This document shows, in pieces, positions 1-39,530 of a stretch of DNA of 39,530 nt (the stretch's first letter is position 1; each line of letters begins with the position of its first letter). The position numbers and the translations under genes are program-made. The notes below the pieces were generated by a model, which was given only the letters and a program-made list of their open reading frames with translations, was not told the DNA's origin and made no database searches. The DNA is from Flavobacteriales bacterium. GTDB taxonomy: Bacteria; Bacteroidota; Bacteroidia; Flavobacteriales_C; GCA-002722245. Location of the stretch: the NCBI GenBank assembly GCA_002722245.1, contig PBLA01000008.1, positions 1 through 39,530 on the forward strand, in the 5' to 3' direction.

Positions 1-323
1 CGGAAGGGTTAATTGACCCTAAAGTTGAAATGAGTGAGCGTGAGCTTGTGCAGTTAATTTGCGCGTATCGAATTTTTAATGAAAATGTGGAGCTTTCATT
101 ATCTACGCGTGAGCGAGCCGTATTCCGAAACCATGTTATGAAGTTAGGGGTTACTTCAATGAGTGCTGGTTCTAAAACGAACCCTGGAGGTTATGCTGAA
201 GAGGAGGAGTCTCTAGAGCAGTTTTCTATAGATGATAATCGAACGCCAGCTCAAGTTGCTCAAATGATTCGAGAAAACGGTTATGATCCTGTTTGGAAAG
301 ATTGGGATGTTGTACTAGCTTAA
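1..323 (+). CDS. thiH: 2-iminoacetate synthase ThiH, C-terminal fragment (5' end outside window)
   Basis: This is the last ~107 codons of a reading frame that is already open at the left edge, so the first visible ATG at base 30 is internal. ThiH is a radical-SAM tyrosine lyase that makes dehydroglycine for the thiazole ring of thiamine. The visible part matches the C-terminal end of that family: an ICAYRIF helix, a Met/Ser/Ala segment followed by TNPGGY, and the closing block with MIRENGYDPVWKDWD. The radical-SAM CxxxCxxC motif would lie upstream and cannot be seen. In Bacteroidota thiH usually ends a thiCSEGH-type operon, which would extend left of the window. The MoeZ/ThiF-like activating enzyme in this window (6092-7198) is separate and on the other strand. 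Confidence is high for the family, based on the C-terminal block only. Confidence 0.9.
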   Translation, partial: EGLIDPKVEMSERELVQLICAYRIFNENVELSLSTRERAVFRNHVMKLGVTSMSAGSKTNPGGYAEEEESLEQFSIDDNRTPAQVAQMIRENGYDPVWKDWDVVLA

Positions 324-380
324 ATTTTTTTTATGTATGAACAACCAATATTCGGAGTGTCTAATCAGTTTAGTTCCAGT

Positions 381-1328
381 GTGAAAAAAATATTAATCTT
401 TTTAATAGTCCTGATTACAGTGGCAAGTTGTAAGGGTAAACAAAAGCCTTACATCGAAGGAAAACTATATCATGATTTAATTGAAGTTCCTGGAGCTGTT
501 CAAATTGATTCCAATTTTTTTGCTGATCAAGGTGAGCTAAGAAATATTGATTGGTGTGAATACCAATATTGGATTATGAGAGTCTTTTGGTCTAACAAGG
601 AAACTAATATAGATTCAATGGTATGGCGCAGATTAGAAGAGGAGTTGGATGGTAAGTACTTATTAGAGGCGTATACCGAGTTATATTATCGACATCCTGC
701 ATATAGCACTTATCCTGTTGTAGGTGTGACCTATAAACAAGCAGTAAATTATTGTAAATGGAGAACAGATAGAGTTTTTGAGTATTCTTTAATTAAAAGA
801 GGTTTAATTCCTGTGAATCCCAATCAAGTATCTGATAGTTATTTTTCCGTTGAGAATTATTTCGAAGGGAAGTATTTAGGAATACAGCCTGATTTGTCGA
901 TTCCATATATTGAGTTCAGATTACCGACCGAAGAGGAATGGGAAATGTTGGCTTATGGAGGGTTGAATGACTCGATTTTTAGATATGGTATTGATACAAC
1001 AAAAAGGAGTATAAGGAAGAACTTAGAAGTTGACTCATCATATTTTATGTATTTGCATAATATGAAAAGACCTCAAGAGTTTATAAGCGGATTTACAAGT
1101 CCTATAAGGACTTTGGCTTTAACTCCGCGTTCGCTTTCGAATAATTATAGAATTTGGGCTATGCATGATAATGTATCTGAAATGGTTAAAGAAGAAGGGA
1201 TAGCGAAAGGCGGAAATTTGATTTCAAAAATGGAGGATGTTAATCTCCATGACACTTTGCATTATGATACCTGTGCAGCTTGGTTAGGATTTAGATGCGT
1301 ATCGGAGTGGAAATTTTATAAACCTTAA
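381..1328 (+). CDS. FGE/SUMF1-fold lipoprotein, GldJ/GldK-like
   Basis: The protein is a predicted 315-residue lipoprotein. I chose the GTG at 381 because it gives a compact signal (two Lys, hydrophobic core, lipobox VASC with Cys17). The upstream in-frame ATG at 333 would add 16 residues in front of the charged n-region. The mature part has the formylglycine-generating-enzyme/sulfatase-modifying-factor pattern: PVVGVTYKQAVNYCKWR (about 112-128), FRLPTEEEWEMLAYGG (179-194), a degenerate D-NVSE block (263-267) and WLGFRC near the C-terminus. In Bacteroidota such lipoproteins include GldJ and GldK of the gliding/T9SS machinery. This one is much shorter than either (both are well over 400 residues), so it is probably a paralogue of unknown role. 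It lacks the paired catalytic cysteines of true FGE, so enzymatic activity is doubtful. It starts 57 nt after thiH and may be read through from it. Confidence 0.72.
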   Translation: MKKILIFLIVLITVASCKGKQKPYIEGKLYHDLIEVPGAVQIDSNFFADQGELRNIDWCEYQYWIMRVFWSNKETNIDSMVWRRLEEELDGKYLLEAYTELYYRHPAYSTYPVVGVTYKQAVNYCKWRTDRVFEYSLIKRGLIPVNPNQVSDSYFSVENYFEGKYLGIQPDLSIPYIEFRLPTEEEWEMLAYGGLNDSIFRYGIDTTKRSIRKNLEVDSSYFMYLHNMKRPQEFISGFTSPIRTLALTPRSLSNNYRIWAMHDNVSEMVKEEGIAKGGNLISKMEDVNLHDTLHYDTCAAWLGFRCVSEWKFYKP

Positions 1329-1381
1329 TATTTGCTTCGCTACCATCCATTATGTTATAAAAAGTTGAATTACTATTAATG

Positions 1382-1401
1382 TCGATTTTGAATAAAATCG
1401 A
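1382..1401. terminator. Hairpin between convergent genes
   Basis: A perfect 8-bp inverted repeat (TCGATTTT / AAAATCGA, 4-nt loop) lies in the 208-bp gap between two converging genes. It has no long T-run on either strand. It may be a weak bidirectional terminator; the evidence is the palindrome and its position only. The rest of the gap, 1329-1536, is A/T-rich with no other feature that I recognise. Confidence 0.3.
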
Positions 1402-1536
1402 TCTATTACAGTATCCTGATGTATAATTTATGGGTGTATAATAGTGTTTTAATCCTTCTTCATTATAAGAAGAGAAAGAGAATAAAACGATTAATATATA
1501 GGAACCTTTAAATACATATTAATCATTCTTGTAATT

Positions 1537-2406
1537 TTAACTTTTAAATTTCCAAGCTACTATTCTTGATTTCTTATTCCCTTGTTCCATTTCAATGATA
1601 TGAACCTTTGCGCCATGATGAACAAGACTAGATTTAATTGCAGGAACAATAGACTCTTTTGAAACTAGGGTTGTAAACCAACCTACATTTTTTGCAAATC
1701 GTTTACTCTGTTTAATCATATTAAAGATGAATTGTTTTTCACCACCTTCGGTAATTAATTCATTTGATTGACCGCCAAAGTTTAATTCCGCTTTTTTAAT
1801 CTTCTTTCCTTTATTAAGGTTACGCATTTTGCGAAGCGTTCCTTTTTGAGCTTCTTCATGGCTTGCATGGAAAGGTGGGTTGCAAATACAGGCATCAACA
1901 TATTCTTTTGAGTTTAATACTCCTAAGAATATATCTCTTTGATTTTTTTGGTAGCGAAGCTCAATGTTCTTCAGCTTCTTGTTATCCTCAATGATTGTAT
2001 GAGCGTTTTCTAATGAAGTTGGATCAATGTCGGTTGCAATAAAGCTCCATCCATAATCTCTGTTTCCAATGATTGGGTAGATTAAACTTGATCCTGTACC
2101 AATGTCCAGGATTTTTGTCTCGCTTCCCATGGGTTCTCCTAGTAAATCAGCTAAATGATGAATGTAGTCACCGCGGCCAGGGATAGGTGGGATTAAGTAC
2201 TGTGAAGGTATATCCCATTCATCAATTTGATAATAGGATTTTAATAATGCCTGATTTAAGGTTTTAACCGCTTGTTGATTTGAAAAATCAATTGAGTCAT
2301 TTCCGAACTTATTCGGTTTTACAAATGGTTTTAAAGAAGGAAAAACTCTTATTAACTCAGGGAAGTCATACTTGTCCTTATGTTTGTTTCTTGGATGAAG
2401 CGGCAT
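1537..2406 (-). CDS. rlmF: 23S rRNA (adenine(1618)-N6)-methyltransferase RlmF
   Basis: RlmF transfers a methyl group from S-adenosylmethionine to N6 of A1618 of 23S rRNA. The 289-residue protein opens with the family start MPLHPRNKHKDKYDF. It carries the SAM-binding glycine motif KILDIGTGSSLIYP (98-111), an acidic ATDID segment (124-128) and the amino-methyltransferase catalytic motif NPPF (176-179), followed by the RlmF-specific HASHEEAQKGTLRK stretch. Length is normal for the family. A Bacteroidota-type promoter box sits four bases upstream of the ATG (see 2411-2418), suggesting a leaderless or near-leaderless message independent of the upstream gene. Assignment is confident. Confidence 0.95.
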   Translation of the reverse strand: MPLHPRNKHKDKYDFPELIRVFPSLKPFVKPNKFGNDSIDFSNQQAVKTLNQALLKSYYQIDEWDIPSQYLIPPIPGRGDYIHHLADLLGEPMGSETKILDIGTGSSLIYPIIGNRDYGWSFIATDIDPTSLENAHTIIEDNKKLKNIELRYQKNQRDIFLGVLNSKEYVDACICNPPFHASHEEAQKGTLRKMRNLNKGKKIKKAELNFGGQSNELITEGGEKQFIFNMIKQSKRFAKNVGWFTTLVSKESIVPAIKSSLVHHGAKVHIIEMEQGNKKSRIVAWKFKS

Positions 2407-2410
2407 CGTA

Positions 2411-2418
2411 CAAATGTA
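2411..2418 (-). promoter_or_regulatory. Candidate -7 promoter box of rlmF
   Basis: On the minus strand the octamer reads TACATTTG, a perfect match to the Bacteroidota -7 consensus TAnnTTTG. It ends 4 nt before the rlmF ATG, so transcription would start at or next to the start codon. I see no clear -33 TTTG at the usual distance; that region is occupied by the hairpin at 2435-2456. Confidence 0.45.
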
Positions 2419-2434
2419 AGCTAATTACTTGAGG

Positions 2435-2456
2435 GGTGCGGAATATCTTCCGCACC
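2435..2456. terminator. Strong GC-rich hairpin after the SnoaL-VF530 gene
   Basis: A perfect 9-bp stem (GGTGCGGAA / TTCCGCACC) with a 4-nt loop begins 13 nt beyond the stop of the upstream minus-strand gene and 29 nt before rlmF. There is no U-run on either strand, so it could be a terminator-like or mRNA-end-stabilising hairpin rather than a classical intrinsic terminator. Its core GGAATAT/TTCC loosely recalls the palindromic repeats at 3116, 6038 and 7222. Confidence 0.45.
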
Positions 2457-2468
2457 TTCACTAAGGGC

Positions 2469-3086
2469 TTATTTGTTCTCTTCAAGGGTTTGCAAATAAA
2501 GCTCTTCAACTTCTTTACGAGCCCAATCGAATTTTCGCAGGAAATTCAAACTTGATTTAACGGTTTGATTGCTTTTAAAGCAGTTAATGTCAATTCTATC
2601 AGCTAAACCATACCATCCATATTCAGCTAATAAGTATTCTAAGATTTCTGTGAGCTTAACTCCATGTAATGGATTGTTTTCTTGTTTTTGAGATTTGCCT
2701 CCTTTCATTGTCGCGAAGAATAATCCAGTGTCCGTATATTGTTTGAAGTTCGTGATTAATCCATTTTTAATTGTGTAACGATGAATGAAGTCAGCCTCTA
2801 AATACTTTCCGGATTTATTAAAGGTTCCTTTGTATTGTCCTACTGCAATAATGTCTTCTCCTGCATCTAGAAATTCGGTAACATCAGTTTTCCAATCCGT
2901 CCAATTCTCAGAGAATCCTTTAAATACGTTTTCGAAGATTTCATTAGCTCCAATGTATTCACCTCCATTTGGGAAACCTTTCATTTGATTCCATTTGATT
3001 CTTTCATGGAAGATTTTTCGAATTTGTTCTAGGTTACGGTTTTGAAAGTGTTCGTAAAGGTTTTGGACGATTGAGAGGTTGCTCAT
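2469..3086 (-). CDS. SnoaL-like (NTF2 fold) domain fused to VF530/DUF2132 domain
   Basis: The predicted product has 205 residues. Residues 1-125 resemble SnoaL-like/NTF2-fold proteins: an N-terminal helix, a WTDWKTDVTEFLDAGEDIIA strand pair, then GQYKGTF and the ADFIHRYTIKNGLI strand. This fold serves as ketosteroid-isomerase-like enzymes or small-molecule binders. Residues 138-198 (NNPLHGVKLTEILEYL, YGWYGLADRIDINCF, SVKSSLNFLRKFDWAR) match the VF530/DUF2132 family, a small bacterial domain annotated as DNA-binding that is usually a stand-alone protein of about 70-80 residues. I chose the start at 3086 because the upstream ATG at 3158 would add 24 residues encoded inside an intergenic repeat copy. 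No signal peptide is present, so it is cytoplasmic. Domain calls are from motif memory; what the fusion does is unknown. Confidence 0.75.
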   Translation of the reverse strand: MSNLSIVQNLYEHFQNRNLEQIRKIFHERIKWNQMKGFPNGGEYIGANEIFENVFKGFSENWTDWKTDVTEFLDAGEDIIAVGQYKGTFNKSGKYLEADFIHRYTIKNGLITNFKQYTDTGLFFATMKGGKSQKQENNPLHGVKLTEILEYLLAEYGWYGLADRIDINCFKSNQTVKSSLNFLRKFDWARKEVEELYLQTLEENK

Positions 3087-3115
3087 GAAGTAAAGGTAGT
3101 TTATACAGAAATAAA

Positions 3116-3159
3116 TCGGAAGTTGTTGGGAGGTCTCGGAATATAAAGAATAAGTCAAA
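3116..3159 (+). repeat. Dispersed intergenic repeat, copy A
   Basis: This 44-bp segment aligns with copy B at 6038-6083 with 39 of 44 positions identical and a 2-nt gap. The shared core is GGAATATA, two variable bases, then GAATAAGT. It lies between the SnoaL-VF530 start and the end of the GSDH gene. Together with copy B, in the same orientation, it brackets the GSDH gene. A diverged relative lies on the opposite strand near 7255-7295. Confidence 0.7.
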
Positions 3160-3225
3160 CTACTCTGTTCTCTTCAACTCGAAGATATTTATTCAACACA
3201 CTCAGTTTTTAGGTTTATAATTACT

Positions 3226-5868
3226 TTATTTTTTCAAAAACTTTCCTGAATGAATTTTATCTTTTGATTTAATTTGAAAGAAATACATCCCTTGTGATAA
3301 TTTTGATATGTTCATGGTGAAAAAGGTATTTTTATACTCTTCCTCTGTCAGCTTTTTTTCTTGTATTAAATTTCCTTTGATGTCAAATAATTTAACTTCA
3401 GAAGGTTGGGAATCAGGATAATAAATATGTATTTGCGTTAATCCAGGATTTGGGAATATTTCTAAATTCTCAATTTTGTTAGGATCAAGAGTGATGTTAG
3501 GATCGTACTTTGAATAGAGGAATTCTTGAGGGACAATTTGCTTACTTTGGTATGGATGTTCCCAAAACATTTTTATTGTCGCAATCCATTGGGCTTCCTG
3601 ATAGTTTAATTGAATGTTATATTGTTCACCGGCATTTAAGTCTACCGTGAAGGATTCTTCTCCTCCCCAATTTCTATCAAATTTTTCTTCATTGTCAAAA
3701 GATACATCTAGCCAATCATCAAATTCAAAAGTGAATTTATACTCGCCATCTACAGGAGCTAAAATACTTCCTTCCCAAGTAACTGATATTGAGTCGTTTT
3801 TCATTCCCCATCCAAATGAACCATAATCTAATTGATAATCAATAACAGGATCAATACGAGTCATTAATGAAGGTTCAGTAAAGTTGATGTTTTCATAAAA
3901 AGTAAATGTTAATCCATCTCCTTCTCCCTGAATATATTTTCCAACATATGAATAATGCGCTGTAATTTTATCAAAGTCTCCACCCAAAAAGGTTAAGTTG
4001 TTATCGGTTGAATCGTTAGACCAGTTTGAAAATCTAAAAAGAGAATCATTACGATAAGTATATTCCTCTGCAGTTAATACTCTCTGATTTCCATTGACAA
4101 TATTGAAACTGTAATTGGTTGTTTTAGGACTGCCATCCAATGCAATAGTTAATCCGGTGGGTATTGTTTTTAAATCAATAGAGGAAGTGATAGGATGAAT
4201 ATCAACATACTTAGAGCTTGATAAGCCTTTACTGTCGGTTCCTTTTAAATGAATTCTATACCAAACATTTGTACTGGTTTCTCCAACTCTTGGAAGATAA
4301 ATAGCTCCTTTGGAAATTCCTGATGTACTTGGGAGACCTGGGTGTGAATGATCATCATGATGGAAGAAAATGGTCCATTCAAGTTGATTAGAATTTAGCG
4401 TTCCATCTTCTGGATCTAATGCACTTCCTTCAAAATAAAGAGAATCTCCATATTCATAATTTGTGCCAGTTGTGGGTTCTAAAATTGAAATAATCGGTCT
4501 TTTATTTGACGTAACTAGTAGTGTGATGGTATCACTAATGACTTCCCCTAATGAATTGCTCACTTTGCAATAAACGGTGCTGCCACTATCCGATAGTATA
4601 ACGTTTTCTAAAATTAAATTCGCTGAATTTCCTGAAGAAATTGGTGAGTCATTTTTATACCATTGGTAGTTTAGTGTCTCATCTCCAGTGATTTCGATTT
4701 TCATTTCTATATTTTCGCCAACTGATACCATTTCCGTTCTTGGTTGAGCAGTTATAAAAGGGGTTCCATTTCCTACATAGCTAATACGATATACTTGACT
4801 GGGGCCGTAACCAAAAATAGAATAATATAAATACCCATTTTTTGATACGAATAGACTTGAAATATTATGGGCTCCAAATATAAGTGTGTCTTCAATAATT
4901 CCTGTTTCTGGATTTAATCGGTGCACATTACCAGTACAAAAATCACTAAAAAAATATTTATCCATCCATTCTGGTGGATATGTAGATGATTCAGGAGAAT
5001 AAAAGGCTCCTCCAACCACAGCACAGTAACCATTTTCGTGGTCATAAGTGAATATTGGATCTTTATAATTGTCTGGGGCAGATTGATCTATGATAGGGCC
5101 TTCAATAATAGGCCATCCATAGTTTGATCCAGTTGTAATATCATTAATTTCTTCATAGGCTTGATCCCCAACGTCATTTGCAAAAAGTCTGCCGGTTTTT
5201 GGATGTATATCCATTGTAAAAGGATTCCTTAATCCTAAAGCATATATTAGTTTGCCATTTCCTTCTGCAGTATTATAGAACGGATTATCAGTAGGTGCTG
5301 AGCCATCCCTGTTTAATCGTAAGATTTTTCCGAATAAATTATCCAGTTTTTGAGGTTTTTCAGTATATAATCCATCCCCAACAGACACAAGAAGAGTTGT
5401 GTCAAGTGCCCAACGCATAGCACCTGAATTATGCGTAGTGCCGTTCAAAGGATCAAGATCTAATAAAATCTTTTCACTTCCAGGAATAACTGTATTACCA
5501 TTTGAAGTAAATCGTGATAGTCGATTATGATTTTGACCAATTACATTATAATAAACAAATACATGTCCGGTATTATCAAAATCTTTATCCAGTAGAAAAC
5601 CACTTAATCCTCTTTCTCCATATTCATCAACATCTAAGTCCAAAAAGGGTGTTTGAAGTAGGACTCCGTTTTCCATAATTCGAATTGTACCCGATTTTTC
5701 TGATATGAAGATTCGTCCATCTGGAGCTATTTGTATGGCAGTAGGATTTATTAAATCTCCTGTAATTAACTCAGCGGCGTAACCTTCTTTAATGGAGAAG
5801 TTGTGCCCATAAGAAGATGATACGTGTAAAATAAATATTGTGAATAAGGTAAGTAATTTTGTGTTCAT
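3226..5868 (-). CDS. Secreted glucose/sorbosone dehydrogenase-like protein with Ig, PA14 and T9SS sorting domains
   Basis: This 880-residue exported protein has a signal peptide at residues 1-21. Residues 28-363 form a GSDH-type six-bladed propeller (soluble aldose dehydrogenase/YliI/HHIP-like) with NPTAIQIAPDGRIFISEK, THNSGAMRW (His146 corresponds to the catalytic His position of PQQ glucose dehydrogenases), LGLRNPFTMDIHPKTG and GSNYGWP. An Ig-like domain follows (about 368-453, with YQWYKND and a D-SG-YCKV strand pair). Next come a linker/PKD-like part (455-560), a PA14-like domain (about 650-785, VDGEYKFTFEFDDWLDV) and a type A T9SS sorting domain (801-880: NLEIFPNP, LFDIKGNLI, LSQGMYFFQI). 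The PA14 domain suggests carbohydrate binding. Export across the outer membrane by T9SS is inferred from the C-terminal domain. The substrate and use of PQQ are unknown. It stands alone between repeat copies A and B. Confidence 0.88.
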   Translation of the reverse strand: MNTKLLTLFTIFILHVSSSYGHNFSIKEGYAAELITGDLINPTAIQIAPDGRIFISEKSGTIRIMENGVLLQTPFLDLDVDEYGERGLSGFLLDKDFDNTGHVFVYYNVIGQNHNRLSRFTSNGNTVIPGSEKILLDLDPLNGTTHNSGAMRWALDTTLLVSVGDGLYTEKPQKLDNLFGKILRLNRDGSAPTDNPFYNTAEGNGKLIYALGLRNPFTMDIHPKTGRLFANDVGDQAYEEINDITTGSNYGWPIIEGPIIDQSAPDNYKDPIFTYDHENGYCAVVGGAFYSPESSTYPPEWMDKYFFSDFCTGNVHRLNPETGIIEDTLIFGAHNISSLFVSKNGYLYYSIFGYGPSQVYRISYVGNGTPFITAQPRTEMVSVGENIEMKIEITGDETLNYQWYKNDSPISSGNSANLILENVILSDSGSTVYCKVSNSLGEVISDTITLLVTSNKRPIISILEPTTGTNYEYGDSLYFEGSALDPEDGTLNSNQLEWTIFFHHDDHSHPGLPSTSGISKGAIYLPRVGETSTNVWYRIHLKGTDSKGLSSSKYVDIHPITSSIDLKTIPTGLTIALDGSPKTTNYSFNIVNGNQRVLTAEEYTYRNDSLFRFSNWSNDSTDNNLTFLGGDFDKITAHYSYVGKYIQGEGDGLTFTFYENINFTEPSLMTRIDPVIDYQLDYGSFGWGMKNDSISVTWEGSILAPVDGEYKFTFEFDDWLDVSFDNEEKFDRNWGGEESFTVDLNAGEQYNIQLNYQEAQWIATIKMFWEHPYQSKQIVPQEFLYSKYDPNITLDPNKIENLEIFPNPGLTQIHIYYPDSQPSEVKLFDIKGNLIQEKKLTEEEYKNTFFTMNISKLSQGMYFFQIKSKDKIHSGKFLKK

Positions 5869-6037
5869 TTGAATGAGAGGAAATTGATATTAAATATAAC
5901 CCTTTTTAGTCATATTTTTTGATTGAAAGTTACCATTCATCTTATGAAATAAATAGAATTTATTTAGTTGATATTTAAAGGTTATGACTTTAATTCCTTA
6001 TTTCTAATAAAGTAAAATCGTTAAAACCAGATATATG

Positions 6038-6083
6038 TCGGGAGTTGTGTAGGGAGATCTAGGAATATATAGAATAAGTTAAA
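6038..6083 (+). repeat. Dispersed intergenic repeat, copy B
   Basis: This 46-bp segment matches copy A (3116-3159) at 39 of 44 aligned positions. It continues into an inverted repeat, AGGAATA at 6061-6067 with TATTCCT at 6085-6091, that ends directly at the stop codon of the MoeZ-like gene. It could act as that gene's 3' hairpin. The remainder of the 5869-6091 gap is A/T-rich with no other recognisable feature. Confidence 0.7.
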
Positions 6084-6091
6084 GTATTCCT

Positions 6092-7198
6092 TTACCTCCT
6101 GTTATGTTCGTATCTCAGATATTCATCTATTCCGCCTTTTAAATTGTAAATATGTTCAATTCCTTTTTCTTTAAGTATTTCAATCGCTTGTGCACTTCTC
6201 CCTCCCATTTTACAGTGTACAACTATTTTTTTGTCTTTTGGGATTTCGTTTGAGCGTGACTCTAGTTGAGATAATGGTATAAGTTTTCCCCCGAGATTCG
6301 TTAACTCATATTCGGATTGTTCTCTCACATCCAAAAGATAAAATGGTTCTCCTGATTGCTTTAATGCATTAAATTCACTGACTGTTATTTCAATTTTGTC
6401 ATCTTTTTTTGTTCCGCAAAATATGTCATAATCAATCAATTTAGTAATTGGTTTTTGTTTGGGATCTACAGTAAGATTTAATTTTGTCGTATTCATGGTT
6501 AAAGCATCAATGGTTAAAAGTTCTCCTGAAAGAGTTGAACCAATTCCTGTAATAAGTTTTATTACCTCATTAGCTTGAATTGAGCCAACAAGTCCAGGAA
6601 GAACACCTAAAACTCCTGCTTCAGCACAAGAAGGAATTGATCCTGCTTTTGGTGGAGTAGGAAAGAGGTCTCTGTAATTGATTCCTCTTTTTTTATTTTC
6701 ACTGTAGTTAAAAACAGTAACCTGACCTTGAAATTTTAGAATAGATGCAAATACATTTATCTTCCCTGTGATGACACAAGCATCATTTACCAAATATCTG
6801 GTGGCAAAATTATCCGTGCCATCAGCCACAATATCATATTCCGAAATAATTTCTAATGCGTTGTCGGAATCTAGGAATTCATTATATACGGTGATGTCAA
6901 TGTGTGGATTTAACAATCGAAGTTTCTTTGCTGCAATTTCTGCCTTTGGTTGTTTTAAATCATTAACGGAAAACAATATTTGACGGTGCAAGTTGCTTTC
7001 TTCAACAACATCTCCATCAACAATTCCAATTTTCCCAATACCTGCCGCGGCCAAGTATTGTAAAACGGGGCAACCTAAACCACCAGCTCCTATTATTAAA
7101 ACTTTAGCTTGTTTTAACTTTAATTGTCCTTCTTCACCTAATTCAGGCATGAGAAGGTGGCGGCTATAGTGAAGTTTTTCTTCTGTTGTAAGTTCCAT
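6092..7198 (-). CDS. MoeZ-like adenylyltransferase/sulfurtransferase (ThiF/MoeB domain + rhodanese)
   Basis: This is a cytoplasmic E1-like enzyme that adenylates the C-terminal glycine of a small sulfur carrier (ThiS or MoaD type). A fused rhodanese domain then supplies sulfur. Residues 1-250 are the ThiF/MoeB/HesA domain: nucleotide loop GAGGLG (37-42), D61-G-D63, NLHRQ with Arg72, ADGTDN (125-130) and catalytic-type Cys191 in PSCAEAGVLG. Residues 270-364 are rhodanese with active-site Cys329 in HCKMGGRSA. The zinc-binding CxxC pairs of classical MoeB are absent (NYRDLFP instead of CxxC-LFP; only one Cys near 261), as in the MoeZ-type subgroup. It may serve thiamine, given thiH at the left edge, or molybdopterin synthesis; no sulfur-carrier gene is visible here. 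It lies 101 nt downstream of exonuclease III on the same strand, with a long hairpin between. Confidence 0.88.
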   Translation of the reverse strand: MELTTEEKLHYSRHLLMPELGEEGQLKLKQAKVLIIGAGGLGCPVLQYLAAAGIGKIGIVDGDVVEESNLHRQILFSVNDLKQPKAEIAAKKLRLLNPHIDITVYNEFLDSDNALEIISEYDIVADGTDNFATRYLVNDACVITGKINVFASILKFQGQVTVFNYSENKKRGINYRDLFPTPPKAGSIPSCAEAGVLGVLPGLVGSIQANEVIKLITGIGSTLSGELLTIDALTMNTTKLNLTVDPKQKPITKLIDYDIFCGTKKDDKIEITVSEFNALKQSGEPFYLLDVREQSEYELTNLGGKLIPLSQLESRSNEIPKDKKIVVHCKMGGRSAQAIEILKEKGIEHIYNLKGGIDEYLRYEHNRR

Positions 7199-7215
7199 AT
7201 TAGGGAGTTAAAGAA

Positions 7216-7245
7216 GATATCGGGAGATATCGGGAGATATCGGAA
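7216..7245 (+). repeat. Three tandem 10-bp units
   Basis: Three head-to-tail copies of GATATCGGGA lie at 7216-7225, 7226-7235 and 7236-7245, the last ending in GGAA. They make up the left side of the long hairpin at 7222-7280. This looks like slippage expansion inside the palindromic element. Confidence 0.8.
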
Positions 7246-7280
7246 ATGAAATTGTATTCCGATATATTCTGATGTCTTCC
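7222..7280. repeat. Long imperfect palindrome (REP/MITE-like element)
   Basis: Arms 7222-7245 and 7257-7280 pair over 24 positions around an 11-nt loop. One mismatch (7236 against 7266) and several G-U-type pairs interrupt the stem; the inner 9 bp (ATATCGGAA / TTCCGATAT) are perfect. The reverse strand of the right half resembles copies A and B (GGAAGT, GAATATA, GAATA). It lies between the stop of exonuclease III (7300) and the start of the MoeZ-like gene (7198), so it may end or stabilise one transcript. No long T-run follows. Confidence 0.7.
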
Positions 7281-7299
7281 TCTCACTTCCAATATATTC

Positions 7300-8061
7300 T
7301 TATTTTAATGTTATACTTACCGGACAATGATCCGAACCATAAATATCATTATGAATTTCTGTTTCGGTAACTGAATCTAAGATTCGTTGACTTGTTAGAA
7401 AATAATCTATTCTCCAGCCCGTATTTTTTTCTCTACTGTTAAATCGGTAGCTCCACCAACTATATTTTATTTCTTCTGGATTAAAATAACGCCAACTATC
7501 CACAAAACCAGCATTAATAAAAGCAGTTAATCCGTCAATTTCTGTTTGCGTATAGCCGGGGGATTTATTGTAATTACTTTTCGCATTTTTAATGTCATTT
7601 TCGGTATGCGCAACATTTAAATCTCCGCAAAATGCAACAGGTTTCTTTTGATCAAGATTTTTGATGTATGCCAACATATCTTTATCCCATTGTGCTCGGT
7701 AATCTAGTCGTTTTAATCCATTTTGTGCATTTGGAACATAGGCTGTAACTAAGTAGAATTCTTTATATTCTGCAGTAATTACCCTTCCTTCTTGGTCATG
7801 TTCTTCAATACCTAATCCATAGGTTACGCTTAAGGGCTTTTCTTTGGAAATAATTGCGGTACCTGAATAGCCCTTTTTTACTGCTGAATTGGTGTAAATA
7901 TGATATCCATCAAGATGTTTTAAGGCCTCAATTACTTGGTCGTCTTGTGCTTTTGTTTCTTGTAGGCACATTACATCAGGTGCTATAGAGTGAAATGATT
8001 CCATAAAGTCTTTCTTCATTACTGCTCTTACTCCATTTACATTCCAACTGACTAATTTCAT
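7300..8061 (-). CDS. xth: Exodeoxyribonuclease III (AP endonuclease, ExoA/XthA family)
   Basis: This is a DNA-repair nuclease that cuts at abasic sites and removes 3' blocking groups in base-excision repair. The 253 residues show the full EEP-nuclease motif set: N7 in SWNVNGVRA, metal ligand E35 in LQETKA, Y108 in VTAYVPNAQ, D147 and N149 in GDLNVAH, the GWRIDYFL block near 215-222, and the catalytic pair D244-H245 in GSDHCPV. Length and motif order are normal. It is transcribed away from dnaK, and the two genes share the 274-bp divergent region 8062-8335. Confidence 0.95.
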   Translation of the reverse strand: MKLVSWNVNGVRAVMKKDFMESFHSIAPDVMCLQETKAQDDQVIEALKHLDGYHIYTNSAVKKGYSGTAIISKEKPLSVTYGLGIEEHDQEGRVITAEYKEFYLVTAYVPNAQNGLKRLDYRAQWDKDMLAYIKNLDQKKPVAFCGDLNVAHTENDIKNAKSNYNKSPGYTQTEIDGLTAFINAGFVDSWRYFNPEEIKYSWWSYRFNSREKNTGWRIDYFLTSQRILDSVTETEIHNDIYGSDHCPVSITLK

Positions 8062-8186
8062 GGGTATATAATTTGATTTTAAAGTTAATTAATCAATTGA
8101 GCAATTCTACAATTTTTCAAATTTGTTCTATTTATATGCTGTTCGCTGCGTTGAAGGATAGAAAAAGAATTCTAATTCGGTAATAT

Positions 8187-8203
8187 TGGCAGTTAAACTG
8201 ACA
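8187..8203. promoter_or_regulatory. Inverted repeat upstream of dnaK (possible operator)
   Basis: TGGCAGTT-A-AACTGACA is a palindrome with 8-bp arms and a single mismatch, about 130 bp upstream of dnaK. TTGGCAG at 8186-8192 is also a perfect inverted match to CTGCCAA at 8231-8237. It may be a binding site for a heat-shock or stress regulator; that role is inferred from the symmetry and the neighbouring chaperone gene. Confidence 0.4.
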
Positions 8204-8266
8204 TGAAAAAAGCCCTTTATTTCCTTACTTCTGCCAACATTTCACCAAAAATTGCAGAATTTGAAC

Positions 8267-8282
8267 TGGCACGCAGATTGAA
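8267..8282 (+). promoter_or_regulatory. Candidate sigma-54-like (-24/-12) promoter of dnaK
   Basis: TGGCACG, four bases, then TTGAA matches the sigma-54 layout TGGCACG-N4-TTGCW. The GG (8268-8269) and G-A (8280-8281) lie exactly 12 bases apart, but the normally conserved C at -12 is an A. It would place the transcript start about 40 bp upstream of the dnaK ATG. This is a consensus match by eye and the -12 deviation weakens it. Confidence 0.4.
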
Positions 8283-8335
8283 CATAGGAAATTGAATTTG
8301 AAATATTTTATTAATTACGACATAAATTTTATACA

Positions 8336-10249
8336 ATGAGTAAGATTATAGGAATAGACTTAGGAACGACCAACTCGTGTGTAGCAGTAATGGAAGGTGC
8401 TGAGCCCGTAGTTATTGCAAACAGTGAGGGTAAGCGAACAACGCCTTCGATTGTTGCGTTTACAGGAGATGGTGAAAGAAAAATAGGGGACCCTGCAAAG
8501 CGTCAGGCGATTACAAACCCAACAAAAACAATTAATTCGATTAAGCGTTTTATGGGGACGAGTTTTGATCGAGTTTCTTCAGACGTTGAACGAGTGCCTT
8601 ATGAGGTTATTAAAGGTGATAACAATACGCCAAGAGTAAAAATTGATGACAGAAATTATACACCTCAAGAGATTTCAGCAATGATTCTTCAGAAAATGAA
8701 ATCTACTGCCAAAGATTTCTTGGGTACTGAAATTACAGAGGCTGTTATTACTGTTCCAGCATATTTTAACGATGCTCAAAGACAAGCTACTAAGGAAGCT
8801 GGAGAAATAGCAGGGTTAAAAGTGAGAAGAATCATTAACGAGCCAACTGCTGCTGCTTTAGCATATGGAATGGATAAGAAAGGTGATGATTTAAATATTG
8901 TTGTATTTGACTGTGGGGGAGGTACACATGATGTTTCTGTTCTTGAACTAGGAGACGGTGTTTTTGAAGTAAAAGCAACAGACGGTGATACGCACTTAGG
9001 TGGTGATGATTTTGATCAAGTAATTATTGATTGGTTAGCACAAGAGTTTATGAATGATGAGAACGTGGACTTGAAAAAAGATCCAATGGCTCTTCAACGA
9101 TTAAAAGAGGCTGCAGAGAAAGCGAAGATTGAATTATCATCTTCAACAACTACTGAAATTAACTTACCTTATATTATGCCGGTTGATGGTATTCCAAAGC
9201 ACTTGGTAAGATCTTTAACGAGAGCTAAGTTTGAACAGTTAGCGGATAGTTTAATCAAACGAACAATTGATCCATGTAAATCGGCGTTGAAAAATGCTGG
9301 ATTGGAAATTTCTGAGATTGATGAGATTATTTTGGTAGGTGGTTCTACAAGAATTCCTGCAATCCAAGATGCTGTTAAATCATTCTTTTCAAAAGAACCT
9401 TCTAAAGGGGTTAATCCTGATGAAGTTGTTGCACTAGGTGCGGCTATTCAGGGAGGAGTATTAACTGGAGATGTTAAGGATGTACTTTTATTGGATGTTA
9501 TTCCATTGTCATTAGGTATTGAAACAATGGGAGGTGTGGCTACAAAAATGATTGAAGCGAACACGACTATTCCAACTAATAAAAAGGAAACGTATTCTAC
9601 TGCTGCTGACAACCAACCTTCAGTTGAGATTAATATCGTACAAGGAGAGCGTCCAATGGCAAAGGATAACAAATCTTTAGGTAGATTCCACTTAGATGGT
9701 ATTCCACCAATGAGAAGAGGGGAACCACAAATTGAGGTGACTTTTGATGTTGATGCGAACGGTATTTTAAATGTTTCTGCCAAGGAATTAAAAACAGGTA
9801 AGGAGCAATCGATTAGAATTGAAGCTTCTTCTGGACTATCTGACGAGGATATTGAAAGAATGAAGAGAGAGGCTGACGAGCACGCTGAAGCAGATAAGGC
9901 TGCCAAAGAAAAGGTAGATAAAGTAAATGCTGCTGATTCAATGATTTTCTCTGTTGAAAAGCAATTAGAGGAAATTAAGGATAAAGTTGACGAGGCTAAA
10001 CTTGCTCCTGTTAAGGAAGCGGTAGAGGAATTAAAGAAAGCGCATGCTGCGCAGGATGTTGCTCAGATTGATACAGCGACAGAAAAATTAAATGCTGCAC
10101 TTCAAACTATTCAGGCTGATGTTCAGGCGGCTTATGCTCAACAGCAACAAGCTGGAGGGGATGCTGCTGGTGCTCAACCAGGTGCTGATCAGGCACAAGG
10201 AAATGCTGATGAAGAAGTGACTGATGTTGATTTTGAAGAGGTGAAGTAA
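8336..10249 (+). CDS. dnaK: Chaperone protein DnaK (Hsp70)
   Basis: DnaK is an ATP-driven cytoplasmic chaperone that works with DnaJ and GrpE, neither of which is in this window. The 637-residue protein has the nucleotide-binding domain ([17 protein letters not shown] at 5-21, KRFMG with Lys70, [21 protein letters not shown]). The linker and substrate domain follow ([19 protein letters not shown]), then the C-terminal lid and a Gln/Ala/Gly-rich tail ending in a [10 protein letters not shown]-type acidic tip. The second phosphate loop reads DCGGGTHD (192-199) where most bacteria have DLGGGTFD. The His is, to my recollection, common in Flavobacteria; Cys193 is less usual. It is monocistronic, with a strong terminator 30 nt after the stop. 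Confidence 0.98.
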
Positions 10250-10278
10250 TTTATAATCCTCTTATAATGATAGAATTA

Positions 10279-10306
10279 TCCCTCGCCTTTTGGTGAGGGA
10301 TTTTTT
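10279..10306 (+). terminator. Rho-independent terminator of dnaK
   Basis: A 9-bp stem, TCCCTCGCC / GGTGAGGGA with one G-U pair and a TTTT loop, is followed directly by six Ts. It lies 30 nt after the dnaK stop. The T-run overlaps the stop codon of the convergent gene ending at 10305. Confidence 0.9.
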
Positions 10307-11351
10307 ATTTAATCCTTTTTATTTGATTGACGTTTTGAAGAATTAAAACAAAAGGGAAGTTTACTTCCTTAATGTCATCAATAAATTCAGGGGATTCTCT
10401 AAGGAATAAAAAGAGTTCATCTTCCATGACTTCAAACGATTCAATGTTGTAATAGTAGTTTTCTTTATCCATAATTACATCATTATTAAATTCAAATAGA
10501 TCGCCTTTTTGAGGATGTACTAAAAAGAGTTTGTTTTCCATTCCAGGATATGGATGGGTGAGTACTAAAAAATAATCTTTATATTTTCCAATTTGTTGAA
10601 TAGACTCCCATTTTAGTTTTTGAAGATTTTGATATAAAATACCATCTGCAACGAAGAATATTTGATGAGCTGTATCGGTTTCCATATAAATGGAATGACC
10701 GGTTTTAAATATTCTTGATGAACCAATTGTATCAACTAATTCAGGCCATTCAGGGCGCAAATTAAATTTGGTGATTTGTCTTGCTTTATTGAGTTTTTCT
10801 GCATCAAACGTAATCCAGCTTTTTGAGGTAGAATCCGTTTTTCCATGAATAGTATTTAATTTTTTAATGATTTTCCCTTTTGCTAATAAGCGATGTGAAG
10901 TGGGAGGGTCGTAGAAGGTTTTTCTAATTTTTGGATTGAAGGTTGCGTGTGAAGTAAAATACCTTTTGTCAGTCATCTCCTTTTTTGAAGAGTACACGTC
11001 AAGTAGCCATCCTAAAGTAGGGTCTAGTGTCTTACTCGCAGGTGTTTTAAAGATTATTGAGTCCACAAATTGAGTGATTTTTTTGTATTGAGGCGCCAAT
11101 AACTCGTCACATATGGGTACTGTATTTATAAGTGAAGGGTGATTAATTTGAGGTTTTATATTGAGTGTACATTTTTTTTCGCCTTGGTCATATGTTAGAA
11201 CAGCATAATCAATTTCTCCTAAATAGGTGTTGATTAATAGTTGTTCGATTGCTCCATCTCCATCAAAATCTTCTTTAATAATACGTATATCACGCTGTCC
11301 AAAAACAGCATGGGTAAATAACCAGATTATGCTTAGTGTTAAGTATCTCAA
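10305..11351 (-). CDS. Secreted protein of unknown function
   Basis: The predicted product has 348 residues and starts at a TTG whose TTGA overlaps the stop codon of the upstream DUF4919 gene, implying translational coupling. No ATG fits, and the TTG gives a good signal peptide ending HAVFG-Q at residues 1-18. The mature part opens with a DFDGDG motif (27-33), a calcium-loop-like sequence seen in VCBS/FG-GAP propeller proteins. There is no second copy, so I do not assign that family. The rest is a mix of beta-rich and lysine-rich segments that I do not recognise. It is the last gene of a three-gene minus-strand group (13038 to 10305). Confidence 0.7.
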   Translation of the reverse strand: MRYLTLSIIWLFTHAVFGQRDIRIIKEDFDGDGAIEQLLINTYLGEIDYAVLTYDQGEKKCTLNIKPQINHPSLINTVPICDELLAPQYKKITQFVDSIIFKTPASKTLDPTLGWLLDVYSSKKEMTDKRYFTSHATFNPKIRKTFYDPPTSHRLLAKGKIIKKLNTIHGKTDSTSKSWITFDAEKLNKARQITKFNLRPEWPELVDTIGSSRIFKTGHSIYMETDTAHQIFFVADGILYQNLQKLKWESIQQIGKYKDYFLVLTHPYPGMENKLFLVHPQKGDLFEFNNDVIMDKENYYYNIESFEVMEDELFLFLRESPEFIDDIKEVNFPFVLILQNVNQIKRIK

Positions 11352-12025
11352 AATCGTCTGAATTCTTGAATCAATGAGGTGTCAAAATAAAGATCAAATT
11401 GCTCAAAATCTTTAAATACGGTAACTACTTCATACGTATGTTTTTTCTTTCTTTTTCGAACTCTTTTTTTAATTTGCATTCTCTGAAGTTGCGTGAGTAC
11501 TTCTATGTCCTTTAAACCTGTTATAATATAGGCTGTTTCCATTGATTTTCCATCTCCTGATTTAAGAATCATATTACCAAGACGCTCGTAAATAATTCGA
11601 TGCTGTTTAGCTCGAATGGTGTCTGTAAGGCTGTTGTAAGCATGTGAGATTTCAACATGGCCCATAAGGCATGTTGGATAATAACTAATTAATGAGTCTG
11701 CATATTTTAATGCTTTTTTCCATTCTTTATTATCATTAAGTGCCATGATTTTTAATTCTAAGCTTAAAAATCGATCTGGATTGTAATCTGGTTGAAGGAC
11801 ATAGCCATAATATCCCATGGCTATAGCGGTGTCAGAAACAGTTGAGTCTGGTCTCCATATTTTTAGGATCATATCTTCAATATAATAGGTTGTATCTACT
11901 TGGGTTGTTAACAGGGTGATTTGATCCAAAGTATAGCCATAGATTGTTTTTTTAAACTTGTAACCGCTCTGAGCATAGGAAGATAATGATAGAAGTATGC
12001 AAAGAATTAGAGAGGCTTTTTTCAT
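11348..12025 (-). CDS. DUF4919 family exported protein
   Basis: The predicted product has 225 residues. I chose the ATG at 12025 because it begins the signal peptide MKKASLILCILLSLSSYAQ; the longer frame from 12106 puts 27 unlikely residues ahead of it. It shows the DUF4919 hallmarks: GYYGYVLQPDYNP, a tetratricopeptide-like helical pair around ALKYADSLISYYPTCLMGH, and KSGDGKSMETAYII. The family is largely restricted to Bacteroidota and has no known function. The C-terminus is very basic (KKRVRKRKKKH). Its stop overlaps the start of the next gene by 4 nt. Confidence 0.75.
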   Translation of the reverse strand: MKKASLILCILLSLSSYAQSGYKFKKTIYGYTLDQITLLTTQVDTTYYIEDMILKIWRPDSTVSDTAIAMGYYGYVLQPDYNPDRFLSLELKIMALNDNKEWKKALKYADSLISYYPTCLMGHVEISHAYNSLTDTIRAKQHRIIYERLGNMILKSGDGKSMETAYIITGLKDIEVLTQLQRMQIKKRVRKRKKKHTYEVVTVFKDFEQFDLYFDTSLIQEFRRF

Positions 12026-12150
12026 TTTTTTTGGTACGATTGAAGTATTCAAATGTTGCATAAGATAAGAAATATAGGAACTACATTTATATAGTTTTAG
12101 CTGCAATATTTATCCTTGTGAAAATAAGGTTGCAGAGTCTTCTTTTTCTT

Positions 12151-13038
12151 TTAATATTCCATCGTATTGATGCCAAGGAAATCTTTTGAAAATGGTGCTT
12201 TATTTTGAAGAGATCCTCGATCATAGATTCTTTTTAAGCATTTGTTTTGATGGGCATAAAAATCCGATACGTTTCTTATTTCAGTTGCTTCTAAGTGTAT
12301 TTTTTCTTTTATGTTTTTAAGGTAGTGATGAAGTATATATTGTTGCAGTCCACCAGTAGATAATATTTGTTTATTATTATGGTCATAAACAAAGTGGTGT
12401 TTATTCAATAAATCAGCATGGTTTATGACTACTCGTTGATCATTTTGCTGAGATGAGTAAATTATTTTGTCATTTTGTTTAATTACTGTTTTTATGTTTT
12501 TGTGCCATCCGTTTTGATTTTCATAGTGATTGGTATAATAGTTAATGATAATAGGGTGGCTTAGGCGAACTTTTTCATTAACAGAATAATGCTGTATTTT
12601 TTCAATTGAATTAATTCGAGTGTTCTTTTTCAAGTACATTGTATTGGTGTCCGGTAATTCATTAATTTCGATACGAAGGTATTCTTTCATATTATATTCA
12701 TTGACATGATGAGATTGCCCATAATCATCTGCCATAAATTTGTAGGTTGAATGATATTTTATTCCGTAAAGTATAGCAGCGAGTAATTTGTCATTAGAAG
12801 TATTGCTTGAAATAACAAAGGTTTCTTTCGGGTTGATTTGTATCGATTTTTTCGTTTCGACTAAATTTCCGTAGATGATTTTTTTATACTTTTTTTTGGA
12901 TGTTCTTTCTTTTTGAAAAGTGGGATCAAATACTTTTTTTAAGTATGTGTCGTAATGCTTGTCAATTCTATTATATTGAGCGTTAATTTGTTGAATAGAA
13001 ATTACACAAGAGAATAGGATCACCATAAACTGCTTCAT
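12151..13038 (-). CDS. Exported protein of unknown function
   Basis: The predicted product has 295 residues with a signal peptide (MKQFMVILFSCVISIQQINA-Q). The mature part is rich in Lys, Asn, Tyr and His, with no domain that I recognise. Base composition is slightly more A/T-rich than the surrounding housekeeping genes. It lies 125 nt upstream of the DUF4919 gene on the same strand, so co-transcription is possible. All three products of this group carry signal peptides, which suggests an envelope role; that is inference. Confidence 0.6.
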   Translation of the reverse strand: MKQFMVILFSCVISIQQINAQYNRIDKHYDTYLKKVFDPTFQKERTSKKKYKKIIYGNLVETKKSIQINPKETFVISSNTSNDKLLAAILYGIKYHSTYKFMADDYGQSHHVNEYNMKEYLRIEINELPDTNTMYLKKNTRINSIEKIQHYSVNEKVRLSHPIIINYYTNHYENQNGWHKNIKTVIKQNDKIIYSSQQNDQRVVINHADLLNKHHFVYDHNNKQILSTGGLQQYILHHYLKNIKEKIHLEATEIRNVSDFYAHQNKCLKRIYDRGSLQNKAPFSKDFLGINTMEY

Positions 13039-13069
13039 GATGATGTTAGAGAAAAAAACATGCCAAAAA

Positions 13070-13297
13070 TTAATGAATTAATAATTTCTTAACCTCTTTA
13101 TGAATTTCCTCTGGAATGAGCAGTCTATAGTTTAATCCATTTTTATTTCCAATTCGGGTAGCTACATAGGCTAAAAATCCTTTATTGGTGATTTTTTTGG
13201 ACAATTGTACTGCATGTTCCATTTTTTTAAATACTGCAATAGTTACCATTCTTAATTCTTTTGAAGGGTTTACTGAATGGTTTTTAAGTTGTTGCAT
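13070..13297 (-). CDS. Small SPOR-like protein, no signal peptide
   Basis: The predicted product has 75 residues. From residue 17 the pattern MVTIAVFKK, HAVQLSKKITNKGF, AYVATRIGNKNG, LNYRLLI and EEIHKEVKKLL follows the beta-alpha-beta-beta-alpha order of SPOR domains, which bind denuded peptidoglycan. The last beta strand is missing, and there is no export signal or membrane segment, so septal binding is unlikely as it stands. The start could also be the internal Met17 (13249). It might be a degraded remnant of a larger SPOR protein or a real small protein. It ends 31 nt before the following gene. The call rests on pattern only. Confidence 0.5.
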   Translation of the reverse strand: MQQLKNHSVNPSKELRMVTIAVFKKMEHAVQLSKKITNKGFLAYVATRIGNKNGLNYRLLIPEEIHKEVKKLLIH

Positions 13298-13307
13298 TAC
13301 TTTTATA

Positions 13308-13368
13308 GACTTTTTTTAAGTCATGATTGGTAACAAAACAAGTGTTTTGTTGTTATAGCTTTACCAAT
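13308..13368. ncRNA. Structured intergenic segment, possible small RNA or tRNA-like relic
   Basis: Within the 136-bp gap 13298-13433 there are nested inverted repeats: GACTT/AAGTC at 13308-13322, ATTGGTAA at 13326-13333 with TTACCAAT at 13361-13368, and AACAAAAC at 13332-13339 with GTTTTGTT at 13344-13351. On the minus strand from 13379 the sequence begins GGCACAACTCAATTGGTAAA, which recalls a tRNA acceptor/D-arm. The 3' acceptor strand and a TTCGA T-loop are missing, so no functional tRNA is supported. A terminator facing the + strand follows at 13409-13435. This is a candidate only. Confidence 0.3.
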
Positions 13369-13408
13369 TGAGTTGTGCCTTAATTTGGTTGGAAAATGTC
13401 AATGTAGG

Positions 13409-13435
13409 AAGGCTGTTCTTGAACAGCCTTTTTTT
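13409..13435 (+). terminator. Intrinsic terminator-like hairpin
   Basis: A perfect 10-bp stem (AAGGCTGTTC / GAACAGCCTT) with a 2-nt TT loop is followed by TTTTT on the + strand. Genes on both sides run on the minus strand, for which only a weak U-rich tail (UUCCUAC) follows. It may still serve the minus gene ending at 13434, or it may end a + strand transcript from the structured gap. Confidence 0.7.
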
Positions 13436-14237
13436 AGTCGTGGTTTTCTAGTTTTATAGAGTTCGCAACGGAAACAGGAATACCCTCTTCAATAGTATAA
13501 ATAACAGCAACTATACCTGTGTTATCAAGTGTTTCTCCTGATAAGTCTAACGTTAAAATTTCTCGAAATTCGTCTCCTTTAGCTGCAGCATCTAAATCTT
13601 TTCCCAAACTTGGGGTTAATGCGGATACAACTTTATTTTTCATGGTGAAAAGTGATGTTCCTTCATCTGTGGCTTGATTTGCCAGTTCGGATTTCCGATA
13701 AGAATAAACGGCTAACCGATGAGAGGAGGCACTGAAAGATTTATTATATGATCCTTTTACATAAACTTTTAAATTGCCTTGACTTAAGGACGATTTTATT
13801 CCAAGATTGATGTCTGGTTGGATTTGTCTTTGAGTAATAATAGATTGATAAAGTTCAAGGGTATCAATGTTGTGGCATTGCATATTACTAAAAAAAGCAG
13901 GCGTAGTTTCCAATGTTTCATTACCGTTATTGTCAAAAACAAATTTAATTTCTTCTGCAATATTGGAATAGTGTATATCTGTTAATGCGGGGTACATCAT
14001 TACGCCATTTACAAACTCACCTTCGATACTATCAATGGTATTATTTAAAATAGCTTGTAGTTTAGGTTGTGCATGATCAGCGCAAATGGGTAAATCGGTA
14101 TTGCTAAATACAAACACAAACGGTCTGTATTCTGATTCTATCGTGATGCTATTCCAAAATGAACTAGATTGGTTATTGTATCTACAACTTACTAGGGACA
14201 GAATTATAGAGAGAAAGAGGAGCAGTTTTTTTGACAT
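13434..14237 (-). CDS. Lipoprotein of unknown function, possibly Omp28-like
   Basis: The predicted lipoprotein has 267 residues, a signal peptide and the lipobox LVSC with Cys18. The centre, with a LKVYVKGSY strand followed by HRLAVYSYRKSELANQ and a Lys/Val segment, is reminiscent of the Omp28-related family of Bacteroidota outer-membrane lipoproteins, but I would not assign it firmly. It lacks a thioredoxin-like CxxC motif. It is divergent from the large metallopeptidase-like gene at 14297, and the two share a 59-bp start-to-start region that must hold both promoters. Confidence 0.6.
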   Translation of the reverse strand: MSKKLLLFLSIILSLVSCRYNNQSSSFWNSITIESEYRPFVFVFSNTDLPICADHAQPKLQAILNNTIDSIEGEFVNGVMMYPALTDIHYSNIAEEIKFVFDNNGNETLETTPAFFSNMQCHNIDTLELYQSIITQRQIQPDINLGIKSSLSQGNLKVYVKGSYNKSFSASSHRLAVYSYRKSELANQATDEGTSLFTMKNKVVSALTPSLGKDLDAAAKGDEFREILTLDLSGETLDNTGIVAVIYTIEEGIPVSVANSIKLENHD

Positions 14238-14296
14238 AGAGATTTTAAAATATAATATTGTACTACTATTTTTTGATCGTTAAAATAACGTTTTTA

Positions 14297-17020
14297 GTGC
14301 ATATTCGTTGCCTCTTATATCTACTTTTTCTTCTTTCCCTTATGGTTGATGCGCAGTATTATTCCCTAGGGCAAAATCCGAGCTCAACTCGATGGAAGCA
14401 AATTAATACGGAAAGTTTTCAGTTGATTTTTCCTTATGATTTTGAAGATAGAGCTCAAGAATTGGCTAATATATTAGTTTATGCAAATGAGGTTGCCAGA
14501 AATTCATTGGAAACAAAGCCGAAGAAAATATCCATTATCCTTCAAAATAATACTACAGTAGACAATGGGTTTGTTACGTTGGCACCTAAACGGTCGGAGT
14601 TTTATGGGACACCTTCTCAAGAAAATGAAGGAGTGGACTGGTTGAAAAAACTAGCTGTACATGAATACCGTCATGTGGTTCAGTTTGAAAAATACAATGA
14701 GGGGGTGGGAAAAGTTTTAAAATTGATGTTTGGGCAACAAGGTATGGGTGCACTTATTCTATTAACAACGCCTTTATGGATGTTGGAAGGAGATGCTGTT
14801 CATACTGAAACAGAGTTCACCGAACGAGGGAGAGGTAAGTATGGTCCTTTTTTAAGAGAATTTGAGGCTCAAATTGCAGAACTTAATCCGATAAGTTATG
14901 AGAAAGCGGCATTTGGGTCATTTAAGCAGTATGTCACTGATCATTACAAACTGGGTTTTTATTTGTCTGAATTTGTTTCTGAAAATTATGGTAGAGATGT
15001 TTGGGATAGTGTTTTGCATTGTGTGGTTAGAAACCCACTTCCGCCTTATCCTTTTAGTTTTCATTTAAAACGAATTACGGGTAAAACTACAAGTCAGCTA
15101 TATGCGGATTTGATTACAAATAGACTTCAGATTCAGTCGAATCGATCGGGGTTTTATGATACAACGCCATACGAAGAGATTTCGCCGAAAAGCATTGATT
15201 TTTCGAGTTATCAAAACCCTGTTTTAACAGAGGATACTGCTGTTATTGCGGTGAAAAAATCGTTTAATCATCCCGTGAGAATTGTAAAATTAAAAGGTGG
15301 AGAGGAGAGCTTAGTGCATATTCCAGGAGTATTTGATGGTAATACGCTTTCATACGGTTCAAATATGCTGATTTGGTCTGAAAAAAGAAAACATCCCAGA
15401 TGGGATTATCTGGACTACAGTGAGGTTGTAATTTTTGATATTAAGTCTAAAAAAAGAAGGCGATTAAAAAGAAAAACGAGGTGGTTTTCGCCTACATTCA
15501 GTCCTGATGGCAATCAAATTGCCCTAATTGAAATTGATAAGGCTAATGATGTTTATTTGAACATTGTGGATTTAGAAGGGAATAGTGTGAAAAGGGTGTT
15601 CCTAACGGATAAAAATGCGTATCACGTGAATTGGTATGCTACCAATAAGATAGTAGTGGCAATAAATGATAATGGTAAAGGTTCATTAGGGATTGTTGAT
15701 CTTGAGTTTTTATCTGTTCGTAAAACAGCCTCATTAACTAAGCCAATAAGTTATCCTACTCCTTACAAAGAGGGTTTTCTTATCCAAACACTCGATAAAA
15801 ATAAAGATTGTATTGCTTATTTTATTGAGGAAGATGATGTTGTTAAGCTTCACGCTGTGGTCAATCCTGAATTTGGGTTAGATTTTATTTCCATTGATTC
15901 TGTGGGGAATGAGGTGATTTACTCCGATTATCATAGTCAGGGATCGGTGATTGTTCGATCTGAGATTGAAATTGGAGAAAAGATTCAATTTTCTGCTCCT
16001 GTGCAACTACCACGAATGCCTGCAAAAACTTTTGAAGTAAAAAAGTATCGTCCGTTATTAAATTTATTTAATTTTCACAGTTGGGCTCCATTATCATTGA
16101 ATCCTGATGCTGAGGTAGCGGGTTTAGGAGCTTCGTTGTTTTCTCAAAACTTACTGAGTTCATCTATACTAAGTCTTAATTATGATTACTTGTTTTATAC
16201 TCGAGAGGAGAATTGGAGTGTGAAGTATAATTTTGAACACTTTTATCCGAAAATATTTGCCGAATCATCATTCAATGTTGCGCCAAATTCTCAGATACAA
16301 AATGTTTCGGTGGATATTCAATCAATAAATTATCAGGGTGGGTCGAGTTTGAATTTGTACTTCAATGGATCGAAATTTCGCAAGACATTTATTATGAAGG
16401 GTGCTTATGTGTATAATGAGGCTAAATATGATTTTGAAGAAGGTTATGTTGATACCCTTGTTACTCAGGAAAACACGCAATGGTTTGGTGTTTTTTCTGT
16501 GAATCATAAATATGGTTTGCGCGATATTTATTCTCCATGGAGTTTCATGCTTTCTTCTGCTTCTTTTATCAATTTGAGAAGTAGTCAAAATGCACATGTG
16601 TTAAATGCCGTTGCAACAGTTCCAGGGGTGTTGAAAAATGACGGGCTAAAAATTTCATTGGGTAAACAATGGGGGACAGACGTTTATGTTCCAAATTACT
16701 TGAATGAACCTCGAGGGGTGCTCAATCAGAGCTTTACACGTGGTGAGCGAATGAGTATTGAGTATGGACTGCCATTGTGGTATCCGGATTTAAAACTGAA
16801 TAGATTGGCCTATTTTCAGAGAATAAGAGCAAATTGCTTTTATGATTTTCTGCAGGTTTTTGATGATCAATCGCTTTCCTATTTCAGTTCTATTGGAGGA
16901 ACGGTCTATTTTGACTTCAATCCGTTAAGATATGCTTATTTGACTGAAATTGGTTTCCAATTTGGTGTGGACAGGTCAAAGCAATTTTTCTTTGGTCCTA
17001 GTTTCAATATTATTTATTGA
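14297..17020 (+). CDS. HExxH metallopeptidase-like protein with TolB-type propeller and probable outer-membrane barrel
   Basis: The predicted product is about 907 residues. I chose the GTG at 14297, which gives a normal signal peptide (HIRCLLYLLFLLSLMVDA-Q); an in-frame ATG at 14258 would add 13 residues. A gluzincin-like site is visible: HEYRH (His122, Glu123, His126) and, 38 residues after the last His, WMLEGDA with Glu164 as a likely third zinc ligand. From about 290 to 590 there are repeated propeller strands, including the TolB/WD40-like WFSPTFSPDGNQIALIEID. The last ~300 residues are alternating aromatic beta strands that end in FGPSFNIIY, as in outer-membrane beta-barrels. The whole may be a surface protease or assembly protein. 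Domain extents are by eye. The 3' end overlaps the convergent gene by 11 nt. Confidence 0.75.
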   Translation: MHIRCLLYLLFLLSLMVDAQYYSLGQNPSSTRWKQINTESFQLIFPYDFEDRAQELANILVYANEVARNSLETKPKKISIILQNNTTVDNGFVTLAPKRSEFYGTPSQENEGVDWLKKLAVHEYRHVVQFEKYNEGVGKVLKLMFGQQGMGALILLTTPLWMLEGDAVHTETEFTERGRGKYGPFLREFEAQIAELNPISYEKAAFGSFKQYVTDHYKLGFYLSEFVSENYGRDVWDSVLHCVVRNPLPPYPFSFHLKRITGKTTSQLYADLITNRLQIQSNRSGFYDTTPYEEISPKSIDFSSYQNPVLTEDTAVIAVKKSFNHPVRIVKLKGGEESLVHIPGVFDGNTLSYGSNMLIWSEKRKHPRWDYLDYSEVVIFDIKSKKRRRLKRKTRWFSPTFSPDGNQIALIEIDKANDVYLNIVDLEGNSVKRVFLTDKNAYHVNWYATNKIVVAINDNGKGSLGIVDLEFLSVRKTASLTKPISYPTPYKEGFLIQTLDKNKDCIAYFIEEDDVVKLHAVVNPEFGLDFISIDSVGNEVIYSDYHSQGSVIVRSEIEIGEKIQFSAPVQLPRMPAKTFEVKKYRPLLNLFNFHSWAPLSLNPDAEVAGLGASLFSQNLLSSSILSLNYDYLFYTREENWSVKYNFEHFYPKIFAESSFNVAPNSQIQNVSVDIQSINYQGGSSLNLYFNGSKFRKTFIMKGAYVYNEAKYDFEEGYVDTLVTQENTQWFGVFSVNHKYGLRDIYSPWSFMLSSASFINLRSSQNAHVLNAVATVPGVLKNDGLKISLGKQWGTDVYVPNYLNEPRGVLNQSFTRGERMSIEYGLPLWYPDLKLNRLAYFQRIRANCFYDFLQVFDDQSLSYFSSIGGTVYFDFNPLRYAYLTEIGFQFGVDRSKQFFFGPSFNIIY

Positions 17021-17426
17021 TTTTTTCCAATTTCCAAATCCACGTCACATCATTGATGTTTTTCGCTCTTCCCTGGATTAATTCGTCTGATACAATTTTA
17101 CCGTTATAGGTGGCGTGTTTGTCATTAAAGTTTAGAATAATTTTATCTCCGTTTTTTTCCCAAGTATCGTCATTATATGTGGTGTCTGTTTCTACTGCTT
17201 GAGTGTGACGAAATTTACCATTATCTCCAAATGTGATCTCAAAACTCCAATCGGTATGTGTGTCGTCCGTGTATTTCCAAGTTGAATTTTTAAGTTCTAA
17301 TTGTGCTTGGCTTTCCTCAATTTTAGGAAGGATAGGTTGTGTTGGCGCAGCTTCTTCAACAACTTTCTTTTTACAACTTGCAGCGACGAATACAATAAGT
17401 ACGCTGAATAAAATTATTCTTTTCAT
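17010..17426 (-). CDS. Small lipoprotein, lipocalin-like strand pattern
   Basis: The predicted lipoprotein has 138 residues, with lipobox VAASC (Cys18) followed by KKK and an acidic/proline-rich spacer. The rest (NSTWKYTDD, WSFEITFGDNGKFR, DTWEKNGDKIILNF, VTWIWKLEKI) shows the short anti-parallel strands and W-x-F-x-DG signature seen in lipocalin-like/DUF families of Bacteroidota. No specific function can be named. It lies 9 nt downstream of the phosphoribosyltransferase stop on the same strand, so they are probably co-transcribed. Confidence 0.7.
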   Translation of the reverse strand: MKRIILFSVLIVFVAASCKKKVVEEAAPTQPILPKIEESQAQLELKNSTWKYTDDTHTDWSFEITFGDNGKFRHTQAVETDTTYNDDTWEKNGDKIILNFNDKHATYNGKIVSDELIQGRAKNINDVTWIWKLEKINK

Positions 17427-17435
17427 AATACAATA

Positions 17436-17942
17436 TTATACCAAATATACAACTTCTTCTTTTTCATTCATCTCCACTTGAATATGGTCTTTTAGCGTGG
17501 TAGAGACTGTTAATCCTACAAAAGAGGGTTTAATGGGGTATCGGCTATGGTTTCGATCAACAAGAACAAGTGGTCTTATGGCCTTGATTGGTGACTCTAA
17601 AAAATATTTTGCAGCATACATTAATGTTTTTCCACTATTACTTACATCATCAACAATCACTACTGTTTTGTTTGCGTACTCTTCGGAGCGAAGTACGCAA
17701 TTAATTTTTTCCGCTAAAGGGTTTGATTTATTGATTTCAATTGTAACCTTTTTAATTTTTATGGTGGATATGGAGGTAAGCTTTTTTACTATCCTGTCGG
17801 AAATAATGGAACCATTTCCTGGCGTTATGCCACAAAAAATAATCTCTTTTTCAGCAAAACACATTTCATGAATTTCATGAACCATTCTGTTTATTTTAGC
17901 TTCAATTTGATCTTTATTAAGTAGTACTGTTTTGTCCCCCAT
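17436..17942 (-). CDS. Phosphoribosyltransferase family protein (PyrR-like)
   Basis: The product is a 168-residue cytoplasmic type I PRTase. The PRPP-binding loop is VVIVDDVSNSGKTL (94-107), with an earlier GITPGNG segment (38-44) corresponding to the pyrophosphate loop. The architecture resembles PyrR/hypoxanthine PRTases, but the substrate cannot be read from the sequence. The gene is divergent from purC, which fits a nucleotide-salvage or regulatory role; that is inference. A well-spaced Bacteroidota promoter (17947-17977) ends 4 nt before the ATG, so the message is probably leaderless. Confidence 0.85.
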   Translation of the reverse strand: MGDKTVLLNKDQIEAKINRMVHEIHEMCFAEKEIIFCGITPGNGSIISDRIVKKLTSISTIKIKKVTIEINKSNPLAEKINCVLRSEEYANKTVVIVDDVSNSGKTLMYAAKYFLESPIKAIRPLVLVDRNHSRYPIKPSFVGLTVSTTLKDHIQVEMNEKEEVVYLV

Positions 17943-17946
17943 GTAG

Positions 17947-17977
17947 CAAGTTTATTGTTTATTGTTTAAAGTTCAAA
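17947..17977 (-). promoter_or_regulatory. Promoter of the phosphoribosyltransferase gene (-33 TTTG / -7 TAAACTTG)
   Basis: On the minus strand TTTG (17974-17977) is followed by exactly 19 nt and then TAAACTTG (17947-17954). This matches the Bacteroidota -33/-7 arrangement with one deviation in the -7 box. The -7 box ends 4 nt before the ATG, implying a leaderless transcript. The rest of the 17943-18165 gap is A/T-rich, and no convincing purC promoter was found. Confidence 0.6.
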
Positions 17978-18165
17978 GAATGGGTGCCAAGTTTTATCGT
18001 TTAACGCTCTTAGAGTTTGAATTATACTACTGAAATTTGTGAGATGTTGAACCAAGATGTTTTTGTAATGTTTATTTTGGTGGTTGTTTAAAAGATCATA
18101 ATTTAAGTATCGGATTAGAACCTTTTTTGTTTCCAAACTTTGTACTTTTAACTTAAAAATTAATC

Positions 18166-19116
18166 ATGAATACGCTTACTACTGCAAAATTTAATTTCAC
18201 AGGACAATCTAGCTATTACAAGGGTAAAGTTCGAGAAGTATATGGAGTAAATGATGATCTTTTGGTGATGGTTGCGTCCGATCGAATTTCAGCATTTGAT
18301 GTTGTTTTGCCGAAGGGGATTCCTTTTAAGGGGCAAGTGTTGAATCAAATTGCATGTAAGTTTTTAAAAGCCACTGAAGATCTCGTTCCGAATTGGCTTA
18401 TAGACTCTCCTGATCCTGTGGTTTCTATCGGGAAAAAAGCCACTCCATTTAAAGTTGAAATGGTAATTCGAGGGTATTTGACAGGGCATGCTGCCCGAAC
18501 TTATCATGCTGGAATAAGAACGCTTTGTGGAGTCCAGTTGCCAGAAGGATTAATAGAAAACCAAAAGTTTGAACAGCCTATTATTACTCCAACTACGAAA
18601 GCTGATGAAGGCCATGATGAAGATATTTCAAGAGAGGATATTTTGGCCCAAGGGATTGTTTCAGAAGAGGATTATGTTCAATTAGAAAAATATACGCGCG
18701 CATTGTTTCAACGCGGAACTGAAATGGCTGCTGAAAAAGGACTTATATTGGTGGATACTAAGTATGAATTTGGCAAAGATAAAGACGGTAAGATTATTTT
18801 AATTGATGAGATTCATACGCCTGATTCGTCCCGTTATTTTTACCAAGAAGGGTATGCTGATAGGCTTGAAGCAGGTGCTCCTCAAAAACAGTTATCCAAA
18901 GAGTTTGTTCGGCAATGGCTTATTGAAAATGGGTTTCAAGGCAAAGAGGGTCAAACTGTTCCTGAGATGTCTGATGAATATGTTCATTCTGTTAGTGAAC
19001 GATATATTGAATTGTATGAAAAGATTATTGGAGAACCTTTTCATAAAGCAGATCTTTCCAATATTGCTGCTAGAATTGAAGCGAATGTGGAAGACTTTTT
19101 AAAATCATTAAAGTAA
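18166..19116 (+). CDS. purC: Phosphoribosylaminoimidazole-succinocarboxamide synthase
   Basis: PurC (SAICAR synthetase) joins aspartate to CAIR with ATP in purine synthesis. The 316-residue protein has [12 protein letters not shown] (17-28, the nucleotide-binding strand pair), [20 protein letters not shown], the family motif [17 protein letters not shown], the [12 protein letters not shown] loop and the [13 protein letters not shown] signature. It belongs to the longer subtype of ~300 residues rather than the ~240-residue E. coli type. No other pur genes are nearby. Confident. Confidence 0.97.
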
Positions 19117-19244
19117 TGGTTTAGATACCCTGAAAAAAATGTAGGTATTTATAATGTTTCATTGTAAGGTAAAAAAAAAGCATATTTTATTTGAAATTTA
19201 AAATATCGTTGTTTCTTTGTGGCTGTAATTCAGTTTCCATTCAA

Positions 19245-21398
19245 ATGAAAAAACGCCATTTTATTATTCTGTTTGCAGGGCTTTCACTTTTTTCTTGTGT
19301 GAAGGATAAATACAGTCTTGATACCAATAATATAACACTATCACCAGAGATTGCTGCGCCTATTTTAAAGGCTTCAATAGTTGCCGATGATATTTTATCC
19401 AGCTTAGATTCAACCCTTTTAGACCAAAACGAAAATAATCTTTATGAGTTCACTTTTGCTGATACAGTATATTCTATGAGCTTGTCTGATTTTATAAGTA
19501 TTCCAGATGAAAATGTAGGGTTTGATTTTAGCCTTGAACCATTAGCGATTAATGACATACCTGAGGTTACAACAGATATTACGCTTGGATCAGTAATGTC
19601 TAATGATCCTTTACTTGCAGCCACTGTTAATGCTATTTTATTAGTTGATCCTTGTGGTAATGCGTTTCCACCTGTTCCAAGCATTGATTTGGATACGATT
19701 ACTTTACCCATTGATGATGCTCCTTTCACCTCAGCAACTTTCTCTAATGGTCAATTGAGTGTTGAATTAACAAATGGTTGGGCTACTCCAGTAAACAATA
19801 TTCAGCTCGTGTTAAAGAACTTATCGGATGGCACTGCTATTGATACATTAGTGTACGATGAAATTTTATCAGGTGAATCAAAATCTGATGTTGTGGATTT
19901 GGCAGGTAAAACTATCGAGTCTGATCTTTATGGAGAGTTTATAAATATATCGTCTGCGGGAACAAATGGTCAAACAGTGTGCGTGTCAACTGATGATGCG
20001 ATTACCGTAAAAATCAACGGATCTAATTTTGTGGTTGTTTCTGGTACGGCTACATTCCCTAGTCAGGAAGTATTGAATGATACAATTGATGTAGATTTTG
20101 ACTTAGGTAACGGTGAGCAGGTTAATACATTAACGATGAAAGGGGGAGAGTTGGCTATACAAGTTGACTATGAAATTAGAGAGTCTGCAAAGTTGTTCAT
20201 TGAATTGCCATATGCTACTAAAGACGGGGTTGTATTTTTAGATTCTATTTCAGTAGGAGGAAGTAATGGCGTAACGCCAACGGTGGTGAATGAGACTTTT
20301 GATTTGTCTGGGTACACATTTGACTTAACCAATGGAGGTACGGGTGTAAATGCCCTTGAGACCCGAATTAGAGCTAACATAGAAAGTTCAGGTGTTTCTG
20401 TGTCTTTTGATACCTCTAACTCGGTTTCAGCATCTGTTTCCATGGAGGGTATAGAACCTTTGTATGTTGACGGTTATTTTGGAAATCAGACATTATCCAT
20501 TGCGCCTGAAACATTTGATTTTGATTTTGGGACCTCTGAAATATTGCAGAAAATTTCGTTTGCTGATCCAGTAGTAAAATTAGGTTTTCACAATACGTTT
20601 GGAATACCTATGCAGATTGATACGCTTAATTTAACGATGAAAAATGATGAAGATTCAGCTAAATTATCGGGTGCATCGTTACCGTTTTTAATTTCAGGCG
20701 CGGATTGGGCAAATTCAGCAGGGGGTGTTTCTCCGAAAACGAGCAATCTGATTTTAGATAAGACGACTAACATTTCTGATTTGGTGAATTTGTGGCCAAA
20801 CAGTATTACAACCGGAATATCGGCAGGGATTAATCCTGATGGTGATTTAGGTGGAAGCCCTACCAATTTTGCTTACGATAATAGCGGTATGGATATCACA
20901 TTAGATTTAACTGTTCCTTTATATGGTAGTGTGGAAGGTATTGAGGTGATCGATACTATTGCACTGGATTCAAGTATTGTCTCCATTTTTGAAAATGTGA
21001 AAAGTGCCTCTTTGCGTTCAAATGTTGTTAATGGTTTTCCATTAGAAGGTTCCGTGAAATTTTACATTGCGGATGAAAACTACGAGATTATTGATTCTTT
21101 AGATACAAAAGATGGGAATCCTGTTATAATAGCTGCAGCATCAGTTGATGTGAATACAGGGGAGGTTGTGTCCGATGGTGTTCGTCAAGCAGATTTGATT
21201 GCTGATGCTACGGATATTTCACTTTTACAAAACGCTAGTTACAGTATTATTATTTCTGCTATTATGGGTACGGGTAATGATGGGGCAGATGTGAAAATCT
21301 ACTCAAATTATGAAATGGATATTAGGCTAGGGATTTTAGCTAAATTGAGTATTGATTTGGAGTCAATTTCTGGTAATGACAATGAAAATGAAGAGTAA
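19245..21398 (+). CDS. Large lipoprotein of unknown function, paired with the DUF5723 gene
   Basis: The predicted lipoprotein has 717 residues. The start at 19245 gives the signal MKKRHFIILFAGLSLFSC with Cys18; an earlier ATG at 19191 adds 18 residues ending in an unrelated Cys-rich stretch. The mature protein is acidic and beta-rich, with many Asp/Thr/Ser/Asn residues, recurring short strands such as VSVSFDTSNSVSASVS and DTLNLTMKNDEDSA, and a Glu/Asp/Asn tail. I recognise no enzymatic motif. Its stop is one base before the next ATG, so it is co-translated with the DUF5723 protein and the two probably form an outer-membrane complex (inference). Possibly an adhesin-like or scaffold lipoprotein. 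Confidence 0.75.
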   Translation: MKKRHFIILFAGLSLFSCVKDKYSLDTNNITLSPEIAAPILKASIVADDILSSLDSTLLDQNENNLYEFTFADTVYSMSLSDFISIPDENVGFDFSLEPLAINDIPEVTTDITLGSVMSNDPLLAATVNAILLVDPCGNAFPPVPSIDLDTITLPIDDAPFTSATFSNGQLSVELTNGWATPVNNIQLVLKNLSDGTAIDTLVYDEILSGESKSDVVDLAGKTIESDLYGEFINISSAGTNGQTVCVSTDDAITVKINGSNFVVVSGTATFPSQEVLNDTIDVDFDLGNGEQVNTLTMKGGELAIQVDYEIRESAKLFIELPYATKDGVVFLDSISVGGSNGVTPTVVNETFDLSGYTFDLTNGGTGVNALETRIRANIESSGVSVSFDTSNSVSASVSMEGIEPLYVDGYFGNQTLSIAPETFDFDFGTSEILQKISFADPVVKLGFHNTFGIPMQIDTLNLTMKNDEDSAKLSGASLPFLISGADWANSAGGVSPKTSNLILDKTTNISDLVNLWPNSITTGISAGINPDGDLGGSPTNFAYDNSGMDITLDLTVPLYGSVEGIEVIDTIALDSSIVSIFENVKSASLRSNVVNGFPLEGSVKFYIADENYEIIDSLDTKDGNPVIIAAASVDVNTGEVVSDGVRQADLIADATDISLLQNASYSIIISAIMGTGNDGADVKIYSNYEMDIRLGILAKLSIDLESISGNDNENEE

Positions 21399-21399
21399 A

Positions 21400-23301
21400 A
21401 TGAAAAAGAGAGTAATTGCCTTTATAGTTGTTTGTATTTGTGCTTTAAAGCCTGCTTTCGCGCAGTATGCTGAGCAACAGGTATTGTATAATAATCTTCC
21501 TCAGGCACGATATATTAATCCGGGGATTTTTCCTGAGTATACGGGTTATTTTACTTTTCCAGCTTTGTCTGGTTATGGTATAACTGCTACCAATAGTGGA
21601 TTTGCATTTAATGATCTCTTCGATAGTCAGGGGTTAAATCCTAATAATTTATTATCAACTCTTCAAGACAAAAACTATTTGAATGTTGGTTTTACCAATG
21701 ATATAATCGGTTTTGGTTTTAGAGTGAAAAAGAATGCCTTTTCTGTTAATGTAAGTCCTAAATTAGATGTGAATTTAGGGTATAATAAGGCCCTTTTTGA
21801 TTTCTTAATTAATGGTAATGGGGCATTTGTTGGGAAGGATTTATCATTAGATGGTTTTGGATTTGATGTGTCGTCTTATATAGAAACAGGAATTGGATAT
21901 TCTCGCGAGTTGAATGAAAAAATAACTGTAGGTGGTAGAGTGAAGTTTTTATTAGGTATTGCAAATTTAAATGGTGATTTTGATGGTATTAAACTCACTA
22001 CCGATGCAGATGATTATTCGTTAACAGCTTCATCTCAATTTTCAGTCAATGCATACGGAACCTTTTTAGCTAATGATTCAATTGCCCAATCTCTTGGAAA
22101 TCCATCCCCTGTAAATACTAGTAATTTGGGACTGGGTCTTGATTTAGGTGCTACCTACAAAGTGTCTGACAAGTTAAGTGTTTTTGGTAGTATTGTTGAT
22201 TTAGGTTATTTAAACTGGGCTGAATATGGAGAAAGTTTATACAACGATGGTGCTTCATTTACTTTTGAAGGCGTACCATACGAAGAGCTTATGCAAGATG
22301 ATTCAAATAATGATGATTCTGATTACTTCAATAATCTTGGTGATAGTTTAGCCTCTGAATTTGAATTGAGTCGTGACCAAATTTCGTACAGAACTTCACT
22401 TAAAACAAAGTTTTATGTTGGTGGTGATTACAAAGTAAATAAATTCCTAGATGGTCAGGGAATGCTTTATGGTCGGTTTTATAATGGTAAACTTTATCCA
22501 ATGTATATGATGGCAGGAAGTGTTCATTTGAATAGATGGTTGACTACCAAGTTAACCTATGCAGGAGTTAATGGGACTTATAATAATTTAGGCGCAGGGA
22601 TTGTTTTACATTTGGGTCCTTTGCAGTTGTATGCCATGATGGATAATCTTTCGGGCTTAGCAGCTGTAGATTATGCGCGATATCTTTCAGGTAGTTTTGG
22701 TATAAACTTTACGTTTAAGGAAAAGGAAGGGAAAATTAAGGATAATTCAAAAAAGGTAAAACAGGCCAAGGATAAAAAAGAGAAAGCTGAAAAGAGTAAA
22801 AAGAAAGCGGAAAATAAAAAGGAAGATGCAAAGGCCGATCAAAAAAAAGGAGAGCAAGATAAAGCGAGAGCGGCAAAGGAAAAAACGGATGCAGAGGTGA
22901 AAAAAGCTGAAGCTCAAGCTAAAAAGGTGAAAAGTGAAGAGAAGTCTGTAAAAGCAGAAACAAAAGAGCTAAAAAATGATGCGCAGAAATTAAAATCAGA
23001 AGAAAAGAAATTAAAGGCTGAAGCCAAAAAGATTTCAAAGGAAACGAAATCAATCGAGTCCTCTTCTGATAATATGTCTCGTAAAATAAAATCAAAAGGA
23101 GGAGAGAGCACTATAAACAAAAGTTCTGGAAAAATAGATTCTTCGAGTAGTGGAGAGGTAATCTATCCTTCTTCAGTGCCTGAAACATCAATCAGTGATT
23201 CAATTGTTAATCCGAATAAAGATGGTGGAATTGTGAAGGATTCTGTAGTGAATGTGAATTTTACACCTGATGTTCCAGTAGTTAAAGATTCAATAAAATA
23301 A
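21400..23301 (+). CDS. DUF5723 family outer-membrane protein with C-terminal coiled coil
   Basis: The predicted product has 633 residues. I chose the ATG at 21400, which gives a signal peptide ending AFA-Q at residue 22 and lies 1 nt after the upstream stop; ATGs at 21388, 21382 and 21376 would overlap that gene. Residues 23-438 match the DUF5723 pattern: an N-terminal block around ARYINPGIFP and GYGITATNSGFAFNDL, then amphipathic strands as in beta-barrels (GGDYKVNKFLDGQGMLYG, AGSVHLNRWLTTKLTYAG). Residues 440-566 are a nearly uninterrupted Lys/Glu/Ala coiled coil, followed by a Ser/Val-rich tail. The coiled-coil appendage is, to my knowledge, not part of the family core. It is translated with the upstream lipoprotein. 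Confidence 0.78.
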   Translation: MKKRVIAFIVVCICALKPAFAQYAEQQVLYNNLPQARYINPGIFPEYTGYFTFPALSGYGITATNSGFAFNDLFDSQGLNPNNLLSTLQDKNYLNVGFTNDIIGFGFRVKKNAFSVNVSPKLDVNLGYNKALFDFLINGNGAFVGKDLSLDGFGFDVSSYIETGIGYSRELNEKITVGGRVKFLLGIANLNGDFDGIKLTTDADDYSLTASSQFSVNAYGTFLANDSIAQSLGNPSPVNTSNLGLGLDLGATYKVSDKLSVFGSIVDLGYLNWAEYGESLYNDGASFTFEGVPYEELMQDDSNNDDSDYFNNLGDSLASEFELSRDQISYRTSLKTKFYVGGDYKVNKFLDGQGMLYGRFYNGKLYPMYMMAGSVHLNRWLTTKLTYAGVNGTYNNLGAGIVLHLGPLQLYAMMDNLSGLAAVDYARYLSGSFGINFTFKEKEGKIKDNSKKVKQAKDKKEKAEKSKKKAENKKEDAKADQKKGEQDKARAAKEKTDAEVKKAEAQAKKVKSEEKSVKAETKELKNDAQKLKSEEKKLKAEAKKISKETKSIESSSDNMSRKIKSKGGESTINKSSGKIDSSSSGEVIYPSSVPETSISDSIVNPNKDGGIVKDSVVNVNFTPDVPVVKDSIK

Positions 23302-23342
23302 ATGGCTTTTCCATACGGAATAGGTTAATTTATTTAGGAAAC

Positions 23343-24104
23343 TTATCCCTTAAATTTAGTACACTTAATTTGGCCTTTTAACGCTTTTCTTAGAAAGAAT
23401 TGAATACCTCCATTCACAATTAAAACTTCAATATTCTTTCCTTCACATATCTCTAATGCATGAATTTTTGATTGCATTCCTCCTGTTCCAAGATTATTAT
23501 CAATGTCTTGAATGTAGGATTTAATCGCTTCGATACTTTCTACTTTTTCAATTAATTGAGCGTTTGGATTGAGGTTCGGATTACCTGTAAATATTCCATC
23601 AATGTCTGATGCGATGACCAGTTTTTCGGCTCCAACCAATTCCGCAACCATTGCAGAGAGTTTATCGTTGTCGCCTAAAATTATTTCTTCTACCGCTACA
23701 GTATCATTTTCATTGATAATTGGGATGTAATCGTGTTTTAGTAGATCAGCTATTGTGGATTTTGTATTGGTTCTTGATTCGTTTCCATTTAAATCGTAAT
23801 GTGTAAGTAAACATTGCGCAGCATGTAAACCAAAGTCAGCAAATACTTCCATGTAAATTTGCATCAATTTTGGTTGGCCAATTGCAGAGAGGGCTGATTT
23901 ATTATCAATTTGTTTTTTTGATCCGCTTAGTTTTATGAACTGCCGAGCAGTGGCAATGGCTCCTGAGGAAACGAGTATGACATTGTACTTTTCTTTTAAC
24001 TCAAGAATTTGTCGAGAGATGTCTTCAATTTTCCCTCTAGAGATATTTTCGGTCCCTGCCGTAAGGGTTGATGTCCCTATTTTTAAAACTATAATTGGCT
24101 TCAT
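23343..24104 (-). CDS. proB: Glutamate 5-kinase, PUA-less
   Basis: ProB phosphorylates glutamate to gamma-glutamyl phosphate, the first step of proline synthesis. The start at 24104 (IVLKIGTSTL just after it) shares one base with the proA stop (TAATG), so translation is coupled. The 253 residues contain the amino-acid-kinase core: KIGTSTLTAG, VSSGAIATARQ, the INENDTVAVEE and LGDNDKLSAMVA motifs, and the GTGGMQSKI signature. The C-terminal PUA domain of the ~367-residue E. coli enzyme is absent. This is the last gene of proC-proA-proB. Confidence 0.95.
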   Translation of the reverse strand: MKPIIVLKIGTSTLTAGTENISRGKIEDISRQILELKEKYNVILVSSGAIATARQFIKLSGSKKQIDNKSALSAIGQPKLMQIYMEVFADFGLHAAQCLLTHYDLNGNESRTNTKSTIADLLKHDYIPIINENDTVAVEEIILGDNDKLSAMVAELVGAEKLVIASDIDGIFTGNPNLNPNAQLIEKVESIEAIKSYIQDIDNNLGTGGMQSKIHALEICEGKNIEVLIVNGGIQFFLRKALKGQIKCTKFKG

Positions 24105-25294
24105 TATCCTCGAATCTGTCCGTTTCCTTTTATGAACCACTTGTTGGTTACTAGTTGACCGGTGGCTACTGGTCCTCGAAAATGCAATTTTTGTGTTGAT
24201 ATTGCAATTTCTGCTCCAAACCCTAATTGTCCTCCATCGGTGAACCTAGAAGATGCATTTTGATATACAGCAGCACAATCAACTCTATTTTGAAAGTCCT
24301 CTGCAGTGGCATCATTTGATGCTACAATTACTGCTGAGTGTCCTCCGGAGTATTCGTTGATTTTCTCAATAGCTTCATCCATATCGTTCACTTCAGCCAA
24401 CAATATTTTCGCAGCTAAAAATTCCTCTGCATATACATTTTCTTTCATTTTTGTGACATAGCCTAAAGACTCAATTGATTCCCCATCGGCTAAAATCTCC
24501 ATATTAATTTGACTTAAGGCTCGAACTAGGATTTCAATTTTTTCTTCAAATTTTGGCAAGTTCTTATTGATTAATACTTTATCAATAGCATTGCATACAC
24601 TTAATCTACTTTTACCATTTAGCACTAAATCTACGGCCATGTCAAAATCACATTTGTCATGGATGTAAATAAAATTATTTCCTCGTCCACTAATTAATAA
24701 AGGGACTGATGTTGTTTGTCGGATATAATTAATTAATCCTTCACCTCCTCTTGGTATGATTAAATCTAATTTATGTGTGTTGTCCGCAAGAAGCTTTTGT
24801 GTTTCCTCTCGATTAATATCCAGATAGGTTACGAAATCAGTTGGAATACCATTTTTCTCCAATGCTTTATGCCATAGACTCACCAGTAAAATGTTTGAAT
24901 TTTTACTTTCTTTTCCTCCTTTAAGGAGTATTTTATTCCCTCCTTTAAAGGCAGTTATGGCTGCTTCAATGGTTACATCTGGTCGTGATTCATAAATAAT
25001 TAATATTTTACCAAAAGGAACAACTTTGTTTTGTACCAACATTCCATTAGGATGCACGTATTCGTGAAGTACTTTCCCTTGTGGATCTTCATCGGATATA
25101 ATTTCTTCAACTGCGGAAACCATACCGTCTACTTTTTTATCGTCTACCTTTAATCGATCGATTAATGTAGGGTCAATGTTTCCTGCATTTTCAAGATCTA
25201 TTTTGTTTGCTTCAATTATTGCTTCTTTGTTTTGTGCAATTTGTAACGCTAAATCTTTTAACGCTTTATTTTTTGTTTCAGTAGAAAAAATCAT
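24104..25294 (-). CDS. proA: Gamma-glutamyl phosphate reductase
   Basis: ProA reduces gamma-glutamyl phosphate to glutamate semialdehyde with NADPH. The 396-residue protein has the ALDH-superfamily layout: VVPFGKILIIYESRPDVT (91-108), GNKILLKGGKES (119-130), PRGGEGLINYIR (181-192), and catalytic Cys234 in KSRLSVCNA. FTDGGQLGFGAEIAISTQKL follows near the C-terminus. Family length is about 400-420, so it is complete. It starts 21 nt after proC and its stop overlaps the proB start, giving a compact operon. Confidence 0.97.
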   Translation of the reverse strand: MIFSTETKNKALKDLALQIAQNKEAIIEANKIDLENAGNIDPTLIDRLKVDDKKVDGMVSAVEEIISDEDPQGKVLHEYVHPNGMLVQNKVVPFGKILIIYESRPDVTIEAAITAFKGGNKILLKGGKESKNSNILLVSLWHKALEKNGIPTDFVTYLDINREETQKLLADNTHKLDLIIPRGGEGLINYIRQTTSVPLLISGRGNNFIYIHDKCDFDMAVDLVLNGKSRLSVCNAIDKVLINKNLPKFEEKIEILVRALSQINMEILADGESIESLGYVTKMKENVYAEEFLAAKILLAEVNDMDEAIEKINEYSGGHSAVIVASNDATAEDFQNRVDCAAVYQNASSRFTDGGQLGFGAEIAISTQKLHFRGPVATGQLVTNKWFIKGNGQIRG

Positions 25295-25315
25295 ATCCTA
25301 AAGTTCTGTATTTAA

Positions 25316-26116
25316 TTATGAATTCCCAAGTTCAACTGCTCGGTTGTATGCTGCAACAGCTCCTTTTTTAATAGAATCTTTAACATTATTTCGTTCAAAA
25401 GACTTAATTGCTTCTATGGTTGTTCCTCCTTTGGAACATACTTTATTAATCCATTCGCTTGTTGATAAATCATTTTGTTGAAACAATTCTACAGCTCCTT
25501 CAAAGGTTTGGGTAACGATTTGCTTTGCTTCCTCATTGGTGAATCCAAATTCACTGGCAGCATTCATTAGTCCTTCCATGAAATAAAGAATGTAGGCAGT
25601 TCCGCTTCCTGATAATCCAGTGGATTTATCAATTTCATCTTCAGAATCTACTTTAAGTGCTTTTCCCGTAGAAGCTAATAGTTGCTCAACGATGTCATCC
25701 TCTTTTTTTGTAACGCTTGGAGAGGATGTGAATACGGTCATTCCTTTCCCAATCATTGCGGGAAGATTGGGCATAGATCGCACTATTTTTTTTGTGTGAA
25801 GCCCTTGTTGTATTGTGCTGATTTTAACTCCTGCCATAACAGAAATAATCAATTGTTGAGGGTTAGTGTAATACTGAATTTCTTCAAAAACAGCACGAGC
25901 GTGATAGGGCTTTACGGCAATCAATATGATGTCTGCAGAAGGAATGCAATCTTCTGCAGTATTAAATACATAAAAGTCTTTTTCCTCATTTTTCAAATAC
26001 TCATAACTGGTTTCTTTTTCCAATATGGAAATTGTTTCTCCCAGAAGACCTGCTTTGTGAATCCCTTTTGCATAGGTGAGGCCCATATTACCGCCTCCAA
26101 TAACCGTTAATTTCAT
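25316..26116 (-). CDS. proC: Pyrroline-5-carboxylate reductase
   Basis: ProC reduces P5C to proline with NAD(P)H. The 266-residue protein has the N-terminal dinucleotide loop GGGNMGLTYAKG (8-19), the ILIAVKPYHA strand (69-78), IISVMAGVKIS and IVRSMPNLPA, and the family signature region GLSGSGTAYILYFMEGL with downstream KGGTTIEAI. It heads the proC-proA-proB operon. It has its own promoter box 4 nt before the ATG, and it sits 74 nt downstream of putA on the same strand. Confidence 0.97.
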   Translation of the reverse strand: MKLTVIGGGNMGLTYAKGIHKAGLLGETISILEKETSYEYLKNEEKDFYVFNTAEDCIPSADIILIAVKPYHARAVFEEIQYYTNPQQLIISVMAGVKISTIQQGLHTKKIVRSMPNLPAMIGKGMTVFTSSPSVTKKEDDIVEQLLASTGKALKVDSEDEIDKSTGLSGSGTAYILYFMEGLMNAASEFGFTNEEAKQIVTQTFEGAVELFQQNDLSTSEWINKVCSKGGTTIEAIKSFERNNVKDSIKKGAVAAYNRAVELGNS

Positions 26117-26120
26117 GTAG

Positions 26121-26128
26121 CAAAGATA
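26121..26128 (-). promoter_or_regulatory. Candidate -7 promoter box of proC
   Basis: On the minus strand the octamer TATCTTTG matches the Bacteroidota -7 consensus TAnnTTTG and ends 4 nt before the proC ATG. This suggests a leaderless proCAB message independent of putA. A -33 TTTG at the standard spacing is not visible. Confidence 0.45.
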
Positions 26129-26190
26129 ATCACTATTGAGCAGATGCGTTTGAATTCAAAGGAACTTAAAAAATTGTCTTATTTTTTCCA

Positions 26191-29100
26191 TTATTCAGAA
26201 GGTCCTTCGCCCATAAGATTACCGTATCTATGGTAGTTGATGGATATGCTTTGTTCCGTTAAATAATTGAGTAATTCAATTCTTCCGTTTGGATGGGGGA
26301 TTCGATTATATACATGAATATGATGGTTATGGCATGCTCTTAAAAAGAGTTCAGGAACTTTTTTTGTAATACTTCTTATTATTGTTCCCTGTGAGTGATT
26401 TTGGAGTATGCCAATAAGGTTTTTAAACGTTTTAATGGGGTATCCATTTAAATGAGTTTTTTCATTATTCGAAATAATTTCAAACTCAACGCAAAGCGTT
26501 TCACAGGCTTGGATAACCATTTTTAAATCATGTTCAAAAGTGGTGTTGTCCACAATGATAATTACCTTTTTAGGCATAATGTATTGGCAGAAATTATGTT
26601 GGCCTCTTACTTTTGCATAATCAATTCTTTTACTAAAATGTTGGCTGTAGGCCAAGGCATAACTTTTTTTAATGGTTTCAAATTCAGTGAATTCATTCTT
26701 AAGTGTTAAAAATTGAAGGACATAATTGGGGCCACCTGCTTTCATACCGAAACCATAAGAAGAGGCCTTAATTCCACCAAAGGGTTGTCGTTCTACGATT
26801 GCTCCCGTGGTGCTTCGGTTGGCATATATGTTACCTGCTTCTATTTTATTAGTCCAGTAATTAACTTCTTCTTTATCTAACGACTCAAGTCCACTTGTTA
26901 ACCCAAAAGGAGTTCCATTTGCTAGTGTAATCGCATGATCCAAATCTTGGGCTTCCATTACGCATAATATTGGTCCAAAGAGCTCGTTTTTGTATTCATA
27001 GTCTTCGTTAGTAATTCCCCATTTGATTCCAGGCGATAATTCAAAAGAGCTATTAAGAATTGGTTTTAGAAGCCACTGTTCGTCGTCAGTATTTTCTAAT
27101 ACATGCGTTAGTTTTTCGTTTATTGGAACAGCTAAAGGGCCAATTTGGGATTTTAAGTTCCAAGGATGACCAAAGGTTTTACTTTCAGCAGCATCCTTTA
27201 ATAGAGTTTTGAAACGCTCATCCTCGAAAAGTTCTTTTTCTAATATTAGGATAGAAGTTGCAGAGCATTTTTGACCAGCGTTACCAAAGGCTGAACTCAC
27301 AACGTTTTTAACTGCTTGCTCTCGATCTGCAAGTGCTGTAACGATTGTGGCATTTTTTCCTCCCGTTTCAGCAAATAAATTGAGATATGGGTTTCGATGG
27401 AGCAAAAAGCGTGCGGTTTCTGTTCCTCCTGTTAGAATGACGGCATCAAAGAGATTGCCTTCGGTGAGGTATTTGTCTAAACAACTCTCCTTACATGGTA
27501 GAAAGGAAAACACCTCCTTTGGGATGCCTGCATCCCAAAGACATTTACTAATCAAATAAGCAGAGGCTGCTGCATTTTGAGATGGTTTAAGAATGACCCG
27601 CTTACCGGCAGCCAGTGAAGCCAATACTCCACCAATAGGGATGGCAATAGGGAAGTTCCATGGAGACAAAACAAGGTTTATACCTGTTTGTTCATAGGGT
27701 ATACCTTCTTGAGCAATTGTTGAAATGGAATGTGCGTAATAGTTGGCAAAATCAATTGCCTCTGATACCTCGATATCCACCTCTGCTGGAAGTTTGCCAA
27801 GTTCAGTTACTGCAACACCAATGAGTTCAGCCCTTCGCTCTGCCATTAAATATGCCGCCTTTTTTAAAAGATGTGCGCGTTCAAAATTCGATTGCTCATA
27901 CCAATTAGTATGAGCATTTATTGCTGCCTCATAATCTTCTTGTTCCGCTAATTCGTATTTCCAAGGAAGTATACCTTTCCAATTCTGCTGTTGTATAATC
28001 ACTCGATTGGTTTTATTGTGCATACCTATTACAGGGATTATCGAAAGTGGTGGAGTTTGTTGCCATTGAACCTTTGTTGATTTTATCCAATTTCTATTCA
28101 CTGGACGAATCCAATCGGTATCTGCTACGTTTTTAAATTGAGTTTGAATATGGAATTGTTCGTTATATCGATTTTGGATTCTATTTGAGGTTGTTTTTAC
28201 CGATTCAATTCCTTTTACGGATTCAATAAATTGGTTTTTTAGAAAATTCCAACGTTCGGAGTTTACTACTAAATTAAATCCTTCTTTCAGAAAGTTACCA
28301 GATTGTGTTCCTTCATCGAGTCTTCTTACTAAATACGCAATGGAATTGAGGTAATTTTCCTTTTCTACAACTGGGGTGTATAAAATAAGATTAGCTCCTT
28401 TTTTGTTCATTTCAATAGCAGTTGATTTTGCCATCCCTTCTAGCATTTCAAAATCTACGAAATCTTCTAAATGGTACGTTAGTACCAAGTTTAGTGAAAA
28501 TGAAAGATCAAATACATTGTGAGAGGCCACGCCTACATTGAGGCATTGAACAAAATCTGGCTGTAATAATTCTACGATTATTTTCTTGTAGTTGGTGTCT
28601 GTTTCTAATTTAGTGGAATAGGGGGCAAGCGGCCAGCCGTGCAAAGAAGCCTCTGTTTTTTCCATTTCTAGATTAGCGCCTTTTACGATACGAACTTTAA
28701 CGGGAGATCCGCCTGATTGCACTCTTTTTATTGCCCATTCTCTTAACTTTATGGCCTCTTGGTAGGTGTCTGGCAAATAGGCTTGAAGAACAATTCCAGC
28801 ACGAAGGGTTTTAAATTGGGGTTGATCAAGGGTTCGCATGAAGGTTTCTATTGTTATGGAGAGATCTCGATATTCCTCCATGTCCAGGTTAACAAATTTT
28901 TGTAGGCCAGTATCTTGTTCAATTTTTAAAACTTCTTGAAAAAGGATAGACACCCTTTCTATGCATTCCTCAACCACTTCATCATGTGCTATGGCAATAA
29001 GCTGAGAGTGAAGTGTAGATAATTTTACTGATATATAATTGACTTGAGGGTCGTTGAGTACGTCAATATATTTTTGGAGTCGTTCTTTGGCTTCTTGCTC

Positions 29101-29562
29101 TCCAATTAATGTTTCACCTATTGGGTTGATGTTTAAGGTTATACCGTGTTTTTTTCGTTTTGCAACATGTGTTTTAAATTTTTCTGACCCTGTGTAGAAC
29201 ACAACAGGACTAGTAACCTCTTGAATTTGATCGAGCATAAGAGGAATACTTACGGAGGGAAATTTATGTCCTACTATTCGAAACAATCGGACCAAAATAC
29301 TTTCTGTAGGAGAGAATAATGGTTTATATGCCTCGGTTGAATTAAATAAATTCAACACATACTGTGATATCCGATCTACATTGTGGCTTCTGAAAGCAAC
29401 ATCCATCAATCGAATTAAAAAATGCTTACTTTCGGGAAAGTCAAGGATTGGACCTAGTTTATCTGCAAAAGGGTCATCACCCGATTTATTTTTCGGAGTT
29501 TGAATTTCTTTAGCCAGTTCAATAGACTGGTTAATGAATTCTTCGGTGATTAAATTTCCCAT
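26191..29562 (-). CDS. putA: Bifunctional proline dehydrogenase / glutamate semialdehyde dehydrogenase PutA
   Basis: PutA oxidises proline to glutamate in two coupled steps (FAD-dependent PRODH, NAD-dependent P5C dehydrogenase). The 1123-residue protein has an N-terminal helical arm, then a PRODH barrel (about 120-430: VNYISVKLSTLHSQL, VKVRIVKGANLEMEK, VGVASHNVFDL, YLVRRLDEGTQSGNF). The ALDH domain runs from about 520 to 990: LSPWNFPIAIP (632-642), VILTGGTETAR, ETGGKN with Glu732, GNAGQKCSATS with catalytic Cys766, and QPFGGIKASSYGFG. A C-terminal domain (1000-1123) ends with the PutA-type NGRIELLNYLTEQSISINYH motif. There is no N-terminal ribbon-helix-helix, so it is not the DNA-binding trifunctional type. 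It lies between ridA and proCAB on the same strand. Confidence 0.96.
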   Translation of the reverse strand: MGNLITEEFINQSIELAKEIQTPKNKSGDDPFADKLGPILDFPESKHFLIRLMDVAFRSHNVDRISQYVLNLFNSTEAYKPLFSPTESILVRLFRIVGHKFPSVSIPLMLDQIQEVTSPVVFYTGSEKFKTHVAKRKKHGITLNINPIGETLIGEQEAKERLQKYIDVLNDPQVNYISVKLSTLHSQLIAIAHDEVVEECIERVSILFQEVLKIEQDTGLQKFVNLDMEEYRDLSITIETFMRTLDQPQFKTLRAGIVLQAYLPDTYQEAIKLREWAIKRVQSGGSPVKVRIVKGANLEMEKTEASLHGWPLAPYSTKLETDTNYKKIIVELLQPDFVQCLNVGVASHNVFDLSFSLNLVLTYHLEDFVDFEMLEGMAKSTAIEMNKKGANLILYTPVVEKENYLNSIAYLVRRLDEGTQSGNFLKEGFNLVVNSERWNFLKNQFIESVKGIESVKTTSNRIQNRYNEQFHIQTQFKNVADTDWIRPVNRNWIKSTKVQWQQTPPLSIIPVIGMHNKTNRVIIQQQNWKGILPWKYELAEQEDYEAAINAHTNWYEQSNFERAHLLKKAAYLMAERRAELIGVAVTELGKLPAEVDIEVSEAIDFANYYAHSISTIAQEGIPYEQTGINLVLSPWNFPIAIPIGGVLASLAAGKRVILKPSQNAAASAYLISKCLWDAGIPKEVFSFLPCKESCLDKYLTEGNLFDAVILTGGTETARFLLHRNPYLNLFAETGGKNATIVTALADREQAVKNVVSSAFGNAGQKCSATSILILEKELFEDERFKTLLKDAAESKTFGHPWNLKSQIGPLAVPINEKLTHVLENTDDEQWLLKPILNSSFELSPGIKWGITNEDYEYKNELFGPILCVMEAQDLDHAITLANGTPFGLTSGLESLDKEEVNYWTNKIEAGNIYANRSTTGAIVERQPFGGIKASSYGFGMKAGGPNYVLQFLTLKNEFTEFETIKKSYALAYSQHFSKRIDYAKVRGQHNFCQYIMPKKVIIIVDNTTFEHDLKMVIQACETLCVEFEIISNNEKTHLNGYPIKTFKNLIGILQNHSQGTIIRSITKKVPELFLRACHNHHIHVYNRIPHPNGRIELLNYLTEQSISINYHRYGNLMGEGPSE

Positions 29563-29630
29563 GGCACCTTGATTAAGAGGCTATTCCATCATCATAAACG
29601 GGGAAATTTTGAATAAAGTTATGGTATAGA

Positions 29631-29658
29631 AAAGGGCAGAAACAGTATGCTGCCCTTT
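29631..29658 (-). terminator. Terminator after ridA
   Basis: A 9-bp perfect stem (AAAGGGCAG / CTGCCCTTT) with a 10-nt loop lies 22 nt past the ridA stop. On the minus strand it is followed by TCTAT, giving a short U-rich tail. It should limit read-through from lptD-ridA into putA. Confidence 0.65.
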
Positions 29659-29680
29659 AATTCTATTTTACTAAGCTATT

Positions 29681-30058
29681 TTAAAATGCTGCAATTACAG
29701 ATATCTCTACGCGAACATCTTTTGGTAAACGTGCAACCTCAACGCATTCTCGCGCAGGATAGTTGTCTTCGAAATAGGATCCATATACTTCATTGATTCG
29801 TGTGAAATCATTTAAATCTTTACAAAAGATGGAGGCTTTAACAATGTGTTTAAAGTCTAATCCTGCTTCATTGAGAATCATTTGTATGTTTTTCATTACT
29901 TGATGTGTTTCAGCCTCAACGGATTCAGTAATTAACTCCATTGTTTCAGCAATAAAAGGGACTTGTCCGGAAACAAATAATAAATTCCCAGTTCGAACCG
30001 ATTGGTTGTAAGGGCCAATTGGCGCTGGTGCTTTTTTTGTGTTAATGATTTGATGCAT
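29681..30058 (-). CDS. ridA: RidA family reactive intermediate deaminase
   Basis: The 125-residue RidA/YjgF/TdcF-family enzyme hydrolyses reactive 2-aminoacrylate and related enamines/imines. The motifs are APIGPYNQSVRTGNLLFVSGQ (13-33), EAETHQVMKNIQMILNEAG, and the C-terminal strand ARLPKDVRVEISVIA. In that strand Arg116 corresponds to the Arg that binds substrate carboxylate (Arg105 in E. coli TdcF numbering). Full length. It starts 9 nt after lptD and is very likely co-transcribed with it. The putA gene downstream is separated by a terminator. Confidence 0.95.
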   Translation of the reverse strand: MHQIINTKKAPAPIGPYNQSVRTGNLLFVSGQVPFIAETMELITESVEAETHQVMKNIQMILNEAGLDFKHIVKASIFCKDLNDFTRINEVYGSYFEDNYPARECVEVARLPKDVRVEISVIAAF

Positions 30059-30067
30059 GTTATTGAA

Positions 30068-32605
30068 TTAAAAGTTACTACCTTGTTTTTTTCTATCGTA
30101 TTTTAAATCCCTTAAGAGGGCTGCTTTGGGACGAATTGTAAATGTAAACCAAACATCTTCTCTGAACGGGAACCAGTTTGTGGTCATTTCCCAACAATGA
30201 AGATCTCGAGCAAAGTTCACATAGCCATTACGTGCAAAGTCAAATGATTCCATATTAATGGGTAAATGGTAGTTGAATCGCCAATTTTTAGTGAGATCAA
30301 CTCTTCCTTGAAGTCCTAGGGATTGATTTACTGTAGCCTCAAAAGTAGGTTTTGAATAGGTATAGGTATAGTTGATGTTTAATGTCCATCCAAAATCATC
30401 ATCGGGTAGTTGATCCATTTTAAACAACCATTTTACGAGTTGGTTACGCTTAAGGCTAATTGAGGTTTGTGCTCTGAAATTCGTGAGCCGTCCAATTTCT
30501 CCTGATTTCCAAAGTAAACTATCATAAATCAGTCCATTATCGTCAATTGCGTATGGAGAAAGATTACCGCTGATATTTAAATTCCGAAGGAAAAGCGGGG
30601 CTGTATTCAGCACAAATAAGACGTTACTCCAGTTTAAGGAATCTTTTAGGAAATTATAGGAAGAGTTTACACGAAACGCGTTAATGATATTAATTTTTTT
30701 GAAGGTTAACCCAGTTGAATCTTTTCGATCTTTTACTTTTGATTGCAGGTTTTGTTCCAAGCTGAAATTCGCGCTGAACGCTTTGCTGGCATTTGGTCGA
30801 TAGAGCGCTGTGGCGTATCTGCTGTATTCAACATCTTTTTCTGAAACCGAATCAAAAACAGTTTGATTAATGTTTTGGGCGTCAATGAAAAAATCTGGAC
30901 GTAAGGTAATGTTTGCAGATGGTGTAATGGTGTGCCGGAATCCAGCAAGATACGAATCCTTGTTTTTGTTGATATACGTACCAAAAAGTTTTGTGTTGAA
31001 TCCAAAATTACCAAGTGACATGTCATACGCATAATTATATCGATTTAACGTATCGTTGGATAAGCCACTCTCGGCTTGTACTTTTTGTATTTCCTCAGTA
31101 ATTAAGTAGGAATTCCAATTTAAAGAAGGCGCGGTCACGTTTAAATATCGAAGTACTGTAAATCGTTTTGAGAGTCGAATATTCAAATTCGCCTTGGCCC
31201 CATTTCGAAAGCTCTTTAGTGTTTCATTAGTAAAGAAAGTTGAATCACCCATGGTAACCTGGTTTTTCATTTGAGCACTTCCTCCAATTGTAAAGATTCC
31301 TTTTTTGATGGGTCGAATACTTAAATTCGCATTTGGTAGCGTCATCGAGATTCTTCTTTGAGTGAAATTTTGATTTAGACTAGAAGTGGTGGTAATACTC
31401 CATTTTTTATCGGTCCATCCCCAACTGAATTGCGAATTATTCTGACCTTGAACAGAGTTGAACGCGTTGATAGAATTCAGGTTTTGCGTTTGGTTAAAGG
31501 TGGGAGATTTATAATCTAAACTTATTCTAAATTTACTTTTAGGGTGTGCTTTTGCATCTTGAATATATGACCACCTCACATTATAATCTTTTGTGACTTT
31601 GTAATTTGAGATGAAAGGTGTTCCTGAAACATCATTGTTGAAACGAAAGGATAGGTTTCCGTTGTATTTATACTTTTTTTTGTACTTGAGTTCAGCGGAA
31701 AATAATACTGTTCCCGAAAAGTATAAATTGGTTAAAAATTCTGCGTGGATATAGTCATTAATGGCCCAGTGAAAACCAAGTTGATCAAGTCCTAATGAAC
31801 CAGCCCTTTGTCCATATCCAGGAATTAGAAGACCTGATTTTTTTTTCTGATTATTAGGGAACATTCCGAAAGGAACCCAAATAGGTGTTCTTAAATCTCG
31901 AACAATGAGGTTTGTTGGCCCAACAACTATTTTTTTTCCAGGAACGACTTTAATTTTACTTGCCTCAAAGTAAAAATGAGGATGCTCATGGTCACAAGTG
32001 GTTATTTTTCCTTTTTTTAGAAAAATATCATTGTTAGGCATTTTTTTTCCGACATCCGAAAGTAAATGCATTTCACCTTCTTGGGTTGTTGCCTGAATGA
32101 TTCGGCCTTTTTTTGTGTTGAAGTTGTAATGCATTTCAGGAGCCTCAAAACTTTTTCCGTCGTCTGTGAAAACAACTTTTTTTATAATCTTTCCAGTTAA
32201 GCTGTCCCTTTTTGCGTAGGCATGAACTTCATTTTTACCGATGTATACTTTTATTTTCTCTGCTTCTAATTCTATTTTATCATATTTCACCTTTGCTTCA
32301 CCAAAAAGGTATACTATTTGATTTGTGTTGTCGAAATCAATGGAATCTTTAGCGATGTATGTAACAGGGAAATCAGGCGAGCCATCCGCTATCTCGTATC
32401 GAAGAAGGGAATCTGATTCCAAGGAATCTGTTGTTGCTAACGCATTTGTTGAGTCAATATTTTCATTAAAATTTGATTTAAAAATGCCTGTTTTTGAAAA
32501 ACCATTGTTAATTAATAATCCAAAAAGAAACAACAAAAGAATTGATCGAATAGTTAGATTTGTAGTGAAACGGGTTATATTTCTGTTTGTGAATGGAATA
32601 GTCAA
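30068..32605 (-). CDS. lptD: LPS-assembly outer membrane protein LptD (OstA-type)
   Basis: This is a putative LPS translocon of the outer membrane, about 845 residues from a TTG at 32605. The open frame runs further to 32905, but the upstream part is antisense to the amidase. The TTG places the hydrophobic signal (SILLLFLFGLLINNGFS, about 21-37) at the N-terminus and lies just after a promoter box. Residues 85-250 form the OstA/LptA-like N-domain (YLFGEAKVKYDKIELEAEKI, MHYNFNTKKGRI). The LptD segment VRDLRTPIWVPFGMFPN follows, then KKKSGLLIPGYGQ and a long series of barrel strands to the C-terminus. This is the large Bacteroidota form, annotated in the phylum as putative LPS assembly protein LptD. 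The start codon is uncertain within about 30 codons. Confidence 0.88.
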   Translation of the reverse strand: MTIPFTNRNITRFTTNLTIRSILLLFLFGLLINNGFSKTGIFKSNFNENIDSTNALATTDSLESDSLLRYEIADGSPDFPVTYIAKDSIDFDNTNQIVYLFGEAKVKYDKIELEAEKIKVYIGKNEVHAYAKRDSLTGKIIKKVVFTDDGKSFEAPEMHYNFNTKKGRIIQATTQEGEMHLLSDVGKKMPNNDIFLKKGKITTCDHEHPHFYFEASKIKVVPGKKIVVGPTNLIVRDLRTPIWVPFGMFPNNQKKKSGLLIPGYGQRAGSLGLDQLGFHWAINDYIHAEFLTNLYFSGTVLFSAELKYKKKYKYNGNLSFRFNNDVSGTPFISNYKVTKDYNVRWSYIQDAKAHPKSKFRISLDYKSPTFNQTQNLNSINAFNSVQGQNNSQFSWGWTDKKWSITTTSSLNQNFTQRRISMTLPNANLSIRPIKKGIFTIGGSAQMKNQVTMGDSTFFTNETLKSFRNGAKANLNIRLSKRFTVLRYLNVTAPSLNWNSYLITEEIQKVQAESGLSNDTLNRYNYAYDMSLGNFGFNTKLFGTYINKNKDSYLAGFRHTITPSANITLRPDFFIDAQNINQTVFDSVSEKDVEYSRYATALYRPNASKAFSANFSLEQNLQSKVKDRKDSTGLTFKKINIINAFRVNSSYNFLKDSLNWSNVLFVLNTAPLFLRNLNISGNLSPYAIDDNGLIYDSLLWKSGEIGRLTNFRAQTSISLKRNQLVKWLFKMDQLPDDDFGWTLNINYTYTYSKPTFEATVNQSLGLQGRVDLTKNWRFNYHLPINMESFDFARNGYVNFARDLHCWEMTTNWFPFREDVWFTFTIRPKAALLRDLKYDRKKQGSNF

Positions 32606-32606
32606 A

Positions 32607-33959
32607 ATGAATTTAGTGTCCAAAATTACACAAAATTTAAGGGTCAAAACGTGGGTAATCAGCAAAAGTTGTACCCAACTTTGTAAACCTTTCTTCCCAC
32701 TTTGTTTTGCTTTGTTTTTTTGTTGTCCCTCCGTTTTTTTTGCGCAAAAAAGTAATGATACTGAAAAGAATGAAAGTTTCAATGTGAAAACAGTAGTTAT
32801 TGATGCAGGACATGGAGGAACGGATCCGGGGTGTTTAGGGTCATCATCGCAGGAGAAGCATGTGTGTTTGGGAATAGCTTTAAAACTTGGAAAACTAATT
32901 ACCAATTACTTCCCTGATGTTAAGGTAATTTATACTAGAGATAAAGACGTTTTTGTGAAACTGCATGAACGTGCTATGATTGCAAACAGGAACAAGGCCG
33001 ATTTATTTATTAGTATTCATGCCAATTCGGCTCAAAATAAATCAGCTTACGGGACTGAAACCTATGTAATGGGTACAAAATATACTGATCGGAATTTAGA
33101 AATGTCGAAACGTGAGAATTCAGTGATTTTGTTGGAAGATGATCATGAGAAAAATTACGATGGATATGATCCAAATAGTCCCATGACTAATATATTAATG
33201 GGGTTGTATCAGCAAGAGTATCTTCAATCAAGTATTAATTTTGCTACAAAAGTGGAGCATCAATTTTCTTCGAGAAACAATCGACATAGTAGAGGTGTTC
33301 GACAGCGTGTCCTTCTTGTGATGTATCGGACAACTATGCCCAGTGTGTTGATAGAGGTTGGTTTTTTAACCAATAAGAAAAATGAACAACTTCTTAAGCA
33401 AAGTATTGGTCAGGCAGAAACGGCAGGAGCGGTATTTAGAGCATTTGTAGAATACAAAAGAGAAATGGAAGGTGTCCAATTTAGTGAAATTGTTCTCGAA
33501 GAGTCGAAATTATTTGCCAGTTGGGACTCCACTTTAACCAAGGTTTTAGGGGTGAAGGTGAATGATAAAAAATCGAGTGAATTAAAGGAAAAAGTAAAAT
33601 TAAGTGAGGATTCTGTGCGGAATGTGATTAAAACGGCACAGGAAGCCGAAAAGAAAAACACCGAAAAAAGAGCGCTGAAAGATTATGATGTTTTGTTTAG
33701 AGTTCAAATAACTTCATCAAGTAAAAAAATACCCTTAAATTCACGCAAGTTTAATGATATGTCCAATGTTTTTGAATATGAAAGCAACGGAATGTTTAAA
33801 TATGCTGTGGGAAATTGCGTAACGATGGATGAGGCAATTGAACTGCAGAAAAAAGTTAAGGCAAAGGTATACAATGATGCGTTCATTGTTGCGTTTTATA
33901 AAGGAGAGCGGGTATCAGTTAAGAAGGCAAAACAACTGATTAAAGAGGGGAAACAATAA
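32607..33959 (+). CDS. N-acetylmuramoyl-L-alanine amidase (Amidase_3) with C-terminal SPOR domain
   Basis: This is a periplasmic peptidoglycan amidase for cell separation. I chose the ATG at 32607 (450 residues) because the frame upstream to 32325 is antisense to lptD. The N-terminus carries a signal (hydrophobic PFFPLCFALFFCCPSVFFA, cleavage near 46). Residues 62-285 are Amidase_3 with zinc ligands His69 (DAGHGGTDPG), Glu83 and His138 (SIHANS), and catalytic Glu250 (LIEVGFLTN). A charged linker leads to a SPOR-like domain (about 361-431: YDVLFRVQITSSS, MFKYAVGN, MDEAIELQKKVK), expected to target septal glycan. It is followed 12 nt later by the MlaD gene. Its start is 2 bp from the putative lptD start. 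Confidence 0.92.
   Translation: MNLVSKITQNLRVKTWVISKSCTQLCKPFFPLCFALFFCCPSVFFAQKSNDTEKNESFNVKTVVIDAGHGGTDPGCLGSSSQEKHVCLGIALKLGKLITNYFPDVKVIYTRDKDVFVKLHERAMIANRNKADLFISIHANSAQNKSAYGTETYVMGTKYTDRNLEMSKRENSVILLEDDHEKNYDGYDPNSPMTNILMGLYQQEYLQSSINFATKVEHQFSSRNNRHSRGVRQRVLLVMYRTTMPSVLIEVGFLTNKKNEQLLKQSIGQAETAGAVFRAFVEYKREMEGVQFSEIVLEESKLFASWDSTLTKVLGVKVNDKKSSELKEKVKLSEDSVRNVIKTAQEAEKKNTEKRALKDYDVLFRVQITSSSKKIPLNSRKFNDMSNVFEYESNGMFKYAVGNCVTMDEAIELQKKVKAKVYNDAFIVAFYKGERVSVKKAKQLIKEGKQ
32621..32648 (-). promoter_or_regulatory. Candidate lptD promoter inside the amidase coding start
   Basis: On the minus strand TTTG (32645-32648), 16 nt, then TAATTTTG (32621-32628) resembles the Bacteroidota -33/-7 pair; the -7 box is a perfect TAnnTTTG and the spacer is a little short. 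It would start lptD transcription about 10 nt before the TTG. It lies within codons 5-14 of the amidase. A reciprocal + strand box, TAGATTTG at 32555-32562, lies inside the lptD signal-peptide region. Confidence 0.4.
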
Positions 33960-33971
33960 AAAAGAACAAGT

Positions 33972-35120
33972 GTGAGTAAGGAATTTAAAATAGGATTGGT
34001 TGTAACTTCTGCAATATTTATGCTTTATTGGGGAGCTAATTACCTCAATGGAAATGATGTTTTTTCACCGGATAATTCAATTTATGCTAAATACACCAAC
34101 TTGGATGGGTTAACCGCTTCAAGTGGAGTTAATTATAAGGGTATGCAGGTTGGATCGGTTCGCGGAATAGAATTTGATCCTAATGCCATTGGGGGGTATT
34201 GTTGGATTGTTAAATTCGATGTTACCACGGAAGGAATCGCGTTGATGGATAGTTGTAAGGCTGAGATTGCCTCTGCTGACCTATTGGGGACAATGGTTAT
34301 TGATTTATCCAACATTAATCATGGGAATGACTCTCTGTATCCTGGAGATACCATAATTGGGGTTTTATCTCAATCACTTCAAGATAAAGTGGATGAGCGA
34401 TTAAGACCGCTTCAGAAAAAAATTGATAAGATGTTAGAGTCTGCGGATACACTCATTAATACTTTTGTAACTGTACTTGACGATAAGACTCAGAACAATA
34501 TTAAACGGTCATTTGAACAAATTCCATCCGCAATTTCCAATATTTTAAATGCAACTAAATCACTTGATTCAATTACTACTGATTTGAAAAACGCACGAGT
34601 GGAGAGAATTGTAGACCATATAGAATCATTAACCAAGACTTTGGATAATAATAAAGGTAAACTCACCAGTATTATTGATAACCTAAATAATATTACGGAT
34701 AGTTTATCTCAAGCGTGTATTAAAGATGCCATATGTAATGCTGACAAGGTTTTATCTGAAGCTTACACTATCATTGAGAAAATAAACAATGGTGAGGGAA
34801 GTATTGGTTTATTATTGAATGATAAGAAACTTTATGACAACCTTCGACTGGTTTCTGCTGATTTAGATTTTCTCCTTATGGACTTAAAACAGAATCCAGG
34901 AAGATATCTTAATGTTTCATTGTTCAACTTTGGAAGTAAAAAACAGAAAAAGCCAGAGCCATGGGATACTACAGATGTTGACGTGTTGCAAGAAAATCTT
35001 GATCTACTCAATGTGTTAAAATCTCAAGCAATTAGCGAGCTGGCTAAAGAATTGAAGGATTCTTGTGGATCAACGCCTTGTGACACCGGTACCGTTCGAA
35101 GAATTATAGAAAAGTATTAA
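33972..35120 (+). CDS. MlaD/MCE family lipid-transport protein
   Basis: The substrate-binding component of an Mla-type phospholipid transporter, 382 residues from a GTG start. It has one N-terminal membrane anchor (about 6-24), then an MCE domain (36-115: YAKYTNLDGLTASSGVNYKG, MQVGSVRGIEF, LLGTMVIDLS). The rest is helical with coiled-coil tendency (SLQDKVDERLRPLQKKIDKML, repeated LNNITD-type segments), as is common for MCE proteins that form hexameric tubes. The partner ATPase and permease (MlaF/MlaE) are not in this window. It follows the amidase by 12 nt, a gene order typical in Flavobacteriales. Confidence 0.9.
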   Translation: MSKEFKIGLVVTSAIFMLYWGANYLNGNDVFSPDNSIYAKYTNLDGLTASSGVNYKGMQVGSVRGIEFDPNAIGGYCWIVKFDVTTEGIALMDSCKAEIASADLLGTMVIDLSNINHGNDSLYPGDTIIGVLSQSLQDKVDERLRPLQKKIDKMLESADTLINTFVTVLDDKTQNNIKRSFEQIPSAISNILNATKSLDSITTDLKNARVERIVDHIESLTKTLDNNKGKLTSIIDNLNNITDSLSQACIKDAICNADKVLSEAYTIIEKINNGEGSIGLLLNDKKLYDNLRLVSADLDFLLMDLKQNPGRYLNVSLFNFGSKKQKKPEPWDTTDVDVLQENLDLLNVLKSQAISELAKELKDSCGSTPCDTGTVRRIIEKY

Positions 35121-35195
35121 GAATTTTTAAGTGTTTCGATTGAAACAAAGTGTTCTTTAAATCAGTATAATTGGCCGATTGAGTATTTCTTTTTT

Positions 35196-36533
35196 ATGGA
35201 GTTTTTGCCCAATATTATTTTTTCTCTTTTACTAATTACTACCACTCTTGTGTTTGTAGGAAGGGTAAGAAGGATACGTCAAAACATTCTTATGGGAAGG
35301 GATGTTGATCGAAGTGACCGAAAAAAAGAACGATTTCTTCACATGTTCCGAATTGCTATTGGTCAGGGTAAAATGGCAGCAAAACCTCTATCTGGCGCGA
35401 TGCACATTATTGTATATGTTGGTTTCGTAATCATAAATATTGAGGTCCTCGAAATTGTTCTTGATGGTGTTTTGGGCACACATCGATTATTTTCTGAGTT
35501 CTTAGGAGGCCTATACAATGTCTTAATAGGATCATTTGAGATTTTAGCTGTAGCTGTTCTTTTAGCTTGCGTTGTTTTCTTGATTAGAAGGCATTCGAAA
35601 AAAATTAAAAGATTGGAAGGGCCTGAAATGACGAAATGGCCTAAAAGCGATGCATTAATTATATTATATGCAGAGATTGCACTGATGTCTGCCTTTTTGT
35701 TCATGAATGGTGCGGATTATGTTCTTCAAAGTGTTGGTTTTGACGGGTATGTTAAGGCTGGCTCTTATCCTGTCAGTAGTATGTTGAGTCCTTTTTTAGG
35801 CACGCTTAGCGGATCGACGCTTGTGGTTATTGAACGTGTCTGCTGGTGGTTCCATATCGTTGGAATTTTAGCATTTTTAAATTACCTACCCTTTTCAAAA
35901 CATTTCCATATTATTCTTGCTTTTCCAAATGTGTACTTTGATCAGCTTACGCCTAAAGGTCAAATTAATAACATGGAGAGCGTGAAAAAAGAGGTGGAAT
36001 TAATGATGGATCCAAATGCGGATCCTTATTCTGCTCCGCCAGAGCCAGATCCAAATGCAAGTGCACCAATTCCTTTTGGTGCTAAGGATGTTCATGATTT
36101 AACTTGGAAGAGTATAATGGATGCATACACGTGTACAGAGTGTGGTAGATGTACCGAACAATGTCCTGCGAATCAAACTGGTAAATTGCTTTCTCCTCGA
36201 AAAATTATGATGGATGTGCGGGATCGTGCTGAAGAAAAAGGAAAACGAACAAATCAATCGAATCAATCTGAGGTTGATGGAAAAACATTATTACACAATT
36301 ATATTACTGCAGAGGAGTTATGGGCGTGTACGTCATGTAACGCTTGTGTAGAATCTTGTCCGGTAGGAAATAATCCATTGGATGTAATTGTTGACTTAAG
36401 AAGGTATTTGGTAATGGAGCAATCTCAAGCACCTAATGAGTTAAATATTATGTTTGGTAATGTAGAAAATAATGGTGCTCCATGGGCATTTCCAGCAGCA
36501 GACAGATTCAACTGGGCAACAGAAGAAGATTAA
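35196..36533 (+). CDS. Membrane-bound [4Fe-4S] oxidoreductase subunit (HdrE/D-like)
   Basis: The 445-residue protein has about five hydrophobic segments in its first half (roughly 4-22, 67-86, 105-130, 152-171, 205-230). A cytoplasmic ferredoxin-type region carries two Cys clusters: C313, C316, C319, C323 (CTECGRCTEQCP) and C378, C381, C384, C388 (CTSCNACVESCP). The membrane part resembles the cytochrome b/NarI-like subunit of heterodisulfide-reductase-type complexes, with His pairs (H70, H220) that could ligate haem. It is translated with the next gene, which provides the CCG-domain half. In Flavobacteria this pair is annotated only as (Fe-S)-binding proteins; donor and acceptor are unknown. 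Confidence 0.88.
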   Translation: MEFLPNIIFSLLLITTTLVFVGRVRRIRQNILMGRDVDRSDRKKERFLHMFRIAIGQGKMAAKPLSGAMHIIVYVGFVIINIEVLEIVLDGVLGTHRLFSEFLGGLYNVLIGSFEILAVAVLLACVVFLIRRHSKKIKRLEGPEMTKWPKSDALIILYAEIALMSAFLFMNGADYVLQSVGFDGYVKAGSYPVSSMLSPFLGTLSGSTLVVIERVCWWFHIVGILAFLNYLPFSKHFHIILAFPNVYFDQLTPKGQINNMESVKKEVELMMDPNADPYSAPPEPDPNASAPIPFGAKDVHDLTWKSIMDAYTCTECGRCTEQCPANQTGKLLSPRKIMMDVRDRAEEKGKRTNQSNQSEVDGKTLLHNYITAEELWACTSCNACVESCPVGNNPLDVIVDLRRYLVMEQSQAPNELNIMFGNVENNGAPWAFPAADRFNWATEED

Positions 36534-36534
36534 T

Positions 36535-37323
36535 ATGGCGAATTTACAAGTTTCTACAATGGCCGATTATATGGCTAACGGTGAAAAACCAGACGTGCTT
36601 TTTTGGGTGGGGTGTGCCGGGAGTTTTGACGACCGAGCAAAAAAAATTACGCGTGCATTTGCGAAGATTCTTAACAAAGTAGGCGCGAAATATGCTGTTT
36701 TAGGGCAAGAAGAAAGTTGCACTGGAGATCCAGCAAAACGGGCAGGGAATGAATTTTTATTCCAAATGCAGGCAATGATGAATATTCAGGTACTCAATGG
36801 TTATGGTGTTCAAAAAATTGTTACAGCTTGTCCCCATTGTTTTAATACCTTAAAAAATGAATATCCTGAACTTGGGGGAAAATATGAAGTTGTTCATCAC
36901 ACACAATTTATTCAGGAATTATTGGATAGTGGTAAACTTTCTGTTCAAGGAGGTGATTTTAAAGGAAAAAAAATTACATATCACGACCCTTGCTATTTAG
37001 GACGAGCTAATGATGTTTATGATGCGCCAAGAAGTTTAATTGAAAAATTAGACACCGAACTATCTGAAATGAAAAGGAGCCGAAAAAAAGGGCTTTGTTG
37101 CGGTGCAGGAGGTGCCCAAATGTTTAAGGAGGCCGAGAGCGGCGATAAAGAAATTAATATTGAAAGAATTGAAGAGGCTTTGGAAATGAGTCCGAGTATT
37201 ATTGCTACAGGATGTCCATTTTGCAATACGATGCTTACCGATGGGGTAAAGTTAAAAAACAGAAGCAGGGAAGTAAAAGTTATGGATTTAGCTGAGTTGG
37301 TTGCCAAAGCAGCCGATTTGTAA
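36535..37323 (+). CDS. (Fe-S)-binding protein with two CCG domains (HdrD/GlpC-like)
   Basis: The start at 36535 is one base after the previous stop; the frame extends upstream to 36472 inside that gene. The 262-residue cytoplasmic protein has two cysteine-rich CCG units: WVGCAGSFD (C27), SCTGDPAKR (C62), CPHCFN (C99, C102), then DPCYLGR (C153), LCCGAGG (C188-C189) and GCPFCNTM (C227, C230). CCG domains bind [4Fe-4S]-type clusters in heterodisulfide reductase, glycolate oxidase GlcF and GlpC. With the preceding membrane ferredoxin protein it forms a two-subunit redox complex, probably quinone-linked (inference). Confidence 0.9.
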   Translation: MANLQVSTMADYMANGEKPDVLFWVGCAGSFDDRAKKITRAFAKILNKVGAKYAVLGQEESCTGDPAKRAGNEFLFQMQAMMNIQVLNGYGVQKIVTACPHCFNTLKNEYPELGGKYEVVHHTQFIQELLDSGKLSVQGGDFKGKKITYHDPCYLGRANDVYDAPRSLIEKLDTELSEMKRSRKKGLCCGAGGAQMFKEAESGDKEINIERIEEALEMSPSIIATGCPFCNTMLTDGVKLKNRSREVKVMDLAELVAKAADL

Positions 37324-37424
37324 ATGAACTTCTTTAATTGAAAAAGAGGTTTTATCCTTTTCTAATCAACACGTAATCCATTCTTAAATCGCTTTTGCAA
37401 CGCTAAAATTTCTAAATTTAGGGT

Positions 37425-37907
37425 ATGGTAAAAGTAGAAAATAATTTACCTGATACCTCGCGCGTATGGGTGTATCAGTCGAATCGAAGATTAACGGATC
37501 ATGAGGTAAGTGTTTTAAAAGAACAGTTTGTCCATTTCACAGACGATTGGAAAGCACACGGGAAAAAGTTAAACAGTGCTGTTGAAATTTATTACCATCA
37601 TTTTATTGTCATTTTTGTAGACGAATCTTTTCAGGAGGCTACAGGATGTTCTATTGATAAATCAGTTGCGTATATCCAATCTGTTCAAGAAAAATTTGGT
37701 ATTGATTTGTTGGACCGAATGAACTTAGCGTACAAAACAGGTGACAAAATCATTTCCATAAAAATGGCGGATTTTCAGCGAAAAGCCCAATCGGGAGAAT
37801 TTCAATCCGATATGATTGTGTTTAATAATTTAGTTACTAGTAAAGGGGAGTTCTTGGAAAAGTGGGAGACATCCGCTGAAAATTCATGGCATAGCAATTT
37901 GTTCTGA
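37425..37907 (+). CDS. Conserved Flavobacteriales protein, often mislabelled ABC transporter ATPase
   Basis: The predicted cytoplasmic protein has 160 residues, with RVWVYQSNRRLTD near the N-terminus, a central YHHFIVIFVDESF-x-ATGCSIDKSV and the C-terminal SDMIVFNNLVTSKGEFLEKW...SWHS. Orthologues are, to my recollection, widespread in Flavobacteria and frequently carry the name ABC transporter ATPase. This sequence has no Walker A (GxxxxGKS/T), no LSGGQ signature and no Walker B aspartate, so that name is wrong. Function unknown. A TAAATTTA box, one base off the Bacteroidota -7 consensus, ends 4 nt before the ATG at 37413-37420. Confidence 0.85.
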   Translation: MVKVENNLPDTSRVWVYQSNRRLTDHEVSVLKEQFVHFTDDWKAHGKKLNSAVEIYYHHFIVIFVDESFQEATGCSIDKSVAYIQSVQEKFGIDLLDRMNLAYKTGDKIISIKMADFQRKAQSGEFQSDMIVFNNLVTSKGEFLEKWETSAENSWHSNLF

Positions 37908-37922
37908 TGATATTTTAAAAAA

Positions 37923-38600
37923 ATGAATCTTTCTAAAGATCGTAAAATAATTACTACTAATGATGGCTCTCATTCTTTGTACGTACCAGGTTTGAATGAG
38001 CAATACCATTCCATTCATGGCGCACAGCAAGAAGCGGAACACGTATTTTTAAAAATGGGTTTGGATGGTTATTGTTTGAAGAGAAACGTGGGTGAACTTG
38101 CTGTTTTTGAATTGGGTTTTGGAACTGGTTTGAATGCATTGCTTACTGCGCAATGGGCTGCTAAGAAATCAATTTCTGTTTCATACACATCAGTGGAAAA
38201 ATATCCTGTAACGAAAGAGGAATTTTCAAAATTAAATTATGGTGACTTGTTAGGGGATCGTGCGTTATACCATAAAATAGTAGATACAGAATGGGAAAAA
38301 TATGTGCGCATTAATACATGTTTTAAATTGAAAAAATGTGTTTTAGATGTGAAAGAGGGTGAATTACCTCATGGTTTTGACGTTGTGTATTTTGATGCCT
38401 TTGCACCCAATAAACAGCCCGATCTTTGGGAGGTAAGTATTTTTGAAAAAATATTTAAAACCATGAATCAAAATGGAATAATGGTCACCTATTGTGCTCA
38501 AGGGCAAGCCAGAAGAAATATGATTAGCGCTGGTTTTGAAGTAGAGAAGGTTCCAGGCCCTCCAGGTAAAAGAGAAATGTTAAGAGCGTTTAAAAGATGA
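37923..38600 (+). CDS. mnmD: tRNA (mnm5s2U34)-methyltransferase MnmD
   Basis: This is a stand-alone counterpart of the methyltransferase half of MnmC; it completes the 5-methylaminomethyl group on U34 of certain tRNAs with SAM. The 225-residue protein shows the family start TNDGSHSLY, the block YHSIHGAQQEAEHVF, the SAM loop FELGFGTGLNALL (62-74), VVYFDAFAPNKQPDLW, and VTYCAQGQARR near the end. The FAD-dependent MnmC2 half of E. coli is absent, as is normal for MnmD. It starts 15 nt after the previous gene and its stop overlaps the NUDIX start by 4 nt (ATGA). Confidence 0.93.
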   Translation: MNLSKDRKIITTNDGSHSLYVPGLNEQYHSIHGAQQEAEHVFLKMGLDGYCLKRNVGELAVFELGFGTGLNALLTAQWAAKKSISVSYTSVEKYPVTKEEFSKLNYGDLLGDRALYHKIVDTEWEKYVRINTCFKLKKCVLDVKEGELPHGFDVVYFDAFAPNKQPDLWEVSIFEKIFKTMNQNGIMVTYCAQGQARRNMISAGFEVEKVPGPPGKREMLRAFKR

Positions 38601-39028
38601 AACCAACACAATTTAATATTAGGGTTTACGGTATTCTTATTCAAAAGAATAAAGTGCTACTTACAGATGAGATTCGGAGTGGGATTTCAATGACTAAATT
38701 TCCTGGAGGAGGATTAGAGTTTGGAGAAGGTTTGAAAGAGGGACTTATGAGGGAGTTTATGGAGGAGTTAAATGTGCGCATTCATGTTGGTGAGTTATTT
38801 TATATAAATGATTTTTTTCAACGGTCTTCATTCAGTCAGACGGATCAGCTGTTAAGTATTTATTATAAAGTAGATTTAGAGGATGGCGTTATTGTATCTA
38901 CTGAAAAGCCATTTAATTTCGAATCTGATGAGCCACAGTGTTTTAGATGGGTTTCTTTGGATGAAATTATGGAAAATGACGTTACTTTTCCCATAGATAA
39001 AGAGGTTGTGCAAAGGATAAAAGTTTGA
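38597..39028 (+). CDS. NUDIX hydrolase
   Basis: The product is a 143-residue nucleotide-diphosphate hydrolase. The Nudix box at 38-60 has G38, five residues, E44, seven residues, R52-E53, then E56-E57, with Asn in place of the last Gly. The fold is complete: an N-terminal strand RVYGILIQKNKVLLTDE and a C-terminal strand CFRWVSLDEIMEND. The substrate cannot be told. Coupled to mnmD by an ATGA overlap and to the following lipoprotein by a TTGA overlap. Confidence 0.92.
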   Translation: MKPTQFNIRVYGILIQKNKVLLTDEIRSGISMTKFPGGGLEFGEGLKEGLMREFMEELNVRIHVGELFYINDFFQRSSFSQTDQLLSIYYKVDLEDGVIVSTEKPFNFESDEPQCFRWVSLDEIMENDVTFPIDKEVVQRIKV

Positions 39029-39530
39029 GAGGGTTTATACTAATACTGGTTGCTTTAATTATTGTGAGTTGTGCTCCTTCACGGTATGTTGTGCCGTTAA
39101 ATCGTAAAGAGAGGTCTTTTGGAGTAAGCTATGGTGGGTTGATTGTTGAAGAGAATGATGTGCCTATGCCTTTACCATTGGTGAATATTTCCTATGCTAA
39201 AGGGAAAACAGACCGGTTAACTTATTTTGGCGGACTTCATATCTCTCCTCTATTAAAAGGTTATTTTGGCGGTGAGATCGGTGCCTTAAGAGAATGGAAA
39301 TGGTGGAGTAAATTAAAATTGGGTCTTACCACAAATGCTGTAGCAAATATAATGTATGCCAGTTATTCGGGGTTTAATATTTTTCCTCAGTTTGATGCCA
39401 ACCTATATTGGCATTTTAAAAACGACCCGCATTATTTTTGTGATTGTCCAGGTGATCAAAAATGGAATATGTTCTTTTACACAGGTTTTCAATCCCATTA
39501 CAATGGAATAAATAATTATTCTTTCTCAGA
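39025..39530 (+). CDS. Lipoprotein, 3' end cut by the window edge
   Basis: Reading from a TTG at 39025, which overlaps the NUDIX stop as TTGA, the frame gives a short lipoprotein signal RGFILILVALIIVSC (lipobox IVSC, Cys16). The frame is open to the last base, about 168 codons. The mature part has aromatic alternating strands (FGVSYGGLIVEE, LTYFGGLHISPLL, GYFGGEIGALREWKWW, FPQFDANLYWHF, MFFYTGFQSHY) as in small outer-membrane beta-barrel proteins. No family was recognised. The start is unusual but strongly supported by the signal sequence and the overlap. Confidence 0.75.
   Translation, partial: MRGFILILVALIIVSCAPSRYVVPLNRKERSFGVSYGGLIVEENDVPMPLPLVNISYAKGKTDRLTYFGGLHISPLLKGYFGGEIGALREWKWWSKLKLGLTTNAVANIMYASYSGFNIFPQFDANLYWHFKNDPHYFCDCPGDQKWNMFFYTGFQSHYNGINNYSFS

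Follow-up and report, generated by a model that had tools for sequence, protein, structure and literature searches.

Introduction

REP elements are palindromic and numerous, and the pho box has a period of 11 bp. PhoB binds the pho box head-to-tail and contacts sigma (PMC3348028), and winged-helix proteins of the BldC/RdfS type form head-to-tail filaments on repeats, in which each protomer takes up about 10 bp of DNA (PMC11963761). Direct repeats of the heptamer TAACTGA are found in the Beggiatoaceae and in some Bacteroidetes (PMC4679880), and because they lie just before start codons they probably act post-transcriptionally. The BrickBuilt MITE of Porphyromonas gingivalis is made up of 23-bp units with a leader and a tail that have inverted ends, and is present in 19 copies (PMC4596501).

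Here we describe arrays of a decamer, their number, their occurrence in a single genome, and their fixed spacing from a subset of promoters. The window (the whole stretch of DNA analysed, 39,530 nt, corresponding to bases 1–39530 of contig 8 in a genome assembly of 3.0 Mb and 34 contigs) contains three of them, referred to as copies A, B and C (Table 1). As at the pho box, the units are directly repeated at roughly every helical turn, over the −35/−33 region and upstream of the −10/−7 box, but the period is 10 rather than 11, and both the sequence and the associated genes are different. The repeat step of about 10 bp is shared with the BldC/RdfS filaments, although BldC sites are looser in sequence. 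The TAACTGA repeats are likewise short, intergenic, direct, upstream of genes and patchily distributed between relatives, but the heptamers stand just before start codons, whereas the arrays here have 10-bp units and lie upstream of a −7 box. BrickBuilt, too, is a Bacteroidetes example of direct repeats between genes, with one copy near argS, but the arrays have neither the 23-bp units nor the leader, tail, inverted ends or 19 copies. REP elements are short and intergenic too, but the repeats here are direct and are found at five loci. An earlier note on this DNA had described a palindromic mobile family; our reading is now of a private, promoter-phased decamer array.

Table 1. Coordinates of the arrays, genes and associated features.
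Feature	Position	Strand	Remarks
SnoaL-like + VF530 gene	2469..3086	−	array A at promoter
Duplication copy on the side of the SnoaL+VF530 gene	3077..3179	−	holds array A, −7 box and start codon
−7 box TACCTTTA	3091..3098	−	11 bp from array A; 1 mismatch to the array-N11-box pattern
Copy A, decamer array	3111..3154	−	upstream of the SnoaL+VF530 gene
Bracketed gene	3226..5868	−	GSDH domain + Ig + PA14 + T9SS sorting tail
Probable own −7 box of the GSDH gene, TATATTTA	5890..5897	−	about 130 bp from array B; from sequence
Second duplication copy	5999..6103	−	with array B, a decayed −7 box and the very end of the ThiF gene
Copy B, decamer array	6033..6078	−	units as in copy A, plus a 2-bp insertion
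ThiF/MoeB-like + rhodanese gene	6092..7198	−	
Copy C, inner array	7213..7246	+	ATATCGGGAG ATATCGGGAG ATATCGGAAA
Copy C, opposite-facing array	7254..7298	−	AATATATTGGAAG TGAGAGGAAG ACATCAGAAT ATATCGGAAT AC
Arrays outside the window	C30:31756-31804; C7:53082-53108		one upstream of pnp, one upstream of serS

Structure of the arrays

All copies are head-to-tail runs of two to five direct units of a decamer with the consensus 5′-ATATCGGRAG (reverse, CTYCCGATAT; in promoter orientation, CTTCYGATAT; unit form CTTCCGATAT). The tandem period is 10 bp, approximately one helical turn, as in direct-repeat operators of the pho-box type. On the plus strand the register of copy A is AAATCGGAAG/TTGTTGGGAG/GTCTCGGAAT, and copy C contains 2.9 perfect units. 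Among the direct repeats of the window, copies A and B rank first (42 nt, 83%; the runner-up family has 38 nt and 76%), with about 38 of 44 bases matching by eye when one 2-bp gap is allowed. A 20-mer consensus of the family finds four sites in the window and none in 100 shuffles, and position weight scans of the window peak at A, B and C, with a top score that clearly exceeds the maxima reached in shuffles.

The A/B repeat had previously been taken to be palindromic. The repeat itself stands, but its self-complementarity is no better than that of shuffled sequences, which were as good or better in 279 of 300 cases for A and 257 of 300 for B. RNA folding is also ordinary (z of +0.67 for A and −0.64 for B, with the serS and pnp copies similarly unremarkable), and the hairpin that had been noted in copy B is therefore nothing out of the ordinary. 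The hairpin reported for copy C, in contrast, is well founded: its inverted repeat has 33-nt arms (7213–7245 and 7257–7289, 73%), and none of 300 shuffles was as good. No palindrome above shuffles is present in A, B or the serS and pnp copies, and a hairpin as the common feature of the family is ruled out by the folding and self-complementarity tests for all copies except C. The arrays have no terminal inverted repeats. Copy C (7213–7298), located between xth and the ThiF gene, is the sole inverted pair of decamer arrays.

Distribution

The whole assembly was searched with sequence patterns and with a sequence-only profile, and statistics on upstream regions were derived from a 453-kb sample. 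Both searches agree on five loci in the 3.0-Mb assembly, all of them intergenic. The profile identifies seven sites, every one inside these five loci; beyond these it gave just a weak match within a coding frame and another, below threshold, within copy C. The earlier note had named a lack of further copies as grounds for refutation; two loci do lie outside the window, but for a dispersed family so small a number comes close to there being no further copies at all. A genome-wide REP family is rejected on this copy number, and the proposal of a REP/MITE-like family is not supported: the 3.0-Mb assembly contains only five loci, the 20 relatives searched lack the arrays, only C is palindromic, and the flanks are mostly unshared.

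Pattern and profile searches revealed no arrays in four congeners or in 16 other relatives, and the weak matches in those genomes all lie within long open frames, at chance level. Across GTDB genomes an exact 2.4-unit pattern has nine matches in scattered phyla, the ones inspected having different flanks; we judge nine to be the number expected from random decamer runs. Viral contigs gave two matches to the pattern and one to a reversed control, and an Rfam search gave none. Within the 453-kb sample there is no other period-10 array at the threshold used, and this genome has no excess of a general class of period-10 promoters. In a Methanosarcina contig (L125:1165-1218), TATCAGAATC/TATCAGAATA decamers follow one another over a long stretch; the unit is similar but presumably unrelated.

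Phasing with promoters

At pnp, serS and copy A, exactly 11 bp separate the innermost decamer from a TAnnTTTR −7 box downstream of it. The arrangement is TTCCGATATCTC-N11-TATATTTG at serS and TTCCGATATCTC-N11-TATCTTTG at pnp, both with boxes of the TAnnTTTG type, and TTCCGATTTATT-N11-TACCTTTA at copy A, before the SnoaL+VF530 gene. This fixed spacing holds in three of the five copies but fails in the other two: the −7 box of copy B is ruined, and copy C, whose inner array lies about 11–15 bp before the ThiF start codon, has only a poor −7 match that overlaps the ATG. The promoter-proximal unit is the best conserved, the distal units being looser, and at both serS and pnp the array is preceded by the terminator hairpin of the neighbouring gene and followed by the promoter. 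The sigma-A box TAnnTTTG of Flavobacterium psychrophilum extends from −12 to −5 (PMC9723704); on this numbering the innermost unit falls at about −36 to −27 (to −24 in a wider estimate), in the −33 region, with the array running upstream.

The 204 intergenic upstream regions of the 453-kb sample contain 96 TAnnTTTR boxes. Decamers at offsets −24 and −34 accompany just three of these, namely those of serS, pnp and copy A, where the summed decamer scores are 21–26 bits (at most −1 at the remaining boxes). Scanning for the full array-N11-TAnnTTTR pattern gives no mismatches at serS and pnp, one at A and at least two at all others listed, with a list total equal to the control rate; however, as the pattern was written after these loci had been seen, their good fit to it does not constitute independent support, and it is the shared spacing that counts. 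At the orthologous promoters of the congeners the −7 boxes are present at a near-equal distance from the ATG and the arrays are absent. Since the congeners have the boxes without the arrays, the phase of the arrays is locked to promoters that already existed.

Two explanations that give the arrays no regulatory role can be considered here. According to the first, they are neutral tandem repeats without meaning, generated by replication slippage; the nearly three perfect units in C would fit, as would the similar decamer runs that occur by chance in unrelated genomes. However, slippage would not yield one unit at five loci, nor an 11-bp phase at three promoters, and it has left no second period-10 array in the sampled 453 kb at the threshold used, and we give this explanation very little credence.

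According to the second, the arrays are remnants of a small dispersed repeat of the MITE or minisatellite kind, which reached a few gaps in this lineage and has since decayed, the promoter spacing reflecting an insertion preference or coincidence. The copies are indeed private to this genome and located in unrelated gaps, C is an inverted pair, Bacteroidetes MITEs with direct-repeat cores are known (e.g. BrickBuilt; PMC4596501), and the terminator-to-promoter gaps at serS and pnp look longer here than in the congeners, judging by sequence; the congener gaps at these two genes are too diverged to align for empty sites or target duplications. We nevertheless regard this origin as rather unlikely, for terminal inverted repeats are lacking, A, B and the serS and pnp copies contain no palindrome, only A and B share flanks significantly, and the phase is locked to −7 boxes that the congeners also have.

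Duplication around the GSDH gene

Long homology common to all five elements was considered and rejected, as it vanished when the flanks were tested alone, with the exception of A and B. No other pair of copies has significant shared flanks, and copy C has only the decamers in common with A and B. Between A and B, homology in fixed register continues beyond the arrays: 14 of 25 bp match on one side (p=0.003) and 19 of 34 bp on the other (p=0.0005), the latter stretch passing through the −7 box and start codon of A; B reads CGATTTTACTTTATTAGAAA where A has TACCTTTACTTCATGAGCAA. Segments 3077–3179 and 5999–6103 therefore appear to be an old direct duplication flanking the GSDH gene, in which about 103 bp from the promoter region of the SnoaL+VF530 gene were copied.

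Of the five genomes of the genus that were compared, only this one has the GSDH gene; the four congeners lack it, and they lack the ThiF-rhodanese gene as well. In one congener (G003) dnaK and xth are followed by an unrelated 783-residue protein, a VF530-type gene and RlmF, and another (G001) has other genes beside xth. The earlier note had suggested comparing close relatives at this locus; in G003 the slot between xth and the VF530-type gene is occupied by an unrelated gene. That gene (L108:5089-7440) has a signal-peptide-like start, and the slot beside xth is variable within the genus. The GC contents of the GSDH gene (0.339) and the ThiF gene (0.350) are ordinary for the window (0.352). Elsewhere in the window, the region 10305–14237 contains minus-strand frames (10305–11351, 12151–13038 and 13434–14237) without a Pfam match.

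With a direct duplication on both sides and absence in the congeners, the GSDH gene has the features of a repeat-flanked cassette, and its insertion is a simpler reading than its loss in the congeners. The cassette proposed in the earlier note is therefore partly supported, for A, B and GSDH only: A and B resemble each other more than any other two copies and belong to the duplication, but the pnp and serS arrays carry no cargo, and bracketing is consequently not the purpose of the array. The A/B duplication represents a plausible route for slotting a secreted-enzyme gene in behind a copied promoter.

A broader version, in which recombination at the arrays built the locus in cassette-like fashion, the ThiF gene entering between C and B and GSDH between B and A, draws on the absence of both genes from the congeners searched, the variable slot beside xth, the direct duplication of A and B, and the presence of three arrays in three consecutive gaps. 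It seems improbable to us: the pnp and serS arrays lie without cargo in gaps beside their usual neighbours, C resembles A and B in its decamers only, no recombinase is known to act on the arrays, and gene loss in the congeners is a possible alternative.

A possible role as operators

The reading that we prefer, with our confidence evenly divided for and against, is that the arrays would be species-specific, helically phased operators for a putative direct-repeat-binding regulator, replacing the −33 element. Direct decamers one helical turn apart would align head-to-tail protomers on one face of the DNA, and at pnp, serS and the SnoaL+VF530 gene the sigma-A −7 box follows the proximal decamer at a fixed 11 bp, which places that decamer over the −33 region. 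A putative regulator bound there could contact RNA polymerase, as PhoB does at the pho box, and would act by activation or by repression through occlusion; protein binding, a preference for activation over repression, and the identity of the regulator are what we infer. The promoter region of the SnoaL+VF530 gene would have been duplicated around the incoming GSDH gene, with the −7 box of B decaying afterwards, and copy B is most likely a relic of this event. Copy C would be a second, inverted array placed before the ThiF gene.

Against the operator reading, only three of the five copies have the spacing, the orthologous promoters of the congeners lack the arrays, and the target genes form no obvious regulon. 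Furthermore, no OmpR-family regulator is present with the arrays and absent without them: all six members in this genome have congeneric orthologues (79–89% identity), and a private regulator of the OmpR type, a further difference from the pho box and PhoB, is therefore unavailable.

To our knowledge, few operators or regulators have been described at Bacteroidetes promoters beyond the −7 box. A tentative extension of the operator reading is that a flavobacterium-like species may have a lineage-specific circuit, with a new decamer operator and a putative head-to-tail regulator recently recruited to serS and pnp, which are housekeeping genes that the congeners run from bare promoters. A phased array that is present in one species and missing at the matching promoters of its congeners would offer a clean case for studying how a new regulatory site is recruited.

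The transcript of the SnoaL+VF530 gene would be leaderless, with its predicted +1 on the A of the ATG. The gene appears to be leaderless both here (2469–3098) and in G003, with the −7 box ending 4 nt before the ATG; the orthologous box in G003, upstream of the VF530-type gene, is TACCTTTG.
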